From Dehalococcoidia bacterium (GTDB taxonomy: Bacteria > Chloroflexota > Dehalococcoidia > Lucifugimonadales > Lucifugimonadaceae), in the NCBI GenBank assembly GCA_026421185.1, contig JAPKCH010000002.1, positions 1 through 64,000 on the forward strand: a DNA stretch of 64,000 bases, in the 5' to 3' direction. The translations under genes were made by a program, and so were the position numbers. This document shows, one piece after another, positions 1 through 64,000 of the stretch. Positions within the stretch are counted from its first letter, which is position 1; every line of letters starts with the position of its first letter. The notes below the pieces were generated by a model. The model did no database searches and had not been told where the DNA came from. It worked only from the letters and a program-made list of their open reading frames with translations.

Positions 1-2
1 AG

Positions 3-149
3 GTCGTATTCACGCTTTGCCAAACTGCTGTTCGAGCAACACACTCATGGTTCGTTCTGCAGGAACTTCTTGGATACGAAACTGTGAAGGTTTACGACGG
101 ATCATGGACTGAGTGGGGCAACAGCGCCCTTCCAATTACTACTCGATAG
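3..149 (+). CDS. Sulfurtransferase (rhodanese family), C-terminal end only
   Basis: The frame is open from the window edge to the TAG at 147-149 and gives the last 48 residues of a rhodanese-fold protein. The loop CQTAVRA, followed by [12 protein letters not shown] and [11 protein letters not shown], is the catalytic loop and C-terminal signature of two-domain thiosulfate/3-mercaptopyruvate sulfurtransferases. The Cys would carry the persulfide. The usual loop is CxxGxRS, so this one is slightly off consensus. The rest of the protein lies upstream of the window. The frame is too short for the ORF track. A strong terminator follows it directly. Confidence 0.8.
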
Positions 150-182
150 TAATTCGTAAGTTCTCAGGGCCAAAGAAAACGG

Positions 183-246
183 TCGTTCAGTCAATAAAGA
201 AAACGCCGACTCAATCGAGTCGGCGTTTTCTTTATTGACTGAACGA
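183..246. terminator. Bidirectional rho-independent terminator in a 30-bp perfect inverted repeat
   Basis: Two 30-nt arms (183-212 and 217-246) are exact reverse complements around the loop AATC. The core stem CGCCGACTC/GAGTCGGCG is followed by TTTTCTTTATT on both strands, so it can end transcription from the sulfurtransferase side and from the minus strand. The arms continue perfectly past the T-tracts, which is longer than a terminator needs. Confidence 0.85.
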
Positions 247-278
247 AAAAATCGATCCCGCCGATTCACCAGCTGCTT

Positions 279-518
279 CTAGCCGTTTTTTTGATCCTGA
301 GTAAATATCATCGGCAAGGCAACCCTTCTTGCAGCAGCGACGTTTTGAGCCATACGTGCAGGGTTAGTGTGCATACCGGGATGACTCAACGTGAACCTGA
401 ACAAGAAATCTGTTCGGCTCTCACACTGCCCCAATAGATCATCCAGATTCGGTGAAAACTTCACCCTTTTACCGCTCGCCACAGCGAACTGGTTAGGAGT
501 GAATAATCTAGGATTCAA
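279..518 (-). pseudogene. Aldo/keto reductase C-terminal relic
   Basis: The 79-residue minus-strand frame contains LDDLLGQCESRTDFLFRFTL, then LSHPGMHT, then NPARMAQNVAAARRVALP. This closely matches the C-terminal helices of aldo/keto reductases (family pattern ESRTxFLLRFTLSHP, TTIVGTKNPEHLxxNVAAA). The segment between HT and NP, where the cofactor-binding TIVGTK stretch should be, is missing. No TIM-barrel sequence is found upstream. I read it as the degraded 3' end of a deleted gene and not as a small protein. Which reductase subfamily it came from cannot be told. Confidence 0.6.
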
Positions 519-828
519 CTACGGTCTAATGTTCTCGGCATCAGCGGATCAATCATGGCAGTAATGTTCAAAAACTCCGGAGCCGACAAAGGGCTAAGCG
601 GCTAGCTTGCATCATTCGTAATCGACCGAAGATTGTGCTTGGTAGAAAGAGTTATAGTATCGACAGCCAAAGAACCGCAACTTGAAGCCGTTTCCGAACC
701 GGTTACAGCTAAGCAAAATGGATACCAAACTGTATCCTTCCCGTGAAATCGTACTATCTGCACAATGTTGCAAGTGCGAATAAAGGATTAACCCACTTGT
801 GGCGAACGCTTTGTAACTGGAGAGACTG
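519..828. other. Intergenic stretch before acs
   Basis: About 310 bases with no coding frame that I recognise on either strand. It holds the acs leader. A GGAGAG ribosome-binding site lies just before the acs ATG. I could not pick out a convincing promoter. Confidence 0.5.
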
Positions 829-2808
829 ATGTCTGATTCGGAACTATATTCACCTTCGGAATCGTTCGCAGCGAACGCTCACATAAAGAGCTTCGATGAA
901 TACAAATCCGAGTACGATCGGTCGATCGCCGACCCTGACTCCTTCTGGGCAGAAAAAGCCTCCGAATACCACTGGTTCAAAAAGTGGGACACCGTCCGAG
1001 AGTTCAACTACGACGTCCGTCTAGGCGAAGTTGATATCAAGTGGTTCGAAGGCGGACAAACCAACATCGCCTACAACTGTCTCGACCGTCACCTCAAAAC
1101 CCGAGGCGAACAAACTGCCATCATCTGGGAAGGCAACGAACCCGGCGAACAGCGAGAAATCTCCTACAACGAACTTCACGCCGAAGTTTCCAAATTTGCG
1201 AACGTCCTAAAGTCGCGCGGCGTAGCCAAAGGCGACCGCGTTACGATCTACATGCCCATGATCCCCGAGCTGGCAGTAGCCATGCTCGCCTGCGCCCGAA
1301 TCGGAGCCATCCACTCCATCGTCTTCGGCGGATTTTCAGCCGACGCCCTTGGCGATCGCATGGCCGACGCCACTTCCACAATCCTCGTCACCTGCAATGG
1401 CACCCGCCGTGGCGCAAAGCCACTCGAAATGAAAACTGTCGCCGACGATGCAATGATCATCGCCGAAAAGCAGATGGGCAAACCAGTCGAAACATGCATC
1501 GTTGTCGAACGAATCAAAGGCAGCGTAGGCGTTGAGCATGACATGAAAGACGGTCGTGACGAGTGGTACGCCGACGTCATGGCAAATGCCGACCCCGTAA
1601 ACGAAGCCGAGCACATGGAGTCCGAAGACCCGCTCTTCATCCTCTACACATCAGGCTCAACCGGTAAGCCCAAAGGCGTGCTCCACACCACCGCCGGATA
1701 CATGGTCTACTCCGCGCAAACCCACAAATACGTCTTCGACTACCACGACGGAGATATCTATTTCTGTACCGCCGATATCGGCTGGGTAACAGGCCATTCC
1801 TACATCATATACGGGCCGTTAGCCAACGGAGCAACGACGCTCATGTTCGAAGGGATTCCTACCTATCCTGCTCCTGATCGCTTCTGGCAAATCGTCGAAA
1901 AATGGAGTGTAAACCAGTTCTACACAGCTCCAACCGCAATTCGAGCTATCGCTGCTCTCGGTGATGACTACCCAGACAAGTATGAAATGCCCACTTTGAA
2001 ACTGCTCGGATCCGTTGGTGAACCGATCAACCCCGAAGCGTGGCGCTGGTACAACACTCACGTCGGAAAAGGACGTTGTCCAATCGTCGATACTTGGTGG
2101 CAAACCGAAACTGGCGGAATCCTTATCACACCTCTCCCAGGCGCAATTCCAGCCAAGCCGGGTGCCGCAACTTTGCCGTTCTTCGGTGTTGAACCTGAAA
2201 TCCTCGACCCAGAAACCGGTAAGCCGCTCGAAGGCAATGGCGTATCGGGCGTGCTGGTGTTGAAGTCGACTTGGCCGGGTCAGATGCGCACTCTATACGG
2301 CGATCACAAGCGCTTCAAAGATACGTATTTCGATATCTACAAGGGCTACTACTTCACTGGAGACGGCTCGACACGTGATGAAGATGGCTACTACTGGGTC
2401 ACCGGACGTGTCGACGACGTTATCAACGTCTCAGGACACCGAATGGGCACAGCCGAAGTCGAAAGCGCTCTCGTGCTGCACGAGGCAGTCGCCGAAGCAG
2501 CAGTCGTTGGATTCCAGCACGACATCAAGGGGCAAGGCATCTACGCATACGTGACTTTGAATGTTGGTCAACAATACACAGACGAACTCAAACAAGTGCT
2601 TCGAACTCAGGTAAGACAGGTCATAGGGCCCATCGCCTCACCCGACGTCATCCACTGGGCACCAGCCCTCCCCAAAACTCGCTCTGGCAAAATCATGCGC
2701 CGAATTCTAAGAAAAATCGCCACGGACGAAATCGACACAATAGGCGACACGTCAACACTGGCCGATCCTGAGGTTGTGGATGACTTGATCGCCCGTAAGG
2801 GTAAGTAG
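829..2808 (+). CDS. acs: Acetyl-CoA synthetase
   Basis: Activates acetate with ATP and CoA to acetyl-CoA through acetyl-AMP in the cytoplasm. The 659 residues match the family length. The order of motifs is complete: N-terminal ACS domain ([16 protein letters not shown]), P-loop [11 protein letters not shown] near residue 272, [36 protein letters not shown], and the C-terminal hinge and catalytic lysine in [13 protein letters not shown] (Lys about 621, the residue acetylated in other bacteria). ATG with GGAGAG upstream supports the start. It stands alone. Codons in its first half end mostly in C or A, unlike genes in the right half of the window. Confidence 0.96.
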
Positions 2809-3055
2809 CGCACATTTCTATCTCATTTAGAAACATCAGTCATAATGGTTGCCGCATCAGTCAAATAACTCGCCCGGTTCTTCGAATCGCCGGTTGATCT
2901 CATGAAGTTGCTTGCAACAGTTTCCAGTCACACTGATTTCCGCTAATTCGAAGTACGTAACTTAACAACTATGAGGCGAGAGATGCCAGATTTCTCAGGC
3001 GTTAACTTCGCAGGGACTGCTGAATAACAAATTGCCCGAACAGAATTAAAAAACA

Positions 3056-3796
3056 TTAAACCTCGTACGGAATATTGCTCAGTCTGGCAGCTTCCTTCAT
3101 CACGCTCTCAGTCAGTTCACGAGGATTTTGGCTTTCAAAATAGAGTGGGGTGCCGAATCTGACAGTGATCCTGGTTCGAAACGACGGGATGGTCCAATTT
3201 GGTGTAAATGGAATCCATTTTGTTATCCATTTTCCAACCGCCGACTGCTCTAACCCTCGGCCTTTGCGGTCGTATTCAATACCCACTGGAACGATCGGAA
3301 TTTTAAGCTCGTGCCCCTTTTGCTTTAGGTGGCGGGATTCATAACGCTTCAGAAGGCCAATTAGGCCTTCTTCGATCGAATTGACTGAGTCGTACTGGTA
3401 CTCGCCTTGTGTGAACACCGCCGTTATCAAGCGCCTGTCGAGACGGTCTTCAACGTCATTTGCCAGTTCCACAGCACGTTTTCGAGGGTTTTTAATTCCA
3501 CTTTCTTGCCAGATAACAGTACCGATAGCTGTCGTCATTTGTTTCTCAATAAAATTAATTACCGAGTTATGCCCAAATGAATCAGTTGATACGAAACTAA
3601 CGAACTCGCTGTTCGCTTCGGCTAGAGCAAACACATCTGCGGAGGTCCGGTGCACTGGCGCCAGCATAATTGGCCGTATGTTGGGTATCTCGCCTTCGAC
3701 TCGACTGTGTAGCATCAGTGCGCGTTTAGCTACAGGAACAAATCCTAACCGAATGGCGTGATAATTAAATCGCCACCAATTTTCTTTGAGACCCAA
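3056..3796 (-). CDS. 1-acyl-glycerol-3-phosphate acyltransferase family protein (PlsC-like)
   Basis: A 246-residue member of the LPLAT acyltransferase superfamily. The catalytic box HRTSAD (HX4D) lies about residue 49. A degenerate block III, FTQGEYQYDSVNSIEEG, stands where FPEGTR is usual, and IPIVPVGIEYD is block IV. These enzymes transfer fatty acyl groups to lysophosphatidate or similar acceptors at the membrane. The changed block III makes the true acceptor uncertain. No transmembrane helix is obvious. Its start faces the sulfatase gene, and its first codons overlap only the spurious upstream extension of that ORF. Confidence 0.75.
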   Translation of the reverse strand: MGLKENWWRFNYHAIRLGFVPVAKRALMLHSRVEGEIPNIRPIMLAPVHRTSADVFALAEANSEFVSFVSTDSFGHNSVINFIEKQMTTAIGTVIWQESGIKNPRKRAVELANDVEDRLDRRLITAVFTQGEYQYDSVNSIEEGLIGLLKRYESRHLKQKGHELKIPIVPVGIEYDRKGRGLEQSAVGKWITKWIPFTPNWTIPSFRTRITVRFGTPLYFESQNPRELTESVMKEAARLSNIPYEV

Positions 3797-3980
3797 TTAC
3801 TTCCCTGACGCACGTTTTATAGTGCCTACGTTACCCGTGGATAGAAAACGTTTACACCCTAGTTCGACCTGTAATTCTATCGCCAAATTAGTAACTAATT
3901 CAGGTCTACTAGGACGAAATACAGAAACAGCATATGTATGCATATCGGCTAACTATTTACTCGTAGATACAATACACCCC

Positions 3981-5492
3981 ATGACACAAAATCTCACCGA
4001 CAAACCCAACATTCTTTACATAATGGCGGATGAAGCAATTGCCGAACTTATGGGAGCCTACGGTCATCCGGTGGTGAAGACGCCGAATATCGACAAGCTT
4101 GTTGAAAACGGTGTTCGATTCGACACTGCATATACCCCGTTTCCACTTTGTGCTCCGGCCCGTGCAGCGATGATGACGGGTCGGCATGCTTCGAGCATTG
4201 GGGCTTGGGACAACGGCGCATCGTTCGGATCCGATCACCCAACTTTCGCCCACTATCTTGCTCAAAACGGATACGACACCGTGCTCAGCGGTAAGATGCA
4301 CTTCGTAGGCGCAGATCAACTTCATGGATACAGTCGCCGACTAAACACCGACATCTACCCAGAGGACTACAAAATGGTCCGATCCGAGTGGGTTGATATG
4401 AAAGAGTCGCGAGGTGAAGACTGGGTCAACATAATGGAGAACCGCGATCGATACAACGCCTCCAACTACGGTCCTGATGCTGTAAAGGTTGATGGTCAAC
4501 ATGGCGATCTTGCGTTTGATCAGGAAACACACTTCCGGGCGTTGCAATATTTGAACGCCCGAGGTAATAATCCCGAACCGTTCATGCTCACGGTTTCGTA
4601 TCACCACCCTCACGAGCCATTCTGGCCACCAACAAAGTACTGGGACATGTACGAAGGTGAGCCGATAGATATACCGGAATTCCCAGACAATCTCGAAGAG
4701 ACCCGGTCGATGATGGACACCTGGCTCAACGCCTATCACGGCATCACAAAATTCGATCTGCGCAATCCCGAAAGCCTTTACCGAATGCGTCGGGCTTACT
4801 ACGCACTTATGTCTTACGTTGACGACCTGGTAGGCGAACTGATCTCCAGCTTGGAACGGTCAGGGCTCGATAAAAACACAATCATTATTTTCTCCTCCGA
4901 CCATGGCGACATGCTTGTCGAGCGCGAAATGGTTCAGAAGAGAGCGTTCTACGACTACTGCTCCAGAGTCCCATTGATCATCAAATATCCCGACAACCGA
5001 AACGCCGGAAAGATAGTTCGCACGCCTGTGACAACTATCGATTTACTGCCAACAATGTGCGAAATGACAGGCAGTGACGCCTCGCAACCACACGACGGCG
5101 ACAGCCTGCTACCGCTTATCGAGCAAGAAGATCATGACCGGCACGTATTCGTCGAAGCACATGAAGTGGTTGGCGTTCCTTGCATCATGGTTCGCAAAGC
5201 CGACTGGAAATACAACTACATCCACGGTCACGAGCCACAGTTGTTCAACATGAAAGATGATCCCAAAGAATGGAATAATCTCGCCGGCTCAACAGATCAT
5301 GTTGAAGTCGAATCTGAATTAAAAGCGCTGATACTCGATGAGTTCGACCCTGACGATATGGCTGCCGAAAACCTCGCAAGTATTCGTCGAAGGGCGGTCA
5401 TCAAGGACGTGATGGATAAACAGGATGTAACTTGGGCTTATCGTCCTGAATTCGACCCACGAAGAAATGTTCTTACCCAGCACCTCCCTTAG
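3981..5492 (+). CDS. Sulfatase, choline-sulfatase-like
   Basis: A 503-residue type I sulfatase. The formylglycine site is LCAPARAAMMTGR (C-x-A-x-R), and the metal site includes MADE near the N terminus and SSDHGDML. The segments YGHPVVKTPNIDKL, LSGKMHFVGADQLHG and RLNTDIYPEDY are typical of choline-sulfatases (BetC), and YIHGHEPQLFNMKDDP fits the C-terminal part, so a small sulfate ester such as choline-O-sulfate is likely. The ORF track starts at 3786. I prefer ATG 3981 because the upstream 65 residues show no family similarity and overlap the divergent gene. No formylglycine-generating enzyme is in the window. Confidence 0.85.
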   Translation: MTQNLTDKPNILYIMADEAIAELMGAYGHPVVKTPNIDKLVENGVRFDTAYTPFPLCAPARAAMMTGRHASSIGAWDNGASFGSDHPTFAHYLAQNGYDTVLSGKMHFVGADQLHGYSRRLNTDIYPEDYKMVRSEWVDMKESRGEDWVNIMENRDRYNASNYGPDAVKVDGQHGDLAFDQETHFRALQYLNARGNNPEPFMLTVSYHHPHEPFWPPTKYWDMYEGEPIDIPEFPDNLEETRSMMDTWLNAYHGITKFDLRNPESLYRMRRAYYALMSYVDDLVGELISSLERSGLDKNTIIIFSSDHGDMLVEREMVQKRAFYDYCSRVPLIIKYPDNRNAGKIVRTPVTTIDLLPTMCEMTGSDASQPHDGDSLLPLIEQEDHDRHVFVEAHEVVGVPCIMVRKADWKYNYIHGHEPQLFNMKDDPKEWNNLAGSTDHVEVESELKALILDEFDPDDMAAENLASIRRRAVIKDVMDKQDVTWAYRPEFDPRRNVLTQHLP

Positions 5493-6234
5493 AAGAGCGA
5501 GTGCTGGTCCAGTTCGATTCTGAACAGGTCAGTTCTGGAAAATTTCTAAATCCAGTGATGTGTTGAACTGAATATCTCGAAATCACGTAGGCACGGTCAA
5601 TTACTGACCTGAAACTGAGAGGTGCCAAATGATTTCTATACAGAAATTCAGTTCAATAGTGGCTGTGTTTACGATGCTCTCATATTCGCCTCACCGGATC
5701 CGGTTACAAGATCACAAATCGACTCTTGCTGGCAATTTATAAGTAAGTACGTAAGTTCCGTTTCAAGATAGCTTGAAGACCACAACGTATTTGAACAAAT
5801 AGAAGTCCTTGCCGAACAACGCTGTGGGTACAAAATGTACGATATATTGAGGTTAACTCAACGCATATATGCAACATAAGCCACGCGAAGATCTTTAGCT
5901 TTTATCAGGCTTTCACTTGATACACAAACTACGAGTCCCGGCGATAGATAACTAAATCTGACTCGCCGAGAATTCGATCTTATCGATACATTCCTGCAGG
6001 CACCAGCGCTGATCTTTCTGGGATTCAGATCATCTCTAGAGTTTGTATTGAACCAAAACGTATTATCCTAAAAGTGACCGTGAACAGCTCGAAGCTGACG
6101 GTGAATCATGAGTGCCTCCCTATCTTTGAGCATACGGCTACGTATTAAAGACCTGATGGCTATCAGGTTCTATCCTAGTGAATCTCACGCACCAAAGGTT
6201 TTCGCAAAGCTGATATCGCCGTTACAGTGATTGC
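5493..6234. other. Long intergenic stretch with one gene relic
   Basis: About 740 bases without an intact gene. The only interpretable piece is the OmpR-type winged-helix relic at 5934-6045. The rest shows short frames with no recognisable similarity. A tRNA-like string near 5505-5530 has no acceptor stem. Confidence 0.5.
5934..6045 (+). pseudogene. OmpR-family response regulator, winged-helix relic
   Basis: Translation from 5934 reads SPGDR, stop (TAA), then LNLTRREFDLIDTFLQAPAL. This is the beta-sheet and first helix of an OmpR/PhoB DNA-binding domain (family pattern: xLTxREFDLLxxLxxxPGxV). The stop sits where Glu is usual, one base change away (GAA to TAA). Similarity fades after about 6030, where the recognition helix should follow, and no receiver domain remains upstream. 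A dead fragment of a transcription factor is the simplest reading. Confidence 0.55.
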
Positions 6235-6858
6235 ATGTCGAAATCACAGAACCGAACACACCTACTCATCTCAGCGCTACTACTGCTGGTAATTACCGCT
6301 GCAGCCTGTAGCAGCGAAGCCGAACCTGAAAAGGTTTCGGTCGCGAACACTGGCGACTTCGACACCTGCGAAGGATTCATCGCTGCCGAACACATCGAAG
6401 GCGAAGCCGATACATCTGGCTTAGTCGATCGAGTACGCGTGCTCGACGTAGCATCGATACCGGGTTTTGCAGAAAGCGGAGCCACCGCAAACTGCCTTAT
6501 CGAAGTGTTCCGCACTCTCGATGGATCCGATGACACGGCACCGGGAGATTCGGTAACTCTTTCACTTGTTCGGTTCGAAACAAACGAACTCGCAAAGAGG
6601 CTTTACAACTCGACACTTGCCGCCGCCATTCTCAGTGCCGAGCAAGTTGGAGATCTCGCTGAAGTACATCAGGATGTTGTCGGCACCGATTCATACCTTA
6701 TGGATGTCAAAGCGGGCGGAATTGGTGCGATCGTGGTCTATGTTTTCGACTCAACTTTCATATCTATGAGTTCAACAACTGACGATGAAAACAACGCATT
6801 ATTGGATGGTCAAGATTTAGTTAACGTTGCTCAAGGCGTGCAATCCCGTCTGCCTTAA
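6235..6858 (+). CDS. Putative lipoprotein of unknown function
   Basis: 207 residues. A signal peptide (basic start MSKSQNR, hydrophobic LLISALLLLVITAA) ends in a lipobox with Cys about residue 26 (AAACSS), so the mature protein is probably lipid-anchored outside the cytoplasmic membrane. The mature part has two further cysteines (DTCEGF and ANCLIEVF) and an alpha/beta-looking remainder with no motif I recognise. Its size and layout resemble the lipoprotein at 37422-38021, including the paired Cys and the C-terminal V(G/A)xGVxxRx ending, so the two may be distant paralogues. That is inference only. Confidence 0.7.
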   Translation: MSKSQNRTHLLISALLLLVITAAACSSEAEPEKVSVANTGDFDTCEGFIAAEHIEGEADTSGLVDRVRVLDVASIPGFAESGATANCLIEVFRTLDGSDDTAPGDSVTLSLVRFETNELAKRLYNSTLAAAILSAEQVGDLAEVHQDVVGTDSYLMDVKAGGIGAIVVYVFDSTFISMSSTTDDENNALLDGQDLVNVAQGVQSRLP

Positions 6859-6981
6859 GTTAACAAAGTGCTACAGCAGGGCATGGCCAAAATTCTCTAG
6901 CTAACTATCTGTCATTCCGAAGTCAGAGATATTTTCGTTCCGATCGAATGTAATTTGTTTATCACAAACAATATAGTCAGA

Positions 6982-7092
6982 GTGAAACTGCCCCAGGAGG
7001 ATTTCGACAGGATCAATGAGCTAGCACCACCCGGCACCAACGTTGCTGATTACTATGAAGCTAGCTCCGAACCGAATGCACACCGCTTCTAA
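6982..7092 (+). pseudogene. Aldo/keto reductase C-terminal relic (second copy)
   Basis: A 37-codon frame reads VKLPQEDFDRINELAPPGTN, then VADYYEASSEPNAHRF and a stop. This is the C-terminal tail of aldo/keto reductases (pattern LPQEDLDRINELAPPGTNVADYYE). Nothing upstream (6859-6981) continues the protein, so only the last tenth survives. It lies 26 bases before the uronate-dehydrogenase-like gene, which suggests an ancestral reductase-dehydrogenase pair. It is a different segment from the relic at 279-518. Confidence 0.6.
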
Positions 7093-7118
7093 CCATTTAC
7101 TGAGACCAATACGAATAC

Positions 7119-7916
7119 ATGCCAAACGACAAGCAAAAAGTTCTTATTACAGGCGGCGCCGGACTCATAGGTTCGATCATGATCGACAAGCTCGACGATA
7201 AGTACGAATTCTCTTCGCTAGACCTACGCGAAGCCGATCGCGTCAAGTCGACGGTTGCAAACCTAGATGATATGGAAGCGATTACGCCTGCATTTGAAGG
7301 AATCGACACTGTCGTTCATCTTGCAGCCGACAGGTCACCAAATGGATCGTGGGATTCAATCCTGAAGAACAATTTCGTCGCAACGTACAACGTATTCGAA
7401 GCTTCGAAACGTGCTGGAGTGAAGCGAGTTGTTTTCGCCAGTTCAAATCACGCAGAAGGTGGCTACTACCTCGATGCTCCATGGAAAACCGTGATGGACG
7501 GCGATTTTCACCTACTCGAACAAGACAACTACGAACTGGTTACTGAAAGGCACATGATTCGGCCTGACAGCTACTACGGAGTCGCTAAGGCGTACGGTGA
7601 GGCGCTTGGCAGCTATTACAACGATTACCACGGGGTAAGTTCGTTCCACTTGCGGATCGGATGGGTGCTAGAGCACGACGATCCAACGTTCTCGGGATAC
7701 GCCTTGTCGGTGTGGTTGAGCCATCGAGACACTGCACAGTTAATGGATCTTTGCATTAGTGCGCCAGAATCCCACAAGTACGACATATTCAACGCAACTT
7801 CTGATAACACTTGGAAGATATTCGATATCGATCACGCCAAAGAGGCGCTCGGCTACAAGCCTGAGGACAGGGCAGGTTCCGAATTCGCACATCAGGAATA
7901 TAAGCGCAGCGATTAA
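7119..7916 (+). CDS. NAD-dependent epimerase/dehydratase, uronate-dehydrogenase-like
   Basis: A 265-residue extended SDR with Rossmann glycines GGAGLIG at the N terminus, ASSNHAEGGYY, and the catalytic pair in YYGVAKAYGEALG (YxxxK). The SSNH motif, RPDSYYGVAK and LRIGW closely follow bacterial uronate dehydrogenases, which oxidise glucuronate or galacturonate to the aldarolactone with NAD. The length also fits Udh. Nearby enolase-superfamily enzymes and a DapA-family lyase are what a Udh route would need next. A nucleotide-sugar epimerase is less likely because the protein is short. Substrate is inferred. Confidence 0.75.
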   Translation: MPNDKQKVLITGGAGLIGSIMIDKLDDKYEFSSLDLREADRVKSTVANLDDMEAITPAFEGIDTVVHLAADRSPNGSWDSILKNNFVATYNVFEASKRAGVKRVVFASSNHAEGGYYLDAPWKTVMDGDFHLLEQDNYELVTERHMIRPDSYYGVAKAYGEALGSYYNDYHGVSSFHLRIGWVLEHDDPTFSGYALSVWLSHRDTAQLMDLCISAPESHKYDIFNATSDNTWKIFDIDHAKEALGYKPEDRAGSEFAHQEYKRSD

Positions 7917-7980
7917 CGCAGCGACGGTTAAATGGTCAGAATGGTTCGCCGTTCTGATAGTAGTAGGTGGAGTAGCGAAA

Positions 7981-8958
7981 CTAAATGATCTGGTTACGAA
8001 GTTCTGTTTCACCTTTCCAGAGTCGACCCAAATTATCGTTCAGAATATCGATAACACGTTCTTCATAGAGTCGAGTCTCACCACCGGTGTGCGGTGTGAT
8101 TATCACGTTCTCCAGCTCCCAGAACACCGATTCCTTTTCGAGCGGTTCGTTCCAGAAGTGATCGATTCCAGCTCCTGCAATTTGACCTGATTTCAGAGCG
8201 TCAGCCAGAGCTGGTTCATCAACACACTGCCCTCGGGCAACGTTGATCAGGTATGCCGACGATTTCATCACCTTAAGAACATCAGCATCAACGATGTTGG
8301 TTGTTTCTGGCGTTAGTGGGCATGTCAGCACAACAAAGTCAGCTTGAGAAACGAGATCATTCAACTTACCGGGAGTCACCACTTCATCGGCAGGACCTAC
8401 GGCAGTGGAAGGGTCGCGCTTAGTAGCAACAACCTTCATGTCGAACGCTTTTGCGAAACGTGCTAGTCGCGACCCGATAGCTCCCATGCCGACAATCAGC
8501 ATGGTCTTGCCTATCAACTCATCTTCGCGCTCAGTAAGGTCGCCGAGCATTCCACGCCAAGTGGTGCTGTTCTGATTGTCACGACCTGTGTGAATGTGAC
8601 GGTTCAAACCAAGAATCAACGACATAGCATGTTCTGCAACCGCATTTTGGTTTACGCCCGATGCGTTAGCGAGTCGAATACCACGCTTCTTAAGTTCGTC
8701 GAGTGGAAACTGATCGTAACCAGCACCGATTGACTGAATGTATTTCAAGTTCTTCGCTCGATCGAGCAATGCGTTGTCCCAGAATCCAGAAACAACGAAT
8801 ACATCAGCGTCTTCGATGCGATCCATCGTTTCATCGGAGGACCAAGTCTGGAAATACTTCACCTCGGGGGCGCGGGCGGCATACCGCTCCTCCATCCGGT
8901 ATGCAACGTGAGCAAAGTGAACATTTGTGTTCGCTGCGGACGGAAAACCTTCAGACAT
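7981..8958 (-). CDS. D-2-hydroxyacid dehydrogenase (NAD-binding)
   Basis: 325 residues. The catalytic and cofactor motifs are in order: Rossmann GMGAIGSRLARF, substrate Arg in NVARGQCVDE, Glu in the GIDHFWNEPL region, and the catalytic His in TPHTGGET. The family reduces 2-keto acids or oxidises D-2-hydroxy acids such as glyoxylate/hydroxypyruvate, phosphoglycerate or lactate. I chose ATG 8958 (MSEGFP) over the ORF-track start at 8997 because GGAGAAG sits directly upstream of it. It is divergent from the aldose epimerase gene, with about 100 bases between the two starts. Confidence 0.85.
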   Translation of the reverse strand: MSEGFPSAANTNVHFAHVAYRMEERYAARAPEVKYFQTWSSDETMDRIEDADVFVVSGFWDNALLDRAKNLKYIQSIGAGYDQFPLDELKKRGIRLANASGVNQNAVAEHAMSLILGLNRHIHTGRDNQNSTTWRGMLGDLTEREDELIGKTMLIVGMGAIGSRLARFAKAFDMKVVATKRDPSTAVGPADEVVTPGKLNDLVSQADFVVLTCPLTPETTNIVDADVLKVMKSSAYLINVARGQCVDEPALADALKSGQIAGAGIDHFWNEPLEKESVFWELENVIITPHTGGETRLYEERVIDILNDNLGRLWKGETELRNQII

Positions 8959-9056
8959 AACTTCTCCAATAAACATGCAATATAAGTAGTTCAGCAACTA
9001 TTATGGTGTTCGAACGGGCCACATCATACCGCCCATTTTCGCAAACAATATTCCAT

Positions 9057-9947
9057 ATGCCCGAAAACATAACAATAAAAAACGAATTCGCCTCAGTAAC
9101 GCTGTCACCTGAAGCCGGAGCATCGCTCCGGTCAATCAAAGTAAACAAGAACGGCAAATCATACGAACTTCTCTCAGGCGGTAACAATCCACATGATCCT
9201 ACGAATCTTCCACATGGTGAAGGATCATTCATAATGGCACCGTGGGTGAATCGTATTCGTGATGGGCGACTTGTGACTCCAGACGGGATTCACGAACTGC
9301 CAATGAACCAGCCTCCGCACGCTATTCACGGAAACGTACGAGAACGCGTATGGACTGTGAAAGAAATCAGCGAGAGCTCAGTAGAACTCGAAATCAAGCT
9401 CGAAGAGCCATGGCCGTACGTTGGCCATATCGAGTACTCGATTTCGATGCAAGGAAATTCCCTTGTTCAGACAATTCGCCTGATTGCTGGCAATAACGAA
9501 ACTCGCTCGTTCCCAGGAAGCGTTGGATGGCACCCCTGGTTCAACCCAACTCTTGGTACAGACCTGGTAACTGTCCAAGCTGATGTAAAAAGCCAGTGGA
9601 AATTGAAGGACATGGGAACAGCGTCCGGCAAGCTCGAAGTAACCGAAGTGACCACTCGCCTCCAGAACGGAACGAAGTTCGCTATTCGTGAAGTAGATGG
9701 ATGCTTCTTGATGGACAAGGGCGGAAAAGCCGTAATTAGCTGGCCAGAACTAACTATTACAATGTCGGGATCAGAAGAAATCACTCATTTTATGTTCTTC
9801 TCTCCAGAAAACGCTCTTTGCGTTGAACCACAGACATGCACTGTCGATGCTGCTCAGCTTGCTAATCGCGGCTTCGAAGACACTGGGCATGTTCTTGTAG
9901 ACCGTGACAACCCATTGATTGCCAGCACTACTTGGAGTTGGGATTAG
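9057..9947 (+). CDS. Aldose 1-epimerase family protein
   Basis: 296 residues from ATG 9057 (MPENITIKN). The ORF track extends to 9003, but that extension shows no family sequence. Galactose-mutarotase fold signatures are FIMAPWVNRIRDGRL, the catalytic-type His in HAIHGNVRERVW, and GSVGWHPWFN. The family interconverts alpha and beta anomers of free sugars, which supplies the right anomer to the neighbouring sugar dehydrogenases. It is divergently paired with the hydroxyacid dehydrogenase. Confidence 0.85.
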   Translation: MPENITIKNEFASVTLSPEAGASLRSIKVNKNGKSYELLSGGNNPHDPTNLPHGEGSFIMAPWVNRIRDGRLVTPDGIHELPMNQPPHAIHGNVRERVWTVKEISESSVELEIKLEEPWPYVGHIEYSISMQGNSLVQTIRLIAGNNETRSFPGSVGWHPWFNPTLGTDLVTVQADVKSQWKLKDMGTASGKLEVTEVTTRLQNGTKFAIREVDGCFLMDKGGKAVISWPELTITMSGSEEITHFMFFSPENALCVEPQTCTVDAAQLANRGFEDTGHVLVDRDNPLIASTTWSWD

Positions 9948-10260
9948 CGAGGAAAAATTACCTCGAACCACAATACGACGGCGGAGTCAGCCATATCCAT
10001 AAGCGGACTATAGTTCGCTTATGGAAACAAATCAGTTTTCAAAGGAATATATCTTGAGATAGCTGCGTTGACGCTGTTCGCTATCGTCATGCTCACCGCA
10101 GCCGCGGTCGCTGTGCGAAAGACGTAATTCAAAAGTCTGAAAAATTAGCCTCACCAAATCGCCCTGACAGTACTACAATTCGTGATCTCGTTCGCATATC
10201 GATGTTTCAGACTTAATAGCGAATGAATCTTAGCCAGCAGATCCGAACGATCAGGTAATC
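9948..10260. other. Intergenic stretch between epimerase and acyl-CoA ligase
   Basis: Contains the 28-bp palindrome described separately, and a short hydrophobic frame near 10050-10130 ending in VAVRKT that lacks a start codon, so I do not call it a gene. Nothing else recognisable. Confidence 0.5.
9997..10024. repeat. 28-bp near-perfect palindrome
   Basis: CCATAAGCG and CGCTTATGG (9-bp arms) flank ACTATAGT, itself a palindrome, with only one G/T mismatch pair. No T-tract follows on either strand, so a simple terminator is unlikely. It could be a dimeric repressor operator or a relic of an insertion end. Confidence 0.5.
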
Positions 10261-11769
10261 ATGTCTACAAATACGCTTGCACACCTTCTAAACCCATCGT
10301 CCAAAACCGATGATTCGATCATCATACCGGGCGGCCCGACTCTTTCGTACGCTGAGTACGGTGAAGAAATCGAGCGCGTAGCAGGCTTGCTGGCAGGCGT
10401 AGGCGTAAAGCCGGGTAGGCCAGTATCAATCGTTCTCACCAACAACCTCGAATTCATGGTGCTGTTTCTTGCAGTCGTCCGGGCTGGAGCTGTTGCAGCC
10501 CCATTGAACTCGGCATACACCGTCGATGAGTTCAAATTCTTCATCGAAGATGCCGACGCTCAGCTGGTAATCGTCCCGCAGGGAGCGCATCTAGGTCGTG
10601 ATGCCGCAACTCAGCTCGGTATTCCCGTTCTCGACGCTTCGCTCGAAGGCAGCAAGCTAGTCCTAAGCAATAGCGGCGGAAATCTCACTAAGTCGGCGGA
10701 TGCACAGGCTCCTTCCGAATCAGACGTAGCCTTGTTCCTTCACACATCAGGCACGACTAACCGCCCTAAGGGCGTTCCGCTAACGCACGCCAACTTGATG
10801 AAATCGATCGGGAATATAAAGAATCACTACGAACTGACTCCTGAAGACACTTCGATAATTGTAATGCCGCTATTCCACGTTCACGGTCTTATGGGTGCAT
10901 CGCTCTCGACTCTGAACTCTGGAGGAACGCTCGTAATTCCTGAACGATTCTCAGCGTCAGCATTCTGGGGATTGCAGAAGGACTACTCAGCAACATGGTA
11001 CTCAGCTGTGCCTACTATTCACCAGATTTTGCTTATGCGAGCTGATGAGGACAATGCTCCAACTGAGTCGTTCCGATTCATCCGGTCTTGCTCCTCAGCT
11101 CTCGCACCGGCCGTGTTTGAACGCCTTGAAGCAAGATTCGGTGCTCCGGTTCTGGAAGCCTACGGAATGACCGAGGCTTCTCACCAGATGTCATCTAGCC
11201 CAATGCATCCAGGCAAGCGAATTCCTGGCACTGTCGGTCAGGCAACAGGCGTTGAAATCGCAATTATGGATATGGCAGCCACTGGTCAGCTTCAGAAGAC
11301 TGGTGACATCGGCGAAATCGTCATCAAGGGCGAGAACGTGATGCATGGTTACAACAACAACTCAGAAGCCAACGCTGAAGCGTTCGTTGATGGATGGTTC
11401 CGGACTGGCGATCAGGGATTCTTGGATGCAGAGGGTTATCTTTCACTCACGGGTCGAATCAAGGAATTGATCAACCGTGGTGGTGAGAAGATTTCACCGC
11501 TTGAAATCGATGGGATACTTCTAAAGCACCCTGCTGTAGCCGAAGCTGTTTGTTTCGCTGTGCCCGATGAAAAGTACGGTGAAGTAGTTCACGCAGCAGT
11601 CGTTCTAAAGGGTGACGCCAATCAGGAAAATATTCGTGCCTACTGCCGAGAACAGATGGCAGGGTTCAAGGTTCCTGACGTTGTGTACATCGCAGATTCT
11701 TTGCCTCGAACAGCTACCGGTAAGATTCAGCGACGACACATGGTCGCGGCGTTCGCCGAAGACAAGTAA
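10261..11769 (+). CDS. AMP-forming acyl-CoA ligase, oxalate--CoA-ligase-like
   Basis: 502 residues of the ANL superfamily, with the P-loop HTSGTTNRPKGVPLTHANL, the A5 motif EAYGMTEASHQMSSSP and the hinge/catalytic lysine in PRTATGKIQRRHM. The strings PLFHVHGLMGA, TWYSAVPTIHQI and FIRSCSSALAPAVFERLE are hallmarks of the oxalyl-CoA synthetase group (yeast Pcs60, plant AAE3), so oxalate or another small dicarboxylate is the likely acid. A general short- or medium-chain acyl-CoA synthetase remains possible. No oxalyl-CoA decarboxylase is in the window. It stands alone, with no operon partner in close spacing. Confidence 0.8.
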   Translation: MSTNTLAHLLNPSSKTDDSIIIPGGPTLSYAEYGEEIERVAGLLAGVGVKPGRPVSIVLTNNLEFMVLFLAVVRAGAVAAPLNSAYTVDEFKFFIEDADAQLVIVPQGAHLGRDAATQLGIPVLDASLEGSKLVLSNSGGNLTKSADAQAPSESDVALFLHTSGTTNRPKGVPLTHANLMKSIGNIKNHYELTPEDTSIIVMPLFHVHGLMGASLSTLNSGGTLVIPERFSASAFWGLQKDYSATWYSAVPTIHQILLMRADEDNAPTESFRFIRSCSSALAPAVFERLEARFGAPVLEAYGMTEASHQMSSSPMHPGKRIPGTVGQATGVEIAIMDMAATGQLQKTGDIGEIVIKGENVMHGYNNNSEANAEAFVDGWFRTGDQGFLDAEGYLSLTGRIKELINRGGEKISPLEIDGILLKHPAVAEAVCFAVPDEKYGEVVHAAVVLKGDANQENIRAYCREQMAGFKVPDVVYIADSLPRTATGKIQRRHMVAAFAEDK

Positions 11770-12132
11770 CCTGCCGCTGCGGTGAAAAATATTGAGGGGA
11801 TGTTGACAGACCGATCGCGTGTTTTGAGTTTGCTGGTAGCTGTACTGATAACAGGATCCTGACTCAGGTTTTGGACTGAGTATGTTCAGCCTCAACGGTC
11901 TCTTTCCACGCAATCCCAGCTTGAGTTGTATTTTCTATAGCCATCATCGGCCGTTTTGTCGCTACTGTTCCGAAATCAAATCACGAAACAGCCCCATATC
12001 GCCCTCGTTGACGATAAGCTAGGTCACCGTTCTTAGAGTTAACTATATGGTTGCATGAAGCTCGTATTCCAGATTATTTGGGTAGCGAGTCAATTCCATG
12101 CAGCTTTGTGATGATTTCGGAAAGGTTCTCTC
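11770..12132. other. Intergenic stretch, possible coding debris
   Basis: No intact gene. On the minus strand about 11875-12030, a stop-interrupted frame reads FDFGTVATKRPMMAIENTTQ and continues AGIAWKETVE. It looks protein-like, but I cannot assign it to a family. On the plus strand, MLTDRSRVLSLLVAVLITGS is followed by a stop. Both are at best relics. Confidence 0.3.
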
Positions 12133-12996
12133 ATGCTGTTAGGTGTTGCGGGTCTGGTACCAGGTGACTGGCGATCAATCGACGGGGCTGTACTCGACAA
12201 TGTCGCCGAACATGGATTCAAGACTGTCCAAATTAGAGTCAGTGATCCGCAGTCCATGAAGGACACCGACGTCAAGCGTCTAAAATCCATGTTCGAAGGA
12301 CGTGGATTCGAAATGCCGCAGACCGTTGGAAACTACGGTGGCAAGCTCATCGCAGAAGACGAAACCGAACGTAAGAACGAGATTAAATTTGTAAAGCGAA
12401 TGGTCAACGTTACATCTCGTCTCGGCAGTCCTAACACCTACTTGCGCCCAGGCAGCCTTAATCCAAAGGGTGGTTGGATGCCTCACCGATTGAACCACTC
12501 GGATGAAGTATTCGATCGGCTCGTCGACAGCACGAAGCAGATTTGCGCCGTTGCTGAGAACGAAGGAATCATGATGGCGGTCGAGGGCGGCACAGTTTGC
12601 CCGATTGATTCGCCTCAGCGAATGAAGGACCTCATCGACGCAGTTGGATCCAAAGCGCTTGGACTCAACATGGATCCCGTGAACTTCGTTGGGTCACTAG
12701 ATATTGCATATGACACCACTTCGCTCATCAACGAGTTCTACGAACTTATTCCAGATCGTATCGTTGGTTGCCACGCGAAAGACTTCACAGTCGTAAACGC
12801 ACTTCTTCCTCACTTCGAAGAAACAATTATTGACCAGCCAGAAAGCTTGCTCGATAACGAAGCACTTCTACTCGGTCTACAAAAAGTCAATCCAAATGCA
12901 CATGTTCTTGTTGAGCACCTGCCTGACGATAAGATTCCAGTTGCTGCAGCGGGAATTCGCAAGGTTGCCAATCGTGTCGGAATTGAGTGGGACTAG
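12133..12996 (+). CDS. Sugar phosphate isomerase/epimerase-like TIM-barrel protein
   Basis: 287 residues of the xylose-isomerase-like TIM barrel (AP endonuclease family 2). Metal-site strands are visible in order: MMAVEGG (Glu), GLNMDPVN (Asp), IVGCHAKDF (His/Asp) and VLVEHLPDD (Glu). The family includes sugar epimerases, inosose isomerases and hydroxypyruvate isomerases, so the exact substrate cannot be read from sequence. GGAAAGG lies before the ATG. It is followed 115 bases later by an SDR in the same direction, and the pair plausibly works on one sugar or polyol. Confidence 0.75.
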   Translation: MLLGVAGLVPGDWRSIDGAVLDNVAEHGFKTVQIRVSDPQSMKDTDVKRLKSMFEGRGFEMPQTVGNYGGKLIAEDETERKNEIKFVKRMVNVTSRLGSPNTYLRPGSLNPKGGWMPHRLNHSDEVFDRLVDSTKQICAVAENEGIMMAVEGGTVCPIDSPQRMKDLIDAVGSKALGLNMDPVNFVGSLDIAYDTTSLINEFYELIPDRIVGCHAKDFTVVNALLPHFEETIIDQPESLLDNEALLLGLQKVNPNAHVLVEHLPDDKIPVAAAGIRKVANRVGIEWD

Positions 12997-13111
12997 TAAT
13001 AGTCTCGATCAATTATTTACGTGCGTCGAAGCTCGTTGTAAGGCACTCTGAGCTTCGACCAAATGACTATCCTCGCACAGCGAAGTGCGCAGGTATATCA
13101 GGAGCCTAATC

Positions 13112-13858
13112 ATGCCAGCCGATCTTTCCGGCAAGCGAATAATCATCACTGGTGCTGCTACAGGTATTGGTCGGGCGACAACGTTACGCGTATCGACATC
13201 TGGGGCAAAAGTCGCCGCTTTCGATGTGAACGATACCGATGGCGCAGTAACGATTAACGAAGTCAATGAAGCTGGCGGTGACGCTCGGTACTGGCACGTT
13301 GATGTCCGAGATGAACTCGCTGTTTCAGGCGCAGTGGCTGCTGCTGAAACTTGGCTAGGCGGCGTTGACGTTCTGATTCACGTTGCAGGCGTACTTCAGG
13401 GTGCGGCTATCGAACTCGACGAGTTTCCTGAGGAAATTTGGGACACCGTTCTCGACGTAAACCTGCGCGGCTCGTTCACTATTTGTAAATACGTAACTGG
13501 CGCTATGAAAAAACAAGGCAAGGGTGTGATCATCCTTACCGCTTCAGGTGCTGGTGTTCACGGCGGAAGTTCTTCACTCGCATACGGTTCGTCCAAGGGC
13601 GGAGTTCACGGCCTTTCACTCGTTATGGCAGACCACCTTGAGAAGCACAACATTCGTGTGAACGATGTTCTTCCAGGTAGTGTTGCAACGCCTTTGAAAG
13701 TCGCCAATGTCGAACAAATGCACGAAGCGAGCGGAAAAGCAGGGAGCCTCAAAGACAAAATCGGGGCGCTTGTTTCGCCTGATGAAATCTCGAAGGTCTA
13801 CGCATTCCTAGCTAGCGACGAAGCCGGCATGGTCAAAGGCAGCGTAACAACGCAGTAG
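13112..13858 (+). CDS. Short-chain dehydrogenase/reductase
   Basis: 248 residues of the classical SDR type: cofactor motif TGAATGIG near residue 13, the serine in LTASGAG, and YGSSK (YxxxK). It oxidises or reduces a sugar, polyol or similar alcohol with NAD(P). AGGAG seven bases before ATG 13112 decides the start, not the track's 13085. The C terminus ends at MVKGSVTTQ, earlier than the usual TGxxxxVDGG tail, so about ten residues of the C-terminal strand are missing. The gene may be slightly truncated but otherwise looks intact. Confidence 0.85.
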   Translation: MPADLSGKRIIITGAATGIGRATTLRVSTSGAKVAAFDVNDTDGAVTINEVNEAGGDARYWHVDVRDELAVSGAVAAAETWLGGVDVLIHVAGVLQGAAIELDEFPEEIWDTVLDVNLRGSFTICKYVTGAMKKQGKGVIILTASGAGVHGGSSSLAYGSSKGGVHGLSLVMADHLEKHNIRVNDVLPGSVATPLKVANVEQMHEASGKAGSLKDKIGALVSPDEISKVYAFLASDEAGMVKGSVTTQ

Positions 13859-14309
13859 TTAATTACTCTGGCTCTTCAAAATTTGATCTATTTCACTCAC
13901 TGTTTGAGCAACGGTGAGATTCGAGTTGACGATGATCTCAGCAACTTTGTTTTCGTACGAGCCACACATATCATCGTAAATAGAGCGAAGTGTCGTTTCT
14001 CGTAGCCTGAGATCATCTGCTCGTGATGCATTCCGGTCGGACACTTCCTTTCTGCTAGGAATAAGTACGATCAAACTGATCTCAATAGGCGACAACAGCA
14101 ACATTAAATCTAGCTAAATCGAGTTGCCGCTGAGTCTCATCACACCAGCCTATCTCAAGGTTTCGGAAACCATATTTTACGAACTCTCTAAACGAGTCGA
14201 ACTATAGGCGATACGAATCAGCTGTATACGAAGTCACTCATTCCTCGGCAACAGTAGATTTACCAGCTTCTGACAGGCCAGTTATCAACAGAACGCGATG
14301 TTCTACCAA
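13859..14309 (-). pseudogene. P-loop nucleotide kinase, degraded
   Basis: Three pieces on the minus strand form one ruined gene. The 5' piece (from TTG 14309) reads VLLITGLSEAGKSTVAEE, a Walker A motif, and then a TGA at 14238-14240. The middle piece contains DSFREFVKYGF and CDETQRQLDLARFNVA, with another stop before it. After a frame change, the ORF-track piece (13859-14104) gives EISLIVLIPSRKE, NASRADDLRLRETTLR and LTVAQTVSEIDQIL. The parts are collinear, as in small AAA/kinase proteins of about 150 residues. At least two stops and one frameshift rule out a working protein. It directly follows the enolase-superfamily gene. Confidence 0.65.
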
Positions 14310-14318
14310 GCTTGTCTA

Positions 14319-15461
14319 CTACTGCTTCGCTGTGTCTCGCTTCTCCCAGCCGGGTCTGAACATTCGTAAGAAGTTACTCTTGCCGTACGGATGCTTTTTA
14401 GCTTCCTCTTCGTTCAGTGTGACTCCGATACCCGGCGTAGTTGGCATGGTGAGGTGCCCATCTTCTACACGGTGGAATCCTTTCAAAACATCTGTCACCC
14501 ACGGCTCTAAGAAGTCGTCAAAACACTCTTGAATGAACACGTTGGGCGTCACCGCATCGATATGAAGTGCGACCATAGTTTTGAACGGACTTTCAGCGTT
14601 GTGAAGAGCGATTTCAGCGTGGTGCGCTTCTGCGATTCCTGCGATTTGAAGTGATCGCCAAATACCACCGACTCCCAGTGGCTCTGGATTAATGACGTCA
14701 GTCACGTTGTGAGATAGAAACTCTCCAAACTCGTGAATAGCGTGCATTCGTTCACCGGCGACCATTCGAACCGGAATCCTACGCGCAACTTCAACGAGTG
14801 CGCTTACATCAGTCGATAGCACTGGTGTTTCAAACCATGTTACTTCGTAGTCCTTCAGCCAATTACCAATCTCTATAGCGGCAAAGGTGCTAAATCTATC
14901 GTGCGCCTCGATCAAAATATCCACGTCGTCACCAACAGCATCACGAACAGCACCGATTAACGCCTTGGTTTCTTGGGTCTCTTTTCGAGACAGCTGCATG
15001 TGCGCATCGCCGAAAGGATCGAATTTGAGAGCGGTGTAGCCCTTTGCCACGACTTCGGCTGCTTTTGCAGCGAATCCTTCTGGAGTTCGTTCGCCCGAGT
15101 ACCAACCGTTTGCATAGACGCGAACGTTGTCACGTACTTTTCCTCCGAGCAGAGCATGAACCGGCACACCAAGCGATTTTCCTAATATGTCCCAGCAAGC
15201 CATCTCAATTCCAGCCATCGCCGGAGTAACTTTCAGGAAAGCAGTGAGATATAACTTGTGGAATATTTCGTGTATGTTGCGAGGATCCATTCCGACGACG
15301 AGATGTTTGACCTCTTCGATGGAAGCAACACGAGGCTGAGTTTCTGATCCGCCTGTGGCTTCACCTACACCGATCAGCCCTTCATCAGTTTCGACCACGA
15401 CGAAAATCCAGTTCTTCCAAGGATTTCCAACTACGACAGTTCTTACGTCGACGATCTTCAT
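14319..15461 (-). CDS. Mandelate racemase/muconate lactonizing (enolase superfamily) dehydratase
   Basis: 380 residues. The N-terminal capping domain (MKIVDVRTVVVGNPWKNW) is followed by the barrel with a KxD base motif (LKFDPFG), metal ligands in IEAHDRF, WFETP and AGERMH, and the general base His in ALHNAESP. The ExH pairing after the second strand resembles galactonate-dehydratase-type members. Such enzymes remove water from sugar acids to give 2-keto-3-deoxy acids. GGAG seven bases before the ATG supports the start. The kinase relic follows without a gap. The exact sugar acid is not determinable. Confidence 0.85.
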   Translation of the reverse strand: MKIVDVRTVVVGNPWKNWIFVVVETDEGLIGVGEATGGSETQPRVASIEEVKHLVVGMDPRNIHEIFHKLYLTAFLKVTPAMAGIEMACWDILGKSLGVPVHALLGGKVRDNVRVYANGWYSGERTPEGFAAKAAEVVAKGYTALKFDPFGDAHMQLSRKETQETKALIGAVRDAVGDDVDILIEAHDRFSTFAAIEIGNWLKDYEVTWFETPVLSTDVSALVEVARRIPVRMVAGERMHAIHEFGEFLSHNVTDVINPEPLGVGGIWRSLQIAGIAEAHHAEIALHNAESPFKTMVALHIDAVTPNVFIQECFDDFLEPWVTDVLKGFHRVEDGHLTMPTTPGIGVTLNEEEAKKHPYGKSNFLRMFRPGWEKRDTAKQ

Positions 15462-15664
15462 TCTGATGCTCCAACAATATGCACACGGATAACGGGGCTC
15501 ACTGCAAGCCGAGTCGGCGAAAGTTTACTTCATGAGAGTGCCCTGATGTGGCTCATAATTTTCCATGAACAAGACTACAATATCGATTCATATACAACGT
15601 GCGTTTACGCTGAATAAATAATTCAAACAGGCGACTAAATTGGCGATACCAGTGCAGTCTAAGG

Positions 15665-15847
15665 ACAGCTTGTAATCCCACGATTAGTCCGAACGATAAA
15701 GAAGTTGCATTCACACTTCATAGAGTCGAACTGGATATAAACAACGCCAAGACAGATGTATTCGTAAAGAGTCTCCGTGATTCGGATGGAAGCTCTAATG
15801 TTTATTTCTTCTGGTTACGCCGATTACGAAATTTATTAAGAGCTTGA
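15665..15847 (+). pseudogene. Prolyl-oligopeptidase (S9) N-terminal relic
   Basis: The frame reads CNPTISPNDKEVAFTLHRVE, then LDINNAKTDVFVKSLRDSDG, then diverges to a TGA. S9 peptidases begin their propeller domain with a pattern like SDPxISPDGKxVAFxxxRVDxxxNxxxTDIWVxxxDG, which this matches in order and spacing. Only about 50 residues remain and no catalytic domain follows. A start codon is not obvious. Confidence 0.45.
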
Positions 15848-15950
15848 AATTGACGAAAATCGTGTTGGGTGACTCCTTAATACCATCTGCGCAGATCTCC
15901 ACATTGATGAGAAATAATCTGTAGCCCAACTAGTACAGGCAACACTTCTG

Positions 15951-15991
15951 TACTCACAAGAAACATCTCAAGTTTCTTGTGGGTATTTTCT
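15951..15991 (+). terminator. Rho-independent terminator
   Basis: TACTCACAAGAAAC pairs with GTTTCTTGTGGGTA (one G-U pair) around the loop ATCTCAA, followed by TTTTCTC. No intact gene lies upstream on this strand, so it probably belonged to the decayed gene in this gap. Confidence 0.7.
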
Positions 15992-16061
15992 CGAATTGGT
16001 CTTATCAGAACGTCCCAATTTTAGTCGGGGCGCTCTGCTCTTAAGCCGATATCATCCGCAG

Positions 16062-16466
16062 ATGTCAAAAAATCACGCTGAACTAATCGCCAATCTACCG
16101 AAAGATCCTGATGTAATCGCCCCAGATGGCTCTGAGATTCGCCTTATGGAATCTCTCATAGACGGTTCAAGCAGGGTTCACGCACTTCTGCGTCCAAGAA
16201 CAACTACTCATGCGGTCCATCATCTGACGGTTGAGGAAGATTGGTATTGCGTCGAAGGTAAAGGCGAGCTTTGGCGAAAAGATTCGAACGGCGAATCTGT
16301 TCAGGAACTATCAGCAGGAACTACATGTGACATTCCGCTTGGAACAATATTTCAGTTTCGAAGCACAGGCGAAGTACCATTAGCAATCGTTATTACGACT
16401 ACGCCACCGTGGCCGGGCGATCACGAAGCAGTCAAGGTGGATGGCAAGTGGGATCCAACGGTTTAG
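16062..16466 (+). CDS. Cupin domain protein
   Basis: 134 residues from ATG 16062 (MSKNHAEL). The track's upstream extension from 15996 has no family sequence. Single cupin fold: motif 1 around TTHAVHHLTVEEDWYCVEGKG and motif 2 around DIPLGTIFQFRSTG. His and Glu in motif 1 (HHLTVEE) could hold a metal. Small cupins of this kind are often sugar or keto-acid isomerases or sensors. No specific role can be given. It stands alone. Confidence 0.7.
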   Translation: MSKNHAELIANLPKDPDVIAPDGSEIRLMESLIDGSSRVHALLRPRTTTHAVHHLTVEEDWYCVEGKGELWRKDSNGESVQELSAGTTCDIPLGTIFQFRSTGEVPLAIVITTTPPWPGDHEAVKVDGKWDPTV

Positions 16467-16544
16467 GCAGATAACAGTCCCCATCAATCTGAATTTGATT
16501 CAGTATTTCGCAAATACTGCGCATTCGATTAGTTCAGCCACAGG

Positions 16545-16588
16545 TTCCTCACTCAACATTGCCTTCTCCACAAGGAGAAGGATTTTAA
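16545..16588. repeat. Short palindromic intergenic repeat, family A
   Basis: A pyrimidine-rich lead (TTCCTCACTCAACATT) is followed by the hairpin CCTTCTCC-ACAA-GGAGAAGG and an AT-rich end. Matches the copies at 53555 and 55033, and more loosely 42556 and 49478. Confidence 0.6.
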
Positions 16589-16728
16589 GCTGTGCATCAT
16601 CAAATCGAGCCTCTCCTAAACTTCCTCAACAATTTCTTCACATTGCCTGAACAGGTTCCACACATTCATTTTCTAAATTTGGTTGTAGGCAATCAACTCA
16701 GCCGGTTAGCCGGCAAAGGATTTAGAAA

Positions 16729-17403
16729 ATGATCACACGAAAAATCACTCTCGGCGTAACAGCAGGACTTCTTGGCGCATTCGCTCTCGCAGGGACCGCA
16801 TTTGCGGATGAAGCACCAGTCGATGGCAACCTGCACGATTCAGTAAAAGATCGAGTAGCCGAGATTCTTGGCATCGAACGAGAATTTCTCGACTCGGCAA
16901 TGAGCGCTGCACGTGACGAGAACCGAGAAGCCAAGCAGGACGCGCGACTGGCTGATCTTGTCGAAGTGGGAAAAATTACTCAGGAACAGGCAGACGAGAT
17001 CGACGCTTGGGAAGACTCCCGTCCAGAAGTGATGGGAGATCTCAAGAAGCTCGGACGAGGTCACGACACTGGCGACGACAACAGCATTGAGGCTCGACTT
17101 TCCGCCCTAGTAGAGCAAGAAGTGATTACTCAAGCTGAGGCAGACGCTGTAACAGCTTGGAACGAAGCCAAGCCAGACTATCTTAATGACCTACGTGAAA
17201 AGATACGTCCAGCAAGAGATAACTATGGCGATGGTGAACGTGACGGCCGACGTGGTCGACATGGCCACGGTCGACACCACCGTGGCGCCCTTGAAGGTCG
17301 TGGACCCGTCGGATCTGGACTACGTGATATTGGACAGCAAGCTCCTGCGTCGGGCACCCGTACATCATTCACCATGCCAAACGGATCAGAAATAAACGTC
17401 TAA
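16729..17403 (+). CDS. Secreted protein with two SHOCT-like repeats and an Arg/His/Gly-rich tail
   Basis: 224 residues. The signal peptide MITRKITLGVTAGLLGAFAL ends with cleavage near AFA-DEAP. The mature part carries two related helical units, LVEVGKITQEQADEI followed by WEDSRPEVMGDL and LVEQEVITQAEADAV followed by WNEAKPDYLNDL, about 45 residues apart. These resemble the short SHOCT-like helix pairs. A basic GRRGRHGHGRHHRG tract follows. A role in the envelope, perhaps metal or polyanion binding through the His-rich tract, is only a guess. The hairpin GCCGG-TTAG-CCGGC (16701-16714) lies just before the AAAGGA ribosome-binding site and might affect translation. Confidence 0.65.
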   Translation: MITRKITLGVTAGLLGAFALAGTAFADEAPVDGNLHDSVKDRVAEILGIEREFLDSAMSAARDENREAKQDARLADLVEVGKITQEQADEIDAWEDSRPEVMGDLKKLGRGHDTGDDNSIEARLSALVEQEVITQAEADAVTAWNEAKPDYLNDLREKIRPARDNYGDGERDGRRGRHGHGRHHRGALEGRGPVGSGLRDIGQQAPASGTRTSFTMPNGSEINV

Positions 17404-17422
17404 GCTCCTACCATGCAGGCCC

Positions 17423-17472
17423 CCAAACGGGAAAGCACCCCTTGATAACTCGAGGGTTGCTTTCCCGTTTGG
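17423..17472. terminator. Stem-loop after the SHOCT-like gene
   Basis: CCAAACGGGAAAGCA pairs perfectly with TGCTTTCCCGTTTGG, and the inner ACCC/GGGT extends it past a one-base bulge. No T-run follows on the plus strand, so it may be a terminator for either strand or an mRNA 3' stabiliser. Confidence 0.55.
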
Positions 17473-17630
17473 TCGATGGAATACGCAATTGAACTACGAT
17501 ATCTACCGACACGTGAATGTCGAAAGCCTAATATGTTTCTGGCAAACTGTTCACTAGAGCGTAGAGCTCTTGGCACGGTACTCAATCGTCATCGAACTTG
17601 AACCTAGTTATCGGCTCAGGAATCTCTCAA

Positions 17631-18317
17631 ATGGACCAACGCTCGGACAACAAAACTCAACGGCTACAGCGATGGTTCGATGAACGCCCCCAATGGGATC
17701 ACGCTTCATATGGCGAGTTCATGCACATTGGTGCAAACCAGACCATCTTCCGAATCACTTTAGAAGAGCAGGAAATCAACTCTGAAACTAAAGTTCTTGA
17801 TACCGCCTGTGCAGTTGGTGGTAACGCTCGATGGATGGCTTCACTGTTCGGCTGCCAGGTTTACGGCAATGACATCGATGAAGACGCTCTTGAGGTCGCA
17901 CGCGATCTTGCCGATATCGAAAATATCTCCGAGCTATGCACATTCGTAAAAGCCCCGGTTGAAGATCTTCCGTTCAACGACGGAATGTTCGACATGGTCG
18001 TCACTACCGATATTTTTGACCCCGCCGAAGTAAAACGAGTTCTCAAACCGGGTGGATGCTTCATCGCCATCTCACTGTTTGAAGATCCAAAAGTAACTCC
18101 TCTTCAATTGGCTGAAGCATGGGGACTTGATCTTGAAACGTCTCTCGACGTTACAGATCTTGCCTTCGCGTTCAACCGTGCGAAAGAAACCGAGGCTCGC
18201 CTTCTTCACGAATCCGACCTCATCGCTGCTCGTGAACTGATCGAGATTATGAACAAAAGCATCGCCCCGTACACACGAGGCGGTCGGCACTACATCATGC
18301 GACTTAGGAAAAAATAG
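17631..18317 (+). CDS. Class I SAM-dependent methyltransferase
   Basis: 228 residues from ATG 17631 (MDQRSD), with AGGAA upstream; the track start at 17598 is less likely. SAM-binding motif I is VLDTACAVGGNARWMA, acidic motif II GNDIDEDAL, then the VEDLPFNDGMFDMVV and RVLKPGGCF motifs of Methyltransf_11 proteins. The usual GxGxG is ACAVGG here. The substrate is unknown. It is the first of three closely spaced co-directional genes (gaps of 19 and 5 bases) with the DapA-like and enolase-superfamily genes, which points to one transcript. Confidence 0.8.
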   Translation: MDQRSDNKTQRLQRWFDERPQWDHASYGEFMHIGANQTIFRITLEEQEINSETKVLDTACAVGGNARWMASLFGCQVYGNDIDEDALEVARDLADIENISELCTFVKAPVEDLPFNDGMFDMVVTTDIFDPAEVKRVLKPGGCFIAISLFEDPKVTPLQLAEAWGLDLETSLDVTDLAFAFNRAKETEARLLHESDLIAARELIEIMNKSIAPYTRGGRHYIMRLRKK

Positions 18318-18336
18318 CCCTGCTACGTTTTTAAAA

Positions 18337-19257
18337 ATGACTAATCATAATTCCGATCAGTACCGTGGTATCTATGGAATTCCTGCAACGCCGTTCAATG
18401 AAGATGAAACTCTTGATCTTCGATCACTAGAGAGCGTTATAGAATTTTCAGTAGATAACGGCTGCCACGGCATCGTAATACCGGTAATGGCGAGCGAGTA
18501 TCAGGCACTCACTGATACAGAACGTCGTCAAGTGTTTGATGTCAGCACCAAAGTTGTAGCGAATCGCATTCCAACCGTCGCTGGCGTATCAGGAATATCG
18601 AATATTCATTCGATAGAATTAGCGAAATACGCTGAGGGCACAGGGTTCGACTCAGTAATCGCAATGCCACCGTTTAATATCTCTCGACCGTCGACGAGTG
18701 AAGTGTTGTCGTTCTTTGAACTACTCAGCAACGCTGTAAATATTCCTATTTGGATACAAAACCATTCTCTGGGTGCGCCTCTGAGCGCTACACAGTTGGC
18801 TGAACTCTGCGAAAACGTAGAGAACGTCAGCTACATCAAGGAGGAAACCGTCTTCGCTGCGCAGCTAACAACTGCCCTACTCAACCAAGCCGGAGACTCC
18901 GTCAAAGGTGTTATGGGCGGCATGGGCTGTAAATTCCTGATCTCCGAGTACAACCGAGGTATGTGCGGAAACATGCCTGCCTCTCACTTCGGGGATATTC
19001 ACTCGAACATGTGGGACCTGCTTGAATCTGGCGATGAAGCCAGTGCGAGAGAAATCCACACTCGAATGGCTCCATTGAACAACTTCGAAAGCCTTTACGG
19101 AATGCGCGCTTTCAAAGAAGTGCTTTACCGACGCGGCGTTATTACATCCACAACAACTCGTTCCCCCGGGAAGCAAGAACTCGACAGCTACGATATGGCT
19201 GAATACGACGCCCTGCTTGCTTCAATTGACGACCTCCTAATCTGGAAAGTCTCCTAA
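18337..19257 (+). CDS. Dihydrodipicolinate synthase/N-acetylneuraminate lyase family protein
   Basis: A 306-residue class I aldolase-fold protein. The Schiff-base lysine lies in VSYIKEETV, and the start GIPATPFNEDETLD is typical. The family's catalytic tyrosine (usual LYNVP) is replaced in IWIQNHSLG, and the GTTGE loop reads VMASE, so this is not a lysine-biosynthesis DapA. Members next to enolase-superfamily dehydratases usually cleave or dehydrate 2-keto-3-deoxy sugar acids, and that is my inference for this gene. The next gene begins five bases after its stop. Confidence 0.8.
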   Translation: MTNHNSDQYRGIYGIPATPFNEDETLDLRSLESVIEFSVDNGCHGIVIPVMASEYQALTDTERRQVFDVSTKVVANRIPTVAGVSGISNIHSIELAKYAEGTGFDSVIAMPPFNISRPSTSEVLSFFELLSNAVNIPIWIQNHSLGAPLSATQLAELCENVENVSYIKEETVFAAQLTTALLNQAGDSVKGVMGGMGCKFLISEYNRGMCGNMPASHFGDIHSNMWDLLESGDEASAREIHTRMAPLNNFESLYGMRAFKEVLYRRGVITSTTTRSPGKQELDSYDMAEYDALLASIDDLLIWKVS

Positions 19258-19262
19258 ATACT

Positions 19263-20456
19263 ATGAAAATCGAAGCTATCGATCTCTTTTACGTCGCTCT
19301 CCCAAAAATCACGAGGACTGCCGACGGTACTCAGGATTCACTCGTAGTTCGGGTTCGAACGGACAACGGACTCGAAGGCTGGGGTGAATGCGATGCATCG
19401 CCGCTGGTATCAATGGCAGCGTACGTGATGCCAATGTCACACTCGAACGTCATCAACATCAACGAAGCGTTGATAGGTGAGACTCTCGACTCTCCCGAAG
19501 ATGTAATTCGTCTTCGCAAGAAAGTTGGCGAATATGGATTAGATGTCCAACAGCTCGACCACGCCGTAGCCGGTTCAGACATCGCAATGTGGGATGTACT
19601 TGGAAAACATCTTGGCGAGCCGGTATGGAAGCTAATTGGGCATGAAGCTTCATATGGAAAACTTCCATACGCCAGTGTTTTGTTCGGTGATGATCCAGCG
19701 GAAACAAGAGCCGTTGCTGATTCGATAGTCGAGCGTGATTTCAGAGCTGCTAAGTTCGGCTGGGGCCCAATGGGTCGCGGTTCACTGTCAGATGACATCG
19801 ATCTAGTTCAGGCTGCTCGTGATGGATTGGGACATGATGCGAAGCTAATGGTTGATGCTGGAGTGATCTGGGGCGATAACGTCGACGCCGCTTATGAGCG
19901 AGCGGTCGCATTCGCCGATCTTGGGGTTACTTGGCTCGAAGAACCGCTTCGTACTGAAGAAGTTGACGCATACAAAGAGCTTAGCGATCGAGTTCGTGCC
20001 AACGGTGTGAACATAGGCATTGCTGGCGGCGAAGGCGCTGACTACTTCCGAGCGGCCGATGACATGATGACTAATGCAGGACTCGACTTTGTTCAGATCG
20101 ACGTCGGACGAATCGGCGGGATTACAGAGGCGAAGCGTGTTGCCGATAAAGCCCACAAACTTGGCATACAGTATGTTAACCACACCTTTAAAAGCCATCT
20201 GTCGGTAGCAGCATCGATTCACGTGTTCGCAGGATATGAAGAGTTCAATCTCACTGAATATCCAGCTGGCGATTCCGCTCTTATCCTCGGACTAACTGCG
20301 CCAACTGGTATTTTCAGGGATTCAGACGGCCTGATACGCGCCTCAGATGAACCCGGTCTCGGCGTAGAAGTCAATCTTGACGCAATTAGAGAATTCCAGC
20401 GCAACGTGAAAATCGAAATCGACGGCGAAGTGCTGTTCGAATCTGCCAAACCTTAG
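19263..20456 (+). CDS. Mandelate racemase/muconate lactonizing (enolase superfamily) enzyme
   Basis: 397 residues. Capping domain, then barrel motifs: Lys in AAKFGWGPMG, metal ligands in MVDAGVIW, WLEEPL and AGGEGADY, and the acid/base His in YVNHTFKSHLS. The metal triad D-E-E is complete. It is probably a sugar-acid dehydratase or cycloisomerase, in the same operon as a DapA-family lyase, as in oxidative uronate or aldarate pathways. It shares only the fold with the other copy at 14319-15461, so this is not a recent duplication. Confidence 0.85.
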   Translation: MKIEAIDLFYVALPKITRTADGTQDSLVVRVRTDNGLEGWGECDASPLVSMAAYVMPMSHSNVININEALIGETLDSPEDVIRLRKKVGEYGLDVQQLDHAVAGSDIAMWDVLGKHLGEPVWKLIGHEASYGKLPYASVLFGDDPAETRAVADSIVERDFRAAKFGWGPMGRGSLSDDIDLVQAARDGLGHDAKLMVDAGVIWGDNVDAAYERAVAFADLGVTWLEEPLRTEEVDAYKELSDRVRANGVNIGIAGGEGADYFRAADDMMTNAGLDFVQIDVGRIGGITEAKRVADKAHKLGIQYVNHTFKSHLSVAASIHVFAGYEEFNLTEYPAGDSALILGLTAPTGIFRDSDGLIRASDEPGLGVEVNLDAIREFQRNVKIEIDGEVLFESAKP

Positions 20457-20533
20457 GCTGCTGGGCACCCACTTAGCCCGCTAATATTAGCCGTTCGTTC
20501 TTCATCAGGGGCCAAACTCACTGACAACATCAG

Positions 20534-20562
20534 TTGACGTGCCCCCCTCACATTCATAGAAT
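20534..20562 (+). promoter_or_regulatory. Sigma-70-type promoter of groESL
   Basis: TTGACG (20534-20539), a 17-base spacer and TAGAAT (20557-20562) differ from consensus by one base in each hexamer. The expected start of transcription, about 20569, falls exactly at the first CIRCE half-site. Confidence 0.75.
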
Positions 20563-20569
20563 TCTATGG

Positions 20570-20619
20570 CTGGCACTCTAAGCCCGCGACTGCTAACAGT
20601 CGGCAAGGTCGAGTGCTAA
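20570..20619 (+). promoter_or_regulatory. Two overlapping CIRCE operators (HrcA sites)
   Basis: CIRCE is TTAGCACTC-N9-GAGTGCTAA. Site 1: CTGGCACTC (20570-20578), N9, GACTGCTAA (20588-20596), 15 of 18 matches. Site 2: CTAACAGTC (20593-20601), N9, GAGTGCTAA (20611-20619), 15 of 18. The sites share the four bases CTAA and have centres 23 bp apart. Repression of groESL by HrcA is expected. No hrcA is in the window. Confidence 0.75.
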
Positions 20620-20721
20620 TCATGAAAACGGTACGATTTGAACTTGATTCGGTGCCTCCGCACTCTTAATTCAATTTTGAAAAACCGTTTTCTCACGTGA
20701 CAACTAAGGAGAAAAAACTCA

Positions 20722-21018
20722 GTGGCACTGAACCTCACACCGCTTGGTGACAGGGTAATCATAGAACCTGCCGACGCAGAGGCTTCAACCTCTCCCGGCG
20801 GAATCATCATTCCTGACACAGCAAAAGAAAAGCCTCAACAGGGCTCTGTTGTAGCAGCCGGCCCAGGCCGAACAACCGACGAAGGCACCGTCATAGACAT
20901 GCCTGTTTCAGTCGGCCAGACCGTCATCTACTCTAAGTACGCAGGTACCGAGTACACAGAAGGCGGAGTTGACTACCTGATCGTTCGAGAGAGCGACATA
21001 CTCGCAATCGTTGGATAG
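20722..21018 (+). CDS. groES: Co-chaperonin GroES
   Basis: 98 residues, the normal length. Forms the heptameric lid of the GroEL chamber in the cytoplasm. The start [15 protein letters not shown], mobile loop [19 protein letters not shown] and YSKYAGTEY are standard. The start is GTG with AAGGAG upstream. It is followed 43 bases later by groEL. The leader between the operators and the GTG is about 100 bases and contains a 9-bp inverted repeat, GAAAACGGT / ACCGTTTTC (20624 and 20684), of unknown use. Confidence 0.97.
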
Positions 21019-21061
21019 TTCAATCTCGAACTACCCGTCTCATTTTGGAGATATATAAGTA

Positions 21062-22696
21062 ATGGCAGCAAAAGATCTAAAGTTCAGTGATGACGCTCGA
21101 TCACGCCTTAAAGAAGGCATCGACGTACTTGCTGATGTTTTAAAGTCGACTCTCGGCCCACGTGGTCGAAACGTTATCGTCGACAAAAAATTCGGCCCTC
21201 CGCAAGTCAACTCTGACGGTGTAACAATCGCCAAAGAGATCGACCTCGAAGATCCGTTTGCAAACATGGGTGCACAGCTTCTGAAGGAAGTCTCAAAGAA
21301 GACTAACGACGACGCTGGTGATGGCACGACCACCTCAACCGTTCTCGCTCAGGCAATTATTGCTGAAGGCTTCAAGAACGTGACAGCTGGTGCCGACCCA
21401 ATGGCAATCAAGCGCGGTATGGAAATAGCTATGGCTTCCATCCGTGAGTCGATCGCCTCACAGTCAACACCAGTTGACTCTAAGGAACAGATCGAAAGCG
21501 TAGCGATCCTTTCTTCCCATGACGACGAAATGGGTACACTCATTTCCGACGTTATGGACAAGGTTGGTAAAGACGGCGTTATTACCGTTGACGAATCGAA
21601 GTCTCTTTCATACGAGACCGAGTTCGTTGAAGGAATGCAGATCGACCGTGGCTATCTTTCGCCATACTTCGTGAACAACTCAGAAAAACAGGAATCGGTT
21701 TTAAACGACCCTTACGTTCTGATCACTTCACAGAAGATTTCTGCAATATCCGACCTTCTCCCTGTTCTTGAGAAGGTACTGCAGACCAACAAAAACATTC
21801 TTGTTATCGCAGAAGACGTTGAGGGCGAGGCTCTCGCTACTCTCGTTGTGAACAAGCTTCGTGGCACATTGAACGTCGCGGCCGTAAAGGCTCCTGGCTT
21901 CGGTGACCGCCGAAAGGCAATGCTCGAAGACATCGCAATTCTCACTGGCGGAACAGTCATTTCAGAAGAAATCGGTCGCAAACTCGACACGGTTACTCTT
22001 GATGACCTCGGCAAGTGCAAGCAGGTCGTCGTCAACAAGGACGAGACTACGTTTGTTGATGGTGCCGGTTCAGCTGACGCCCTCAAGGGTCGCAAGGCTG
22101 AAATTGAATCTCAGATCAGCGACACTTCATCCGACTACGACCGTGAGAAGCTCCAAGAGCGACTTGCTAAGTTGTCCGGCGGAGTCGCAATCTTGAAGGT
22201 TGGCGCAGCCACTGAAATCGAAATGAAAGAGAAGAAGCAGCGCATGGAAGATGCCCTTTCGGCTACCCGTGCTGCTGTTGAAGAAGGAATCGTTCCCGGC
22301 GGTGGAACAGTTCTAATTCGTGCTTCTGAAGGACTCAGTTCTGTGAATTCTGAGAACGGTGACGAGCAGACCGGCATTAACGTGCTGAAGAAAGCTCTAC
22401 TTGCACCTATCAGAGTAATCGCCGCAAACTCCGGTTTCGAAGGCGCTGTAATCCTTAGCAAGGTTGCCGACAACAAAGACAAAAACTTCGGTTTCGACGC
22501 TCACAAGGGCGAGTACGGCGACATGGTCAAGATGGGAATTGTTGACCCTGCCAAGGTAACTCGTGCTGCAGTTGAAAACGCTGTTTCTGTTGCTGGAATG
22601 ATCCTCACAACTGAGGCTCTGATCAGCGAGAAGGACGAGCCAATGATGCCACCTATGGGTGGTGGCGGCGCTCCTGGTGGAGACATGGGCTTCTAA
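21062..22696 (+). CDS. groEL: Chaperonin GroEL
   Basis: 544 residues. ATP-driven protein-folding chamber. The conserved N terminus [20 protein letters not shown], the ATP site in [20 protein letters not shown] and [14 protein letters not shown], and the flexible tail [12 protein letters not shown] are all present. GGAG precedes the ATG. It is co-transcribed with groES under the CIRCE promoter, and a strong terminator follows. Single copy in this window. Confidence 0.98.
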
Positions 22697-22724
22697 TAGC
22701 CTTTGCTTTAGTAAAGCAATTATG

Positions 22725-22759
22725 AAAAGGGTCGCATCGAAAGGTGCGACCCTTTTTTT
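22725..22759 (+). terminator. Rho-independent terminator of groESL
   Basis: AAAAGGGTCGCA pairs with TGCGACCCTTTT around an eight-base loop, and the descending arm runs into TTTTTTT. Confidence 0.93.
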
Positions 22760-22944
22760 GTTCTGACAGCGGGGAGATGTAACCCTGAATTCATTTTCAA
22801 GATCTAGTACAGGGACCCGGCTTCCGTTCAAACTAACTGGATACAGAACCGACATTTCGACTAGATCAGGATGCAGTCCAGCACGACAATGTACGATGTG
22901 TAAATCATCAACAGATCAACCACACAGGCCACTCAGGAAACAAA

Positions 22945-23154
22945 ATGGATCAACGATCGTACTCGTGCGACAAGTGCAGCTCAACGACATACAAAACCGG
23001 CGAAATTCGAACCACTGGGTCAGGACTCAGCAGGTTCTTGAACGTACAGAATCAGAAGTACCAAACGGTTTCCTGCGAACAGTGTGGTTTCACTGAACTG
23101 TTCAGGCTCGATGGTTCAGGCTTCGGAAACATAGTCGACTTGTTCACCAACTAG
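22945..23154 (+). CDS. Small zinc-ribbon protein (predicted nucleic-acid-binding)
   Basis: 69 residues with two knuckles, YSCDKCSST and VSCEQCGFTE, that would bind one zinc. The segment KTGEIRTTGSGLSRFLNVQN between them is the conserved core of a small Zn-ribbon family annotated as predicted nucleic-acid-binding proteins, and GSGFGNIVDLFTN matches its usual ending. Cellular role unknown. AGGAA precedes the ATG. Confidence 0.75.
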   Translation: MDQRSYSCDKCSSTTYKTGEIRTTGSGLSRFLNVQNQKYQTVSCEQCGFTELFRLDGSGFGNIVDLFTN

Positions 23155-23171
23155 AGTTCAGCTTCCGCAGT

Positions 23172-23888
23172 TCAAGTCAGCTTTTCGACTAGCTCAGCCC
23201 AGCTGTGCGCACTTACGTCGAACTCGGATAGAGGGTGAATAGGTTCGGGCGTTGGGAAGACGTCGATCCACTCTTCTTCAACGTGGATGTATGCCGTCTT
23301 AAGCCCGGCATTTTTGGCACCCATCAGGTCAGCTGCATGAGTGGCGACCATCATCACTTCGTTTGGTTGGTGACCGAGCAATTTCGCGCCCTGTTGATAT
23401 GCTTCGGGATCCTTTTTGTAGTGATCCATGAATTCACCCGACATAATGCCGTCCCAGCTAAGACCGTTTAGCTTCGAGCAGTCCACCGCAATCGAGAGGC
23501 TCAATACAGTCAGTACAGTGGTTGTGTAAGTTTCACGTAGCTTGTGAATAGCATCGACGGAACCATCCCATGTTTTCATTCGATGCCAAGCCTGATTTAG
23601 TTCATCACGCTCTAGGACCGATAGCTTGAGAGAATCGTGATTATCAAGTACTTCATCGAGAACATGCCTGTGAAGTACGTCTGCGTTCATACGAAGTAAT
23701 TCACCAGACTTCACACGCTCAAGCTCTTCGAACATTCGAACACGCCAGTCTGTGGCGATTTGTCGAGCGTCAGCACCTGCCTGTTGTTCATCGGAAATGC
23801 GCTGAACTTCAGTTTCGATAGCTCCCCGCCAGTCGAATACTGTTCCACCTACATCGAATGTGAGTGCTTTGACTCCTGGGATTTTCAT
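23172..23888 (-). CDS. HAD-family hydrolase, haloacid-dehalogenase type II-like
   Basis: 238 residues. The nucleophile Asp lies in LTFDVGGTVFDW. As in L-2-haloacid dehalogenases, the second motif-I position is not Asp. Motif II is TVLTVLSLS, the lysine is in HYKKDPEAY, and MMVATHAADLMGAKNAGL corresponds to motif III. The family hydrolyses 2-halo acids or small phosphoesters, and the exact substrate is open. It is convergent with the zinc-ribbon gene, 17 bases apart. Confidence 0.8.
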   Translation of the reverse strand: MKIPGVKALTFDVGGTVFDWRGAIETEVQRISDEQQAGADARQIATDWRVRMFEELERVKSGELLRMNADVLHRHVLDEVLDNHDSLKLSVLERDELNQAWHRMKTWDGSVDAIHKLRETYTTTVLTVLSLSIAVDCSKLNGLSWDGIMSGEFMDHYKKDPEAYQQGAKLLGHQPNEVMMVATHAADLMGAKNAGLKTAYIHVEEEWIDVFPTPEPIHPLSEFDVSAHSWAELVEKLT

Positions 23889-24451
23889 AGTGCCTCTTCT
23901 TCGCTCTGGTCGATACGATTCATACAGAACCCATAGTGTCGATTTGTGGTCTGGATATTTTTAATCACTCTAAGATCAATCAGGCTACTATGATGTTCAC
24001 CCAAACCGCAAAATAAAATGTACTCATACTGAAAATGACCGTTTCTGAACCAGTCGAATGTGGTCGACTCGCCCTCGAATACATGACCGGTGATTCAAGC
24101 GGCATAACGAAAGTAACCGAAACACGCGAAATGGAGTGGCTCACTCACGACGAGTATCTGAAAGTCTTTAATAGGGCTGATTTGTAAGTGAAGCACCTCG
24201 AAGAAGGGCTAACCGACCGCGGCATATACATCGGCATGAAACAATAAGAACCGAGCAACTATGTTTTAGATGGTTCTGTACTCGCGTGGCCACCACCACG
24301 TAGCTTGCAGGTGACAGTCCTCTCCTATCAACATTGCTGACTAAGCTAAACTGACGAAAGAGACAGGCTGATCTTGCATTCAACGGGGAATTTACCCTCT
24401 GATCACTACCCAAGTGCACGAACCGGTCTATCAGTGAGTTAGTGCAACGAT
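23889..24451. other. Intergenic stretch with methyltransferase relic
   Basis: 560 bases. The only interpretable part is the relic at 24035-24247. The remainder shows nothing I recognise. Confidence 0.5.
24035..24247 (+). pseudogene. Methyltransferase C-terminal relic with in-frame stop
   Basis: One frame of 71 codons reads GRLALEYMTGD, GITKVTETREMEWLTHDEYL, then KVFNRADL, a TAA, and VKHLEEGLTDRGIYIGMKQ to a second TAA. This follows the end of class I SAM-methyltransferases (GGRLVLEY, VTxTxEMxLFTxEEYLxAFxxAGL, VxHLEEGLTGRGLYIG) without a gap, except that the TAA interrupts it. The SAM-binding half is missing. Confidence 0.6.
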
Positions 24452-25711
24452 ATGGATTCTTTCCGCTTTGTACACGCGGCAGACCTTCACATCGATTCAC
24501 CCTTTGCGGGTGTCGGTGACGCCGATAATCGAGTAGCGACCCGTCTTCGAGAGGCAACTTATGAAGCCTTTCAGAATCTGGTCGATCTTTGCATTAACCA
24601 AAATGCCGACTTCCTCGTAATCGCTGGTGACGTTTACGATGGCGCCGATCGTTCAGTTCGAGCGCAGTTACGCTTCAGGGAGGGTCTTTCCAAACTGGCT
24701 GATAAAGGTATCAAGTCCTTTGTAGTTCACGGAAACCACGATCCGCTCGATGGCTGGCAGTCGTCAATCTCATGGCCAGAAGGTGTTCACATCTTCGGTG
24801 CGATTCCCGAGTGGAAGAATTTTGAAAAGAACGGCGAAGTGGTCGCAGCTGTTCAAGGTATGAGCTATCCGACTCGCGAAGTTACCGACAATCTCGCTAC
24901 TCAATTCACCCCGCCTGAATCGCCCTCCCTATTCGCAATCGGGCTCCTTCACGCTAACGTGGGAGCCAACAGCGCACACCCAAACTACGCTCCCTGTTCA
25001 GTCGAAGATCTTTCAGAATCGGGAATTGACTACTGGGCGCTAGGTCATGTTCACACTCGCCAAACGCTCAAGCGCTCTGCTCCTGTGATCGCCTACCCCG
25101 GCAACACTCAGGGACGACATCCTAACGAAACAGGTGCTCGCGGAGCGCTGGTGGTTAACGTTGACCCTTCAGGAGCTTCTCGAAGCGACTTCGTTGCCCT
25201 AGATGTTGTTCGATGGGAACGTAGCGATATTGATATTTCAAATCTAGAGACAATAGACAGTCTCGATTCGGCTATACGTCAGGCAACAGACAATCTCAGT
25301 GTTGAGGCTGAAGATCGTGATGTTGTGTGCCGACTAACTCTCGTTGGTCGTGGGCCACTTCACGAGCAGCTTTCTGCCGATGGTGCTGTTATGGACTTGC
25401 TTGACGCAGTTCGAGGCACATGGAGTGGTGGTGGTTCACCGTGGGTTTGGGTTGAGCGAATAGTCGATTCAACTCGACCTGCTATCGATATTGAGTCACG
25501 GGCGAAACAAGATGATTTTCTTGGCGCCACACTAAAGCGTGCGCTGCTTTCTTCGTTTGAATCTGACGAAATCGACAGACTCACCAAAGTCGTATCCGAC
25601 GTCTACACTGGTCGACGCCACGGACTCGCGAAGCCAAGCGATGAACAAGTTTCAGCTTGGGTAGAAGAGGCCAGTTGGTATTTAGCAGAGCTGTTGGAGC
25701 AAAATAAATAA
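24452..25711 (+). CDS. DNA repair metallophosphoesterase (YhaO/SbcD-like)
   Basis: A 419-residue calcineurin-like phosphoesterase with motifs FVHAADLHIDSPF, VIAGDVYDG, VVHGNHDP, LLHANVG and ALGHVHTRQ in family order, coordinating two metals. Length and the N-terminal pattern match the YhaO-type partner of YhaN, an Mre11/SbcD-like nuclease. It is immediately followed (1-base gap) by the large SMC-like ATPase, so the two products should form an Mre11-Rad50-like complex for processing DNA ends. Confidence 0.85.
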   Translation: MDSFRFVHAADLHIDSPFAGVGDADNRVATRLREATYEAFQNLVDLCINQNADFLVIAGDVYDGADRSVRAQLRFREGLSKLADKGIKSFVVHGNHDPLDGWQSSISWPEGVHIFGAIPEWKNFEKNGEVVAAVQGMSYPTREVTDNLATQFTPPESPSLFAIGLLHANVGANSAHPNYAPCSVEDLSESGIDYWALGHVHTRQTLKRSAPVIAYPGNTQGRHPNETGARGALVVNVDPSGASRSDFVALDVVRWERSDIDISNLETIDSLDSAIRQATDNLSVEAEDRDVVCRLTLVGRGPLHEQLSADGAVMDLLDAVRGTWSGGGSPWVWVERIVDSTRPAIDIESRAKQDDFLGATLKRALLSSFESDEIDRLTKVVSDVYTGRRHGLAKPSDEQVSAWVEEASWYLAELLEQNK

Positions 25712-25712
25712 C

Positions 25713-28700
25713 TTGCGACTAACAGGAATAAACATCGAGAACTTCGGACCATTCGCAGATCGTGAATTCGGCGACATGTCGAATCGGATCACACTGCTTC
25801 ATGGTCCAAACGAAGCTGGTAAGTCAGCTATTCGAGCGTTTTTACGTTCGACAATGTTCGGCTACACCACAAAGGCTGATCGAGCTTCGTTGAAAGAGCT
25901 TTTCCACTACAAGCACTTCAAACCTGAACCGGGTTCAGGGGCAGTTTCACTCGTTACATCATCAGATGCCAATTTCAATATCCACCGGCGAGACGGTAAA
26001 AAGCGTGGCGAGGTTACAATCACCGGCGATGCAACAGGTAGTAACGACCTACTTGCCACTCTGCTCGGTGGAATCGATAGCGAGTTATATACGAGTGTAT
26101 TTTCGATCTCGCTGAGCGAACTTCAGGTTATCTCTTCGCTTAATTCCGATGAGATTCGAGACAAGATTTACTCGGTTGGTCTCGGCCTCGCCAACGTGTC
26201 ACTAACAGACGCACGTGGTGAACTCGATGATGAGTTACACAAGCTACGAAGCCCTCGGGCCGGTCGCATACGCAAGCTTGAAAAAGATCTTACTGTGGCG
26301 CGGGCTAAGCTCGAAGAAACTCGCCGTGGTAGTGATGAATATGCAGAACTGTCTAGCAGTCTTGAGCAACTAATCGAGAATACTAATTCTCAGACCACTG
26401 AACTCGAAGAAATGAGGTCTGGGATCGAACGTCAGAAAACTCTCGTTTCACTTCGAAATACGTGGGAGCGAAAGACCGAGATCGAACGTCAGGTTTCCGA
26501 GCTTCCAGAAAACGACATGGTTCCGAAGGGCGGTCTTCAGCAGCTTGAAAATTTAGTCGATCATAAGACTGCTCTTCAAGAACAGATGGATGAAGGTGAT
26601 TTACGCCAACAAGAGCGTAAGGCTGAATTTGAATCAGTTGGAGCTGTCGACGCGTTCATCGAACACGGCGATGACATTCGTAAGCTTCTGATGGAAACCG
26701 CCTACTACACGAAGGCAGTTACGGATCTACCGGTGGTCGAACAAGAACTCGAAAAAGAACAAGCACAACTTGATCATGATCTTGCTGAACTAGGCTGGTC
26801 GGAACAAGCAGTTAGCAAGTTCGAAACCCCGACCGATTTACAGTCTAATCTGGAATCAGTTGGGCGGGAACTCACTTCCGTACGCCGTAAATATCAAGAA
26901 TACGCACTCACTGTTCAAACTAGAACTGAAGATCGTGAGTCCGTGGCAGATGAAACTCTCAAACTCTCCGGTGCTAGGGACGCGCTAACAGATGTTCCAA
27001 AACAAACTTCAGCAGATCTCGAGATTAAGCGTGACCGATTGTCGAGGCTCCGTGCCGCGATAGCCGACGCCGGTTCAATTCGATCCGAGTTGAGTGAGGC
27101 GCAGAAGAACCTCGCTGACACGCTCGCTCAAACTAAAAATATCGGTGGATTCGTCGGATCAATACTTCTGCCAATCACCGTTATCATCGTCGGAACAGCT
27201 TCGATGGCATGGAGCTACACGAACGCCGAGCTACCCGGTGGTCTCGCTGGACTGCTGGGAGTTGTCGTAGGCTTCATACTTATTTCACGTGCGAGAGCAG
27301 CGGGTGGTTTCAAGATCACGATTCGCGAACCTGCGATTAACGAAGCCAAAAATATGGCGAATATTCAAGTTGAGGAAATTCAAGAACGGATCGATATCGT
27401 TGGCAAAGAAATTTATGAAATTTCCAAAGAATTCATTATCAGCGACATCCCCACAATCCGTGACGTAGAAGAAAAAGCTGGCGAACTCGACAGGTCCCTC
27501 GATATGCGACGACGATTTGAGTCTGTATCAAGAGAGTTCGAAACGGCGGCGGCTCGGTTATCAACCATCGATACCCGGCTTACCGAAGCACATAGCGGAC
27601 TAGCGCTCAGTGCCAATAATCTCGTTGATGTGCAGAACCGATGGCAATTACTACTCGAGCGATCTGAATTACGTATCGACCTTGATCCTTCGCAGGCAAC
27701 AAACGTTATAGCGAGCATACGAACGCTAAAGAGCCAGCAACGAACAACTGCCAGCCTGAGAATGCGCGTTTCACAGATGTCTGGCACCGCCGGTGAAATC
27801 GACTTACGATTATCGGAAATTCTCGAAGCCTCTAAGTTGCCAGAATCACCAGCACAGCAAGGTACTCAGGCGCTTGAAGATCTCGCTATGCGACTGAAAG
27901 CGCACGACGAAGCGGTTGTTCGCCAATCGCAGATTGCGTCTGAGATGGACATTTGGACGAAAGAATTTGAAACTCTTGAAGGTCGCATGTCGGAACTCGA
28001 CGTAAAGATTGGTTCGCTCCTAGAGAAAGGCGAAACCTACGATCACGAAGAGTTCAAAACTCTTGCGATTCAGGTTCAGGAACGTCGCGATCTCGAACGC
28101 AAACTTTCTGAACTTCTGGAGAACTATCCGTTGCTTAGTAACGACGATGGACAGGCGTACAGAGCCGATCTTTCAGCTACTCCGCATGAAGAAGCGGTTG
28201 CGCGCCTACAGCAGCTCCAAGACGAGGAAAAGCGAACACGCTCAGTGGTCGACGGTCTTCACTCTGAGCAGGGCAATCTAGATCGGCAACGGGCTGAATT
28301 TGAAAAATCGGGACAGGCACTAGAACTTCACTCTGAGATAAACGTCCTCGAAGAGAAGCTAGCCAATGATGCACAACGCTGGGCAGTGCTAACAATAGCT
28401 CGCGACATATTTGAACGAACTCGTGAAGAGTTCCAGCAGGAGCGCCAGCCAGCACTGATGCTGTCAGCATCGAAGTACCTCTCAAAACTCACGCTCGGCC
28501 GGTACACAAGCGTACGAGCCGTAATCGGTGAGAAAGAGCAAGACCTCCAAGTTATCGACGGCGAAGGGCAAACCAAACGTGCAAACGAGCTTAGTCGTGG
28601 TACTGCTGAGCAGTTGTTTCTCGCTATGCGATTTGCACTTATAGAGGAATACGCCAAGAACGCAGAGCCTATGCCAGTCGTTCTCGACGATATTCTGGTG

Positions 28701-28916
28701 AACTTCGACCCAGAACGTGCGAAGGCAGCTTGCAAGGTCATCATAGATCTTTCAGAGCAATTCCAAGTCATATTCCTGACGTGTCATCCAGAGACAGAAG
28801 CGATGTTCAAGTCTGTGGTTCCCACCGGCAAGAAGGTCCGCTCAGAAGCGATAAGCGTAATTGAGCTCACTAGCTCGGCTACCGCTGAGCGTCTCACAGT
28901 AGTCGAGCCTGCGTAG
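25713..28916 (+). CDS. SMC/Rad50-like ATPase (YhaN family)
   Basis: 1067 residues with a TTG start one base after the nuclease gene. The N-terminal ATPase lobe has Walker A GPNEAGKSAI, and the C-terminal lobe has a signature-like ELSRGTAEQLFLAMR and Walker B MPVVLDDILVNFD. Long Glu/Leu-rich coiled coils lie between them. Unlike Rad50, two hydrophobic segments about residues 480-530 (FVGSILLPITVIIVG and GLAGLLGVVVGFILI) interrupt the coil. This is the known YhaN layout and suggests anchoring at the membrane. Confidence 0.87.
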   Translation: MRLTGINIENFGPFADREFGDMSNRITLLHGPNEAGKSAIRAFLRSTMFGYTTKADRASLKELFHYKHFKPEPGSGAVSLVTSSDANFNIHRRDGKKRGEVTITGDATGSNDLLATLLGGIDSELYTSVFSISLSELQVISSLNSDEIRDKIYSVGLGLANVSLTDARGELDDELHKLRSPRAGRIRKLEKDLTVARAKLEETRRGSDEYAELSSSLEQLIENTNSQTTELEEMRSGIERQKTLVSLRNTWERKTEIERQVSELPENDMVPKGGLQQLENLVDHKTALQEQMDEGDLRQQERKAEFESVGAVDAFIEHGDDIRKLLMETAYYTKAVTDLPVVEQELEKEQAQLDHDLAELGWSEQAVSKFETPTDLQSNLESVGRELTSVRRKYQEYALTVQTRTEDRESVADETLKLSGARDALTDVPKQTSADLEIKRDRLSRLRAAIADAGSIRSELSEAQKNLADTLAQTKNIGGFVGSILLPITVIIVGTASMAWSYTNAELPGGLAGLLGVVVGFILISRARAAGGFKITIREPAINEAKNMANIQVEEIQERIDIVGKEIYEISKEFIISDIPTIRDVEEKAGELDRSLDMRRRFESVSREFETAAARLSTIDTRLTEAHSGLALSANNLVDVQNRWQLLLERSELRIDLDPSQATNVIASIRTLKSQQRTTASLRMRVSQMSGTAGEIDLRLSEILEASKLPESPAQQGTQALEDLAMRLKAHDEAVVRQSQIASEMDIWTKEFETLEGRMSELDVKIGSLLEKGETYDHEEFKTLAIQVQERRDLERKLSELLENYPLLSNDDGQAYRADLSATPHEEAVARLQQLQDEEKRTRSVVDGLHSEQGNLDRQRAEFEKSGQALELHSEINVLEEKLANDAQRWAVLTIARDIFERTREEFQQERQPALMLSASKYLSKLTLGRYTSVRAVIGEKEQDLQVIDGEGQTKRANELSRGTAEQLFLAMRFALIEEYAKNAEPMPVVLDDILVNFDPERAKAACKVIIDLSEQFQVIFLTCHPETEAMFKSVVPTGKKVRSEAISVIELTSSATAERLTVVEPA

Positions 28917-28921
28917 TCATA

Positions 28922-29470
28922 GTGTTACGTCGAGACATCCAGCTGCTTGACGTAGAAATCGTTACTGAACGTCTTATTCTTCGCCCTTTGGATCTAGTCG
29001 ATCTCGAACCGATCGCTCGCGAATTTGATGAGCAGGTCACCCGGTACATGTACTCTTCAGCCGCTCGTTCAGCCATGGACGTCGCTCCGTTCATTGCGGA
29101 TTCAATTGAGGGTCTCACCAGCAACACGAACCTTCAATTGGTCGCTGTGCTCCAGGAAAATCCGAAAACATTTGTTGGGTGTTTGGGGTTACACAAACCA
29201 CACACGGCGACCCCAGAGCTGGGCATTTGGGTTGCGAAACAGTTCCATCGGCAGGGGCTCGGCCTTGAAGCGATAGAAGGCCTTTGTGAGTGGGCTACCG
29301 ATGAAATCGAATGCGATTACCTACGGTATCCAGTCGATCAACAAAATACTCCGAGCCGCAGAATTCCTGAAGCTCTCGGTGCAGAAATCGAAGACGAATA
29401 CGACCGTATTACGCCTAGCGGTAAAATGCTAAATATCGTCGAATACCGGATCTACACAGAGACGATTTAG
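28922..29470 (+). CDS. GNAT-family N-acetyltransferase (RimJ/RimL-like)
   Basis: 182 residues, GTG start. The opening VTERLILRPLDLVDLEPIA, the central PELGIWVAKQFHRQGLGLEA with the acetyl-CoA loop RQGLGL, and the late N/S-type motif are typical of RimJ/RimL-like enzymes that acetylate amino groups of proteins or small molecules. It starts five bases after the ATPase stop, so it is probably read through from that operon. A functional link is unproven. Confidence 0.75.
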   Translation: MLRRDIQLLDVEIVTERLILRPLDLVDLEPIAREFDEQVTRYMYSSAARSAMDVAPFIADSIEGLTSNTNLQLVAVLQENPKTFVGCLGLHKPHTATPELGIWVAKQFHRQGLGLEAIEGLCEWATDEIECDYLRYPVDQQNTPSRRIPEALGAEIEDEYDRITPSGKMLNIVEYRIYTETI

Positions 29471-29503
29471 GCATCATATTCCAGACGATTTCAGAGCATG
29501 AAA

Positions 29504-30283
29504 CTACGCCTCGTCAAGGGTCGCATATCGGTCGACGGGATTGACCGAAAGCCCCTCGTAAAGTCGCGTCATTCCTTCAAGCCATTTGGCCTGAACCGCT
29601 GGGTCCCAGACGGGATCGAAGTCTGGATACTTAGCGAGAATTCTGTCTGCTAATTCCAGCTTCAAAGAACCCGCTGTAGCCAGTGGTTCGGCGAATACAT
29701 GAGCAGGAGTGATGGGTGACGCTACCTGTGCAGCTGCTGCCCGTTGACGCGGTGGAGTTACTGCAGCTCGATTCTTACTGGCTCCGTGTCGCCCTACAAG
29801 AATCCTCTTCGAAAGATCGATTCCCGCTGCCTGCGCAGCTCTAATAAAGAAAGCTTCGCATTTCGTCAGCACGCCTTCTTTTGTGCCGAACGATCGGAAT
29901 GCCTCGTGAAACTGTCCCTTGCTCGCCCTAGCTAAATCTAGGTCGAACACAGGCACATAGAACCGTTCAAGGACCCGTCGGAGCAATGCACGCCTGTCAT
30001 CGCCTTCCGAATGGACCAAATTTTCCAACTCATCGGAAGGGTGCCCATCGGAGTCGATAAGAGTGAGCACCTTCAAAGCAGTCATTAATTGGGTCCCAGA
30101 GCTACCTGAGAATCTCGGCCCCCAGACAGTTTTGTCGATACGTCCTGGAATACCCTCGTCTAGAAGGAATTCCAAAAAAGTTTGGAATGTTCTATAAGGG
30201 ACATACGGGGGAACTGTTGAAGTTTGTTCGTGAAGGGTCATTTGTACTGGGAAACTGCCATTCCAAGCCTGTGGTGCGCTCAC
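29504..30283 (-). CDS. DUF5343 domain protein
   Basis: 259 residues from GTG 30283, which has GGGAG five bases upstream. The track's TTG at 30310 has no ribosome-binding site, and ATG 30241 is another option. The stretch PPYVPYRTFQTFLEFLLDEG, GIPGRIDKTVW, SGSSGTQLMTALKVLTLIDS and the AFFIRAAQAAGIDLSKRI helix are the DUF5343 pattern. The function is unknown. A disordered, Arg/Ala/Pro-rich linker (residues about 170-190) precedes a short C-terminal helical part. It is divergent from the ParB-like gene across about 200 bases. Confidence 0.7.
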   Translation of the reverse strand: MSAPQAWNGSFPVQMTLHEQTSTVPPYVPYRTFQTFLEFLLDEGIPGRIDKTVWGPRFSGSSGTQLMTALKVLTLIDSDGHPSDELENLVHSEGDDRRALLRRVLERFYVPVFDLDLARASKGQFHEAFRSFGTKEGVLTKCEAFFIRAAQAAGIDLSKRILVGRHGASKNRAAVTPPRQRAAAAQVASPITPAHVFAEPLATAGSLKLELADRILAKYPDFDPVWDPAVQAKWLEGMTRLYEGLSVNPVDRYATLDEA

Positions 30284-30397
30284 ACTATCTCCCAGCAATT
30301 CCAAAGTCAAATGCTATTTGGAATTGAAATTTCCCGGCGGGGACAGTTTATGAAACTACTTTTTGGAACGCTGATAATACTCATATCGATTTGGAAT
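30168..30397. promoter_or_regulatory. Cluster of TTTGGAA motifs between DUF5343 and ParB-like genes
   Basis: TTTGGAA(T/C) occurs at 30181, 30317, 30362 and 30390, and its complement ATTCCAA(A/G) at about 30168, 30258 and 30297. AATTCCAAA (30297-30305) and TTTGGAATT (30317-30325) form a perfect inverted repeat with an 11-base spacer at the start of the DUF5343 gene. This could be a binding-site cluster for the adjacent DNA-binding protein. Confidence 0.4.
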
Positions 30398-30481
30398 GCG
30401 ATGTGCAGTTAGTTTATTTCCTACTGCTCATTCCGATTCCATAGGTATGTGAATTCGAATCTCGGTGAATTCCGAGACTAA

Positions 30482-31402
30482 ATGAGGAAAAGCAAGTTGA
30501 AGATTCCGATAGACCAGATCTTTCCTGACCCCGATCTCCCTCGTACAAAGAAGCCCAACGGACGTCGTGAAAACACACGTTCAGTTCGCTCCAAGCGCGA
30601 TCCGGTTGTTCTGTCTACGGGCAACGGATACCTCCTTCTAGCAGGCGAGCGAAAGCTCACAGCCGCCAAAGAAGCTGGCGAAGTATCAGTCGAATGCACC
30701 GTCAAGGAAGAGGTAACTCCACAGGAACGATGGGAGCTCTCACTTGCTGAGCAATACCACTCTTCCCTCGTGCCGGCGATGCAACTCGGGCGCGCATTTA
30801 TGGAATACCGAGATAGCCATGAAGTCACCCAGCAAGAGCTCGCTCGCAGGACAGGAATTACTCCAGGAACCATCCACCATTACGAGAGTCTAATTCGCAC
30901 TCTTGACCCTGCTCTTGGTGAACGAGTAAACAGCGGGGAGCTCACATTTAAAGAAGCCCGTTCTATCGCTGATATTGAAGACCATGTGAGGCAGAGAGAA
31001 ATCGCCCAGCCATTCATCGACGGACGACTTTCTAGTGTGCATGTTGAGCGTATTGTTGGGCGTGCAAAAACTTCTGCGACTCTGTCGATCGAAGACATCA
31101 TAGAAGAGGTTGTAAATGGCAAAAGAGCACCTGATCGCGAGCCGGAACCAACAACTGTAATTAAGCCAGCTATTCCGGTCGAAGCCGACACTGCCCTAAT
31201 CGAAAATGCAGTGCTGAAAATCGCTGGCGAGCTCGACGCAATGCAGCTACAGGTGATTCCGGAATACCGTCGACTGAAGCTGATAAGCAGTCTTAGAATT
31301 CTCGACAGCCGGCTGAGGTCGGCACTAGCAAACCTTAACGGAGGTGTTGCAGGACGGCAGGCTATTCCACGACAGTACGCCCCTGGCAAGGTTTCGGTTT
31401 AG
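30482..31402 (+). CDS. ParB/Spo0J-like DNA-binding protein
   Basis: 306 residues. The N-terminal ParB/Srx-like domain contains PIDQIFPDPDLPR and LLLAGERKLTAAKEAG, a variant of the ParB GERRxRA box. The helix-turn-helix is VTQQELARRTGITPGTIHHYESLIR. The C-terminal half is alpha-helical, without the usual dimer motif I know. No ParA is adjacent, so it may be a regulator and not a partition protein. The GERK variant may change CTP binding. A hairpin TCTCGG-TGAATT-CCGAGA sits directly before the ATG. Confidence 0.7.
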   Translation: MRKSKLKIPIDQIFPDPDLPRTKKPNGRRENTRSVRSKRDPVVLSTGNGYLLLAGERKLTAAKEAGEVSVECTVKEEVTPQERWELSLAEQYHSSLVPAMQLGRAFMEYRDSHEVTQQELARRTGITPGTIHHYESLIRTLDPALGERVNSGELTFKEARSIADIEDHVRQREIAQPFIDGRLSSVHVERIVGRAKTSATLSIEDIIEEVVNGKRAPDREPEPTTVIKPAIPVEADTALIENAVLKIAGELDAMQLQVIPEYRRLKLISSLRILDSRLRSALANLNGGVAGRQAIPRQYAPGKVSV

Positions 31403-31410
31403 ACAACCGG

Positions 31411-31645
31411 ATTCCACCTGGAGCGTCGGCCATTCGGCAGGCGCGTGACATCCAGGTCGGGATGCCTAAGGCACTCAAAACTGAATATCGCGTAGAGACG
31501 ACTAGATGAAACGCTGAGGTTTGTGCGGACACACAAACCTCGAGCCGCCGACATACTTCATGGGTTCTGAAGCTGTTGGCATAGTCTCCGCTGCGAGCCC
31601 ATGTGCCCCTCCAATTACGCCTCCGGAGGGGCGCATTTCTTTAAC
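31411..31645 (+). ncRNA. Candidate structured non-coding RNA
   Basis: Four hairpins follow each other without coding potential. (1) ACCTGGA/TCCAGGT (31416 and 31451) encloses the inner stem GGCC-ATTC-GGC. (2) GAGGTTTGTG-CGGACA-CACAAACCTC (31516-31541). (3) GCCGACA...TGTTGGC encloses CTTCA/TGAAG (about 31546-31580). (4) The terminator at 31601. I cannot match it to 6S, tmRNA, RNase P or SRP RNA. It could instead be the 3' end of the ParB-like mRNA. Confidence 0.35.
31601..31642 (+). terminator. Rho-independent terminator
   Basis: ATGTGCCCCTCC pairs with GGAGGGGCGCAT (one G-U pair) around a 12-base loop, followed by TTCTTT. Ends the ParB-like transcript or the RNA candidate. Confidence 0.75.
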
Positions 31646-31767
31646 AGGCTAACGAGCTTGGGTACTGACCGTAACAGCTTTACTAACTTCCGATAACCCC
31701 CCCTCTCGCATTTTAGGAGCGCTATGAGTTTTATTCGTTAAAGGTTGAAAATAAGATGGGGCATACG

Positions 31768-32607
31768 TTACAGCCCGAGAATTCCTGCGGCGTTGTCATG
31801 AAGAATTAGCGGGCGAGCTTCATCACGAATTTCAAGCTCTTCGAACTGCTCCATCCAGGTCACCGGTGAAATATATGGATAGTCCGATCCGAACAAGACT
31901 TTCTTTCGAAGTCGCCCACCAGCTTCGGACATAAGTTCCTTAGGAATGTACTTAGGTGCCCAGCCTGAAAGATCAATGAATACGTTCGGCTTGTGCAATG
32001 CCACAGCGATCTGTTCTTGAATCCACGGCCATGCAGGGTGGGCCATGATGATCGTCAAATTAGGATGCCGTGCCGCCAAAGAATCGAATCCAGGGATTGG
32101 ACGCGAGTACGCCAGTTCAAATCCGCCACCACCCGGCGTGTTTGCTCCAGCTGCTGCGTAACCCGAATGCATAATCACAGGAATTCCTAGTTCTTCAGCC
32201 TTCGAGAACAAAGGTGAGAATTGAGGATCGTCAGGGAAGAACGCCTGGTGAATCGGGTGAAGCTTTAGCCCGCGCAGGCCAAGCTCGGTTACCGCACGCT
32301 CGAGTTCAACAACTGCAGCGTTACCCTTTCGAGGATCGACTGACGCGAACCCCATCAGTACGTCGGGATGAGCAGCGACTGTTTCCGCAACGTAGTCGTT
32401 AGGATCTGGCAAGTCACCGGTTTCTGTTTCGGCATCGACTGAAAAAATCACAGCCATGGTATCGATCGCACGATACGTCTCAACCATCTTTCCCACATCG
32501 TCAGCCTCGTCGCTCATACGAAACATTCGACGTAGCCCAGACTCGATACCGTAATCCGGTATTCCCGGCATTCGAGGTATGTGAACGTGAATATCGATGG
32601 CTTTCAA
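31768..32607 (-). CDS. Amidohydrolase 2 family (ACMSD-like) metal-dependent hydrolase
   Basis: A 279-residue TIM barrel. Metal motif IDIHVHIPR at the start, GLRGLKLHPIHQAF, the histidine in VIMHSGY, the histidine in IIMAHPAWPW, and the Asp in LFGSDYPY are the conserved Amidohydro_2 set. The family includes decarboxylases of aromatic acids and lactone hydrolases such as those acting on sugar-acid lactones. Given the sugar-acid genes in the window, a lactonase is possible but unproven. Confidence 0.8.
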   Translation of the reverse strand: MKAIDIHVHIPRMPGIPDYGIESGLRRMFRMSDEADDVGKMVETYRAIDTMAVIFSVDAETETGDLPDPNDYVAETVAAHPDVLMGFASVDPRKGNAAVVELERAVTELGLRGLKLHPIHQAFFPDDPQFSPLFSKAEELGIPVIMHSGYAAAGANTPGGGGFELAYSRPIPGFDSLAARHPNLTIIMAHPAWPWIQEQIAVALHKPNVFIDLSGWAPKYIPKELMSEAGGRLRKKVLFGSDYPYISPVTWMEQFEELEIRDEARPLILHDNAAGILGL

Positions 32608-33117
32608 TGGTCTGTCCTACTTTGAACGGGCATTCGAATACCGAATGTCCTAATTAATACTGGTGTTTTAATAATTCGTGAACAAGGGTACGTTGTTCGA
32701 TACTCTGAGCTGATGCTATAGATCATCTAAAATTTCAGGGCTCGATGTTATGCAACAACTTTGAGAAGACACAGATACACCAGTGATAATCGCAAACGGA
32801 AACGACACCCCGTAATCAGTCGTAGAAGCTCTCACTATTGGTGCCTGCCACTACATCAGCAAACCGTTCTTCGAATTGAGCGGGACGTTCTTACCGTGTT
32901 ACTGTTCGACCCTAGCGTCTTTTCTGAATACTCAAACAGCAAGCTTGGGGATACGCCGATGTGTGTGACGTCGCCTCCGTTCACATTGAGATAAGCCGAA
33001 TACGTCAGTAGCTCAATCAATTACTACTGAAGACTAATCCGAAAGCCTGCTTAAGTCACACCGAGGTATCAGATACTCGGTTAACGTAGATTACTTCGTT
33101 CTAATTCAGTTAATGAA
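32608..33117. other. Intergenic stretch with receiver-domain relic
   Basis: 510 bases, no intact gene. The relic at 32765-32900 is the only readable part. The track ORF at 32761-32994 is in a different frame and resembles nothing. Confidence 0.5.
32765..32900 (+). pseudogene. Response-regulator receiver domain relic
   Basis: Translation from 32765 reads EDTDTPVIIANGNDTP, a TAA, then SVVEALTIGACHYISKPFFE and onward with loss of similarity. This is the beta4-alpha4-beta5 part of a CheY-like receiver (TPVIxxTxxDxxxxxxxALxxGAxxYIxKPF), with the conserved Lys of beta5 still in ISKPF. The phosphorylatable Asp half is absent. The relic is opposite in direction to both flanking genes. Confidence 0.5.
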
Positions 33118-34473
33118 CTAGGCTTTCACCCTCATCGGCAGTATCAGCGACAAAGTGGCGCCGACTGCTGCGATGATTCCAGCAAATATGATTACGCCGT
33201 GGAAACCGTTTTCCTGATTTATAAACCCGGCGGCAATCGGAGTTAGCGATCCGATTACGGCTCCGCCAGAGAACATCAGCGCTGTTCCTGACCCCTCAGA
33301 ACCCTTATCGATCATGTCCATCGCTGCTGCGTTGATGATCGGCATTACTGAGAAGAAGAAGAGCCCTAGAATCGCGATAAGAGCCGTCATTGCCAATCCT
33401 GAATCGAACTGAAGGAACAGGAAGATCAATATCGTCATCGAGGTCATAGCGAACGATATAACAGGTCTTCGGCCTATTCGATCAGAGAGGTTACCCATAA
33501 TCGGCGTCGAAAGAATTCCAGCCATCGTTATAAGAGCGACGTGTAGACCAACGAAAGTATCCGAGTAGTCGAGCTCTTCACGCATATAAATGACTAGGAA
33601 AACTTGGAACGAATTGTGGATAGCTCCTCTAAGTGCACCGAGCAGGGCCATTCCAAGTACGCCACGGTTACTGAGTAGCTTCTTTGCTGAACTGAAATAT
33701 TCACCAATGCTTACATCGCCTTTTGATTCAGCACCCGCAGTTTTGAACTTCGCTATTACCACGAATCCGGTCATGAACATTGGGATCGAAATGATCACCG
33801 CTAGCCAGCGCCAATCGACTCCGCTGAACACCACCCATGATCCTATCGTTCCTGCCAAGAGGAATCCGATGACCAGCGGCGAAGTGGTGTTACCTATCTG
33901 TGCTCCCGTTAAATGAGCAGCCATCGCGAAGCCACGGCGATCCGGATATCTGGCGGCCAACGTTCCGAACGCTGGGGCATGCCACAGCGATGTGCCGAAA
34001 CCTACGATCGATACTCCGATGAGCAGCGTCCAGTAGACAGGCGACACGCCTATGATGATGTATCCAGTTCCGACGAGCAGCATCGAGACAAGAAGAATCC
34101 ATGCGATTTTTTTGCGAAACATATCGGTAAGGATGCCAGCGGGAATGTTTGCTATTCCCGATGAGATCGACTGTGCTGACGACATTCCACCGATTGCGAT
34201 ATCACCAAGCCCCAGAGTTGACCGGATGCTTGGGATCATCACCAGAAGGGCGCCCTGCCCGAAGTGTTTTATCCCGTGCCCGGCTGACAGACCGTACATG
34301 AGCCCTAGAGATGGAGGGCTTTCAGGAGCATCTGAGCCTTTGTCTGTAACGACGTCATCCTGAACATTATTAATGATATCTCCCTCTGATTTATCGAGAA
34401 TAGCGGAGAGATTTTCAGACGAGTTGTTAGGTTGGGTAGGTTCTGATGATTCTGTATTAGACAAGGCGGACAA
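33118..34473 (-). CDS. MFS transporter
   Basis: 451 residues with about 12 hydrophobic segments and an unusually long, polar, disordered N terminus (about 55 residues rich in Ser, Glu, Asn). Motif A occurs in both halves: GILTDMFRKK after helix 2 and GNLSDRIGRRPV after helix 8. A secondary transporter or exporter. The substrate cannot be told. The amidohydrolase downstream on the same strand is about 510 bases away, so co-transcription is doubtful. Confidence 0.87.
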   Translation of the reverse strand: MSALSNTESSEPTQPNNSSENLSAILDKSEGDIINNVQDDVVTDKGSDAPESPPSLGLMYGLSAGHGIKHFGQGALLVMIPSIRSTLGLGDIAIGGMSSAQSISSGIANIPAGILTDMFRKKIAWILLVSMLLVGTGYIIIGVSPVYWTLLIGVSIVGFGTSLWHAPAFGTLAARYPDRRGFAMAAHLTGAQIGNTTSPLVIGFLLAGTIGSWVVFSGVDWRWLAVIISIPMFMTGFVVIAKFKTAGAESKGDVSIGEYFSSAKKLLSNRGVLGMALLGALRGAIHNSFQVFLVIYMREELDYSDTFVGLHVALITMAGILSTPIMGNLSDRIGRRPVISFAMTSMTILIFLFLQFDSGLAMTALIAILGLFFFSVMPIINAAAMDMIDKGSEGSGTALMFSGGAVIGSLTPIAAGFINQENGFHGVIIFAGIIAAVGATLSLILPMRVKA

Positions 34474-34577
34474 AGTGTACGCCTTGTCTAACGAATATGC
34501 GTTCTACTAGCTCGCTACCCAGTGCTGGATTATGAATGCCTAGAAACTTGTAGCACCAGTTGTCAGTTGTCGATATT

Positions 34578-35957
34578 TTAAAACCCCAACCTGCTCTCAA
34601 CTGCAGTTAGGGCTTCGTCGATGATGCTCGTCAACGTATCAGTTTCGTCGGCTGTTATTGTTAGCGGTGGGGCGATTGGGAGGATGTAGGCGGGGACTCG
34701 GATCCAGACGCCTCGTTTTCGGAGTTCCTCTGTGAGCATTGCATTTACTCCGACTGAGGAGTCGAAGTGTTCCTTGGTTTCGCGGTCCTTAACAAATTCG
34801 ATGCCCTGAATTAGCCCTACGCCTCGGGTGTCGCCGATGATTGGGTGTTTTGCCTTCATTTCATCTAGTGAATCTGAGATTTGCTGGCCTCGCACCTTAG
34901 CGTTTTCTACGAGGTTCTCTCGCTCGACGATTTCGAGGTTGGCGAATGCGGCTGCGGCACCGCCGGGGTGGGCAGAGTAGGTGTACATGTGGGACCAGAC
35001 TTTTTCGGGTCCACCAGCGAATGCGTCGGCGATTTTCTGGGTCGAGATCGATCCGCCTACAGGGAAGTATCCGGAGGTGATGCCTTTGGCGAATGACATG
35101 ATGTCGGGTACGACGCCTACGAGGTCAGATCCGAACCATTCGCCAAGTCGTCCGAATCCGGTGATGACCTCGTCGAATATGAGCAGCACGCCATATTTGT
35201 CGCAAATTTCTCTAACCATTGGCCAGTAATTGGAGGGCGGTACTACTCCCCCAAGAGGTTGCGATACAGGTTCGCCAATAACCGCAGATACAGATTCAGG
35301 TCCTTCGAATAGGATGGCTTTTTCGATATCTAGGGCTGCTCGTTCACCGTTTTGTTCTGCGGATGATGCGCCATAGGTGTCGTGGTAGTAGTGGGGCTGC
35401 CCCACGGTTACGACGTTGGCGGGTTTGGGCTGGTAATCGTGGCGTGGGAAGCCGGGGTGACCGCCGAGCCACATGGTTCCGTAGGTGGATCCATGGTAGG
35501 AGCCTTCTCGTGATATGACTTTGTATCGCCCGCGGTCACCTCGGCGCACGTGGTATGCCTGTGCCATTTTGAGGGATGATTCGTTGGCTTCTGATCCACC
35601 TTGACAGAAGAAGGTTCGGGTGAGGTCGCCGGGTGCGAGTTCCGATAGTTTGGCGGCTAGCTGAATCGTCTTTGGTGTGGCACCTGAGTAGACGTTCATG
35701 CTGATACTGACGAGTTGGTCGTAGATGGCTTTCGCGATTTCTTCGCGGCCGTGACCTGCGTTGCGGAAGTACATACCTGAGATGCCATCGATGAATTTGT
35801 TACCTTCTACGTCGGTTACATAGATGCCTTCGGCGGATTCCATTAGTAGGGGTCCGCCCTCTTCAGCGAGGAGGGTTTGGTTTGTCATCCCGACGTGCAT
35901 GTGGTCGAGGACGGCTTGGCGGAGGGCTTTGGGATCGTTGGCGGCTGGTATTGGCAT
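34578..35957 (-). CDS. Class III pyridoxal-phosphate aminotransferase
   Basis: 459 residues. PLP site motifs are FCQGGSEANESSLKMAQ, SREGSYHGSTYG, LLIFDEVITGFGR (Asp binding the pyridine nitrogen) and the Schiff-base lysine in SFAKGITSGYFPVGG. The layout is that of omega-amino acid or polyamine:pyruvate aminotransferases. Alanine dehydrogenase lies just upstream on the same strand and could regenerate pyruvate and ammonia from the alanine formed. The pairing is inference. On the plus strand the gene is strikingly G/T-rich. Confidence 0.87.
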   Translation of the reverse strand: MPIPAANDPKALRQAVLDHMHVGMTNQTLLAEEGGPLLMESAEGIYVTDVEGNKFIDGISGMYFRNAGHGREEIAKAIYDQLVSISMNVYSGATPKTIQLAAKLSELAPGDLTRTFFCQGGSEANESSLKMAQAYHVRRGDRGRYKVISREGSYHGSTYGTMWLGGHPGFPRHDYQPKPANVVTVGQPHYYHDTYGASSAEQNGERAALDIEKAILFEGPESVSAVIGEPVSQPLGGVVPPSNYWPMVREICDKYGVLLIFDEVITGFGRLGEWFGSDLVGVVPDIMSFAKGITSGYFPVGGSISTQKIADAFAGGPEKVWSHMYTYSAHPGGAAAAFANLEIVERENLVENAKVRGQQISDSLDEMKAKHPIIGDTRGVGLIQGIEFVKDRETKEHFDSSVGVNAMLTEELRKRGVWIRVPAYILPIAPPLTITADETDTLTSIIDEALTAVESRLGF

Positions 35958-36126
35958 GGGGAACCTTAGGTTGTAGTGCGGAAGATGGTAGCTGCTCGCT
36001 ATTGATACTGAAACTACTTGAGCATGGCAATTGGCAGTTGTTGCCTGTAATGATGGATGGTAGCCGCTGGGCTTTTAACCACAGTGACAACCGAGTGTTG
36101 CTGCCCGGGTTGAGCCGTTCTTATTA

Positions 36127-37248
36127 TTATGCCGCTGCTTGGTTAAATGGAGTTGAGGTTACGCCCATTGTGGCGGCTAGACCGGGATCAATAGCTTTGC
36201 CTTGGTAGGTGTTTACTCCGGAGGCGAATCCTTGGTCGCTTTTGAGTGCTTCAAGGATTCCTTGCTCGGCAATGCTTAGCAGGTACGGGAGTGTTGCATT
36301 TGACAGTGCAGCGGTGGCTGTTTTGGGGACGGCTCCGGGCATATTGGCGACAGCGTAGTGAACTACGCCGTGGACGGTGTAAGTGGGGTCTTCGTAGGTT
36401 GTGGCGTGGGTGGTTTCGAAGCACCCGCCTTGATCGACAGCGACGTCTACAAGGACTGATCCTTGTTGCATTTTCGCTATTTGGTCTTCTTTAAGAAGGA
36501 CCGGCGGACGACGGCCGGGCGAGTAGACGGCTCCGATGACGACGTCGGCATTTATCGCCGATTCTTCAACGGATTCGGTTGTTGATATAACGGTTTTAAG
36601 GTTGTTAAGGAATTGTTGATTGTCGACCGCGAATTGGTCTAGGCGGTCTTGTGTGTCGTTGATGAGGGTTACGTTGGCTCCATTTGCTAGGGCGAGGCGC
36701 GCAGAGTTTTGCCCAACGGTTCCGGCTCCGATGACTACGACTTCAGCTGCGGGTGCGCCTTGGATTCTAGATAGGAGTTTTCCTAAGCCGCCATGTGCTC
36801 GCTGGAGGTGGTGCCCGGCGGCGTGGACGGCGAGCTGCCCGGCGATTGCGCTCATTGGGGAGAGGATCGGAAATCGGGTGTCGGGATGAGTGACGGTTTC
36901 GTAGGCTATTCCGAGTACATATTTCTCAAGGAGCGTGTTTGCTAGGGGCAGGTCAGCGGCGAGGTGGAGGAATGTGAAGAGTGCGGAGTCTTTTCGGATG
37001 AGGTCGTATTCGGAGGGCTGGGGTTCTTTGACCTTCACGATGAGATCGGCAGTGCCCCAGACTTCGGCGGCGGAGTTAGAAATTTGGCAGCCGGCGTTGC
37101 GGTATGAGTCGTCACTGTATCCGCTTCCGATCCCTGCACCAGTTTGGATTAGGATTTTGTTGCGCCTCGTTAGCTCTTTGGCACTTTCGGGAGTGACGGA
37201 CACTCGGTGTTCGCCGGTTTTAATTTCGCTTGGAATTCCGAACAGCAA
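36127..37248 (-). CDS. ald: Alanine dehydrogenase
   Basis: 373 residues. Interconverts L-alanine and pyruvate plus ammonia with NAD. Family landmarks: GIPSEIKTGEHRVSVTPE, the substrate lysine in VKVKEPQPSEY, the histidine in FTFLHLAAD, the Rossmann loop VIGAGTVGQNSARLA, and DVAVDQGGCFETTHATTYEDP followed by VPKTATAALSNATLPY. Length matches Ald. It is encoded upstream of the class III aminotransferase on the same strand, 169 bases apart. Confidence 0.95.
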   Translation of the reverse strand: MLFGIPSEIKTGEHRVSVTPESAKELTRRNKILIQTGAGIGSGYSDDSYRNAGCQISNSAAEVWGTADLIVKVKEPQPSEYDLIRKDSALFTFLHLAADLPLANTLLEKYVLGIAYETVTHPDTRFPILSPMSAIAGQLAVHAAGHHLQRAHGGLGKLLSRIQGAPAAEVVVIGAGTVGQNSARLALANGANVTLINDTQDRLDQFAVDNQQFLNNLKTVISTTESVEESAINADVVIGAVYSPGRRPPVLLKEDQIAKMQQGSVLVDVAVDQGGCFETTHATTYEDPTYTVHGVVHYAVANMPGAVPKTATAALSNATLPYLLSIAEQGILEALKSDQGFASGVNTYQGKAIDPGLAATMGVTSTPFNQAAA

Positions 37249-37421
37249 TTTTTTATCCTCAATAAAAATATGTTTATCAAACCTGATTGTTAATATTAAT
37301 GACCAGTTATTAACAGAATCAAGTAAAAGTTAGCGTGTCAGCGAGGGTGTTTAAGATTTGTTTTAATAGGTGGTAGTTGGGCGTAATATTTACGGATACT
37401 AAATTTAAACAGGGGGCTGGA

Positions 37422-38021
37422 ATGTATCGACTCGTTGGCTTGGTAGCTTTGGTTGTTATGGCTGCGGTGTTTGTAGCTTGTGGCAGTTCAGGCGAGACAT
37501 CTGAGCCAACTCAGGTTCAGGCTAATCCGACTTCAGTATCGGGTTATTCGGCTATTTCGTCGGCGGTAGCCGATGCTGTTAATTGTGTTGGTGTGTTGGC
37601 ACCGATCGAGGGCGACCTAAAGTTATTTACGGATCCGCTTACGAGCACGGTTAGTGCCTCTAAGCCACAGATTCAGTCTATGTGTTCGGCGATGTATGAC
37701 ACTGGAGAGCCGGGTCGTGAATTTCTTTCGGTTGTATTGATGCAGTTCAAGTCGGATGATTCGAGCTCGGATCAATACCAGTTGATGAAGAGTGCATATT
37801 CGGATACGGGTGACGCACTTTCAGAGCTTAATAACGCTGATGAAGGTTTGACCGATGTGCTTTCGGTATTGATCGACAGTGACGGGATTGGCCGGACGAT
37901 GGTGATGCGTCAGCGGGAGTGGCTGGTTACGGTGACTGCGGGGCCTACGATGGCTGATTCGCCGTGGAAAGTGGGCGATATGGAGATGATCGGGAAGGGT
38001 GTGCTGGAGCGGGTGAAGTAG
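37422..38021 (+). CDS. Putative lipoprotein of unknown function
   Basis: 199 residues from ATG 37422 (MYRLVGL); the track's extension to 37377 would spoil the signal peptide. The hydrophobic LVALVVMAAVF is followed by the lipobox VAC (Cys about 18) and a Ser/Thr/Glu-rich linker. The mature part has two cysteines (NCVGVL and SMCSAMYD), predicted to be outside the cytoplasm. No known domain recognised. General layout resembles the lipoprotein at 6235-6858. Confidence 0.7.
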   Translation: MYRLVGLVALVVMAAVFVACGSSGETSEPTQVQANPTSVSGYSAISSAVADAVNCVGVLAPIEGDLKLFTDPLTSTVSASKPQIQSMCSAMYDTGEPGREFLSVVLMQFKSDDSSSDQYQLMKSAYSDTGDALSELNNADEGLTDVLSVLIDSDGIGRTMVMRQREWLVTVTAGPTMADSPWKVGDMEMIGKGVLERVK

Positions 38022-38194
38022 GGACTGCGCGTGTTGGGTTAGGCTCGGGCGTCGTCGGACGACTAGGCCGCTCGTCACAATCTCCTACCCCTAACCCCTT
38101 ACATCCGGAAGGGGGGCGTTGGTTCCAGGCGTTATCGTACGACTTGGTTGCGGGGGTTTGAAACGGGCGGGTTTGGCAGTAGTGTTGAAGAACA

Positions 38195-38512
38195 ATGTTT
38201 AGATTTATTGGAAATAGACGACCTGTAGTTATTGGATTGATTCTCGGTACTACGCTGGGATTGATGGTGGCCATTGGCTACGGCGGTACGAGTGCGTGGT
38301 TGTGTTCAGGCATCAGGAAGTGCCCTGCCAGCTGGGAGCCGTTCGTCATAGTTTCAGCGATTATTTTCGTTTTGATACTGGTGGCAGTGATCATCATGTC
38401 GGTCGTTATGGCGAGGTTGTACAAGATTTTCGACACGTCGATTGGTGGCGAAAAGGCTTACGAGCCGAGTATTGGGACTGCTATGCGTGATGGGGACGGC
38501 AAAGAGGCTTAG
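38195..38512 (+). CDS. Small membrane protein with two transmembrane helices
   Basis: 105 residues with helices PVVIGLILGTTLGLMVAIGYG and FVIVSAIIFVLILVAVIIMS, and a short loop with two cysteines (WLCSGIRKCPASW) that could form a disulfide outside. The C terminus is charged and cytoplasmic. No family recognised. A G-rich hairpin region separates it from the lipoprotein gene. Confidence 0.55.
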   Translation: MFRFIGNRRPVVIGLILGTTLGLMVAIGYGGTSAWLCSGIRKCPASWEPFVIVSAIIFVLILVAVIIMSVVMARLYKIFDTSIGGEKAYEPSIGTAMRDGDGKEA

Positions 38513-38764
38513 CGCTTCCCTGACATCCTCGTTTGTACTTGGTACTGCATACAGGATCGCGTTTTAGTTGCTACTAGCACATTGGTGCATACCGAATTTT
38601 TTGATGCGGGGGCTAATTGGGCGTCGATACTGAATCTAGTTCAAGATGCCAATGTCTGTTTACGTTGATTTCGCACGTATAATCGGGCGGTTGAATTTGT
38701 AGGTTTGGGGTCATTTCGAGTTATGGCTTGATTGATCCACCCCAGAAGAGAAAAGAAATTTCGA

Positions 38765-40174
38765 ATGGCAGAAACTAGTTTCGATCTTGTTGTTATTGGT
38801 GCGGGACCCGGCGGATACCACGCTGCGATTAGGGGTGCTCAGCTTGGTTTGAGCGTTGCGGTTATTGAGAAAGACGACGGCACTGGTATCGGTGGACTCG
38901 GTGGAGTTTGCTTGAACTGGGGTTGTATTCCTTCGAAGTCGCTTCTGAAGAACGCCGAAGTGGTGAACCATCTCACGCACGCCGAAGACTGGGGCATCGA
39001 GGTTGGCGAGTGGTCGGCAAGCATGTCGAAGGCTGTTGATCGTTCACGCAAGGTTTCGAAGGCTCTTACGAACGGAATTGGATTCCTGTTCAAGAAGAAC
39101 AAGATCACCCTCGTTCAGGGTAAAGCGATTCTGAAGTCGTCGACTCAGATTGATGTTGAGGGCGGCGAGACCCTTACTGCCAAGAATATTGTTATTGCAA
39201 CGGGCGCACGTGCTCGCAGCTTGCCGGGTCTTGAGATTGATGGCAAGGACATCATCACTTCTCGGCACGCACTTGAGCTTCGAGAGCAGCCAGAAGCTGT
39301 TGCCGTTATCGGTGCATCGGCTATCGGTTGTGAGTTTGCTTACTATTTTAACTCTTACGGTGTGAACGTGAAGATGTTCGAGATGCTCGAGCATTTGGTT
39401 CCTCGTGAAGACGAAGAGGTTTCGGTTGAGCTGGAGCGTCAGTTTGGTCGACAGGGTATCGAGTTCGCAACTTCTGCCAGCGTTTCAGGCGTTGAGAAGA
39501 AGAATGGGCGGCTTGCTGTTCAGTACGAAGTTGGCGGCGAGAAGCAGGAGTTCATCTGCGACAAGGTGCTGTTGGGTGTTGGTGTTCAGCCAAACACCGA
39601 TGGTATTGGTCTTGAGAACTTAGGGATCAACACTGTTGGACCCGGGTTCATCGAGGTTGATGGGAACATGCGAACGAATGTCGGTGGCGTTTACGCTGTC
39701 GGTGATGTGAACGGTAAGTTGATGCTTGCTCACGTTGCGTTTGATCAGGGTGTTGTGGCTGCTGAGACGATTGCGGGTCACGATGTTGAGCCGATTGAGG
39801 ATTATGTAAACATGCCTCGGTGTACTTACGCTCAGCCGCAGATTGCTTCAATTGGTCTTACTGAGGCGCAGGCTCGCGAGAATGGTGTGAATTTGAAGAT
39901 CGGTAAGGTTCCGTTTGCGGTTGCTGGCAAGTCGGTTGCTATCGGGGAGCCTCAGGGCTTCGTGAAGGTGCTTACGGATGATGACTCAGGTGAGGTTATT
40001 GGGGCGCACATTATTGGCCCTGAAGCTACTGAGTTGATTGCTGAGATTGGCATGCTGCAGATGCTTGAGGGTACGAACCTTGAGTTGCACAAGATGACTC
40101 ATGCGCACCCGACGCTTTCGGAGGCTGTGAAGGAAGCTGGTGCGGCTGTAACGGGCGAGGCTATTCATTTCTAG
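38765..40174 (+). CDS. lpd: Dihydrolipoyl dehydrogenase (E3)
   Basis: 469 residues from ATG 38765 (MAETSFD). FAD motif VIGAGPGGYHAAIRGAQLG, redox disulfide GGVCLNWGCIPSK, second Rossmann motif VIGASAIGCEFAYYF, AVGDVNGKLMLAHVA, and the C-terminal HAHPTLSEAV with the His/Glu pair completing the active site. Re-oxidises lipoyl groups of 2-oxoacid dehydrogenase or glycine-cleavage complexes. No E1, E2 or gcv genes are adjacent, so it probably serves complexes encoded elsewhere. A terminator follows. Confidence 0.95.
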   Translation: MAETSFDLVVIGAGPGGYHAAIRGAQLGLSVAVIEKDDGTGIGGLGGVCLNWGCIPSKSLLKNAEVVNHLTHAEDWGIEVGEWSASMSKAVDRSRKVSKALTNGIGFLFKKNKITLVQGKAILKSSTQIDVEGGETLTAKNIVIATGARARSLPGLEIDGKDIITSRHALELREQPEAVAVIGASAIGCEFAYYFNSYGVNVKMFEMLEHLVPREDEEVSVELERQFGRQGIEFATSASVSGVEKKNGRLAVQYEVGGEKQEFICDKVLLGVGVQPNTDGIGLENLGINTVGPGFIEVDGNMRTNVGGVYAVGDVNGKLMLAHVAFDQGVVAAETIAGHDVEPIEDYVNMPRCTYAQPQIASIGLTEAQARENGVNLKIGKVPFAVAGKSVAIGEPQGFVKVLTDDDSGEVIGAHIIGPEATELIAEIGMLQMLEGTNLELHKMTHAHPTLSEAVKEAGAAVTGEAIHF

Positions 40175-40212
40175 CTGATCTACGGCCAGACCACAACACA
40201 GGATTATGTACC

Positions 40213-40250
40213 ATTCACCCCATTACAAAATGTAGCGGGGTGAATTTTTA
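40213..40250 (+). terminator. Rho-independent terminator of lpd
   Basis: ATTCACCCC pairs with GGGGTGAAT, with ATTACA/TGTAG inside, followed by TTTTTAT. Confidence 0.88.
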
Positions 40251-40683
40251 TGACTGCAAATACTGACCATGAACGAGTGGCCCAATTAGATCCCTAGCGT
40301 GTACGGGCGCTGCTAAACGCTCACTTAAACTCAGTAAGTTCATTCAGTGAGCGAGTGGTTACCATCGCCGCGGTTGTTCTCGGAATTTCACTTCTGGCAT
40401 TGCAAATAAAAGACCCCGAACTTGCAATACTCGCAGTGATATCTTGGGCACTTCAGTAGTGATGAGTCTTATAGGTGGATTGGTAGAAGTGGGATTCGCT
40501 ACCCAGCGTCTCAACAAAGCAGAGGATCGCTGGGTATAAAGGGTTAAACACGAACCGCTTTCGGAGAATGATCAGACCGTAAATATCAAAGATGTTTTAG
40601 TGTCGCTGTCGATGGTCGCTTTAATAATGGGAGTTATCACGCTCGTTCTGTTTGACGATTACAACGCGCCATTGGGTCAATAA
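40249..40683 (+). pseudogene. Degraded membrane protein gene
   Basis: From ATG 40249 the frame reads MTANTDHERVAQLDP, a TAG, then RVRALLNAHLNSVSSFSERV, the helix VVTIAAVVLGISLLALQIKD and SWALQ, then TAG. After a frame change it continues LVEVGFATQRLNKAEDRWV, a TAA, and a last helix SMVALIMGVITLVLFDDY before the final TAA. The pieces make one small protein with at least two or three transmembrane helices, broken by several stops and a frameshift. The family is unknown. The ATG overlaps the terminator tail. Confidence 0.5.
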
Positions 40684-40780
40684 CTAGGTTCGGACCATTG
40701 CCTGAAATAACCTGAACCGGTTGATCCAGGCGCGATTTAGTTTGCCTATGTTGTAATTTCGACAATTTGGAGAGATGGTA

Positions 40781-40822
40781 CCTGATTGCCACGTCGGTCC
40801 TCCTCGCAATGACAGTAGGCGG
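40781..40822. repeat. Short intergenic repeat, family B
   Basis: TGATTGCCACGTCGGTCCTC and CTCGCAATGACAG form the complement of the widespread element that reads CATTGCGAGGAG...GTGGCAATC. Related, more eroded copies lie at 42473-42515, 44388-44407 and 61336-61355. Confidence 0.6.
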
Positions 40823-40924
40823 TTTTGGCTCGTATGATCGTAGTGTCGAGGGTAGAGTCGATAGATTCGGGTTTCGGATTCTTATTATTTGGGATGTTGC
40901 GGGTTGAGTGCTGGGAGATGATCT

Positions 40925-42343
40925 GTGGTTAGTCAGGCACGCAAAACAACGGTTGTAATTCTTGGTGCTTCTGGGGATTTGACTCAGCGGAAGCTAGGTC
41001 CGGCGTTGTTTCATTTAATGAATTCTGGATCGTTGCCAGATTTGTGTTCGTTCGTGGGTGTTTCGAGAAGCAAGTTTTCCGACGAAGCATTCCGAAGTAC
41101 GCTCCGTGAGAGCGTGGATGCGGTATCCGATTCTGATTGGGCAGGGTTTGCTGAACGAGCCAGTTATTTTCAGGGCTCTTCGACTAATGCATTGTCGTTG
41201 AAGTTGCTTGATCAGCAAATTTCGGAAGCGTGCGGGGATGATTTCGCCGATGACCGTGTTTACTACCTTGCTCTTAAACCGTCGCTTTATCCGGACACGT
41301 TATTGGCTCTTGCTGAATCGGGCTCTCTCAATGAAAGCCTAGGATCGCGCAGGGTCGTAATCGAAAAACCATTTGGCACGGATTTTGAGTCGGCACGTAA
41401 ATTGAACGAGCTGGCGCATTCGATGATGAACGAGGATCAGATTTACCGAATAGATCACTATCTAGGCAAAGATACTGTTCAGAATATTTTGGTATTTCGG
41501 TTCGCAAACGCCATATTCGAACCGCTGTGGAATCGGAACTATATTGATCACGTTCAGATAAGTGTTTTGGAAGATCTCGGAGTCGAAAATCGTGGTACTT
41601 ACTACGATGATTCTGGTGTTTTGCGAGACATGATGCAGAACCACTTGATGCAGCTACTGGCGTTGATCGCAATGGAGCCGCCTGCTTCTTCCACTGCCGA
41701 TGCTTTAAGGGATGAGAAGGCGAAGGTTTTATCGGCCGTTCGCCGGGTCGATGATGATTACGCAACCGCGAATTCCGTACGTGCTCAGTACGACGGTTAC
41801 GTTTCAGAGACTGGAGTTGATCCTGATTCATCGACTGCGACTTATGGCGCTGTGAAGCTATTCGTCGACACTTGGCGTTGGCAGGATGTGCCGTTTGTTT
41901 TGCGATCGGGAAAGGCTCTGAGTCGGAAGAGCTCGGAGATATCGATCGAGTTCAAACGTCCGCCGCAGTCGATTTTTGGTGTTTCGGGAGATGTGATGCC
42001 GAACAGGTTGACCATATCGATTCAGCCTGATGAGGGTGTTCATCTTCAATTTGTGAACAAAACGCCGGGCGCTGGAACTGAGCTTGCTGCGGAAACTCTT
42101 GAGTTTCACTTCCCTGTCGGTGTTATTCGGGACGCTTATGAACGTTTGCTGCTTGATGCGATTTTGGGTGATGCAACTCACTTTAATCGTAGTGATGAGA
42201 TTGAGTATTCTTGGCGAATTATCGATCCGTTCATCAATGCTTGGCTGGATGGCGGGACGCCGAAGATGTTGGGTTACGAGCCTGGTAGTTTTGGCCCGAT
42301 GGAGGCTGAGGGCTTGCTCGGTGAGGGCCGTGAGTGGATTTAG
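40925..42343 (+). CDS. zwf: Glucose-6-phosphate 1-dehydrogenase
   Basis: 472 residues, GTG start with GGGAG upstream. First step of the oxidative pentose-phosphate pathway, giving 6-phosphogluconolactone and NADPH. NADP site [17 protein letters not shown], substrate site [15 protein letters not shown], and the active-site signature [13 protein letters not shown] (His acid/base) are intact. No gnd, pgl or tal adjacent; rpiB occurs at the far end of the window. A terminator follows. Confidence 0.96.
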
Positions 42344-42400
42344 GTTTTTTGATTTGGCGTCGTCGAGGTGCTGATTAGGATCGCGTTGATAGATGTTTTC

Positions 42401-42434
42401 AGCCTGAATCGGTTGGTTCAGGCTTCTTTTGTTT
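42401..42434 (+). terminator. Rho-independent terminator of zwf
   Basis: AGCCTGAA pairs with TTCAGGCT around TCGGTTGG, followed by TCTTTTGTTT. Confidence 0.8.
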
Positions 42435-42472
42435 GGTGGTAGTTGCAGGTTCGGTCTATTCAAGGGTGTGGA

Positions 42473-42515
42473 CGTGATTGCCACGCCACTCTTAGGGATT
42501 CCTTGCAATGATGGG
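42473..42515. repeat. Short intergenic repeat, family B (degenerate)
   Basis: GTGATTGCCACGCC followed by TTCCTTGCAATGATGGG, the same order as the copy at 40781 with several changes. Confidence 0.5.
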
Positions 42516-42555
42516 TGTATGTTATGGGCTGATTTATGACGGTGACCAGTATCGA

Positions 42556-42599
42556 TTCCACCCTCACACTAGCACTCTCCTCCGGGAGAGGGGATTCGA
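42556..42599. repeat. Short palindromic intergenic repeat, family A
   Basis: TTCCACCCTCACACTAGCA followed by the hairpin CTCTCCTCCGGGAGAG and GGGATTCGA. Ends about 18 bases before the next gene's ATG. Confidence 0.55.
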
Positions 42600-42617
42600 T
42601 GTTTTCAGGAGTAGCAG

Positions 42618-42977
42618 ATGACTAAAAAGACGAAGATTACTCGGTTGTTTACCGGGGATGATGGGCAGTCGCATTTCGAGGATCTTGAAGTTGAGATGGA
42701 GCCAAATATTGTTGGTCACATTTCAGAGACGTTTAGCGCGACTGGATTGGTTTTTCGGGAGACTAGTGGGGCGTACGACTACGATTTTCATGTAGCGCCA
42801 CGCAAGCAATACGTGGTTAATCTCGATGGGGCAGTTGAAATTACCGTTGGGAGTGGCGATAAGCGAGTGATGGGAGCGGGCGAAATGTTTCTCGCGGAAG
42901 ACACAACAGGTCAGGGTCATATCTCGAGGGCTGTGAATGGCAAGATTAGGCATTCGCTGTTTATTACGGTGGATTGA
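42618..42977 (+). CDS. Cupin-like protein
   Basis: 119 residues with AGGAG before the ATG. The C-terminal half has the cupin pattern: YVVNLDGAVEITVGSGDKR, MGAGEMFLAEDTTGQGH, and a final strand IRHSLFITVD. The N-terminal DFHVAPRKQ could supply the first His. The family is close to small cupins of unknown substrate that are common near sugar and amino-acid catabolic genes. It is a single-gene unit. Confidence 0.65.
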   Translation: MTKKTKITRLFTGDDGQSHFEDLEVEMEPNIVGHISETFSATGLVFRETSGAYDYDFHVAPRKQYVVNLDGAVEITVGSGDKRVMGAGEMFLAEDTTGQGHISRAVNGKIRHSLFITVD

Positions 42978-43121
42978 CGAGCGTGATTCTCTGTCTCATC
43001 CGAAGACCTTGTCGCTCTGGCAATTGCTGCGTTAGTCTGGCCGATATTGCGACGGGGTGAAGACGTCTCACCTAGTTAGCGGGGCGTTTACTTCAGGCGC
43101 ACATTCGTGCTTGGTCGAGTC

Positions 43122-43151
43122 TGCCCCTCTAACTCCCACGATCAAGGGGCA
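43122..43151. repeat. Hairpin after the DUF1501 gene
   Basis: TGCCCCT and AGGGGCA pair around CTAACTCCCACGATCA-type loop sequence. Resembles the family-A repeat hairpins. No T-tract follows on the minus strand, so it is a weak terminator candidate at best. Confidence 0.4.
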
Positions 43152-43155
43152 TTAG

Positions 43156-44280
43156 TTAAACAGCGAAGGGTTTTATTTTTTCGTATATGCCGTTGACGAT
43201 TGGTTTGGCTTCGACATGGAGCCAATCTTCAAGGATGTCCGTGTAAAGGCCCCGAAAGTCGTTGTTAAATGCGAGGTCGCCTTGCACCCAGTCGGCTGGA
43301 TCTATCGACGGATATTCGGCGTAATGACCACCAGCAACCTGATTGCCGACTACAAACGCCACTCCGCCGGATCCGTGATCAGTTCCTGTTCCGTTGTCGC
43401 GAACTCGCCTGCCGAACTCAGAGAACATTAGAACCGTTACTTCGTCACCTAGTCTGTGTTCTTCGAGATCATCAAAGAACGAGATGAGCGAACTCGAAAT
43501 GTGGCTCCATAGTTTCGATTGGAGAGTTACTTCGTCGGTGTGAGTGTCGAAGCTACCGTACTCGGTGTAGAAAACCCTGGTTCCGAGATCGGCAAAGTGG
43601 ACTTGAGCAACGCCTTTGAGACTTTTGGCAAACGGGTTGTCAGGATACTCGACATTCGACTTGTACTTGAGCGGCGCTTCCTTGAGAATATCGGCTCCTC
43701 GCATAGCATCTAGCCCAGTTTGGCCTAAATAGTCCATAACGGTGTCGGATCCGAGTAGGGGTGTGTACATACGTCTGAAGGCGTTGAGAGCTTGCTCACG
43801 TTGATTGGCTCCGGCTACTCCGGTGAGAAGGCCGTAGTTTTCTAGATCCCCGACCGATGCGACCGGAACCCCTGGGGCTGCAAGTGCTCTTGGAAGTCCG
43901 TTTCCGAAGTTGACCGCCGTCACTGGATTTCTGCCTTCAGGGTCGAGTTCCTTGATTGCCTGGCCGAGCCATCCTTTTGAGCCGACTGTTGCTGGTTCTG
44001 CTGTGTGCCAGATGTCCATAGACCGGAAGTGAGACCGATTAGGGACGGGATAACCGATTCCATGAACGATGGCGACTTTGCCCTGATCATAAAGCGTCTT
44101 CATCGGCCCCATGCCGGGATTGAGTCCATAGCCCTTGTCGAGTGGGATGACCTGGTCATCGGTGATACGAATGTTGGGTCGTGAGTCTTTATAGAAACCG
44201 TTCTGAAAAGGAACGATGCAGTTGAGGTAGTCGTTTCCTCCAGAGAGTTGGATGACTACGAGGACTTTCTCTTTGGTCAT
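43156..44280 (-). CDS. DUF1501 family protein
   Basis: 374 residues. VVIQLSGGNDYLNCIVP at the start, GYPVPNRSHFRSMDIWHTA, the metal-type YGSFDTHTDEVTLQSKLW, and FSEFGRRVRDNGTGTDHGSGG are the DUF1501 landmarks (alkaline-phosphatase/sulfatase-like fold). Unlike many members, no Tat or Sec signal is present at this start. Function unknown; members are nearly always encoded beside DUF1800, as here. Last gene of a minus-strand cluster. Confidence 0.85.
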   Translation of the reverse strand: MTKEKVLVVIQLSGGNDYLNCIVPFQNGFYKDSRPNIRITDDQVIPLDKGYGLNPGMGPMKTLYDQGKVAIVHGIGYPVPNRSHFRSMDIWHTAEPATVGSKGWLGQAIKELDPEGRNPVTAVNFGNGLPRALAAPGVPVASVGDLENYGLLTGVAGANQREQALNAFRRMYTPLLGSDTVMDYLGQTGLDAMRGADILKEAPLKYKSNVEYPDNPFAKSLKGVAQVHFADLGTRVFYTEYGSFDTHTDEVTLQSKLWSHISSSLISFFDDLEEHRLGDEVTVLMFSEFGRRVRDNGTGTDHGSGGVAFVVGNQVAGGHYAEYPSIDPADWVQGDLAFNNDFRGLYTDILEDWLHVEAKPIVNGIYEKIKPFAV

Positions 44281-44387
44281 GATGATATTGGCTGATTAGT
44301 CTGGTGAGGTGGTGTCGGGTTGCTGTAGTTGTGCTGGTGGGGTTTTTGGTTGGCTGAATCGAGCGTTGATTAGTGTTTGTCACTTAG

Positions 44388-44407
44388 TTCCTCATCGCAA
44401 TGACAGG
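44388..44407. repeat. Short intergenic repeat, family B (fragment)
   Basis: TTCCTCATCGCAATGACAGG matches the conserved end of the family-B element at 40781. Confidence 0.45.
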
Positions 44408-44430
44408 AACGACTAACATGTCTTATGTCG

Positions 44431-45444
44431 CTATTCGTTGGATCTCTGATAGACCTGAAGGCGATGGCGGAGGGAGTCGGTGATTATTAGCCTGCCTTCT
44501 GGGTCGATTTCGATGGCGGTGGGGTCCCAAAGATAGGATTCCACTCTTGATGAAATTTCGTGGGGTTCCGTAGCGTCAACTTCGATGAACGAATCGAATC
44601 GAGTTCGTGCTTCGGCTTCGTCGGCATTTGCATTCAGATATTCCTGCGCCCACGGCGAAACCGTTGCTGCGCCTCGTACCGACTGTTGGAAATTCCAGTT
44701 TGAATCGAACATTTGGACGCGTTGGTTGCCCCAGTCGGCTACATAGATAAATCCGTCTTGATCAACTGCGACGTCAGACGGTCGGTCCAGTTGGCCTTCT
44801 TCTCGTCCAGGCGTGCCGAACTGGTCAATGAACGTTCCATCGTTGGCGAATCGTTGGATTCGGTCGTTTCGCCAGTCGGCAACGTAGATGTTGTCAGTTA
44901 CATCGGTATCGATGCCCCAAGGAAGATTGAACTCGCCTTCACCGGTGCCTTCGCACCCAAAGTGCGAGATATAGTCGCCGTTGGGTGTTAGGCGCTGAAT
45001 TCGATTGTTGAGATGATCGACCAGCAGTAAATCACCGTTTAATGTGAATTTCAGGCCTGCGGGTCCGCTGATTTGACCGGGATGGTTCCCCTGTTCGCCC
45101 CATTTTGAGATGAATTCACCATCCGGGGTGTACACGGTTATTCGATTGAGTTCTTCGTCGGCAATATAGACGTGGTCGTTGGGACCGTGCGTGATTGCAG
45201 TCGGGCTCACGAACTGACCATCGTCTGTGCCATCGCTACCGAACTCGTGATACCAGCCATGATGAACGTCACATATGCCAACGCGAATGCCCAAACGGTG
45301 CATTGGGCTTCGATTCACGGCGAAGATGCGACCATCGGGTCGGATCGAAAGATCGACTGGTATGTGGAAGCCTCGGCCTCCAACATCGGCACCGAATCCG
45401 ATGGTATCTAAGTATTTGAGTTTATTTTTCATCTGAGTGGTCAT
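44431..45444 (-). CDS. NHL-repeat beta-propeller protein
   Basis: 337 residues made of about six NHL blades, seen as repeats of the type ITHGPNDHVYIADEELNRI, LKFTLNGDLLLVDHLNNRIQ, DTDVTDNIYVADWRNDRIQR, VDQDGFIYVADWGNQRVQMF and IDPEGRLIITDSLRHRLQVY. No signal peptide is visible. Such propellers bind partners or act as lactonase-like enzymes. Here it sits between DUF1800 (six bases downstream of that gene's stop) and DUF1501, suggesting it works with them. Confidence 0.85.
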   Translation of the reverse strand: MTTQMKNKLKYLDTIGFGADVGGRGFHIPVDLSIRPDGRIFAVNRSPMHRLGIRVGICDVHHGWYHEFGSDGTDDGQFVSPTAITHGPNDHVYIADEELNRITVYTPDGEFISKWGEQGNHPGQISGPAGLKFTLNGDLLLVDHLNNRIQRLTPNGDYISHFGCEGTGEGEFNLPWGIDTDVTDNIYVADWRNDRIQRFANDGTFIDQFGTPGREEGQLDRPSDVAVDQDGFIYVADWGNQRVQMFDSNWNFQQSVRGAATVSPWAQEYLNANADEAEARTRFDSFIEVDATEPHEISSRVESYLWDPTAIEIDPEGRLIITDSLRHRLQVYQRSNE

Positions 45445-45450
45445 GATGAT

Positions 45451-46911
45451 CTAAACGAATTGGTACTCGCGGGTGGCGACGATTAGTTGCAGAAGGGAGG
45501 CGATGACTTCGTCGGAGATGTTTGACATGTCGTCGTGCTTCTCATTCGGCGACGGACTCGGGATTACATTGTTTACGTAATCCCTGAGACCGCTTAAGGT
45601 ATCGTCGGCAACTTGGAGGCTTCCTAGACTAGCTAAACTGGCGTTTACTAGGGAGCCGGCTGTTGGTGAGTTACCCGCTGCTGAACGAATAGTGGAAACC
45701 ATTTCTTGAACGCCATTGTTTTCTAGGTTTCCGACGATTTCTCCAGCGAAGTTAACTCGCATGACCATAGATCCGGTCGATATCCAGTCGGCGCCACCCA
45801 TCCAGCCTTCGACACTTGGCGGTGCGTAAATGTCTTGGCCCATATATCCACTCGCTGCAATGTGAGAGTAGACGTCGGAAGTCGGAGAATCGTAGCCGCC
45901 AGCGAGTCGAACTGTGCCGACAACGAGCTCGATAGGGCTTTTCACCCGTGCGTTCCATGCGGATGGCGACTTGAACGAATCAGATAGGAACAATGCTCTC
46001 AGCATCGCTTTGATCGAATGACCGGACTCGAAGTAGGCGTGGGTCATCACTTCAATTGCTTCTGGATTTAGCGGAGGGAAGTGAGGCCATTGAGGGACAG
46101 GTAATTCGTCGGCAACGAAATAGTGATACAGGTGCCTGGCGATAAATCCGGCGGTTGCAGGGTTTTTACAGATGATGGCAATGATATTTTCGCCATTAAA
46201 GTTTCCGGTCTCGCCTAAAAATGTTTTTTCTCCGTCATCGTGGTCATCTGGATCAAATTTGAACTGCCAGTTGATGTAGCCGTAGGGCCGCATCGTGTTG
46301 TTGCGCATTTTCAGCGCCATGTAGTCAGTATTTTCGACCGTCCAACCCGTGAACGCCCGAGAGCATTCTTTGATGTCTTCTTCAGTGTAGTTGCCCACTC
46401 CCAATGAGAACAGTTCGAGGATTTCGCGACCATAGTTTTCGTTGATCGAATCCTTGTGGTTGTCTTGATTGTCGAGCCACAGGATCATCGCTGGATCTTT
46501 GGACAGTGCTAGCAGCAGATCGTCGAATTTACCCAAACCGTTTGCGCGAAGCATGTCGAGGTGAGTCGACATTGCTTTGCCTTGGATTAGTTTCGTTTGG
46601 CCGGTTGCGAACACTCGATGCCAGAACAGGTTCATCTTTTCGATGAACGGCGCGCCGGTCGTGACCATTTGATAGAGCCAGTTTCCGGCGCTACTACCTA
46701 TGGTGCGTAGATCGGACTGATCGATGTGGTATCGACGTATGAGGTCTTGAGGAAGAGAAGTGGTGTCGATTGCATTTAGAAGCTGGTCGACTGCATCTTC
46801 ATAATCAAGTTGCGAGTATTTCCGCAGTTCGGCAGCCGTGCCCCCGAATCCAGCCCGTCGAAGCAGGTGCCCAATCAACAACTCGTCAGTGCGAGTTTCG
46901 GTCGTCGTCAT
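45451..46911 (-). CDS. DUF1800 family protein
   Basis: 486 residues from ATG 46911 (MTTTETRTDE), which has GAGGG upstream; the track start at 46932 is less likely. Landmarks: LLRRAGFGGTAAELRKY, MNLFWHRVFATGQTK, NYGREILELFSLGVGNYTEEDIKE, TGWTV, and GQDIYAPPSVEGWMGGADWIS. The function of DUF1800 is unknown; it is a constant genomic partner of DUF1501. No signal peptide. Part of the minus-strand cluster TPR-DUF1800-NHL-DUF1501. Confidence 0.87.
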   Translation of the reverse strand: MTTTETRTDELLIGHLLRRAGFGGTAAELRKYSQLDYEDAVDQLLNAIDTTSLPQDLIRRYHIDQSDLRTIGSSAGNWLYQMVTTGAPFIEKMNLFWHRVFATGQTKLIQGKAMSTHLDMLRANGLGKFDDLLLALSKDPAMILWLDNQDNHKDSINENYGREILELFSLGVGNYTEEDIKECSRAFTGWTVENTDYMALKMRNNTMRPYGYINWQFKFDPDDHDDGEKTFLGETGNFNGENIIAIICKNPATAGFIARHLYHYFVADELPVPQWPHFPPLNPEAIEVMTHAYFESGHSIKAMLRALFLSDSFKSPSAWNARVKSPIELVVGTVRLAGGYDSPTSDVYSHIAASGYMGQDIYAPPSVEGWMGGADWISTGSMVMRVNFAGEIVGNLENNGVQEMVSTIRSAAGNSPTAGSLVNASLASLGSLQVADDTLSGLRDYVNNVIPSPSPNEKHDDMSNISDEVIASLLQLIVATREYQFV

Positions 46912-46946
46912 TTCAAAACCCTCGAGAATCATTATTTGTCGGGATT

Positions 46947-47597
46947 CTAAAGGTTTTGATCGTCGTTGCGCGCTATTTCCAACATTTCTGTGAGCTGAGG
47001 AACATCGACTTTCATAGAAATAGCGACTTTCTCATCGGAATCTGACTCTTCCGTGTTGCCTAGTTCTGCATGGACTACGGCGCGGTTTGCGAATGCTTCG
47101 CCCCAATCTGGTTTGAGTCGGATGGCTTCGGAGAAGTCTTTAAGGGCAGTTTCTAGGTGTCCTAGCTGGTAGTGCGAGTTTCCGCGGTCGAGATAGGTGT
47201 CAGGGCATGACGGGTTGAGTCGTACTGCGGTGTCGTAGTCGACTATCGCTTTTTCGAATTCGCCATTCATGGAGAAGGCGTCGGCTCGGTAGTGGTGAAG
47301 TTTTGCGGATTGCGATGATCGTGCGATTGCTTCGGTGAAGTGATTGATGGCTTTTTCGGGGTGCCCTTCGTCGACTTCACGGACGCCGTTTTTGAAAATG
47401 TTTAGAGTGCGTTCGGGCGTGGTTAATTTACCCTGACGGTAGAGAGTTTTGAGGGTTGTGAGCAGGTTTGGCATTGTGGGCAGTTCCGGTGAGGTGCCTG
47501 ATTCGAGTTCGGGTAGCGAGGTTTCGGATACACCTGAGGGTTCTGGGTTATCTGAGTTTTTCAGTACGACCAACACGATAGTGGGAGGTATGACCAT
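46947..47597 (-). CDS. Tetratricopeptide-repeat protein
   Basis: 216 residues with four TPR units: NGVREVDEGHPEKAINHFTE, YRADAFSMNGEFEKAIVDYD, YLDRGNSHYQLGHLETALKD and FANRAVVHAELGNTEESDSD. A protein-protein interaction scaffold. The first 60 residues are low in structure and the true start may be further inside (for example MPNLLTTLK). It begins the cluster leading into DUF1800 (35-base gap), which suggests it organises that system. Confidence 0.8.
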   Translation of the reverse strand: MVIPPTIVLVVLKNSDNPEPSGVSETSLPELESGTSPELPTMPNLLTTLKTLYRQGKLTTPERTLNIFKNGVREVDEGHPEKAINHFTEAIARSSQSAKLHHYRADAFSMNGEFEKAIVDYDTAVRLNPSCPDTYLDRGNSHYQLGHLETALKDFSEAIRLKPDWGEAFANRAVVHAELGNTEESDSDEKVAISMKVDVPQLTEMLEIARNDDQNL

Positions 47598-47649
47598 TTA
47601 GCAGTTTGATTGCTAGAAATTATCGAAGGTTGCCCAAATCTGAATATGC

Positions 47650-48204
47650 TCACACTTTACGCGCTAACAGTGAACCAATAATTTGTGGTGCAGCTTCGAT
47701 CGCCCTTTCGCGGATTTGTTCGGGCGTGAGGCTACCGATTGGGTGTTGGATGAGTGCGAATGGGTAGTCGGGTATTCCTCCTAAGTTAGCCATTGCTTGC
47801 GCACCTGATTCGAACGGTTCAGTACAAATTGCGATTGCTGGGATGCCGAGAGCTTCGAGCTTGAGTGAGTCGTACACACTGGACGACGAGCAGCTTCCTC
47901 AGTCGCCGTTGGCTAGTATCGCCACATCGATTTCTTGGGATAAATCGTTCAGGAAGCCTGGGTCGGCGGGTCGAGACGCGTCGCCTTTGTTTACTCGGTA
48001 TGCGCTGGCTACTTCGAATCGTTCGGCAAGTACGTCATAGACGGCATCGAGCAGATTTGCGGCGTTGAGTTTGTCGTTAGTTAGCAAGCCAATTCGTTTG
48101 CCGGCTAACGATTCCGTACGAACCGCCATTCCATCAGTTGCTATCGACTGAGTCGCGGTGGGGTCGAGTACTCGAAGTGGTTTGGCGCCTATGTTTGTAA
48201 CCAT
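47650..48204 (-). CDS. UGSC-family selenoprotein (in-frame UGA read as selenocysteine)
   Basis: The ORF track splits this gene at the TGA 47899-47901, but both halves are in one frame and together make a 184-residue protein: VAILANGD-U-GSC-SSSSVYDSL. U-G-S-C is the defining motif of the UGSC family, with Sec102 and Cys105 as the redox pair in a C-x-x-C-like arrangement. Family sequence continues on both sides: RTESLAGKRIGLLTNDKLNA before it and EALGIPAIAICTEPF after it. ATG 48204 has AGGAG six bases upstream. A hairpin follows the UGA. It lies 22 bases after the 355-residue gene at 48227-49294. Function of the family is unknown, presumably a redox enzyme. Expression requires selA, selB, selC and selD elsewhere in the genome. 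Confidence 0.88.
47866..47901 (-). promoter_or_regulatory. Candidate bacterial SECIS hairpin
   Basis: Within 36 bases from the UGA, GTCGT pairs with ACGAC (47883-47887 and 47869-47873), with C-G and A-U pairs inside leaving an apical GUG. The lower TGAG can pair with CTCA. Position and a G/U apical loop are what SelB recognises in bacteria. The stem is short, so this is a candidate only. Confidence 0.5.
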
Positions 48205-48226
48205 TAATTTCTCCTGAGTCGGTATG

Positions 48227-49294
48227 TTACCTGTTTGCTTTGATTGGTCGTGTAACGACTTTGGATCTGGAACCGAGCGACCATGGTGGTATGACTGCGC
48301 TCCATGCGCCACCATCGCCTCCGACTACGATTGGAATGGCTGATTCTGGCGAATCTAGGACACTAGTTAGCTGGTCGGCGTTAGCATCGCCCAATTCAGA
48401 TTTGGGGTCTCTCTGCGCGCCACTCGGGAATCCCATAGCGATCCATTCAGAAGCGGGTTTTCGGGCGTTTTCGTAGATGTATTTGCCGACTTGCTCTTTT
48501 TTCCAGCCAGCTGCCGAGAAATGGGAGGCGTGTTCGGGGCAGATGACGAGTACGACCTGCTTTACACCGGGACCCATTGGGTAGAGGCGTTGTGCGAACG
48601 CATCGAGGATTCCTTCTGGGGTGCTAGCTTCGTGCTCACCGAACTGGGTTCCGCTAAGACCAGACATAACTGTGACTGCGCTTTCACCTTCGGTTAATCC
48701 ATGCGTGACGTGGAGAGGGCTCCATTCGTTAGGTAACGCTTCTTCGTTTTCGGCGATGCACCAGCTGTACTTGCCGGGGTGACCGAGGGTTGCTTTATCA
48801 AGCCCGTTGTTGCTTTTGGTGCCGAGAATATTTTGGATTACTAATCTGATTGCTCTGCCGATGGTTGCGTTTGCACGGTGGCCTGGTCCGAACGCTGAAA
48901 CGCCTGAGTTGATCTCAAGATCTTTTGTTATAGGGCCGTTTACGATTAGCATGATCGCTGCGCCCATTGTTGAAACGGTGATTCCGTGGAGGTTGAACTC
49001 GGGCTGAGTTATCGCTTCTATCGCTGCGATAACGACTGGCATATATTCAGGTTTACAGCCTGCCATTACGGCGTTGATGGCTGCTTTTTCGGCTGTGATT
49101 ACTGCGCCTTTGACCGGTTCAATGCCAAGAATATCGTCGGGTACGAGGCTGGCGGCTTCGAGCATGGCTGTTACGGCTTCAGGTGTTGGCGGCACTACGG
49201 GGAGGCCGTCGGACCATCCGTTTTCGAAGTAGGTTTCGATGGCTTCGAGTGCGTCGGACACTTCTATGGAATCTGATGTGAGACGGGGTATCAC
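48227..49294 (-). CDS. Conserved protein of unknown function, partner of the UGSC selenoprotein
   Basis: 355 residues. I do not know a named domain. The start ALEAIETYFENGWSDGLPVV with PPTPEAVTAML and the segment AEKAAINAVMAGCKPEYMPVVIAA form a conserved-looking block; NGPITKDLEINSGVSAFGPGHRANATIGRA is Gly-rich and may bind a cofactor or substrate; ICPEHASHFSAAGWKKEQV and IVVGGDGGAWSAVIPPW follow. It is soluble, with no signal. The two genes lie 22 bases apart in one direction, so they are very likely co-transcribed. I recall similar proteins near UGSC genes, but that is memory, not evidence. Confidence 0.65.
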   Translation of the reverse strand: MIPRLTSDSIEVSDALEAIETYFENGWSDGLPVVPPTPEAVTAMLEAASLVPDDILGIEPVKGAVITAEKAAINAVMAGCKPEYMPVVIAAIEAITQPEFNLHGITVSTMGAAIMLIVNGPITKDLEINSGVSAFGPGHRANATIGRAIRLVIQNILGTKSNNGLDKATLGHPGKYSWCIAENEEALPNEWSPLHVTHGLTEGESAVTVMSGLSGTQFGEHEASTPEGILDAFAQRLYPMGPGVKQVVLVICPEHASHFSAAGWKKEQVGKYIYENARKPASEWIAMGFPSGAQRDPKSELGDANADQLTSVLDSPESAIPIVVGGDGGAWSAVIPPWSLGSRSKVVTRPIKANR

Positions 49295-49477
49295 TAGTGA
49301 CTCTTTTTCAGGGTGAGAGAGGTTAGCTGCCGGGATCGATTGGGGCTTTTGGGTGGTTCTGAATCTAGTTCAGAAAGACAGTGTTGGTGAGTGGGCATTT
49401 GGTTGCTGAGTTTGAAAGTAACGTGGTGTTTGCGTTTAGCTCCGAGCGTCATCGAACGACTTGGTAGCGCGTCGCAT

Positions 49478-49521
49478 TTCTCCTTATCCTCTAACTCCTT
49501 TCCATCAAGGAAAGGAGGACA
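49478..49521. repeat. Short palindromic intergenic repeat, family A variant
   Basis: TTCTCCTTATCCTCTAACT followed by CCTTTCC-ATCAA-GGAAAGG. The preceding GCGTCATCGAACGACTTGG resembles the region at about 38046-38066 that precedes a similar C-rich hairpin. Confidence 0.5.
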
Positions 49522-49524
49522 CGG

Positions 49525-49848
49525 CTAGTCGGCGTGGAAGACTTCTAGCCAGATGGTCTGGTTTTTATCGGCGTGGGCGCCATCGGGGAGTTGGAAGAAG
49601 GGCGACATGTCGTCTTGCCACTTCTTGTTTACCTCCTCTTTGGCCATTCCTGATACTGATGCATCGTGTGACTCATCGCATTCAACGTAGCCGAACAGTG
49701 TGCCGTCTTCTCGGAAGAAGATGGTGTAGTTACGCCAGCCGGTGCGAATGAGTGCTTCAGACATTTCAGGCCAGATGTCATCGTGTCGCTGCTTGTACTC
49801 GGCAACCATTTCCGGGTGAATTTTCATTTCGAATCCGACTCGTTGCAT
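49525..49848 (-). CDS. rhaM: L-rhamnose mutarotase
   Basis: 107 residues of the ferredoxin-like dimeric mutarotase family. MQRVGFEMKIHPEMVAEYKQ, RHDDIWPEM with the conserved His, GWRNYTIFFREDGTLFGYVE, and the C-terminal WLEVFHAD match RhaM. Speeds alpha/beta interconversion of L-rhamnose (or fucose) before catabolism. No rhaA, rhaB or rhaD is in the window, so a non-phosphorylative route is possible. It is divergent from the related gene at 49964. Confidence 0.88.
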   Translation of the reverse strand: MQRVGFEMKIHPEMVAEYKQRHDDIWPEMSEALIRTGWRNYTIFFREDGTLFGYVECDESHDASVSGMAKEEVNKKWQDDMSPFFQLPDGAHADKNQTIWLEVFHAD

Positions 49849-49963
49849 GGTGTTTTCCTAGGGATATTCCATTATTAGAGATATTTCAGATGCCGCAGAG
49901 TGTAGGCTATGTTCCCAACTAAATGAAGCGAATTACGTGACTATTTGAGCAGGAGTGTTTCTA

Positions 49964-50308
49964 GTGTCGAAGTCTATTGCACAGGTTTTGGACCTGAAAG
50001 ACGATCCTAAGATTATTGCCGAGTACGAGGAGTACCACCGCAATGTATGGCCTGAGGTGCTTGAGGCGCTCAAGGGTATTGGGATCGAGCGGATGGAGAT
50101 TTTCCGAAGTGGTAATCACCTGTTTATGTACTGCACGGTTCCCGACGATTTCGATCCTCGAAAAGATTTCGAGAGCTACACATCTTCAAAGCGAGCTGAA
50201 GAGTGGAATGATCTGATGACGAAGTATCAGCAGAAGGTTCCACAGGCTTCTGAGGGCGACTGGTGGTGCCCGATGAGCTTGGCGTTCGATTCAGAGTGGC
50301 GTGCTTAG
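49964..50308 (+). CDS. L-rhamnose/L-fucose mutarotase-fold protein
   Basis: 114 residues. GTG 49964 is chosen over the track's GTG 49955 because AGGAG lies at the right distance from it. The pattern IIAEYEEYHRNVWPEVLEALKGIGIERMEIF followed by HLFMYCTVPDDFDPRKDF is that of the rhamnose-mutarotase superfamily, closer to L-fucose mutarotase-type members. Conserved His in EYHRNVWPE. It faces the canonical RhaM gene across about 115 bases, so the two form a divergent pair that may share control. Confidence 0.8.
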   Translation: MSKSIAQVLDLKDDPKIIAEYEEYHRNVWPEVLEALKGIGIERMEIFRSGNHLFMYCTVPDDFDPRKDFESYTSSKRAEEWNDLMTKYQQKVPQASEGDWWCPMSLAFDSEWRA

Positions 50309-50423
50309 CAGGAGAGACTGATAAGCCGTAACTTTGCTTTCTTTGGGCTGATGTTGCCAGCTGGCCAATTGAGTGTGCAGGGGCGTTGGCGTCTTTGATT
50401 AACAGTGGATTTGCGGGAGTGAG

Positions 50424-50828
50424 ATGAAAAATCTCGACCGGGCGTGGGTTTGGGCAATTCTTGCTGCTGGCTGGATGGGTTTGATATACGCACTTTCTGA
50501 TCGCCCAAGCAACGCTTACGAAGGTGCCGACAAAGCGACTTCGTGGCTGCCATTTGCAACGACGATTGCTCACGTTGGTTTGTATTTTGTTCTTAGTGCA
50601 TTCGTATTGCGTCCGTTGGTGTTGCTAAGACCCTCGACGGAAGCACGTATTGCCTACTCGACGGTGTTCGTAGCTCTTGTTTATGGAATACTCGATGAAG
50701 TTCACCAATCGACTGTCGAAGGCAGGGTAAGTGAGGTCGTTGACGTCATTGCAGATGTTTTTGGAGCGGTGCTTGTAGTGGTATTTTGGTTCTTGATCAG
50801 AAGATATAAAGCAAATTCGGGCGAATAA
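50424..50828 (+). CDS. VanZ-family membrane protein
   Basis: 134 residues with four transmembrane helices: WAILAAGWMGLIYAL, HVGLYFVLSAFVL, AYSTVFVALVYGIL and FGAVLVVVFWFLI. The VanZ signature YGILDEVHQSTVEGR followed by DVIADVFGA is complete. Function unknown apart from teicoplanin resistance in one case. First gene of a co-directional housekeeping run; the next gene starts nine bases after its stop. Confidence 0.82.
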   Translation: MKNLDRAWVWAILAAGWMGLIYALSDRPSNAYEGADKATSWLPFATTIAHVGLYFVLSAFVLRPLVLLRPSTEARIAYSTVFVALVYGILDEVHQSTVEGRVSEVVDVIADVFGAVLVVVFWFLIRRYKANSGE

Positions 50829-50836
50829 TTAGAAAT

Positions 50837-51169
50837 ATGCCAATTAGGGAAGCAGAAGAACTCTGGCCTACGGGTCCGGAAGTTCTAACCACACTCGAAG
50901 AAGCGGTTCAGATGGCCGAGGAAATAGCGGCGCCTCCCGCCGAACGCTGGGTTGCTCGGACTATCAGCGACAAATTGATCCCAAGTTTGTACAACGCCCG
51001 AACGTATCTTGAAGTCGGCAAATTGAATTCGCCTGAAGTTCGGCTGGGAATTATGAACGCACGACTCGAAGCCGGTGAGCTGGCAAATTCAGACTCCCGC
51101 TACGCACCACTCTATTCAAAAATACGAGTACTTGCCGAAGAAGCCGAAATGGCTTCGAAAATGAGCTAG
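50837..51169 (+). CDS. Small conserved-looking protein, function unknown
   Basis: 110 residues, soluble and largely alpha-helical: PTGPEVLTTLEEAVQMAEEI, LIPSLYNARTYLEVGKLNSP and RLGIMNARLEAGELA. No motif known to me. Its close spacing to VanZ (8-base gap) and position ahead of ybeY suggest it is real and co-transcribed. Confidence 0.55.
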   Translation: MPIREAEELWPTGPEVLTTLEEAVQMAEEIAAPPAERWVARTISDKLIPSLYNARTYLEVGKLNSPEVRLGIMNARLEAGELANSDSRYAPLYSKIRVLAEEAEMASKMS

Positions 51170-51225
51170 GCATATGTGCCGTCGAGGCTCGAATTTACTT
51201 TCGACCATGCTAGGATGGGGGCACT

Positions 51226-51771
51226 TTGAAAGCCCCAAACGAAACCGACTCATATTTATCAGAAGACGGCCGTATTGAGGTCGTTTTCGATCTGGAAAAT
51301 CTTCCCGATTCTGATATTGCGCTTGTTATAAAAGCCGCTGTGGCGGGTCTTGATTCCGAGCAGTTCGATGGTCCGGATCACATCACAGTTATGCTCACTG
51401 GGGACGAGCGAATCAGAAATCTGAATCGGGATTTCAAGGGCGAGGACGAGATCACTGACGTGCTTTCGTTCAACGTGGATGAACCGAGTGGCGATTCAGG
51501 CGATGAAGAGTGGCCTGAATTTGCCAGTGAATCAAGTGAATACGAATTTTCTGTAGAAGTTGAATCGGATCGACTTGGCGATATTGCGATATCGCTTCCT
51601 CAGGTAGTTAGACAGGCTGCTGAGAACTGTAAAGCGGCGGATCGCGAGCTTGCGATGCTTACGATTCACGGTGTGCTTCACTTGCTCGGTTACGATCATG
51701 CCGAGCCTGACGAAGAGAAGGTTATGTTCGGCAAGACTGACGTTGTTTTGGCTGAGATTTTCGGGGACTAG
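51226..51771 (+). CDS. ybeY: Endoribonuclease YbeY
   Basis: 181 residues, TTG start. Zinc-dependent ribonuclease involved in 16S rRNA maturation and ribosome quality control. The metal site is intact in TIHGVLHLLGYDHAEPDE (HGxLHLxGYDH), and ITDVLSFNVDEP is the other conserved block. An acidic insert of about 25 residues (EEWPEFASESSEYEFSVEVE) separates the two blocks and is longer than usual. It is followed by dnaX in the same direction. Confidence 0.92.
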   Translation: MKAPNETDSYLSEDGRIEVVFDLENLPDSDIALVIKAAVAGLDSEQFDGPDHITVMLTGDERIRNLNRDFKGEDEITDVLSFNVDEPSGDSGDEEWPEFASESSEYEFSVEVESDRLGDIAISLPQVVRQAAENCKAADRELAMLTIHGVLHLLGYDHAEPDEEKVMFGKTDVVLAEIFGD

Positions 51772-51812
51772 AGCCTCGTTATCTATTTAGATTTGGTAAG
51801 ACTGGTTCTGAC

Positions 51813-53486
51813 GTGACAAATAGCCAGGTTTTTTATAGGAAATGGCGCCCTACCCGTTTTGACGAGGTAGCCGGGCAGCAGCACGTCACCAATACTCTCA
51901 AACGGGCGATTCTTACCGACCGTGTTTCGCACGCATATTTATTCACGGGACCACGTGGTGTCGGCAAAACATCTACCGCTCGCATTCTCGCCAAAGCACT
52001 GAACTCTGAGCGATCCGAAGATGGTGAGCCAATAGCCGATTCAGAAGTTTCAGTGGCTATCGATGAAGGCCGTTACATGGATCTCATCGAGATCGATGGA
52101 GCTTCGAATCGCGGCATCAACGATATTCGTGACCTACGAGAAAACGTCCAGTTCCGACCCGTCGAGGGCAAATACAAGGTGTACATCATCGACGAGGTGC
52201 ACATGCTCACAACTCCAGCGTTCAACGCATTGTTGAAGACGCTGGAAGAGCCTCCTCCCGGAATCGTGATGATTCTGGCAACAACTGAAGCTTCGGCTTT
52301 GCCAGCGACGATTATTAGTCGTTGCCAGAGATTTGATTTCAAACGACTCTCGAACGACGACGTTATTGAACGATTGATCGAGGTCTGTGAAGCCGAAGAG
52401 ATCGAAGCAGAGCCTGCTGTACTCGAGATGATAGCCCGAACGGCTTGGGGCTCGTTGCGTGACGCCGAAAATCTGCTTGAACAGCTATTTATTTCTTATG
52501 GCCAGTCGGGCGAAGACGGTCAGCCTTCTGAGATAACAGAGGGGCAGGCAAGAGAGCTGCTTGGACTTGGCGATACTGCTACCAGCACCGAACTTGCCTC
52601 GGCATTGCTTGCAAAAGACGCAGCACAGGCGTTGACGGTGATAAATCGTGAGGCGCAACGAGGTGCAGATCTTCGGGCGTTGCGAACGGGCGCAGTTGAT
52701 GCGTTGCGGGTTGCGTTGCTGATGAAGGCAGGTGTTGAAGATTCAATAACTCAAGGTTCCGAGTTTGCTGAAACGATGGCGGCGGCGGCACGTCCAGCTC
52801 GGCTCAACCAGATTTTGCACATACTTACGGCGTTGGGGCAGGCCGACATGAAGGTCAACTCTTCATCGCCACTTCCTCTTGAATTGGCTGTTTTGAAGGC
52901 GACTACTAAGCCTGTTTCTGCGGCGATGGCTCCTTCGGCACCGACAGCTTCAGGTGCGACTCCTTCTAGGGCTGCTGCTACTCCTCGGCAGGGTTTTCAG
53001 AAGTCTTCTACCGGTGACGATGAGGAGAAGGCACCTGCGCCACGTCGTGATCGCACTCCTGTTGAGCAGCAGTGGGACAAGGTGATGTGGGCGATGCGCC
53101 GTACGAAGAACCGCAAATATGTTGTTGGCCCGATTCTTCGTAATGTTGAAACGCCCGAACCGGATGACGGCAAGATTGCCCTCCGCTTCAAGAGCAACGC
53201 TTTGAAGAACAACTTCATGGAGGAAATGCAGGATCAGCGGTCAAGAGATGCGCTGAAGGCTGCTATAACCGAAGCGTACGGCTCGGAGCTTGAGTTGCAG
53301 GTAATTTCGCCTCATGAGGCGGCCGAGGAAGCGAAGTCTAACGCAACCGCTACAGGCGGCAGTCGACAGCCGATTACTGATGCGCAGGAGAGTGCTATGG
53401 TGCGCGCTGCGATGGCGATGGGCGCAACGGTGGTTTCCGAGGAGCCGACGTCGGGCGATGGCGGGGATGACGGTTCGCAGGGCTGA
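51813..53486 (+). CDS. dnaX: DNA polymerase III subunit gamma/tau
   Basis: 557 residues, GTG start. Clamp-loader ATPase of the replisome. VFYRKWRPTRFDEVAGQQHV, Walker A GPRGVGKTSTARILAKAL, Walker B YIIDEVHML, ALLKTLEEPP and ISRCQRFDF are all present, followed by domain III and a Pro/Ala-rich linker into a tau-like C terminus. The zinc module between Walker A and DxIEIDGAS has lost its four cysteines: the region reads NSERSEDGEPIADSEVSVAI where CxxxxxxxxxxCxxCxxC is normal. Forms the conserved dnaX-ybaB-recR order. Confidence 0.94.
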   Translation: MTNSQVFYRKWRPTRFDEVAGQQHVTNTLKRAILTDRVSHAYLFTGPRGVGKTSTARILAKALNSERSEDGEPIADSEVSVAIDEGRYMDLIEIDGASNRGINDIRDLRENVQFRPVEGKYKVYIIDEVHMLTTPAFNALLKTLEEPPPGIVMILATTEASALPATIISRCQRFDFKRLSNDDVIERLIEVCEAEEIEAEPAVLEMIARTAWGSLRDAENLLEQLFISYGQSGEDGQPSEITEGQARELLGLGDTATSTELASALLAKDAAQALTVINREAQRGADLRALRTGAVDALRVALLMKAGVEDSITQGSEFAETMAAAARPARLNQILHILTALGQADMKVNSSSPLPLELAVLKATTKPVSAAMAPSAPTASGATPSRAAATPRQGFQKSSTGDDEEKAPAPRRDRTPVEQQWDKVMWAMRRTKNRKYVVGPILRNVETPEPDDGKIALRFKSNALKNNFMEEMQDQRSRDALKAAITEAYGSELELQVISPHEAAEEAKSNATATGGSRQPITDAQESAMVRAAMAMGATVVSEEPTSGDGGDDGSQG

Positions 53487-53803
53487 TGTTGTAAGTGCCC
53501 CTGATCCTCTTAGGCGTGGGTGTCTGCAGTTGATGGGTGTTGGCGACGGGTGCGTTCCCCCTCAACCCAGCCTTCTCGCTTAGGGAGAAGGAATTAGTGA
53601 ATGAGCGGCAAGTGATATCGTCGTAAAGCGAGATCGGCGTAAGGATCAATTCACTCTAGTCTGGTTTCTTGATTTCTCGTAGTGGCTGGTAACGACGTAT
53701 GATTGTCGGATTCAAAAAATTTTGTCTTGGTATTGTCGATTTTTAGATGGATCGATGCTGGGGCTTGTGTAGATATTTCGGTTAGTGATCTGGATTCAAT
53801 TCG
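53487..53803. other. Intergenic stretch between dnaX and ybaB
   Basis: About 317 bases, holding the family-A repeat at 53555-53597 and otherwise nothing that I recognise. The usual tight dnaX-ybaB spacing is broken here. Confidence 0.5.
53555..53597. repeat. Short palindromic intergenic repeat, family A
   Basis: TTCCCCCTCAACCCAG then CCTTCTC-GCTTAGG-GAGAAGG and AATTAG. The same 43-base layout as the copy at 55033, including part of the flanking TGTTGGC sequence upstream. Confidence 0.7.
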
Positions 53804-54112
53804 ATGATGAACAAGAACATGCTCAAGCAGGCGCAGCAGATGCAGGCTCGACTTGCCGCTGTGCAGGACGAAATCGCTGTAGCCCGAACTGAAGCTTCGG
53901 TTGGCGGGGGAATGATTAGCGTTTCCGTTATTGGTGGCTCGAAAGTGGAGTCGATCACTATCGACCCTGAAGTTGTAGACCCTGAAGACGTTGAAATGCT
54001 GCAGGACTTGATTCTTGCTGCTGTCAACGAAGCGATGGACACAGCTCAGAAGCTGGCTTCCGACAAGATGGGCGCCATCACTGGCGGAATGAACATTCCT
54101 GGCCTGATGTAG
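53804..54112 (+). CDS. ybaB: Nucleoid-associated protein YbaB/EbfC
   Basis: 102 residues. MLKQAQQMQARLAAVQDEI (long first helix), VGGGMISVSVIGGSKVESITIDPE (beta sheet) and the second helix LILAAVNEAMDTAQKL match the family, ending in a Met/Gly-rich tail. A DNA-binding dimer found between dnaX and recR in most bacteria, as here. Confidence 0.93.
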   Translation: MMNKNMLKQAQQMQARLAAVQDEIAVARTEASVGGGMISVSVIGGSKVESITIDPEVVDPEDVEMLQDLILAAVNEAMDTAQKLASDKMGAITGGMNIPGLM

Positions 54113-54153
54113 TCCGGGTTCTTACCGATACCCAACTAGCCTGAAAAGAACGC

Positions 54154-54798
54154 ATGGCCAATTCCGAAATTGCACCTTCCGCTGCGCCGCCGGTTGCCCG
54201 ATTAATCGAGGCATTTCACCGGTTGCCCGGAATTGGGCCTAAAAGCGCACAGCGCCTTACTTATCACTTGATTCGTATGCCTCAAGACGAGGCGGAAGAG
54301 TTCGCTGCCGCAATTCTTGGCGTGAAAGAACGAGTTGTTTTGTGCGAGACATGCGCGAACATTGCCGAAGCGGCTGAGTGCGTTATTTGTGGCGACTTAC
54401 AGCGTGACAATTCACGTATTTGTGTTGTCGAAGAGCCGTTGGACGTTGTCGCTGTTGAGCGAGCACGAGTTTATTCAGGTAAATACCACGTGCTTCATGG
54501 CGTTATTTCACCAGTGAATGGTATCGGCCCGAACGATTTGAAATTGCGCGAATTGCTGGAGCGTCTTCGAGACGGCAAAGTCAAAGAAGTGATCGTTGCT
54601 ACGAACCCGAATCTCGAGGGCGAAGCAACTGCGATGTACATTCAACAGTTGATTGGCCCGCTTGGCGTTTCAGTTACACGTCTTGCTCGTGGCTTACCGA
54701 GCGGGTCGGACATTGAATATGCCGACGATTCAACACTTGCTCACGCTCTGGAAAGTCGATCCGAGATTCCTTCTCCGCAGACTGACGCCTCTTCGTAG
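54154..54798 (+). CDS. recR: Recombination protein RecR
   Basis: 214 residues. Helix-hairpin-helix RLPGIGPKSAQRLTYHLI, an intact zinc finger CETCANIAEAAECVICGD, and the Toprim domain beginning ICVVEEPLDVVAVE and ending in RGLPSGSDIEYADDSTLAHAL. Acts with RecO (also in this window) in loading RecA at gaps. Its zinc finger is complete, in contrast to those of DnaX and RecO. Confidence 0.95.
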   Translation: MANSEIAPSAAPPVARLIEAFHRLPGIGPKSAQRLTYHLIRMPQDEAEEFAAAILGVKERVVLCETCANIAEAAECVICGDLQRDNSRICVVEEPLDVVAVERARVYSGKYHVLHGVISPVNGIGPNDLKLRELLERLRDGKVKEVIVATNPNLEGEATAMYIQQLIGPLGVSVTRLARGLPSGSDIEYADDSTLAHALESRSEIPSPQTDASS

Positions 54799-54816
54799 GT
54801 GTTCGAGTAGTGTCTA

Positions 54817-54938
54817 GCTACACGGTAGCGAGATCGGTCATTTTCCGATTGGCCTTGTAATTGTCTACACGGTTTCAGTAGTAGTTGGCGTTCGCGCGCA
54901 GTTTGCTACACGGTAGCGGCGTACCGTTATCCGTGTAG
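54817..54938. repeat. CTACACGG repeats with one inverted copy
   Basis: GCTACACGGTAGCG occurs at 54817-54830 and 54905-54918, a shorter CTACACGG at 54864-54871, and the complement CCGTGTAG at 54931-54938. The last two copies can form a hairpin with GGTA/TACC inside. Confidence 0.5.
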
Positions 54939-55032
54939 GTTTTGCGGGCTGGGTACTGGGTTTGGCTTTCTATCTCTACGCCTGGGACAGATTATTAGTG
55001 TTGGCTGCCTGTGGATGTTGGCAATTGGGTCG

Positions 55033-55075
55033 TTCCCCCTCAAACTAGCCTTCTCACTTAGGTAGAAGGAATAAG
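55033..55075. repeat. Short palindromic intergenic repeat, family A
   Basis: TTCCCCCTCAAACTAG then CCTTCTC-ACTTAGGTAGAAGG and AATAAG; nearly the same as the copy at 53555. Confidence 0.7.
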
Positions 55076-55264
55076 GGATGCTTCGCAGGGTCGTGGTGGT
55101 TGCTCGTGTGTTCGCTGAGGCCAACGTTGAGATCTCTCCGCTTTAGTCGTGTGCTTGGTGATGATTCGGGAACACGGTGGCGTGATCGCTGGTTCGCGTT
55201 TACTGTGTAGGCGATGACTTGAGCTAGTTGGATCTGCTCTCAGCGTATCGTCGTAATTTGATTC

Positions 55265-56374
55265 ATGACCTTCGTTCGTAATATCAGCGCTCGCACTTTG
55301 AGCGCACTACTGCTGCTAGTGCTTAGCGCTACGTTGTTCGCTGCATGCGTAACGGAACCGCTGCCGGCTTCAGGTCGTCCAGCTTTTCCAGATGCTACGT
55401 TCGTTTCGGTCGACGTTACGCCCGCCCCTATCTCGCCAACTGCCACACCATGGCCTGCTGTTGCCGATAACGATGTGAGGATGCTGCCTGAGGGGCTTGA
55501 TCCTGAGTTTTACTCTGAAGCAGATCCTAGTGAAGTAGTTGTCTTGTGGGAGAAGTTTCTTTCAGGCACGACCTTCGCGGTCACCTCAGGTCGATTTTAC
55601 TTCCGTAATAGAACTCCGTTCGAGGGCGATATTCACTTGTGCCCCGGTGGAACTGGATATCTTGCTGGTAGCCCTGAGGGAGCGCTTAAATGGATGGTAA
55701 ATACTTCGGCTGGTTACTGGTACGAGGTGACTTTGACTCACGAGATTCCGTTTACAGGTCGAGATGTTACGTTTGCGATAGGCGTGAACGATGGCATGCC
55801 GGTTCGATCGGGCAACACTACCCCATTGGAATTCCGTGCTAGCGACCAATGTGCATTGGCCGATGTGGGTATTCAGTACGCGTTCACGGATGAAGAACGG
55901 AAACTTTCAGAACGAGTGGAGATCGTAGTGGTGGAGATCGAAGAAATACCGTGGGTTGACGGTACTCGAGAGTTCCCTGAGCAGATCACTATCGAGGGAT
56001 CGGCAGGACTCGATCAGGAAGCGGGGCTCGATTACTGGAAAGCGTATTTATCAAACGGTGTAGTCGAAGCAGTGGCGTTCAACTACGGTACCTTCGCGGT
56101 TACACAGGCGTTCACAGGTTCGCTGCATTTGTGTGGCGAACGGGTCGCTGTTCTCGATGGTGAGCCTTCTGGGGTTGGGGAATGGGCGGTTCAATCGACG
56201 GGATCGAAACCGTACGACGCGAAGATTATTTTTACTTTGCCAGGTGATTCCACGTTCAGAACCATCGTTCTAGGCGTTGACGATGTGAAGCCAATACGAA
56301 TGGGCCGGAGCGAAGATACGGGGCTGATTAGTGCGACGCCTCTCGTTCTGAGTAAATCGACTGAGTGCGGGTAG
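55265..56374 (+). CDS. Putative lipoprotein with an internal duplication
   Basis: 369 residues. A signal peptide LSALLLLVLSATLFAAC with a lipobox Cys about residue 27, a Pro/Thr-rich linker (VTPAPISPTATPWP), then two similar units of about 130 residues. Unit 1 runs from FLSGTTFAVTSGRFYFRNRT to DQCALAD, and unit 2 from YLSNGVVEAVAFNYG to KSTECG. Both contain (D/S)(I/L)HLC, a Gly-rich turn, W(M/A)V, YxxxxxxTxP and IGVND/LGVDD, and each has two Cys that could form a disulfide. No known domain recognised. Probably a surface-exposed protein. Confidence 0.7.
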   Translation: MTFVRNISARTLSALLLLVLSATLFAACVTEPLPASGRPAFPDATFVSVDVTPAPISPTATPWPAVADNDVRMLPEGLDPEFYSEADPSEVVVLWEKFLSGTTFAVTSGRFYFRNRTPFEGDIHLCPGGTGYLAGSPEGALKWMVNTSAGYWYEVTLTHEIPFTGRDVTFAIGVNDGMPVRSGNTTPLEFRASDQCALADVGIQYAFTDEERKLSERVEIVVVEIEEIPWVDGTREFPEQITIEGSAGLDQEAGLDYWKAYLSNGVVEAVAFNYGTFAVTQAFTGSLHLCGERVAVLDGEPSGVGEWAVQSTGSKPYDAKIIFTLPGDSTFRTIVLGVDDVKPIRMGRSEDTGLISATPLVLSKSTECG

Positions 56375-56479
56375 TTGGACTCCATTTAGTGGCTTGGACA
56401 TCTAAGGTCTATGGCCTTGGTTCAACAAAAATCACAAAGGTAAGTCGTGGGTATGATTGGCAGCTATGATTAGCGCACG

Positions 56480-57301
56480 ATGACTTCAAAGCGGCGGCCG
56501 GTTACATATACGACTGATGGCGTGGTTGTTCGCACGAGTAATTTAGGCGAGGCGGATCGGATCATCACTTTGGTGACGCCGATTCATGGAGTTGTTCGTG
56601 GCGTTGCCAAGGCGGCTCGTAAGCCTGGTTCCAAGCTTGGCGGTCATCTTGATTTGCTGAAGCATGTAAGCGTGTCGATTCGAGAGACCAGAACACTCCA
56701 TGGTTTGAGCCAGGCAGCAACCGTGAACGGGTTTAGAGGCCTGAGAAACGATCTCGATAAATTTTCACGAGCTTCGTATGTTTCTGAAATGGCGGAACGA
56801 TTCTCAGTTGAAAACGGAGCCAACCAGCCACTATTCAGATTGCTGATAGCCGTGCTGGCATCGCTTGAAACGACTGATAATCCTGAAATGGCGATTCATT
56901 TCTTCGAGATGAGGTTGCTTCAGTTGAGCGGGTTTGCTCCTGAGCTTTCAAAGTGCGTTGAAACAGGCGTTGTGCTGGAGCCTGCGAATCATTTGTATTC
57001 GGCTGATCGCGGAGGGCTTGTGAACAACGAGTCACGACCTGTTGGCGAATCGGCGCTACTGCCAGCGGGCTTGAACACGATCAAGTTGTTGCGATTTCTA
57101 TCGAAGACAGATATTCAGCAGGCCGGCGTAATGAAGCCGAGCGAAGGCGAGAACAGACAGCTTTCTCGTATTCTGCGAGCGCAGATTCATCATGTTTTAG
57201 ATCGCGGATTACGTTCTGAGGCATTCATGGACGAAGTGCGCAGTCGCCCATCTCACAATAGTGAAGCGATAGCGCCAGATAATTCGGTTTCGATCGAGTG
57301 A
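56480..57301 (+). CDS. recO: DNA repair protein RecO
   Basis: 273 residues. The N-terminal OB fold TTDGVVVRTSNLGEADRIIT and TPIHGVVRGVAKAARKPGSK are clear, followed by the helical C-terminal half. Where many RecO proteins have a four-Cys zinc finger (CxxCG ... GGxxCxxC), this one reads SKCVETGVVLEP ... RGGLVNNES, keeping one Cys of four. Works with RecR in gap repair. It is separated from recR by the lipoprotein gene. Confidence 0.9.
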   Translation: MTSKRRPVTYTTDGVVVRTSNLGEADRIITLVTPIHGVVRGVAKAARKPGSKLGGHLDLLKHVSVSIRETRTLHGLSQAATVNGFRGLRNDLDKFSRASYVSEMAERFSVENGANQPLFRLLIAVLASLETTDNPEMAIHFFEMRLLQLSGFAPELSKCVETGVVLEPANHLYSADRGGLVNNESRPVGESALLPAGLNTIKLLRFLSKTDIQQAGVMKPSEGENRQLSRILRAQIHHVLDRGLRSEAFMDEVRSRPSHNSEAIAPDNSVSIE

Positions 57302-57470
57302 CTTAGGGTGTGACATTCATCGCAAAGAATTTGCACTGGATTGTTACACTCGGTTGAACTTATCCCTTACTTGCGGCTTGTCGCAGGATGGAAGTGGGCG
57401 TAACGCTCACATTTCGTTCAACATCTACAAATAATTACCTGTTCTTGAACGTGCCATTGGCACCTAAAAT

Positions 57471-60400
57471 ATGCCTGACTCAGACATCGTTATCCGCGGC
57501 GCCCGCGAACACAATCTTAAGAACTTCGACATCAGAATCCCGCGGGATACGATGACCGTAATCACCGGCGTATCGGGATCGGGTAAGAGCAGTCTTGCTT
57601 TCGATACTATTTTCGCTGAGGGGCAACGACGCTACGTCGAATCGCTTTCTGCGTACGCTCGGCAGTTTTTGGGCAGGATGGAAAAGCCTGACGTTGATCA
57701 CATTGAGGGGCTGAGTCCTTCGATTTCCATCGATCAAAAAGGCGTTTCGAAGAACCCTCGTTCGACTGTGGGAACTGTCACTGAGATTTATGACTACCTG
57801 CGGCTTCTGTTTTCCCGTGCGGGTCGACCTCACTGTCACAACTGTGGGCGACCGGTATCGCGTCAGACTGTTCAGCAGATCGTCGATTCGATCTTGAATT
57901 GGGATGAAGGTACGCGACTGCAAGTGATGGCACCGATGGTGACTCACATGAAGGGTGAGCACCTTCAGGTTTTCGAGACGGCCCGACGAGATGGCTTTGT
58001 TCGTGTGCGTGTCGATGGTGAGACCCATGATCTTTCGGACGAGTTGAAGCTGGCGAAAACGAAGTGGCACGACATTGAAGTGGTTGTCGATCGAATTATC
58101 GTTCGTGAAGACACCGACCGTGGGCGGTTGACTGAATCGGTTGAGACTGCGCTTCGACTTACAGGCGGAAACCTGATCGCTTCGAAATTGGGTAGTGACG
58201 GTACGGATGATGAGGATGTCATTTACTCAGAGCATTTCGCCTGTGTTCACTGCGATATTTCTATTGCGGAGCTCGAGCCGCGTAATTTCTCGTTTAACAC
58301 TCCTTTTGGAGCGTGCCCGACTTGCACTGGACTTGGATACAAGCTGGAAGTCGACCCTGATTTAGTAATTCAGGACAAATCACTGAGTTTGAACAATGGC
58401 GCTATTACTCCTTGGGCTCGATCAGGTTCGAACTCCCCTTGGTACAACTCGACTCTAGAATCACTTTCTGAGCACTTTGGATTCTCGATGGACACGCCTG
58501 TTCGCGAGATGGATATGGATCACTTAAGCGTGATTCTGTATGGAACTGCGGGCAGGAAGCTTGATGTTTCTCACCAGACTCAAAAGGGCAAAGTTTATAG
58601 CTGGAACACATCGTTCGATGGAGTGATTCCGAACATGGAACGACGCCACATCGATACAGAATCAGACTCAGTTCGCGATGACATAGCGCGGTATATGACT
58701 CAACGTGCGTGTGCGACTTGCGGCGGTGCACGTCTGAAGCCCGAAGTTCTAGCGGTGACCGTTCTCGGCATGAACGTAATGGAAGTCACGGGTCAGTCAG
58801 TAGAAAACGCATTGCGGTGGGTCGCAGCGTGCCGAACTAGTGAGTGGCCTGGCAACGGTGAATACAGCGGCGAGGCTGAAGACCCCCTGAGTAATCGAGA
58901 ACAGGCGATTGCAGCTCAAATTTTGAAAGAAGTGGAAGCACGTTTGGGCTTCCTTTCGAGGGTTGGACTCGATTATCTGACTCTCGACCGAGCTGCGGCA
59001 ACGCTTTCGGGTGGTGAGGGTCAACGAATTAGGCTTGCGACTCAGATCGGATCGGGGCTGATGGGCGTTTTGTACGTGTGTGACGAGCCTTCAGTGGGAT
59101 TACATCCTGCGGACAATGATCGCTTGATCGGCACGCTGAAGAACCTTCGTGATGTGGGTAATACGGTTCTGATCGTCGAACACGATGAATCTGTAATGCG
59201 AGCAGCCGATCATATTGTCGATATGGGGCCGGGAGCAGGTCAGTTCGGCGGAAACGTAGTGGTTGAAGGTCCGATTGACGCGATTCTCAAGAGCGAGGAG
59301 TCGCTTACGGGTGCTTATCTAAGTGGACGTAAGTCGATTCCTGTTCCGAAGAAGCGTCGTAAAGGTAATGGCAGCGAGATTGCTGTTATTGGTGCTCGCG
59401 AAAACAATCTGAAGAACGTTTCTGTAGCGATTCCACTTGGGACACTGACTTGTGTGACCGGTGTTTCAGGTTCGGGTAAGAGCACGCTTGTGAACGAGAT
59501 TCTTTCTAAGAAGCTTTCACAGCACTTCTATCGTTCGAAGGACAGGCCCGGCGAACACGATGAAGTGACAGGGCTTGAACACGTCGACAAAGTGATTAAC
59601 ATTGATCAATCGGCGATTGGTCGAACGCCTCGTTCGAATCCGGCTACTTACACGGGCGTATTCACGAATATTAGAGATATTTTCGCTTCAATGCCTGAGT
59701 CGAAGGCACGTGGTTACAAGGCTGGTCGTTTTTCGTTCAACGTAAAGGGTGGTCGTTGCGAGGCTTGCAGCGGTGCTGGTTACGTTCAGATCGAGATGCA
59801 GTTCCTGCCAGATGTGACTGTGCCGTGTGAGATTTGTCTTGGCGCTCGGTACAACCGAGAAGCTCTTGAGATTAAGTTCAAGGGCAAGTCGATTGCAGAT
59901 GTTCTGGATATGACCGTTGCTGAAGCAGCTGATGTGTTCGAAAACATTCCTTCGATAGCCAATAAGATGAGGACGCTGACCGATGTGGGTCTTGGCTATG
60001 TGCATTTGGGTCAGCCCGCCACGACACTTTCGGGTGGTGAGGCTCAACGAATCAAGCTGTCGTCTGAGCTATCGAAGCGTTCTACGGGCAAAACGGTCTA
60101 CATTCTCGATGAGCCAACTACTGGTCTTTCGTTCGACGATGCTGCGAAGCTGATGATCGTGCTGCACCGATTGGTAGATGCTGGAAACTCGATCATATTG
60201 ATTGAGCACCACTTGGATCTGATTAAGAATGCCGATTGGATTCTCGATATGGGCCCATTGGCTGGTGATCGAGGCGGAAAGCTCGTTGCCGAGGGCACAC
60301 CAGAGTTTGTCGCATCGGTGAAGAGTTCGTCTACAGGGCTGTATCTCGCCGAAATGGACGGCATAAAGCCCAATGCCAAAGCCCCTGGCACTGTGAAAGC

Positions 60401-60551
60401 TCGAAAATTCAAGTCCGCTACGAACGGAATTAACGGTGATGAGATCACGTTACCGGATAGGCCTACCACCTCAGCCAACGGCGCAACTAAGACGCGTAAG
60501 AACTCGCGTCGGTACCGAAGGCGCCGTCGCGGGGCTGCAACCGGCGGATAG
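57471..60551 (+). CDS. uvrA: Excinuclease ABC subunit A
   Basis: 1026 residues. Damage-recognition ATPase of nucleotide excision repair. Two ABC modules: Walker A GVSGSGKSSLAFDTIFAEGQ and GVSGSGKSTLVNEIL, signatures LSGGEGQRIRLATQI and LSGGEAQRIKLSSEL, and Walker B VCDEPSVGLH and ILDEPTTGLS. Zinc modules include CHNCGRPVS and CEACSGAGYV ... CEICLGARY. The last 80 or so residues after the second module extend beyond the usual length and end in a very basic tail, SRRYRRRRRGAA, which may add DNA affinity. Confidence 0.97.
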   Translation: MPDSDIVIRGAREHNLKNFDIRIPRDTMTVITGVSGSGKSSLAFDTIFAEGQRRYVESLSAYARQFLGRMEKPDVDHIEGLSPSISIDQKGVSKNPRSTVGTVTEIYDYLRLLFSRAGRPHCHNCGRPVSRQTVQQIVDSILNWDEGTRLQVMAPMVTHMKGEHLQVFETARRDGFVRVRVDGETHDLSDELKLAKTKWHDIEVVVDRIIVREDTDRGRLTESVETALRLTGGNLIASKLGSDGTDDEDVIYSEHFACVHCDISIAELEPRNFSFNTPFGACPTCTGLGYKLEVDPDLVIQDKSLSLNNGAITPWARSGSNSPWYNSTLESLSEHFGFSMDTPVREMDMDHLSVILYGTAGRKLDVSHQTQKGKVYSWNTSFDGVIPNMERRHIDTESDSVRDDIARYMTQRACATCGGARLKPEVLAVTVLGMNVMEVTGQSVENALRWVAACRTSEWPGNGEYSGEAEDPLSNREQAIAAQILKEVEARLGFLSRVGLDYLTLDRAAATLSGGEGQRIRLATQIGSGLMGVLYVCDEPSVGLHPADNDRLIGTLKNLRDVGNTVLIVEHDESVMRAADHIVDMGPGAGQFGGNVVVEGPIDAILKSEESLTGAYLSGRKSIPVPKKRRKGNGSEIAVIGARENNLKNVSVAIPLGTLTCVTGVSGSGKSTLVNEILSKKLSQHFYRSKDRPGEHDEVTGLEHVDKVINIDQSAIGRTPRSNPATYTGVFTNIRDIFASMPESKARGYKAGRFSFNVKGGRCEACSGAGYVQIEMQFLPDVTVPCEICLGARYNREALEIKFKGKSIADVLDMTVAEAADVFENIPSIANKMRTLTDVGLGYVHLGQPATTLSGGEAQRIKLSSELSKRSTGKTVYILDEPTTGLSFDDAAKLMIVLHRLVDAGNSIILIEHHLDLIKNADWILDMGPLAGDRGGKLVAEGTPEFVASVKSSSTGLYLAEMDGIKPNAKAPGTVKARKFKSATNGINGDEITLPDRPTTSANGATKTRKNSRRYRRRRRGAATGG

Positions 60552-60608
60552 TTCGTTTGAACTTCTAATTAACCCCCGGAACGCCACTTAGCTCTCCCGA
60601 ATGGATCC

Positions 60609-60807
60609 GTGCGCTCACGCTACGTCGAGTTCATTAGTGAATTGGTCAGCAGGATGGACGCTGACTTCCCTCCAGGTATACGACCGTCAGCTCCGCTTGC
60701 GCAGCCTGCGGTTTCAGTTGCTTATGAGAAGCAATAATTCGCTGATATTAATCGTAAACGCTGGATCGTCGACTAGATTAGCCGTCGCTTTGAACGATAA
60801 TGGCTAG
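60609..60807 (+). pseudogene. Two gene relics: unknown C-terminus and acetate kinase N-terminus
   Basis: One frame (60609-60737) reads SRYVEFISELVSRMDADFPP and GIRPSAPLAQPAVSVAYEKQ to a TAA; it looks like the tail of a protein that I cannot name. Overlapping it, another frame reads SLILIVNAGSSTRLAVALND-NG and stops at 60805-60807. The second matches the start of acetate/propionate kinases (ILVxNAGSSSxKxALFD). A gene end followed directly by an acetate kinase start suggests a lost two-gene operon. The minus-strand lipoprotein gene overlaps the last bases. Confidence 0.45.
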
Positions 60808-61278
60808 GTTTTCACACGCTGAAATATCGGTCTGACAGAGCATTACCATGTTTCCTGCGACTAGATAGGCGTGATAGCTGGTGCGGTTATTGCCAGATGT
60901 GATGATTCCGCCAGCAGAGTTGGACGCAGGCGAACGGCCGAGGATCGCAAGCGCCGATTTGACACCTGCCGACATTGCATCAGCGTGTGTGGCGTATTTA
61001 CGAATTTCAATATCTCGCCTATCAGCAAATCCGTAGTAGACGTTCGTTGCCAGCGGCACGGTGTCTATATCGAACTCTTTGCTCAGTTTGAACCCGGCGA
61101 CTTCGAAATTCTCAACAGTGAATACTTCGTCGATTCGCAGGATAAGTGCGACTTCTTCACCATCATTAGACGTAGAGACGGTGTCGCCGGCTAAATCGTA
61201 TGGATCACTTGATCCGCAGGCAACAGCGAACAGCGCCAAAGAGAATATCGAGAACACAAGCAGTTTCCTGAATAGCAC
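60778..61278 (-). CDS. Putative lipoprotein of unknown function
   Basis: 166 residues. The signal sequence LLVFSIFSLALFAVAC with lipobox Cys about residue 21 is followed by GSSDPYDLAG and a mature domain with SKEFDIDTVPLATNVYYGFAD and two C-terminal cysteines (MLCQTDISACENLA), likely disulfide-bonded. Outside the cytoplasm. No known family. It is the fourth small lipoprotein of the window with a CGSS-type or similar anchor. Confidence 0.68.
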   Translation of the reverse strand: MLFRKLLVFSIFSLALFAVACGSSDPYDLAGDTVSTSNDGEEVALILRIDEVFTVENFEVAGFKLSKEFDIDTVPLATNVYYGFADRRDIEIRKYATHADAMSAGVKSALAILGRSPASNSAGGIITSGNNRTSYHAYLVAGNMVMLCQTDISACENLAIIVQSDG

Positions 61279-61335
61279 TAGATACTCCGTTTAATCGTGA
61301 TTACCGCCCGGTCGGCTTCGCTCAGGGCAGACTGC

Positions 61336-61355
61336 TAACTCCTCGCAATGGCAAC
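61336..61355. repeat. Short intergenic repeat, family B (fragment)
   Basis: TAACTCCTCGCAATGGCAAC resembles the conserved end of the family-B element at 40781. Confidence 0.4.
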
Positions 61356-61404
61356 ACTACGCTGACCACTCTCCTGCCGAGGTTTCGCAAACCATAGCAA
61401 ATGG

Positions 61405-62619
61405 TTAGCGTTTTCCGCCGGCTAGGTTCAATGATTCTGGGAGAGAACGGAGTCGGAGCATTGCGGCTGTACCAATTACCGGTCCGAGTGCGAGCATTGC
61501 GAACGCCCAGCCCCACCCTGAGGAATCTTTGACAATTGGTAGTAGCCATATGGAAACTGCGGTTAGAGCGAAGCCGATGCCGGTTTGAAAGGTGAGCATG
61601 GTGCCACGGTAGGCGGGGTCGCTCAATTCAGTCATAGCGGTTGAGAATTGAGCGGAGTCGGCGATTATAGATGCACCCCATATCATAGCTAATATCACGA
61701 TCAACACAGTCATTTCGACAGGTATGAATCCTATAAATGCCGCCATAGTTCCACTAATAATCATCGCGATACTTGTTACTGCGGTTCGCCCTATTTTTTC
61801 GGACCATGCTCCTGCAAGCGAGCTTGCGAAAGCCCCTGCTGCGAATACAAGGAACGTGAGGACGCTGGCAAGATCGAGGCTGTCGCCAATCAACGATCTA
61901 TCGCCTACGACGTAAAGCATGAAGCTGCCGATCCATGCCCACATTGCGTACAGCTCCCATTGGTGGCCGAGGTATCCGGTTAGTGCGAGTCGGGGACCCC
62001 GTTCAGTGAGGGCGCTAATCAGATAGCGAGGATTGAACTTGGCGCCTTTCACATCGTGGGGACCGTCTGTGACCATGAATTTCAGTATTAATCCGCCGAT
62101 TATCGCCAGAATTGAACTGCCAATAATCACAGCTTGCCAGTTTTCAGAAAATACAGATCGAAGCAGATGTGGTGATCCAGAGCCGATGGTGAGTGCCCCA
62201 ACCATGGTTCCAAGGGCGAATCCTCTGCCTTTTGTGTACCAGCCAGAAATCACTTTCATTGCGGGCGGGTAAACGCCACCTAGGAACGCACCAGTTGCGA
62301 ATCGAGCTGCGATCAGCATTGGGGTTGATTCGACTGGTATAACGAGTAAGTTGGTTGCAGCTGCAAGAATTGCCGATACGGCGAACAGTGTTCGAGCGTT
62401 GACGAGGTCGGAGAGATTGGTGAAGGCAATGATAAGTGTGCCGAGAACGAATCCGAGCTGAACGGCGATTGTCAGAATCGCAATCGTTGATTCGTCGACT
62501 GATTTCTCAATTTCGAGTGCTCCAGATATAGCGTTCGTCGAGAACCACACCGATAAAGAAAAGAATGTGGCTACTGATATGAAAAATAGTGATCGTGTTC
62601 GTGTTTCAGCTTTGAACAT
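61405..62619 (-). CDS. MFS transporter
   Basis: 404 residues with about 12 hydrophobic segments. Motif-like loops RFATGAFLGGVYPPAMKVISGWYTKGRG and GAWSEKIGRTAVTS belong to MFS permeases. The pattern GGVYPPAMKVISGW resembles nitrate/nitrite- and cyanate-type or organic-anion porters, but substrate is not determinable. Independent of the second MFS gene at 33118-34473, which has a long N-terminal tail lacking here. Confidence 0.85.
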   Translation of the reverse strand: MFKAETRTRSLFFISVATFFSLSVWFSTNAISGALEIEKSVDESTIAILTIAVQLGFVLGTLIIAFTNLSDLVNARTLFAVSAILAAATNLLVIPVESTPMLIAARFATGAFLGGVYPPAMKVISGWYTKGRGFALGTMVGALTIGSGSPHLLRSVFSENWQAVIIGSSILAIIGGLILKFMVTDGPHDVKGAKFNPRYLISALTERGPRLALTGYLGHQWELYAMWAWIGSFMLYVVGDRSLIGDSLDLASVLTFLVFAAGAFASSLAGAWSEKIGRTAVTSIAMIISGTMAAFIGFIPVEMTVLIVILAMIWGASIIADSAQFSTAMTELSDPAYRGTMLTFQTGIGFALTAVSIWLLPIVKDSSGWGWAFAMLALGPVIGTAAMLRLRSLPESLNLAGGKR

Positions 62620-62774
62620 GAATATTTGATGTATGCGTAGCTCGTTTAAGATGCTTCAATAACCGTTCGAATGCTATCTAGCTTGCCAATTATTTCCAAG
62701 TGAAGCTTTCGGGCGGTATTGTTTTACCTGTTGGATATTCGTTAGCTACGAGATACAAAGTTTCGAGGATAAGT

Positions 62775-63281
62775 ATGGGCCAGAGCGAACTAGAACTCAC
62801 TTACTTTCAGGACGGTCTTCACGGTAATCATTGTTACGGTTGCGGTGCATGGAATGATAAGGGGTTAAGGATTAAATCGTTCTGGGATGGCGATGAATCG
62901 GTTTGTATTTATCAACCAGATCAGCACCATGCAGCGATGCCCCCTGATGTGATGAACGGTGGAACCATCGCTGCCATTATCGATTGCCACGGGGTGTGCT
63001 CGGCGATAGCTGATGCGTACCGAACAGAGGGTCGTGAGGTTGGTGATGGTCAGAAGATTTGGTACGCAACTGCGTCGCTGACGGTGAACTATCGAAAACC
63101 CACTCGAATCGACGGGCCTGTGACAGCCCGTGCTCGATTGACTGAGAAGACTCACAAGAAGACTGCGTTTGCGGTCGATTTTTACTCGCATGATGGAGTC
63201 TTAACTTGCGATGCGACCGTGCTTTCGCTGAGAGTCCCTGACGAGTGGGCTGATCCGACAGGCTTATTTCAACATCTGTAG
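62775..63281 (+). CDS. PaaI-like hotdog thioesterase
   Basis: 168 residues from ATG 62775 (MGQSELELTY), with GAGGA five bases upstream; the track extension to 62700 is unlikely. HGNHCYGCGAWNDKGLRIKS, the MPPDVMNGGTIAAIIDCHGVCSA catalytic helix region (NGG followed by Asp), and VNYRKPTRIDGPVTARARL are typical. Hydrolyses acyl-CoA thioesters. The Cys-rich YGCG start is a feature of one subgroup. Single-gene unit between an MFS transporter and rpiB. Confidence 0.82.
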   Translation: MGQSELELTYFQDGLHGNHCYGCGAWNDKGLRIKSFWDGDESVCIYQPDQHHAAMPPDVMNGGTIAAIIDCHGVCSAIADAYRTEGREVGDGQKIWYATASLTVNYRKPTRIDGPVTARARLTEKTHKKTAFAVDFYSHDGVLTCDATVLSLRVPDEWADPTGLFQHL

Positions 63282-63390
63282 CCTGTTGCTTGATATTTAA
63301 GGTAGTAATTATTAGTTTTCGCTAGGAACTTGGAATTATTGAACGCACTTTAATCCCTGATGAATGTCAGGGCATTTGGATGTAAATATT

Positions 63391-63861
63391 ATGAAATTGG
63401 CAGTTGGTGGCGATCACGCAGGTTTTTCTATGAAGGGTCCTGTCGTTGAATATTTGAAATCTCTTGGGCACGACGTGACTGACTACGGCACTAACTCTGA
63501 AGAATCTGTCGATTTTACAGATGTCGCACAACGAGTAACTTCGGCAATTCTTTCTGGTGATGCGGAACGCGGAATTCTTGTTTGCGGGACGGGTGTTGGA
63601 GCGGCTATTGCCGGTAACAAGGTTCCGGGTATACGTGCGGCTTTGACACACGACACTCATTGCGCACATCAGGGTGTGGAACACGATGATGTGAACCTGA
63701 TTTGTATGGGTGCGTGGATTATCGGAATTGCCGTTGCTAAAGAGGTTATCGACGCTTTTTTGAATGCAGAGTTTTCGACAGATCCAGATTTCAGACGTCG
63801 AGTGGATAAGCTCGCCGAAATGGAACGTAAGTACGCGGAAGAACTAGTTCAGCTAGATTAA
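63391..63861 (+). CDS. rpiB: Ribose-5-phosphate isomerase B family (RpiB/LacAB)
   Basis: 156 residues from ATG 63391 (MKLAVGGDH); the track start at 63364 adds nine residues without similarity. KLAVGGDHAGFSMKG, YGTNSEESVDFTDVA, the catalytic Cys in ILVCGTGVGAAIAGNKVPGIRAA, and THDTHCAHQGVEHDDVN with the conserved His are the family marks. Interconverts ribulose-5-P and ribose-5-P, or a related sugar phosphate. Together with zwf it covers parts of the pentose phosphate pathway. Confidence 0.9.
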   Translation: MKLAVGGDHAGFSMKGPVVEYLKSLGHDVTDYGTNSEESVDFTDVAQRVTSAILSGDAERGILVCGTGVGAAIAGNKVPGIRAALTHDTHCAHQGVEHDDVNLICMGAWIIGIAVAKEVIDAFLNAEFSTDPDFRRRVDKLAEMERKYAEELVQLD

Positions 63862-64000
63862 TGCACTATGCCTAGAGCAATGGAATCGGACAGTACTGAA
63901 GTAATGTAACGCGGTAAGTGGGCTGGGCGTTCGGAATTCTTCGTAGACGTCGAGCTGGACTTGGCCGCGCACCCAGCTTACCCAACTGCCACCTCCTGAC

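Follow-up and report, generated by a model that had tools for sequence, protein, structure and literature searches.

Overlapping CIRCE sites at the groESL promoter of a Dehalococcoidia bacterium as a probable double HrcA operator

The groESL operon of this Dehalococcoidia bacterium (GCA_026421185.1, contig JAPKCH010000002.1) lies within the 64,000-nucleotide stretch that we analysed, referred to here as the window, and its upstream region holds a promoter, two overlapping CIRCE-like elements and a leader that is predicted to fold. The features, in window coordinates, are as follows.

20534-20539, + strand: -35 hexamer TTGACG, read from the sequence and retained in genus relatives
20557-20562, + strand: -10 hexamer TAGAAT, 17-bp spacer to the -35, read from the sequence; TAGAAT or TAAAAT in most genus relatives
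20570-20596, + strand: CIRCE site 1, CTGGCACTC-N9-GACTGCTAA, putative primary operator (consensus search and relatives)
20593-20596, + strand: CTAA, common to sites 1 and 2 (sequence)
20593-20619, + strand: CIRCE site 2, CTAACAGTC-N9-GAGTGCTAA, inverted relative to site 1 (consensus search and relatives)
20624-20692, + strand: conserved leader RNA arm (GAAAACGGT...ACCGTTTTC), predicted fold with a genus mean z of -1.9
20647-20668, + strand: apical leader hairpin, loop CCUCCG here and UGUCCG in relatives (loop survey, covariation, hairpin model)
20706-20711, + strand: Shine-Dalgarno AAGGAG, read from the sequence, its core invariant among aligned relatives
20722-21018, + strand: groES, GTG start (NCBIfam match)
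21062-22696, + strand: groEL (NCBIfam match)

The original prediction described two 27-bp CIRCE-like elements with 9-base spacers, a CTAA overlap and 15 of 18 consensus positions matched in each, all of which the consensus search reproduces. Searching the 64-kb window for TTAGCACTC-N9-GAGTGCTAA with up to three mismatches returns exactly two matches, sites 1 and 2, each at 15/18; the chance expectation for matches in the window is 0.01, and two matches were reached in 0 of 100 shuffles. Across the whole genome (96.6% complete), nothing other than the groESL pair comes within two mismatches of a C/G-tolerant consensus, and a third match, with three mismatches, is at noise level, since a backwards control yields more. 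The genome-wide consensus scan found no CIRCE at the organism's own hrcA-dnaJ. The predicted TTGACG-N17-TAGAAT promoter, with the sites beginning at the transcription start, is likewise recovered: judged from the promoter position, the expected +1 of groESL is at about 20569, one base 5' of site 1.

With respect to their internal structure, each 27-bp site combines one canonical half (GCACTC) with one variant half (GACTGC). Site 2 read on the minus strand is TTAGCACTC-N9-GACTGTTAG, the same hybrid as site 1, so that two like sites face each other across CTAA. The site centres are indeed 23 bp apart as predicted, although this amounts to 2.19 helical turns (at 10.5 bp per turn) and not to the two turns that had been suggested, so that one centre is turned by about 70 degrees relative to the other. 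By the same arithmetic, the half-sites that abut, at a distance of 5 bp, stand at about 170 degrees to each other, on nearly opposite faces of the helix.

To place the variant half in its lineage, we compared the sequences upstream of groES in 69 family genomes and in 60 genomes of the order's other families. The usual half-site across the order is GCAGTC/GACTGC, and the palindrome TTAGCAGTC-N9-GACTGCTAA, which departs from textbook CIRCE by a single C/G swap in each arm, is the operator most often seen at groES in the other families (L247-L306) and also occurs at this gene in genus g2 of the family (L033-L040). Canonical CIRCE is present at some groES loci of the other families, and many loci show none. 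The apparent mismatches in the two sites are, on this comparison, a form of the half-site (GACTGC) that is conserved in the lineage, which leaves without support the proposal that one weakened site had been backed up by a second, site 1 matching the lineage consensus all but perfectly in 19/19 genus loci. The order-wide move to GCAGTC half-sites is a case of operator drift that can be compared with HrcA sequence. A single HrcA residue behind the GACTGC half-site was considered and dropped, as N-termini compared by eye gave no clean discriminator.

The presence of hrcA, proposed as a check, was confirmed in the genome, where the gene product scores over the curated cut-off of TIGR00331. Of the 69 family genomes that have a groES locus, 41 carry both the operator and hrcA, 23 carry neither and 5 are discordant (P = 3e-13, a value that is only nominal because the genomes are related and some are incomplete), with the small-genome genera g5, g6 and g10 having neither. 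The locus shows these marks of a CIRCE/HrcA operator: 9-bp inverted arms, a 9-bp spacer, a position at the promoter and start of a class I chaperone operon and hrcA in the genome.

Within the genus (g1; 19 loci), which consists of marine Chloroflexota and includes UBA1328, SI053_bin67 and Dive96_bin4.203 (Chloroflexota, one of them labelled Dehalococcoidia), site 1 shows 0-1 mismatches to the lineage consensus in 19/19 loci, and the same site is present in the sister genus g8 (7 loci). Site 2 can be recognised in all 19 genus loci, with 0-2 mismatches in 14 and 3-7 in five. Its erosion in about five loci indicates that it is not essential everywhere; in one locus its spacer is lengthened. Half-sites are 90-98% identical across the genus loci, compared to 75-76% for the spacers between them, and the second-best core lies exactly 23 bp from the primary one in all 19 (in one case tied with 27 bp). 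In g8, a core of at least 9/11 is found at the 23-bp offset in 4/7 loci, against a background of 0.2% for such a core. We observe no second site at 23 bp in genera g2, g3, g7, g9, g11 and g12, nor in the 60 groES leaders of the order's other families. Relatives conserving just one site had been named as evidence against the pair; both sites are kept in the genus, and conservation of a single site is encountered only beyond the genus and its sister genus. Most simply read, the tandem originated in an ancestor common to g1 and g8 and is gradually disappearing from some members, with site 2 apparently the later and less stable of the two sites.

Second groESL copies in some genus members (L019, L021, L022 and L023) are without CIRCE and apparently located behind another gene's end. 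Such second copies were considered as operator carriers and rejected, their upstream regions being without an operator.

The same geometry recurs in other bacteria. A scan of one genome per species with the pattern CASTC-N9-GASTG-N4-CASTC-N9-GASTG found at least 120 stretches with the 23-bp tandem in other species, almost all of them recognisable CIRCE pairs among the matches listed, from hosts that include, again among the matches listed, Oscillospirales, Eggerthellaceae, Acidimicrobiia, Dormibacterota, Alcanivorax, Vicinamibacterales and Chloroflexota. By tblastn, 91 of these at least 120 tandems are directly upstream of hrcA (44), groES (31) or groEL (16), and several of the other 29 listed precede, by eye, an Hsp20-like ORF. 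Some loci carry triplets, i.e., three sites at 23-bp steps, and mixed canonical and variant halves also occur beside hrcA and groES in other phyla. Furthermore, we took a census of close-pair spacing with the gap left free between 0 and 30, in which counts are per genome and related genomes are each counted. Actinomycetota centre distances are 23-24 bp (8 pairs), 33-36 bp (33) and 46-47 bp (15, at least some of them triplets), the commonest close-pair spacing in this phylum being about 35 bp, not 23, and close pairs in other Chloroflexota are at 23-24 bp in 10/20. The Bacillota (Ruminococcus phylum) census of 250 genomes was uninformative, with the seed genome alone matching. Searchable literature yielded no description of the 23-bp tandem, and nothing specific on CIRCE in Chloroflexota or SAR202.

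A different arrangement is seen in some other Chloroflexota (G992, G1040, G1055, G1071, G1072, G1095, G1096 and G1142), where two CIRCE-like sites are 44-48 bp apart; in several cases they overlap a TTGACA-like -35 and thereby flank the promoter.

The usual view of CIRCE is of a single palindrome to which one HrcA dimer binds. For the groESL element of the window, a pair of overlapping HrcA operators is the best reading, and one that we consider probable: the predicted double operator is sustained by the presence of hrcA, the retention of both sites in the genus and the occurrence of the geometry in other phyla, its weakened-site variant excepted. From these comparisons we infer HrcA binding, double occupancy and an effect on repression. 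The two sites would cover the first ~50 transcribed bases of groESL. With GroEL free, HrcA dimers would occupy both sites side by side, and since the abutting arms are about 170 degrees apart, they could come together at the CTAA overlap, reaching it from nearly opposite helix faces; bound HrcA next to the start would then block RNA polymerase. The feedback of GroEL on HrcA, with release once GroEL is titrated, is an established mechanism in Bacillus and is carried over here: unfolded proteins would titrate GroEL, HrcA would become inactive and the operon would be released. Site 1 would be the older, indispensable operator and site 2 an addition by the ancestor common with g8 that probably served to tighten repression or steepen the response; tighter or graded repression through the double site is plausible. 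Side-by-side packing is a model, because a PDB sequence search found 1STZ as the only HrcA structure and none of HrcA with DNA. The recurrence of a fixed 23-bp tandem in several phyla, in some cases as a triplet, suggests that such packing of HrcA dimers is possible, and cultured relatives of the other lineages would allow a direct test of cooperative or graded repression of chaperones.

Three other explanations deserve attention. It may be that only site 1 operates in vivo and that site 2, as a weak accessory or the relic of a duplication, is scarcely occupied by HrcA, which we regard as unlikely. The near invariance of site 1, compared to a site 2 that is eroded in about five of 19 loci and has a longer spacer in one, would fit such a situation, as would the other genera of the order, which repress with one site, and Myxococcus xanthus, where HrcA is reported to bind just one of the two groESL1 CIRCE elements (PMC9040617), so that a second CIRCE may not bind. 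However, the half-sites of site 2 are conserved well above the spacers, the 23-bp offset is retained in 19/19 loci and in g8, and the same tandem recurs in other phyla. We find it improbable that the long palindrome is kept as an mRNA hairpin at the 5' end, acting in stability or translation, instead of as a second DNA operator. A fold of the transcript across both sites is indeed predicted, and mRNA hairpins formed by CIRCE are under discussion for Bacillus, but the two spacers pair no better with each other than shuffled ones do (mean z -0.37), spacer swaps between species are not clearly worse (P = 0.06), and other tandem-bearing lineages show no pairing excess. A selected RNA hairpin in the operator palindrome is thus unsupported by the shuffle and swap tests, and the symmetry of the palindrome is accounted for by the operators.

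Finally, the inner halves read GACTG/CAGTC and not GAGTG/CACTC, and could in principle be the site of another regulator with partial likeness to CIRCE. This is very improbable considering that other genera and families have a perfect TTAGCAGTC-N9-GACTGCTAA in this very position upstream of groES, that the operator tracks hrcA within the family and that mixed canonical and variant halves are found beside hrcA and groES in other phyla.

Downstream of the double operator, the stretch from site 2 to the Shine-Dalgarno folds into an arm in the leaders of the genus, with a mean z of -1.9 in 19 related sequences. An RNA thermometer, which would hide the Shine-Dalgarno in a weak stem, was considered for this conserved arm; the arm stops at 20692, before AAGGAG at 20706-20711, and the minimum-energy fold predicts only weak pairing of the Shine-Dalgarno. 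In 50 family leaders outside the genus, UGUCCG closed by a stem of at least 3 pairs ranks first of 4096 hexamer loops, and the hairpin is found in 7/7 leaders of g8 and 2/3 of g6 with differing stem sequences. Its stem is 89% paired with a covariation of 0.725 versus 0.26 in shuffles, and it covaries across three genera, one of which, g6, is without hrcA and CIRCE. Outside the family, one weak case was found among 60 groES leaders, and no Rfam match was found for the arm.

In many family genomes, the leader hairpin model has another match near groESL, located on the opposite strand, which in the window lies 11 kb away in an intergenic stretch.

~31475-31636, - strand: candidate structured noncoding RNA with three hairpins (hairpin model, covariation across genera)
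31514-31543, - strand: UGUCCG hairpin of the candidate RNA (match to the leader hairpin model)

The UGUCCG hairpin is the most conserved part of this candidate RNA: in g1, g5, g6, g8 and g11, UGUCCG is invariant and the flanking GUG/CAC nearly so, and the stem below the tip covaries (92% paired, 0.586 versus 0.18). Since the sequences behind both models were picked for the loop, its invariance partly reflects that choice, which does not apply to the stem covariation. A longer model finds one strong copy in 19/19 genus genomes and in g5, g6, g8 and g11, and only weak matches elsewhere in the order. The candidate RNA matches no Rfam family, and no tRNA or tmRNA is present in the 64-kb window. 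Every genus with the leader hairpin has the candidate RNA, and the converse fails (g5, g11). In g5, the first hairpin abuts the end of the upstream gene, and the candidate RNA may therefore be part of a 3'UTR. Beside the candidate RNA, and convergent with it, the window encodes a ParB/Noc-like protein (30482-31402, + strand) whose matches are below the curated cut-offs.

The hairpin common to leader and candidate RNA is a lead separate from the operator, and it hints that a well-studied chaperone operon may also be subject to an RNA layer. Tentatively, groESL could be under two layers, the double HrcA operator and the UGUCCG leader hairpin, with leader and candidate RNA perhaps sharing some partner for which the RNA would act as decoy or sensor.

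Compared to the classical CIRCE/HrcA system (TTAGCACTC-N9-GAGTGCTAA), the element described here has the same 9-bp arms, 9-bp spacer and position at the groESL start, together with hrcA in the genome, and differs in having two overlapping copies with one arm each of the order-typical GACTGC variant. More than one CIRCE per chaperone promoter is a trait it shares with M. xanthus groESL1 (PMC9040617) and with Lactococcus lactis dnaK, for which a promoter with two CIRCE elements has been described (PMC1676014), while the 4-bp overlap and 23-bp register are not described for L. lactis (PMC1676014) or M. xanthus (PMC9040617) in the accessible parts of those reports. A further likeness is with the tandems of Eggerthellaceae, Oscillospirales, Acidimicrobiia, Dormibacterota and other groups, which are sited upstream of hrcA, groES, groEL or an apparent hsp20 and have the same 23-bp spacing and 4-bp sharing; their arms are mostly canonical, whereas here one arm per site is the GACTGC variant.
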